10,225 nt of DNA from Candidatus Jorgensenbacteria bacterium CG23_combo_of_CG06-09_8_20_14_all_54_14 (GTDB lineage Bacteria > Patescibacteriota > Minisyncoccia > UBA6257 > GWB1-50-10), in contig PCRZ01000009.1 in NCBI GenBank assembly GCA_002772205.1, positions 1 through 10,225 of the forward strand. Reading direction: 5' to 3'. The notes under the pieces were generated by a model. The model was not told the DNA's origin. It was given only the letters and a program-made list of their open reading frames with translations, and searched no databases. Both the position numbers and the translations under genes were made by a program. Shown here piece by piece: positions 1-10,225 of the stretch (position 1 is its first letter; every line of letters begins with the position of its first letter).

Positions 1-6
1 CAGAAA

Positions 7-651
7 ATGAGAAGCGCGCTCATAAAAGTGCTTTGGGTGATACTCCTCGGCGCAGTGGTATACGGCGGCTACGCGGCATACGGGCGATGGTGGAACGGGA
101 GCGGTACAACAGGGGAGCAATTGAAGGAGAAAGCGCTCCAGGTGACCGGCGGCGTTCAAAAGGCGGTTGAGAAAAACGTTTCCGCCGCGAAGGAGAAGGC
201 TGGGAAAACCGCCGGCACATATCTCTCGGAGGCGGCGGGAGCGGCGGAGCAATATGTGAAAGATAAAACGAGCGAGGCGCTCTCGTCGCTGGGTGGAGCA
301 ATTTCATCGCTCGCGGGAACTTTGCAGGGTGGGGGTGTTTCACCTGGCGGCGCAGTGCAGACCAGCCCCGCCACCGTTCCCGCGGCGCAGGGAGGACAGT
401 TTACGGTGCCGCCTCCGCCCGCGGCCATCAGCATAAGAGCGGATGTCCCGTTCGTGTTGGCGATCAATCGTAAATCTTCATATGAAGTTGAGTGGGGCGA
501 CGGCGCGACGGAAAAGGGTTCCGCGCCGCTGAACCAGACCACGCTCATTTCCCACCGCTGGTCCCGCGCGGGGGATTATACAGTCGGGATAACAGTGAGC
601 GAAACGAACTCAACCTATCGCTACGCCTTCCCTGTGCGGGTGTACGATTGA
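7..651 (+). CDS. Membrane-anchored protein with helical stalk and C-terminal PKD-like domain
   Basis: The 214-residue product has a short basic N-terminus and one hydrophobic segment (about residues 6-25). An Ala/Lys/Glu-rich, probably helical stretch follows (about 36-105), then a Gly/Pro/Thr-rich linker (about 107-140). The C-terminal domain (about 141-214) contains WGDG at 163-166 and a later HRW...GDYTVGITV strand, the typical signature of PKD/Ig-like folds. I infer a cell-surface or periplasm-facing protein on a stalk; PKD domains usually mediate protein or carbohydrate contacts rather than catalysis. The hydrophobic segment could be an uncleaved anchor. No Shine-Dalgarno is visible, and the frame is open to the window edge, so translation may begin upstream. 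Base composition looks more GC-rich than the pilus operon. Specific function is unknown. Confidence 0.75.
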   Translation: MRSALIKVLWVILLGAVVYGGYAAYGRWWNGSGTTGEQLKEKALQVTGGVQKAVEKNVSAAKEKAGKTAGTYLSEAAGAAEQYVKDKTSEALSSLGGAISSLAGTLQGGGVSPGGAVQTSPATVPAAQGGQFTVPPPPAAISIRADVPFVLAINRKSSYEVEWGDGATEKGSAPLNQTTLISHRWSRAGDYTVGITVSETNSTYRYAFPVRVYD

Positions 652-723
652 TGGGGAACGTGTGACACGCGGGATATGCGATTCTAGTGAGATTCCTCCT
701 GTGCCGCGGCGAGGACACGCTTG

Positions 724-732
724 TGGTAGAAT
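724..732 (+). promoter_or_regulatory. Possible extended -10 promoter element
   Basis: TGGTAGAAT matches an extended -10 (TGnTATAAT with one mismatch) in the spacer after the PKD gene. There is no convincing -35 hexamer at the usual distance. If used, it would transcribe a leader of roughly 180 nt that includes the palindrome at 847-864 before the TrpR-like gene. Confidence 0.3.
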
Positions 733-818
733 GAACTGCGATGGCTCGCACCGTTCGTCCCCTCGCCCATCTTCACGGTCGGATTTTTTCATCAATATTA
801 ATCGGTTACAGGGGATGC

Positions 819-866
819 GGGTAGCCACCGGGGGCGCGTGGGGTACGCTACCGCATGCGGTAGCGA
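819..866 (+). repeat. 48-bp palindrome-bearing repeat unit, copy A (inverted partner at 10138-10185)
   Basis: This unit begins gggtagccaccgggggcgcg and ends with the 18-bp palindrome plus GA. The reverse complement of 10138-10185 matches it at 47 of 48 positions by eye; the one difference is position 846 (C here, T in the partner). Such identity outside coding sequence, with unrelated flanks, indicates a dispersed element rather than chance. Just upstream, 815-825 resembles a degenerate half of the palindrome (atgcgggtagc). Confidence 0.9.
847..864. repeat. 18-bp perfect palindrome, copy 1
   Basis: gctaccgcatgcggtagc equals its own reverse complement; here it extends to 20 bp (846-865). It lies 56 bp upstream of the ATG of the TrpR-like gene, where an operator would sit. 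Identical copies are at 1368-1385, 1470-1487 and 10140-10157. All four are outside intact genes. Confidence 0.95.
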
Positions 867-920
867 GATGCGAGTGGGGTTTATTCAGAAGTTAGCCGCG
901 AATTTGCCGTAGTTTTTACC

Positions 921-1352
921 ATGAGCGTGACAGTCAAACTTAATCCGAGGAAGAAATGGGAGGGCCTCGCCTGGCAGAGGTTTTTGGAAACCGCGGAGAA
1001 AGCGGGTTCGGAGAGAAAGTTGAACCTGCTGTTGGATTCGGTGTTGAGCGCGAGCGAGAAGAGGTTGATAGTGAGACGGCTGGCGGTTATGGCTTTGATC
1101 GGACAGGGCAGAACCTACAGGGAAATAGGGAGGCGGCTGTGGCTTTCACCGAGCACAGTGAGCGCGATAAAGAGAGGCATGAGAGGCCGGTCGCCATACC
1201 GGAGCCGGCGGGAGTCGGACAGGGAAGCGCGGAAAAAGAAACGTGGCGCGGAGGGGAAGCCGGTCTCGGCGCACCCTATGATTGAGTATTGGCTCAATAT
1301 GCCGACGATAAGCGGAAAGGGGCGCTGGAAGTTTTTGGACCACCTGCGGTGA
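921..1352 (+). CDS. TrpR/YerC-like helix-turn-helix DNA-binding protein
   Basis: The 143-residue product resembles the TrpR/YerC-YecD family. A helical region (about 33-60, LLLDSVLSASEKRLIVRRL) is followed by a helix-turn-helix (about 64-86) with TYREIGRRLWLSPSTVSAIK, the family's usual G.(S/T)YREI...(V/L)S..TVS.IKR pattern. A basic Arg/Lys-rich stretch (about 85-112) and a C-terminal GKGRWKFL motif follow. Classical TrpR is about 108 residues, so this protein has an N-terminal lead-in and a basic tail. I infer sequence-specific DNA binding; tryptophan as ligand cannot be claimed. Palindromes lie upstream (847-864) and 16 bp after the stop (1368-1385), suggesting autoregulation or a link to that repeat family. 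No Shine-Dalgarno is visible before the chosen ATG. A decayed copy of this gene's 5' part lies at 10104-10225 on the other strand. Confidence 0.75.
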   Translation: MSVTVKLNPRKKWEGLAWQRFLETAEKAGSERKLNLLLDSVLSASEKRLIVRRLAVMALIGQGRTYREIGRRLWLSPSTVSAIKRGMRGRSPYRSRRESDREARKKKRGAEGKPVSAHPMIEYWLNMPTISGKGRWKFLDHLR

Positions 1353-1367
1353 ACATATGGAGAGTTC

Positions 1368-1385
1368 GCTACCGCATGCGGTAGC
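1368..1385. repeat. 18-bp perfect palindrome, copy 2
   Basis: Same 18 bp as copy 1, located 16 bp after the TrpR-like stop codon. It could fold as a 7-bp stem with a CATG loop, but no U-run follows, so it does not look like an intrinsic terminator. Confidence 0.95.
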
Positions 1386-1469
1386 AGGCTAGGAGGAAAC
1401 GGTGGGGGAAGGAGAGAAGGGAAGTAGAAAAGAAGTGGAAAGAGAGAATGGGGAATGTAAAAAAATGGC

Positions 1470-1487
1470 GCTACCGCATGCGGTAGC
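1470..1487. repeat. 18-bp perfect palindrome, copy 3
   Basis: Same 18 bp as copy 1, extending to 20 bp (1469-1488). Its flank GAACT matches the reverse-complemented flank of copy 2, so copies 2 and 3 face each other across the purine-rich core. Confidence 0.95.
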
Positions 1488-1635
1488 GAACTGAGAGGCG
1501 GATGGGAAAGGAAGAAGAAGAGCACGTAAGAAAGAGCGAGCTGGAAGAGAGAAGAGAGTTAGATGCGGAGGTTATGGGGAAATTACGTGGAAGAGAGCCG
1601 CGCTATGAGTTAAGATAAAGCACGATGGGGAAACG

Positions 1636-1737
1636 ATGAAAAGAAACAGGGCATTGCGGTTTGTAGTCGCATTTCTCGTGGTTGCCGCATGGGTTTTTCC
1701 GGTTGGCCGCGGATTTGGGAAAGCAGTTTTCTTTTGA
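1636..1737 (+). pseudogene. Signal-peptide-like ORF remnant, possibly frameshifted
   Basis: The 33-codon ORF starts MKRNRALRFVVAFLVVAAWV, a textbook signal peptide (basic start, hydrophobic core), then runs off as FPVGRGFGKAVFF and stops. If the T-run at about 1694-1698 had one more T, it would instead read WVFSGWPRIW. I remember that as close to a recurrent leader of secreted Parcubacteria proteins (FSGWPQIW-type); this was not checked against a database. Even then it stops by 35 codons, because the -10 box of the downstream promoter provides the stop. It may be the N-terminal relic of a secreted protein or an indel at a homopolymer. Confidence 0.35.
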
Positions 1738-1743
1738 TATAAT
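1715..1743 (+). promoter_or_regulatory. Putative sigma-70-type promoter of the pilus operon
   Basis: TTGGGA (1715-1720), a 17-bp spacer and TATAAT (1738-1743); the -10 box is also an extended one (TGATATAAT). It is the best promoter match I found in the window. Initiation near 1750 would give a leader of about 150 nt before the pilB ATG. Confidence 0.6.
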
Positions 1744-1754
1744 TTGAATGAAAT

Positions 1755-1859
1755 ATGGCAAATAGAAAGAATGCAAAAGCAATTCTCTCTATTTTAATCG
1801 GAGTGGCGTCGGCAATGGCTCTGCGTGTGAGCAAGCTGGTAATCCAGGAAAGCCCGTAA
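1755..1859 (+). CDS. Possible 34-residue leader ORF upstream of pilB
   Basis: An ATG just downstream of the promoter opens a 34-codon frame, MANRKNAKAILSILIGVASA..., with a basic start and one hydrophobic segment. No Shine-Dalgarno is visible, and I do not recognise a family. It could be a small membrane peptide, an upstream leader, or chance; its position between promoter and pilB is the only support. Confidence 0.2.
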   Translation: MANRKNAKAILSILIGVASAMALRVSKLVIQESP

Positions 1860-1903
1860 ACGATTATTTATTGAGAAAGGCGAAGATAAAAAATCTATAA
1901 AAA

Positions 1904-3607
1904 ATGAGCATTACGAACGAAAAGTTGAGAGCATTGTTAGTTGAGCGCGGTTACGTGAACAAGGCCGATTTTGAGAGCGCTCTCGAAGAGGCAGAAAAAA
2001 CAAATACACCCTTGGAGCGGGCCCTGGTAGAAAGAGGGGCTATCTCCGATGAGCATCTCGGAAAAATAATTGCCGAGGGAATCAACTGCCCCTTCATTGA
2101 TTTGAGGAGAGTAAAAATCCTCGACGAGTTTCTGAATATAATTCCCGAGGTGGTTGCCCGCTCTCAGCAGGCAATTATTTTTGACCGGGCGCCGACAGGG
2201 CTAAAACTCGCCACTTCCAATCCGGAAAATTACGAATTCATCAAGCTTCTTGAGAGGAAGACCGGCGGTCCCGTTGAAGTTTTCTACGCCACGCCGCTGG
2301 AGATGGAAGAAGTATTGAGGCGCTACCGGAGCGATCTCAGGGAGCGAGTGCGGGCGGTTATTGAAGATTTAAAAACCCGCCCTCAGGACGAAGAGGATAT
2401 CGTAAAACTGGTTAATTACTTTTTGGAATACGCGTATGACAATCGGGCTTCCGATATCCACATTGAACCCGCAGAGAAAGAAGTGGGGGTGCGTTTTAGA
2501 ATTGACGGGGTTCTCCACGAAGTGGTCTCTTTCCCTAAGCACTTGCACGAAAAGATTGTTTTCCGGATAAAAATAATGTCTCGTCTCAGAACCGATGAGC
2601 AGGCGGCGGCCCAAGACGGCCGGTTTGGTTACCAGATAGGGGACGCCCGGTTTGATGTTCGGGTATCGGTGTTGCCGGTTACGGATGGCGAAAATGTCGT
2701 TTTGAGATTGCTTTCCGAACGGTCGCGGCGGCTGGTGTTGGAAGAGCTGGGCCTTTCGGGTTCTGACCTCCTGAAAGTCAAGCGAGCCATTGCTAAACCC
2801 TACGGGATGGTGTTGGCAGTGGGGCCGACCGGTTCAGGCAAAACCACCACCCTTTACGGGATTTTGCAGGTTCTCAACAAGGCGGAGGTGAATATTATGA
2901 CCATTGAGGATCCGGTGGAGTACGACATCGAGCACGTGCAGCAAATTCAAGTCAATCCTAAAAAGGACCTCACCTTCGCCACCGGTCTTCGCTCTATCGT
3001 AAGGCAAGACCCGGATATTATTATGGTGGGGGAAATAAGAGATAACGAAACGGCCAGTATCGCGGTGAATGCGGCGATGACCGGGCACCTGGTGCTGTCA
3101 ACGATGCATGCCAACGATGCCGCCACGACTTTCCCGAGACTTTTGGAGATGGCCATCGAGCCATTTGTGGTTGCCTCCGGAGTAAATGTGGTGGTAGCTC
3201 AGCGATTAGTCAGGTGCACGTGCGAGCAGTGTCGGGTTAGTTACGCCTTAACCGAGAGTGAATTGGAGGTCTTAAAAAAGGAGTCCCACCTTTCAACGCT
3301 TCTCAAGGAAATAGGGGGGGAATCCGACCTTTCCAAAATTAAGCTATACCGAGGAACGGGGAAAATCGGCAACGGCGATGTCTGCCCCATGTGTGACGGC
3401 ACGGGGTATAGCGGCCGAATCGGCATTTTCGAGGTGATGGAAATGACCGATGAACTTCATTCCCTCGTCACCCAAAAGGCATCGGCTATTGTCATTGATA
3501 AAAAGGCGGCAGAATTGGGAATGACTTCTATGATGCATGACGGCATCGCAAAAGCTTTCCAAGGAATCACTACTATAAGCGAAGTAATCAGGGTGGCCAT
3601 GGGCTAG
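1904..3607 (+). CDS. pilB: Type IV pilus assembly ATPase PilB (GspE/PilB family)
   Basis: PilB is the cytoplasmic hexameric motor that hydrolyses ATP to add pilins to the growing fibre. The 567-residue protein has the family's N-terminal MshEN/GspE-N-like domain (about 1-140). The RASDIHIEP segment (181-189) leads into the ATPase core: Walker A GPTGSGKTT (307-315), Asp box IMTIEDPVEY (331-340), Walker B DPDIIMVGEIRD (369-380) and His box MTGHLVLSTMHAND (392-405). Zinc-knuckle cysteines are present as C440xxC443 and C494xxC497, with an extra C438; this tetracysteine site marks PilB/GspE rather than PilT. Length is normal. The ATG follows an A-rich stretch without a Shine-Dalgarno; it gives the expected family N-terminus. 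It begins the operon and pilC starts 4 nt after its stop. All catalytic motifs are intact. Confidence 0.97.
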   Translation: MSITNEKLRALLVERGYVNKADFESALEEAEKTNTPLERALVERGAISDEHLGKIIAEGINCPFIDLRRVKILDEFLNIIPEVVARSQQAIIFDRAPTGLKLATSNPENYEFIKLLERKTGGPVEVFYATPLEMEEVLRRYRSDLRERVRAVIEDLKTRPQDEEDIVKLVNYFLEYAYDNRASDIHIEPAEKEVGVRFRIDGVLHEVVSFPKHLHEKIVFRIKIMSRLRTDEQAAAQDGRFGYQIGDARFDVRVSVLPVTDGENVVLRLLSERSRRLVLEELGLSGSDLLKVKRAIAKPYGMVLAVGPTGSGKTTTLYGILQVLNKAEVNIMTIEDPVEYDIEHVQQIQVNPKKDLTFATGLRSIVRQDPDIIMVGEIRDNETASIAVNAAMTGHLVLSTMHANDAATTFPRLLEMAIEPFVVASGVNVVVAQRLVRCTCEQCRVSYALTESELEVLKKESHLSTLLKEIGGESDLSKIKLYRGTGKIGNGDVCPMCDGTGYSGRIGIFEVMEMTDELHSLVTQKASAIVIDKKAAELGMTSMMHDGIAKAFQGITTISEVIRVAMG

Positions 3608-3611
3608 CATT

Positions 3612-4661
3612 ATGTTTGCACGGATAGCTCCACAAGAGAAAGTGGATTTCACAAAAAACTTGGCAGTCATGCTGCGAACTGGGGTAACTATCAATGAGGC
3701 ACTGTCTTCTCTGGCTGACCAAGCAGAATCAGAAAGATTCGGCAGAATTATTCGCGGCGTGAAAAAAGAGGTGGAAATGGGCACGCCTCTTTCGGAGGCG
3801 CTGGCCAAAGAGAAAGAAATATTCGGAGGGGTTTTCATCAACCTTTTAAAAGCCGGGGAGAAGAGCGGCACCTTGGAAGAAAATCTTGATTTTCTGGCTG
3901 AATGGTTTGAGCGCGATTATGACCTTCGGCAGGAGATTAGGACTACCTTGCTTTACCCTAAGTTTGTTTTGACCGCAACCCTCCTTTTAGGAGGGTTGCT
4001 GGCGGTGTATGTCTTGCCCAAGCTGGTGCCTCTTTTCGAGCAGCTCCGGGTCAAATTACCGCTGGCAACTCGCCTCCTTTTGGCCTTCTCGGTCTTTATT
4101 GAGAAATTCTGGTTTTTGGCGCTCGTAGCCATTATCGGAGTAGTGATCGGTTTTATCTCACTTAACAGATTGAGGCCGATAAGGAAAATGATCCACGCTT
4201 TCTATATCCATATGCCGTTTTTCAGCAATCTGGTAATTGATTATCAACTGGCTCTTGTCTCACAACTCTTCTCCACTCTTTTAAAAAGCGGCCTCCCATT
4301 AAATGAAGCCCTGGAGATTATCTCGGAGGCAGCGACCAATATTACTTATCGGGAATCACTGGAGATAATGAAAGAAAGGATTAGTAGAGGAATTTCCCTC
4401 TCGCAAGCGATGAACGATTATCCCGGGCTTTATCCGAGAAATTTCACGAGTATCGTTGCAACCGGCGAGAAAAGCGGCACACTCGATATTTCCTTCAAAT
4501 ACCTCGCCGAGTTTTATTCAAAAATAGTAAAGAACAAGACGAAAAAATTGCCGACCACCCTTGAACCAACGCTCCTTGTCTTTATAGCGCTCATGGTGGG
4601 TTTTGTCGCTCTTTCAATCATCATACCGATTTACGAATTGACGCGAGGGTTGAGCCAGTAA
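3612..4661 (+). CDS. pilC: Type IV pilus inner-membrane platform protein PilC (GspF family)
   Basis: PilC is the polytopic platform protein that PilB acts on during pilus extension. The 349-residue product carries two T2SSF domains (about 13-135 and 213-335). Each contains the family's glycine-containing helical motif; GEKSGTL occurs at 82-88 and again at 285-291. Membrane segments are predicted at about 118-136, 165-184 and 319-341. It is shorter than the roughly 400 residues of proteobacterial PilC because it begins directly with the first domain (APQEKVDFTKNLAVML). No upstream in-frame extension fits, since pilB ends only 4 nt before. The short spacing implies co-transcription with pilB and probably coupled translation. 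Identification is secure. Confidence 0.95.
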   Translation: MFARIAPQEKVDFTKNLAVMLRTGVTINEALSSLADQAESERFGRIIRGVKKEVEMGTPLSEALAKEKEIFGGVFINLLKAGEKSGTLEENLDFLAEWFERDYDLRQEIRTTLLYPKFVLTATLLLGGLLAVYVLPKLVPLFEQLRVKLPLATRLLLAFSVFIEKFWFLALVAIIGVVIGFISLNRLRPIRKMIHAFYIHMPFFSNLVIDYQLALVSQLFSTLLKSGLPLNEALEIISEAATNITYRESLEIMKERISRGISLSQAMNDYPGLYPRNFTSIVATGEKSGTLDISFKYLAEFYSKIVKNKTKKLPTTLEPTLLVFIALMVGFVALSIIIPIYELTRGLSQ

Positions 4662-4723
4662 TGGCCCTGTGAGCCACGTTAGAAATTCTGAACCGCTGCC
4701 GACGGGAGCAAAATACTTGGATT

Positions 4724-5182
4724 ATGATGACACGGACGAAGGTTTCTAATGGGGTGAAAGGATTCACGCTCCTGGAATTGATGCTGGTGGTAGCCTTGGG
4801 CACCGTAATTACGGCTCTGACGGTGCCGGTCGGAATCCGCTTTTTTCAAACACAATCACTCGATGAGTCGGTGGACACCCTTTTAAGCAATCTGCGTCGG
4901 GCTGAGGCTCAAGCGATGTTTCAAAAGAACGATAGCGCCTTCGGTATAAAATTCCTGACCGATTCTTATGTTTTGTTTCAGGGGAATTCGTACGCTTCAA
5001 GAATCCAAAGCGAGGACGAAAGTTTTGCCTTAGCCAGCGGGGTTACAGTGAGCGGCATCGAGGAAGTGGTTTTTGCAAAACTTACTGGCTCACCCTCTGT
5101 AACAGGAACGATTGCCATTGCATCGGGGAGTGATAGTTTATCTCTCAATCTAAACTCACAGGGCAAAGTAGAGCGCCAGTAA
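4724..5182 (+). CDS. GspH/FimT-like minor prepilin
   Basis: The 152-residue protein has a class III prepilin signal: a short leader with basic residues, then G13 | F14-T-L-L-E18, with Glu at +5 of the mature form, and a hydrophobic helix to about residue 35. The segment LSNLRRAEAQAMFQKNDSAF after the helix is the pattern of GspH/FimT pseudopilins (LR.AR..A). A small beta-rich C-terminal domain follows. It would be cleaved by a prepilin peptidase not encoded here and join the tip or priming complex. Two adjacent ATGs (4724, 4727) are possible starts; neither has a good Shine-Dalgarno. A 62-bp gap follows pilC, with no promoter evident, so it is probably in the same operon. Confidence 0.85.
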   Translation: MMTRTKVSNGVKGFTLLELMLVVALGTVITALTVPVGIRFFQTQSLDESVDTLLSNLRRAEAQAMFQKNDSAFGIKFLTDSYVLFQGNSYASRIQSEDESFALASGVTVSGIEEVVFAKLTGSPSVTGTIAIASGSDSLSLNLNSQGKVERQ

Positions 5183-5202
5183 ATTTACGCTGATAAAACG
5201 GC

Positions 5203-5218
5203 TTACAACAGATAAAAC
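5203..5218 (+). repeat. 16-bp direct repeat, copy 1 (ttacaacagataaaac)
   Basis: Identical to 6782-6797. It lies immediately upstream of the GxxExxY-derived start of the next prepilin, and a related stretch (ctgataaaacggc) precedes it at about 5190-5202. I recall similar 'acagataaaac' and 'gattaacacag' type DNA around GxxExxY genes in other genomes, but have not checked this. Confidence 0.7.
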
Positions 5219-5229
5219 TGATACCATAT

Positions 5230-5403
5230 ATGATAGCCGCCACTAAAAATAAGCAACCATTACTATACGAAAAGGAATCTTATCTACTCCGTGGTTTGTT
5301 TATGAAAATTTATAACGAATTAGGGCCAGGGCTTAAAGAAAGTATATATGGAAATGCTTTTGAGGAGTTGCTAAAACAGGAGAGAGTTCCATACAAGAGA
5401 GAA
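5230..5403 (+). pseudogene. Truncated GxxExxY-family coding fragment within the prepilin ORF
   Basis: These 58 codons encode only the first half of a family that is usually about 125-130 residues. Lower GC than the flanks and the adjoining 16-bp repeat suggest the 5' end of a GxxExxY gene plus its upstream DNA landed here and was trimmed to an in-frame junction with the prepilin leader near codon 59. Confidence 0.65.
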
Positions 5404-6249
5404 CCAAGTAGCGAAGCCGGTCAGAGCTTGGTAGAGGCATTGATCGCCTTGAGTATTTTTGTTATTGGAATCGCTACCATTGGTTTCCTGGTTTTAGACG
5501 CGAACGTATCGTCTCGGCAGGGCGTGGAACGAACGCAGGCGACTTTGTTGGCTCAAGAAGGATTAGAGGCGGCCCGCTCCATCCGTGATGCTGATTTTGA
5601 CAATCTTACCGCCGGCAGCCACGGCATTGCGCTTTCCGGGAATAAATGGACATTCTCAGGGACTTCTGATACCCAGGACCAATTCGCTCGAACCATCACG
5701 GTGACAGACATTGATATTGATACGAAAAAGGTTGATGGAATTGTCACTTGGCAATTTACAGAAGCCCGCCAGAATTCGGTTACCCTGACCGATTATCTTA
5801 CCGACTGGAATCAGACGCAGGGTCAAGCCGGGGAATTGACAGTTGATACCAGCAATGCCGCGCTTGCCGGAGGTAATAAACGATTGCAGGGAATCACTAT
5901 TCAAAACACGGGATCAGGCAGTATTACAATAGATAAAATGACAGTGTGGTGGAGCAACGGCCAGCTCGTTAAACAAATCAGGATAGATGGTGCAGACGTA
6001 TGGATATGGAACGGCGTTGGAACTCCTGATGGCAGGCAACCATCCGGCGCGGAGCTTAATATAGGCGATTTTACATTAGCGCAGGGCGCCGGAGTGAAAA
6101 ATATTAATCGTATAGGTTTTAATGGCACCATGGCCGGCGCCGCTTTTATTATCAAATTTATTATGAGCGACGGGAGCACTAAGTACGTTTCAGTTGACTT
6201 TGCGGGCGGTGGGGATGATCAGGAGTTGGTCATCTTTGAACCAAATTAA
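5230..6249 (+). CDS. PulG/PilV-like prepilin with an N-terminal GxxExxY-family fragment fused in frame
   Basis: The 339-residue frame has two parts. Residues about 11-58 match the N-terminal half of GxxExxY proteins (PDDEXK_3-like): LLYEKESYLLRG...IYNELGPGLKESIY, with the naming motif at G34, E37 and Y40. The C-terminal half of that family, which carries the nuclease-like acidic residues, is absent. From residue 61 a normal prepilin begins: SEAG64 | QSLVE69 (Glu at +5), a hydrophobic helix to about 91, then LLAQEGLEAARSIRDADF, typical of PilV/PulG-like minor pilins in these bacteria. A beta-rich C-terminal domain (about 200-339) follows. By my count GC is about 36% in the fused segment and near 48% just after. 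Alternative starts are ATG 5302 or TTG 5368; the latter would give an ordinary short basic leader, but its GAGGAG directly abuts the codon. The pilin part is probably functional. Confidence 0.8.
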   Translation: MIAATKNKQPLLYEKESYLLRGLFMKIYNELGPGLKESIYGNAFEELLKQERVPYKREPSSEAGQSLVEALIALSIFVIGIATIGFLVLDANVSSRQGVERTQATLLAQEGLEAARSIRDADFDNLTAGSHGIALSGNKWTFSGTSDTQDQFARTITVTDIDIDTKKVDGIVTWQFTEARQNSVTLTDYLTDWNQTQGQAGELTVDTSNAALAGGNKRLQGITIQNTGSGSITIDKMTVWWSNGQLVKQIRIDGADVWIWNGVGTPDGRQPSGAELNIGDFTLAQGAGVKNINRIGFNGTMAGAAFIIKFIMSDGSTKYVSVDFAGGGDDQELVIFEPN

Positions 6250-6256
6250 AGACATT

Positions 6257-6757
6257 ATGCAGAAAGGATTCACATTAATCGAATTTATTCTTTACATCGG
6301 CATCGTCGGGATTGTCTTGCTTGTGGTAGGAGCTATCGGGTTGAACGTGCTTTTTGGTAAAGCAAAATTGACGGCAATTGAAGAAGTGAGCCAAATTTCC
6401 CGCTTTACCATGGAAAAGATTGCGGACGGGGTTCGTAATGCGCAGGCGATCAATAGCCCGGCGCAAGGAGCGTCTGCTTCCGCGCTTTCATTACAGATGG
6501 CGTCTTCAAGCAAAAACCCCACGGTGTTTGACTTATCAAGCGGGGTAGTGCGAATTACCGAAGACACGGGGTCGGCGGTTGATTTGACGTCAAGTGAAGT
6601 AGTCGTGACTAATCTTCAATTTTCAAACATTTCCTACCCCGGTACGCCCGGCACGGTAAGAATTCAGATGACCGCCAAACCCTCCAATCCAGAAAACAGA
6701 CAGGAATATGACTTTGAAAAAACTTTTTATACTACCGCAAACATCAGAAAAAAATAG
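6257..6757 (+). CDS. PilW/GspJ-like minor prepilin
   Basis: From ATG 6257 the product is 166 residues and starts MQKG4 | FTLIE9, an ideal class III prepilin signal with Glu at +5 and a hydrophobic helix to about residue 30. The longer frame back to 6194 was rejected because it overlaps the preceding gene by 56 bp and would put 21 non-leader residues before MQKG. The section after the helix (AIEEVSQISRFTMEKIADGVRNA) fits the PilW/GspJ type, whose mature chain has a long N-terminal helix and a beta domain. It starts 7 nt after the previous stop and ends 2 nt before the next ATG, so it is translated from the same transcript. Likely role: tip or priming complex of the pilus. Confidence 0.88.
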   Translation: MQKGFTLIEFILYIGIVGIVLLVVGAIGLNVLFGKAKLTAIEEVSQISRFTMEKIADGVRNAQAINSPAQGASASALSLQMASSSKNPTVFDLSSGVVRITEDTGSAVDLTSSEVVVTNLQFSNISYPGTPGTVRIQMTAKPSNPENRQEYDFEKTFYTTANIRKK

Positions 6758-6759
6758 CT

Positions 6760-7224
6760 ATGGCTACACTGAATAAACAGATTACAACAGATAAAACGGA
6801 TCTGTATAAATCCGTTGCAATCCGCAAAAATCCGCGTGGCGAAGCGGGGTTTATCGCCCTAATATCCATGCTTATAATCGGGGCTTTAGTTTTAGTGGTC
6901 AGCGTCGGCGTTTCTTTGCGCTCCCTTGGAGAAGCTGATGTGAGTTCAGGTAAAGAAATGGCTCACCGTGCCCTGGCATTGGCTAATCTCTGCGCCGAGG
7001 CGGGATTAATGAAAGTGATAAGCATATTGAATTATGCGGGCGGTGAAAGCATAATTGTGGACGGGGAAAGCTGCGACATTCTCGCCGTGGAGGGGAGCGG
7101 CAATTCAAAAACCCTGAAGACAGAAAGCACCGTCTCTGGCTATACCAGAAAGTTAAAAGTGAGCATTTCCCAAATAAGTCCGGCGGTAACGGTTTCCGGA
7201 TGGGAAGAGGTGGCAGATTTTTAA
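6760..7224 (+). CDS. PilX-like minor pilus assembly protein with repeat-derived leader
   Basis: The 154-residue protein has a hydrophobic prepilin-type helix from F31 (RGEAG30 | FIALISMLIIGALVLVV) but no Glu at +5, as in GspK and some PilX-type proteins. After the helix, SSGKEMAHRALALANLCAEAGLMK resembles the PilX segment where small residues precede a helical region. Two cysteines (in LANLCAE and GESCDI) could pair. The first about 26 residues (ATLNKQITTDKTDLYKS...) are encoded by DNA that includes the 16-bp repeat also found at 5203, so the leader appears to be built from repeat DNA. It starts 2 nt after the upstream stop. Expected to sit with the other minor pilins at the pilus tip. Confidence 0.8.
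   Translation: MATLNKQITTDKTDLYKSVAIRKNPRGEAGFIALISMLIIGALVLVVSVGVSLRSLGEADVSSGKEMAHRALALANLCAEAGLMKVISILNYAGGESIIVDGESCDILAVEGSGNSKTLKTESTVSGYTRKLKVSISQISPAVTVSGWEEVADF
6782..6797 (+). repeat. 16-bp direct repeat, copy 2 (ttacaacagataaaac)
   Basis: Identical to 5203-5218, but here it lies inside the leader codons of the PilX-like gene. The following DNA (aatccgttgcaatccgcaaaaatccgcg region, 6808-6837) is itself weakly repetitive in 'aatccg'. Confidence 0.7.
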
Positions 7225-7229
7225 ATCAA

Positions 7230-7373
7230 CCATGCCCAGTAGTGAAAACTCGATTGGTCCCGCTAAGCGGGGCTGGAAGTATGAGATAAAACACCGCTGA
7301 GTAAAAATCCAAGCAATATCAAAAGGTCGCATTGTATCAAATAAATTAATCGAGTTTCTACTACTGGGCATGG
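7230..7373. repeat. 144-bp inverted-repeat-bounded insert before pilM
   Basis: The arms 7230-7255 and 7348-7373 are inverted copies (24 of 26 positions match; outer sequence ccatgcccagtagt). The unit begins 6 bp after the PilX-like stop and ends two bases past the A of the pilM ATG, so the right arm contains the pilM start codon. The interior has a short GC hairpin (cccgc/gcggg, 7259-7271). No target-site duplication is visible. It could be a MITE-like insert or a structured intercistronic RNA. Confidence 0.75.
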
Positions 7374-8803
7374 AAGCAACTAAAAGATTTCTCCAAAGAA
7401 TCGGTCGGGCGATCTTGGGAATCTTAAACATCAGACTCGATGGAGCTTTCGGAATAGACATCTCCGACGGCTCAATAGAAATTTTGGAATTGAAGCCGTT
7501 CGGCAACTTCAGGGTCGCTACCTATGGAAGAGCAATTTTGGAAGAAGGCATTACGAGGAACGGTGAGATTATCAAAGCGGAAATTTTAAAAAGAAAAATC
7601 GCCGAAACGTTGTCCCAAGCATCGCCAAGAAAAATTTCCACCAATAGGGTTATCGCTTCGCTCCCGGAATCGAAGATCTTTCTTCACCATTTTGAGTTGC
7701 CCTTTGTCGATAAGCGTGGTTGGCTAAAATCTATTTTCTACTCAAGAAAAAAAGAATTGAGACGCCGTCTTAGCCACCTCGTAGAAGAAGAGGTTAGAAA
7801 ACTGATTCCCTATGATATGGGCAGTATCTATTACGACTGGCAACTCCTGCCTGCCCCACTTGGCGTAAAAGAACCCCGGGAAAGAGTTATTTTTGTCGGC
7901 GCTCCGAAAGACATCGTGGATAAATACGTGACCGTTATGAGCGAATTGGGGCTCACCCTGGTTGCGCTGGATATTGAGTCAATGAGCTTAGCAAGGACTT
8001 TACTAGAGAAAGAAGATTTTTCACAGATGATTGTTGATATCGGTTCGCGGACCTCCAATGTGAGTATCTTCGACCAGAGCGGTTTCCTAAGATCGTCGGT
8101 AAGCGTTCCCGTTGCTGGTCAAGAATTTACCGACGCCATCGCAGAAAAGTTGAAGGTTCCCGAAGAAGAAGCGGAAAAAATAAAGAAGACGGTCGGTCTT
8201 CGGTTAGATGGACCGGCAAATATTCTACCGATTTTAGAGCCGAAATTAGCGGAGATAGTTCAAGGGATAAAAGGAGCCATTGAGCATCATGAGGGTAGCT
8301 ACTTTCAGCCGGTAAAGAGAATTATTTTGGCGGGCGGCTCGGCACTCTTGCCGAAATTGGATGAATATCTGGCCAAACAGTTAGAAGTGGAGGTGAGCGT
8401 CGCTAATCCTTCAAAAATAGTGAGGTGGAAGAAGGTATTGGGCAAAAATGCTCCTGAAGCAATCCTTTTCGCCACCGTTGCCGGGCTGGCGATGCGGGGG
8501 TCAAGCAGTAAATCTTACGATATCAACCTCTTGAACCAAGTGCCGGCTGAAAAATTTGAAGTTCCACGAAAACTGGATTTGCTGACATTGGGATATCTAA
8601 GAAAAACTACGGCAATCAGGACGTTTATAACCAGCAATTCGCTCCTCGTTCTTTTTTTCCTCTCTCTTGTTTTCGCCTTTTCTGGCTTCGTAATGTACCA
8701 ACAGGCCATCAGGCCCTTCTATGAGGCAAAAAAACTCTCGGCAACTTCCCTGCCGGTGATGGGGATGCCAGAGGGAAACGGAGGAAGAATGGAAGGGGAA
8801 TAG
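7370..8803 (+). CDS. pilM: Type IV pilus protein PilM with C-terminal PilN-like motif and membrane anchor
   Basis: PilM is an actin/FtsA-fold ATP-binding protein that links the cytoplasmic motor to the membrane alignment complex. The 477-residue product shows phosphate-1 FGIDISDGSIEILEL (27-41), an SHS2-type insert region, phosphate-2 IVDIGSRTSNVSIFD (221-235) and adenosine motif IILAGGSALLPKL (318-330). Ordinary PilM ends near 350 residues; this one continues. Residues 383-391 read YDINLLNQV, resembling the INLLP motif by which PilN docks onto PilM, and a membrane helix (about 424-443) follows with a short outside tail. I infer an in-cis fusion of PilM with the docking motif and anchor of PilN. 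The ATG lies in the right arm of the preceding inverted repeat; no earlier start fits and the next Met is at residue 150. Last gene of the operon. Confidence 0.93.
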   Translation: MEATKRFLQRIGRAILGILNIRLDGAFGIDISDGSIEILELKPFGNFRVATYGRAILEEGITRNGEIIKAEILKRKIAETLSQASPRKISTNRVIASLPESKIFLHHFELPFVDKRGWLKSIFYSRKKELRRRLSHLVEEEVRKLIPYDMGSIYYDWQLLPAPLGVKEPRERVIFVGAPKDIVDKYVTVMSELGLTLVALDIESMSLARTLLEKEDFSQMIVDIGSRTSNVSIFDQSGFLRSSVSVPVAGQEFTDAIAEKLKVPEEEAEKIKKTVGLRLDGPANILPILEPKLAEIVQGIKGAIEHHEGSYFQPVKRIILAGGSALLPKLDEYLAKQLEVEVSVANPSKIVRWKKVLGKNAPEAILFATVAGLAMRGSSSKSYDINLLNQVPAEKFEVPRKLDLLTLGYLRKTTAIRTFITSNSLLVLFFLSLVFAFSGFVMYQQAIRPFYEAKKLSATSLPVMGMPEGNGGRMEGE

Positions 8804-8818
8804 GAGAAAAACAGAAGA

Positions 8819-8853
8819 GGCCCCTCGGGTTGGCTCGATGCCCGGGGAGGGCC
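8819..8853. other. GC-rich imperfect hairpin after pilM
   Basis: ggcccctcggg and cccggggagggcc form a strong stem with two bulges around an 11-base loop, 15 bp after the pilM stop. No T-run follows on either strand, so a classic intrinsic terminator is not supported; it may act as an RNA 3'-end stabiliser or a pause hairpin separating the operon from the pilin gene. Confidence 0.4.
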
Positions 8854-8906
8854 AGGCGCTCGTTATTCGCAGTTTCCCAGGATTTATCAGGAGCAACCCA
8901 CCCCCC

Positions 8907-8935
8907 TTGGAGGAAAACGACAAATGATATAGAAT
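8907..8935 (+). promoter_or_regulatory. Putative promoter of the major-pilin-like gene
   Basis: TTGGAG (8907-8912), 17 bp, then TAGAAT (8930-8935); the -10 area reads TGATATAGAAT, sharing TGATATA with the pilB promoter. The start would be near 8942, leaving a leader of about 60 nt. A separate promoter would fit the need for far more main pilin than machinery. Confidence 0.45.
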
Positions 8936-9001
8936 AGAGATGGGTGAGGGGAGGGAAGGATGGATTATGAGTGATTGCTCCGCTAAAAAAATAGTAAAAC
9001 T

Positions 9002-9490
9002 ATGTGTTATATGAAAGCTATGAGTTCAAAGTTAAAAGCTCGCGAAAGCGGCTTTACGTTAATTGAAATTCTCTTGGTTATCGGTATCATCGCCATTTTG
9101 GCGGCAGTGGTAATTGTGGCAATCAACCCCGCGCGGCAATTTGCCCAAGCGAGGAATTCCCAGCGCTGGAGCAATATCAATACGATTTTGAATGCCGTAC
9201 ATCAGTATGCGGTAGACAATACCGGCACCCTACCAGCTGCGATCGCGAGCTCTACATGTGCGGCCGTATCGACAAACGAGATATGCATGATGGGAGCTGG
9301 GAGTTGCGCGGGTCTTATCGATCTTTCGGTGTTGACCAATGGCGAAACGTATCTGGTTTCAATGCCGGTTGATCCATCAGCGACCTCTACTTATGGCACC
9401 GGGTATCGTGTGACAAAAAGCGGCAGTGGCCGCGTCACCGTCTGTGCTCCGGGCGCTGAGTTGGGCACCACCATCAGCGTGACGAGATAA
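9002..9490 (+). CDS. Type IV pilin, probable major subunit
   Basis: The 162-residue protein has a leader with four Lys/Arg, then G17 | FTLIE22 (Glu at +5) and the long hydrophobic helix LLVIGIIAILAAVVIVAINP (23-42). Next comes the pilin/pseudopilin pattern ARQFAQARNSQRWSNINTILNAV, and a globular domain with four cysteines (in STCAA, EICMM, GSCAG and TVCAP) that could form two disulfides. Three in-frame ATGs (9002, 9011, 9020) are possible starts and none has a Shine-Dalgarno; 9020 gives the most typical leader length, and the longest frame is reported. It is outside the operon, behind a hairpin and its own putative promoter, and has the cleanest pilin signal, so I infer it is the main fibre subunit (PilA role). 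Confidence 0.88.
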   Translation: MCYMKAMSSKLKARESGFTLIEILLVIGIIAILAAVVIVAINPARQFAQARNSQRWSNINTILNAVHQYAVDNTGTLPAAIASSTCAAVSTNEICMMGAGSCAGLIDLSVLTNGETYLVSMPVDPSATSTYGTGYRVTKSGSGRVTVCAPGAELGTTISVTR

Positions 9491-9536
9491 TATCTTTCGT
9501 TACATTTCAATTTTTTGCCTCTAACAAGGGAGGGGG

Positions 9537-9587
9537 ATGGAAAATATTAGAAAAGCGGTTGATGACGTGGAGAAGAAGGTGAAATAA
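9537..9587 (+). CDS. Tiny ORF with a strong Shine-Dalgarno (16 codons)
   Basis: AAGGGAGG just before ATG 9537 is the best ribosome-binding sequence I noticed in the window, yet the frame is only MENIRKAVDDVEKKVK before a stop. The peptide is charged and probably helical. It may be the cut-off 5' end of a lost gene, a small peptide or chance. Confidence 0.25.
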   Translation: MENIRKAVDDVEKKVK

Positions 9588-9652
9588 TGTTCATCGTTTC
9601 ATGAAATTACTGACTGGCATGAAGGGGATACAGAAAGGACGCTTGGGGGCTC

Positions 9653-9694
9653 ATTCGTGCTATTCGTGGTTAGTATTCGTGTGATTCGTGTGAT
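9653..9694 (+). repeat. Degenerate tandem repeat of attcgtg
   Basis: Four attcgtg units (attcgtgct, attcgtggttagt, attcgtgtg, attcgtgtg) followed by a broken fifth unit, directly before the start of the small membrane protein. DNA of this 'cacgaat' type recurs in many bacterial genomes, and I associate it with GxxExxY neighbourhoods; that link is from memory. Confidence 0.6.
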
Positions 9695-9697
9695 TCT

Positions 9698-10033
9698 ATG
9701 ATGGTGTTCGTCCGATCTCGGTTTCTCCTCGCCTGCGCGGGGGTGAGCATTGCACTCCTCCTCGTTTCGCTCACGCTTGTTCTCGTAAGCGTGGGGAATC
9801 TCGAGCCGCCGCTCGTGCTCCACATAGGGGAGAGTGGCGCCGATCTCTTCGGAGGGGTGGGGAGCTTGTACTGCCTCTGGGGTCTCGGGGTTGTTATGGT
9901 ACTCGTGAATACAGCCTTAGGCGTACGCCTCTTCAGTTCCGCGCGGGCACTCTCCTACGCGCTTCTTGCGGGAAACGTGCCTATTGCGATACTCCTCCTT
10001 ATCGCCATCGGGACGATTGTTTCGCTGAATTAA
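9698..10033 (+). CDS. Small three-helix membrane protein of unknown function
   Basis: The 111-residue product has three predicted membrane helices (about 9-32, 56-79 and 86-109). Between the first two is LEPPLVLHIGESGADLFGG, which resembles the loop (LPP.LPLHYN...G.D..G) of a small membrane family I associate with Patescibacteria, and, more loosely, DUF1648-type proteins. The GLGVVMVLVNTALGVRLF and terminal hydrophobic helix fit that family too. No catalytic residues stand out. ATGs at 9698 and 9701 and GTG 9704 are all possible starts; no Shine-Dalgarno is present, since repeat DNA abuts the start. There is no evident functional link to the pilus genes. Confidence 0.65.
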   Translation: MMVFVRSRFLLACAGVSIALLLVSLTLVLVSVGNLEPPLVLHIGESGADLFGGVGSLYCLWGLGVVMVLVNTALGVRLFSSARALSYALLAGNVPIAILLLIAIGTIVSLN

Positions 10034-10065
10034 CGACTCGGTTGAGAAAGGGGAAAAATCCTTTT

Positions 10066-10101
10066 TCCTCAATTCAGTCACGTACGTGACTGAATTGAGG
10101 A
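10066..10101. repeat. 36-bp perfect palindrome
   Basis: cctcaattcagtcacgt is followed at once by its exact reverse complement, and the outer T/A pair extends it to 36 bp. It lies 33 bp after the membrane-protein stop. On the + strand no T-run follows, so an ordinary terminator is not supported; it could still end or protect transcripts, or be a binding or insertion site. A small ggaaaaa/tttttcc hairpin overlaps its left side (10052-10068). Confidence 0.85.
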
Positions 10102-10137
10102 TAGCGGCTTCCAAAAACCTCTGCCAAGCGAGACCTT

Positions 10138-10185
10138 TCGCTACCGCATGCGGTAGCATACCCCACGCGCCCCCGGTGGCTACCC
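10138..10185 (-). repeat. 48-bp palindrome-bearing repeat unit, copy B
   Basis: Inverted partner of 819-866 with one mismatch. It sits inside the decayed TrpR-like copy, whereas copy A lies upstream of the intact gene, so the same unit has two different local contexts. Confidence 0.9.
10140..10157. repeat. 18-bp perfect palindrome, copy 4
   Basis: Same 18 bp as the three copies near the TrpR-like gene, some 8.6 kb away from the nearest of them. Further half-site-like gctacc/ggtagc strings flank it (10179-10201). Confidence 0.95.
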
Positions 10186-10225
10186 ATACTACCTGCTACC
10201 GGCTAAAACCACAGCAAATTCGCGA

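Follow-up and report, generated by a model that had tools for sequence, protein, structure and literature searches.

The TrpR-like gene and its palindromes in the window

The window, i.e. the whole stretch of 10,225 nucleotides that we analysed, carries a gene encoding a TrpR-like protein of 143 amino acids (921-1352, plus strand) amid copies of an 18-mer palindrome, GCTACCGCATGCGGTAGC. The first copy (847-864) ends 56 nt before the ATG and is a candidate autoregulatory operator; the second (1368-1385) lies 15 nt past the stop codon and the third (1470-1487) is again an exact GCTACCGCATGCGGTAGC. This is the arrangement described by the original prediction, three exact 18-bp palindromes around the gene. 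The prediction also tied a fourth copy to a fragment of the same gene, and this was confirmed: the fourth copy (10140-10157) lies in a minus-strand version of the unit that is partial and internally deleted, next to a gene fragment (10104-10135, minus strand) corresponding to about codons 15-25. The fragment is 91% complementary to 963-994 over 32 nt, 10138-10206 is 86% complementary to 798-866 over 69 nt, and roughly 90 nt are missing between palindrome and gene fragment. The four exact copies in the window compare with a chance expectation of 0.00 (200 shuffles). The whole genome, 508,565 bases in 47 contigs, contains the 18-mer 8 times, versus 0 for the same pattern read backwards, and the 18-mer exceeds chance outside the window as well.

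The palindromes are accompanied by longer repeated modules. The left module of the unit (798-846, plus strand) recurs beside other palindrome copies, at 10158-10206 in the window and, outside it, on contigs 27 and 39. The right module, made of copies 2 and 3 with 84 nt between them, recurs with a longer spacer at C39:10707-10841. Parts of either the left or the right module accompany the 18-mer on contigs 27 and 39.

Some further features were noted. Perfect palindromes of 36 bp at 10066-10101 and at 1839-1874 of L006 share their ends (CCTCAATT/AATTGAGG) but not their centres; one of them adjoins the TrpR-like gene fragment, and they perhaps belong to another palindrome family. An ORF at 5230-6249 combines a PDDEXK_3 match at its start (E 5e-6) with a pilin-type methylation motif (E 8e-4); it may represent a fusion, or a nuclease fragment with read-through into a pilin gene. 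A 26-nt inverted repeat (7230-7255 / 7348-7373, 92% complementary) surrounds 92 nt between pilus genes. Upstream of the unit, a 214-aa PKD-like protein (7-651) resembles by eye an ORF of another genome, G026 (L277). That ORF adjoins a seryl-tRNA-synthetase-like gene, and in G025 it is a TrpR-like unit that adjoins the seryl-tRNA-synthetase-like gene (names assigned by eye in both cases).

The window protein passes the Pfam Trp_repressor cut-off (32.7 bits versus 27), and sequence-profile matches to solved chains include 3kor (E 5e-8) and E. coli TrpR (E 3e-5). It stays below the cut-offs of the NCBIfam models for the trp operon repressor equivalog (TIGR01321, 26.2 bits, cut-off 67.25) and for YerC/YecD (TIGR02531, 18.3 bits, cut-off 42.2). 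TrpR also gave the best Foldseek matches, which were weak (E 0.15 or more). The AlphaFold model was poor from the single sequence (pLDDT 50.6) and reached pLDDT 68.2 with 71 sequences, the tail (111-143) being below 50: the helix-turn-helix, with a recognition helix around S76-P77-S78-T79, is modelled with confidence and the basic C-terminal tail is loose. Pfam and NCBIfam scans of the window protein revealed no convincing nuclease or transposase domain and no Y1 domain; weak, sub-threshold matches to IS21, IS630 and TnsD models fell on or around the helix-turn-helix. Relatives are named in their sources as Trp family transcriptional regulator, Trp operon repressor, YerC or hypothetical protein.

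Paralogs, relatives and recognition helices

The genome of the window (G000) has nine TrpR-like protein matches, the window protein included. Repeats beside each paralog were detected without prior knowledge of the words, and the nine paralogs were found to have eight palindrome words, one of them common to two paralogs: GCTACCGCATGCGGTAGC in the window, GGTGCTACAGTTAACTGTAGCACC beside the two paralogs, GGTGCTCTGTTTAAACAGAGCACC, GGTGCTTTAATTAATTAAAGCACC, GCTATGACATGTCATAGC, GCTAAGTATGACATGTCATACTTAGC, TTGTTATGCTATAGCATAACAA, and, for the ninth paralog, an imperfect relative. The ninth paralog has two palindromes upstream, and the contig ends on its downstream side, hence both-sided copies in eight of the nine. 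Some copies deviate from their word by one or two bases.

To place this genome among its relatives, a profile of the family was used. At E 1e-6 it matched 20 of 42 genomes in the taxonomic family and, in the order, 81 of 244; at E 1e-14, in a draw of 379 genomes from the phylum, it matched 9, of which two (G000 and G221) are within the order. The 13 named type-B loci carry the labels Jorgensenbacteria (4), Brennerbacteria, Paceibacterota, Patescibacteria and Spirochaetia (1 each) or only 'bacterium' (5); the Spirochaetia-labelled locus is perhaps misbinned. Among the matches listed, 149 loci were analysed and five further ones were left out. At E <=1e-14, 131 of the 149 were kept, and dropping 8 with flanks shorter than 150 nt left 123 strong loci in 67 genomes.

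Flanks were compared under a strict rule, which demands a 16-nt palindrome common to both flanks, and under a loose rule, which is a more tolerant version. With flanks of 450 nt, like palindromes were present on both sides of 93 of the 123 strong loci (strict) or 112 of them (loose), and 11 had no like pair even under the loose rule. In the controls, the strict rule was satisfied by 0/2,460 dinucleotide shuffles and 0/109 displaced pseudo-genes, and the loose rule by 4/615 simple shuffles and 0/109 displaced pseudo-genes. The displaced-site control used 300-nt flanks, with which the true sites scored 90/123 (strict) and 110/123 (loose). When the flanks of different paralogs were swapped, they matched in 17 of 196 cases within a genome and in 63 of 1,798 between genomes. 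The pairing of a palindrome with a TrpR-like gene is general in the order to which the genome of the window belongs.

Weaker matches behave in part alike: 10 of 18 pass the strict rule, and four of these (L028, L078, L184 and L186) have CTAG centres, which recall the E. coli trp operator. Other families of the phylum have single-copy relatives, some of which are flanked as well (2/7 strict, 5/7 loose); flanking alone is therefore no proof of mobility.

Co-variation between protein and palindrome was analysed in the 114 of the 131 loci that have a palindrome pair under the strict or the loose rule. Mutual information was calculated with permutations inside the three subfamilies, +1 being the residue that directly follows the conserved Ser in the recognition helix. 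The two highest values of all were those of helix +1 with half-site positions -8 (z 17.8) and -6 (z 13.0). Next came two columns outside the helix, a tail column (+20) paired with -2 (z 10.2) and column -11 paired with -8 (z 8.3), and below these helix +2 with -4 (z 6.4). For the 85 loci of subfamilies B and C, Pro is found with C (40/45), Leu with T (7/8), Arg with G (5/5) and Lys with G (3/3) at -8, Ser with T or G (9/9) at -6, and Gln with G (42/45) and Asn with C (12/12) at -4. The window's own pair, itself a member of the set, fits: Pro77 goes with C at -8 and A at -6, and Ser78 with C at -4.

Bases were then predicted by leaving one genome out at a time and excluding proteins at least 50% identical. 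The base was correctly predicted in 83 of 99 cases at -8 (baseline 61), in 76 of 99 at -6 (baseline 68) and in 79 of 108 at -4 (baseline 23); prediction of -3 from helix +6 was no better than its baseline (55/102 versus 55). With 57 independent pairs, obtained from a tree built without the helix, the top column-position pairs were +1/-6, +2/-5 and +2/-4, the best P of 1.7e-4 failing correction over about 800 tests, and +1/-8 had a P of 0.09. A partial Mantel test gave 0.234 for the helix and up to 0.327 for random four-column sets, and thus did not single the helix out. Since contact residues change in step with the word, the system looks like a partnership of repeat and protein, and we infer from this co-variation that each protein may bind its own palindrome through the recognition helix. 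The original prediction of a dispersed palindrome paired with a TrpR-like regulator agrees with the nine paralogs and their eight words, the 112/123 flanked relatives and the co-varying helix residues.

Setting and dispersal of the palindromes

At the 114 loci, the median distance is 41.5 nt from palindrome centre to chosen ATG and 26 nt from stop codon to downstream centre. A -10-like box was scored when it started 4-12 nt beyond the palindrome core. At a score of at least 7, such a box is present toward the gene at 31% of the 114 upstream copies and away from the gene at 3%, and beside downstream copies at 0-2%; none was seen on 100 sides of dispersed copies (50 of the 52 dispersed sites whose context was examined). 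At a score of at least 6, the values are 51% toward the gene, 13% away from it, 6-13% for downstream copies and 6-8% for dispersed ones. In the window itself, the upstream copy lacks such a box (score 2). The frequent placing of upstream copies at a -10-like box makes autorepression by the TrpR-like proteins likely. It suggests that the upstream copy often resembles an autoregulatory operator, and that downstream and dispersed copies are unlike promoter sites. A role of downstream copies as terminators was considered and rejected: T-runs (at least 5 T in 8 nt) occur at 20% of them on the 3' side versus 24% on the 5' side.

The palindromes are dispersed in several genomes. Exact patterns gave 72 sites in G000: 8 of the window word, 25 of TATGACRYGTCATA, 35 of GTGCTNNNNTTAANNNNAGCAC and 4 of TATGCTATAGCATA. 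By our own count, 21 of the 72 adjoin a TrpR-like gene; by hand count, of the 68 sites of the first three patterns at least 18 are no more than 300 bp from the end of a contig, against an expectation of about 5.5%, so that the repeats probably break the assembly. In G011, 17 TATGAC and 21 TATGCT sites accompany four TrpR-like genes. Of the 12 genomes that have a type-B gene, 11 hold TATGAC palindromes, versus 4 of the 30 others, and 8 hold TATGCT palindromes, versus 0 of 30 (Fisher P 3e-6 and 4e-6, respectively). The original prediction asked whether the palindrome occurs in genomes that lack the protein: TATGCT palindromes were absent from the 30 genomes lacking a type-B gene, and four of these contain one to four TATGAC palindromes. 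Four genomes (G043, G033, G032 and G035) have a palindrome type without a recognised matching TrpR-like gene, possibly as relics or owing to missed genes.

Context was examined for 52 dispersed sites in 40 stretches of four genomes (G000, G011, G005 and G003). Many of these copies are perfect palindromes with the same core, and some have paired outer arms that are specific to the site: at least three extra pairs were counted at 8/18 and 5/16 sites, where 0.28 and 0.25 are expected at one in four per base. Hairpin-templated correction could be the cause of this pairing. Different palindrome families stand side by side in L208, L209 and, imperfectly, L210, as in BIMEs. Two sets of sites have resembling flanks: L207 (1122), L209 (82), L210 (823) and L212 (925) have a similar promoter-like left flank (TATAATG...GGTTTAAG), and L205, L206 and L213 have another one in common (by eye). 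Most of these sites were also picked up in the count of longer flanks given next.

A longer flank common to another site was found at 23 of the 52 dispersed sites (18 of 31 in G000, 5 of 21 in G011, G005 and G003 together), and part of the dispersal therefore concerns longer modules, not the palindrome alone. These flanks would be expected if the units were old immobile duplicates with their operators, the dispersed palindromes being relics of gene copies or of longer modules. The partial copy at 10104-10206 of the window is such a relic, and paralogs of the same genome keep partial DNA similarity to one another. However, 29 of the 52 sites (13 of the 31 in G000) have no flank in common with another, and the 17 and 21 sites of the two types in G011 stand against four genes; we consider this explanation rather unlikely.

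Four pairs of paralogs from the same genome have DNA similarity that continues past the stop codon. It ends at the downstream palindrome in L082/L031, L031/L038 and L065/L081, and just beyond the palindrome of one member but short of the other's in L080/L037; other matches between paralogs that overlap the gene end inside it. Relatives were compared for empty sites (G011 with three congeners; G025 with G026, G010 and G001) at 63-76% identity, and no clean empty site was found in these comparisons, synteny ending near the palindrome and the relatives being too divergent. Carriage by viruses was also considered, and scans of viral contigs with subfamilies B and A gave no relative. With uninformative relatives and empty viral scans, we infer spreading of the palindromes from their copy number, word identity and patchiness.

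Could the dispersed palindromes be operators of other genes, i.e. the regulon of an autoregulated transcription factor family? The Trp repressor fold and the promoter-like position of many upstream copies would fit, as would the outcome of a rough ORF test, in which 31 of the 52 dispersed sites lie between called ORFs (25 tandem, 4 convergent, 2 divergent), 10 more are ORF-less on one side and 11 are inside a called ORF. Against this, 2 of the 52 are between divergent genes and many dispersed copies are perfect palindromes of the same core, some with paired outer arms. The lack of a strong -10-like box on the 50 dispersed copies scored, versus 31% of upstream copies, leads us to reject the regulon as unlikely; the genome-wide promoter operator envisaged in the original prediction is disfavoured by the same result.

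MatP and Noc are conserved chromosome organisers with dispersed sites. A protein that bridges or marks dispersed palindromes in their manner would be compatible with sites that lack strong promoter boxes and with the basic C-terminal tail. Nine paralogs with eight words in a 508-kb genome, and a patchy presence (20/42 genomes at E 1e-6), are unlike a conserved organiser, however, and make such a system improbable. Finally, REP sequences spread in trans by RAYT or IS200-like transposases, with the TrpR-like genes as passengers, appear highly improbable: although the anatomy is that of REP/BIME, Y1 transposases are present in 21 of the 42 genomes of the taxonomic family and the TrpR-like gene of L074 adjoins a broken Y1 transposase fragment, a search of G000 (94.6% complete) with PF01797 (Y1 transposase) found none despite its 72 sites (four patterns), Y1 presence is not clearly linked to the TrpR-like family (11/18 genomes with a strong match, 10/24 without), and the word tracks the TrpR-like helix. 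The fragment of L074 has inverted repeats of its own, as seen by eye.

A proposed REP-like repeat with a TrpR-fold partner

The original prediction had left three readings side by side, a self-spreading repeat, a genome-wide operator and a nucleoid site. We favour a REP-like repeat, and no nuclease domain was recognised in the protein. Our preference is for a REP-like system of repeats with a TrpR-fold repressor as partner, which would be a candidate binder without recognised catalytic domain; we consider this reasonably, if not strongly, probable. The arrangement palindrome, TrpR-like gene, palindrome would belong to a multi-copy family of such units within this order of Patescibacteria. The protein is most likely a dimer with the TrpR fold and would bind its own palindrome via the recognition helix, and in many members the upstream copy, overlapping the promoter of the gene, would permit self-repression. 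The word would have spread to many sites, mostly between genes and unlike promoters, as REP sequences do, and paralogs would have acquired new words, their helices changing accordingly. At dispersed sites the protein is probably a binder that might compact, bridge or shield hairpin-prone sites. Copying might be carried out by host processes acting on hairpins (template switching, repair, conversion) or by another enzyme.

A more specific proposal is that the repeat spreads with a binder that lacks a cutting domain: repressors might keep and protect the palindromes and help to multiply them through host replication and repair, and the units might split into non-interfering specificities. We put this forward tentatively, as a possibility that we would not yet call probable. 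If true, the split specificities in one tiny genome would leave a natural record of a protein-DNA recognition code. The more than 100 protein-palindrome pairs already constitute a natural table of how the TrpR fold recognises DNA. Whereas REP repeats are attributed to a dedicated nuclease, a largely REP-like anatomy is here combined with a repressor fold in a genome, G000, in which no Y1 transposase was found, and how palindromes spread and remain perfect thereby becomes testable without the usual suspect. The host group consists of ultra-small bacteria, in which the TrpR-like genes are framed by a private palindromic word; among the literature matches listed, no title or abstract reported TrpR-like genes with private palindromes.

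With TrpR and the YerC/YecD family, the proteins described here have in common the profile match over the Trp_repressor domain. They differ by their long basic tail, their many copies, the palindromes on both sides and scores below both NCBIfam cut-offs. Repressor/operator co-evolution has reportedly been the subject of a study on the IclR family (PMC8222616). The likeness to GntR and IclR lies in the amino-acid/base co-variation detected by mutual information; their sites are binding motifs of regulons, whereas most copies here are unlike promoter sites. Co-variation of amino acids and bases in repressors and their operators has been found by mutual information (PMC4494728).

The closest comparison is with REP/RAYT systems and BIMEs. 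For RAYTs, two sources provide features for comparison, namely flanking repeats, protein/repeat covariation and repeat abundance that goes with the gene (PMC2817692; further comparison features from PMC3733652). As in those systems, short palindromes are dispersed between genes and the gene is flanked by copies, here at 93 of 123 strong loci under the strict rule. Protein and repeat vary together and abundance follows the presence of the gene, with three or four genomes holding a palindrome type without a recognised cognate gene. As in BIMEs, different repeat families stand side by side. The differences concern the protein and the repeat. No Y1 (HUH) nuclease with catalytic His and Tyr was recognised in the window protein, which has a TrpR-fold helix-turn-helix, and no Y1 transposase was found in G000. 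The palindromes are symmetric and often perfect, and a genome may hold many paralogs and several words.
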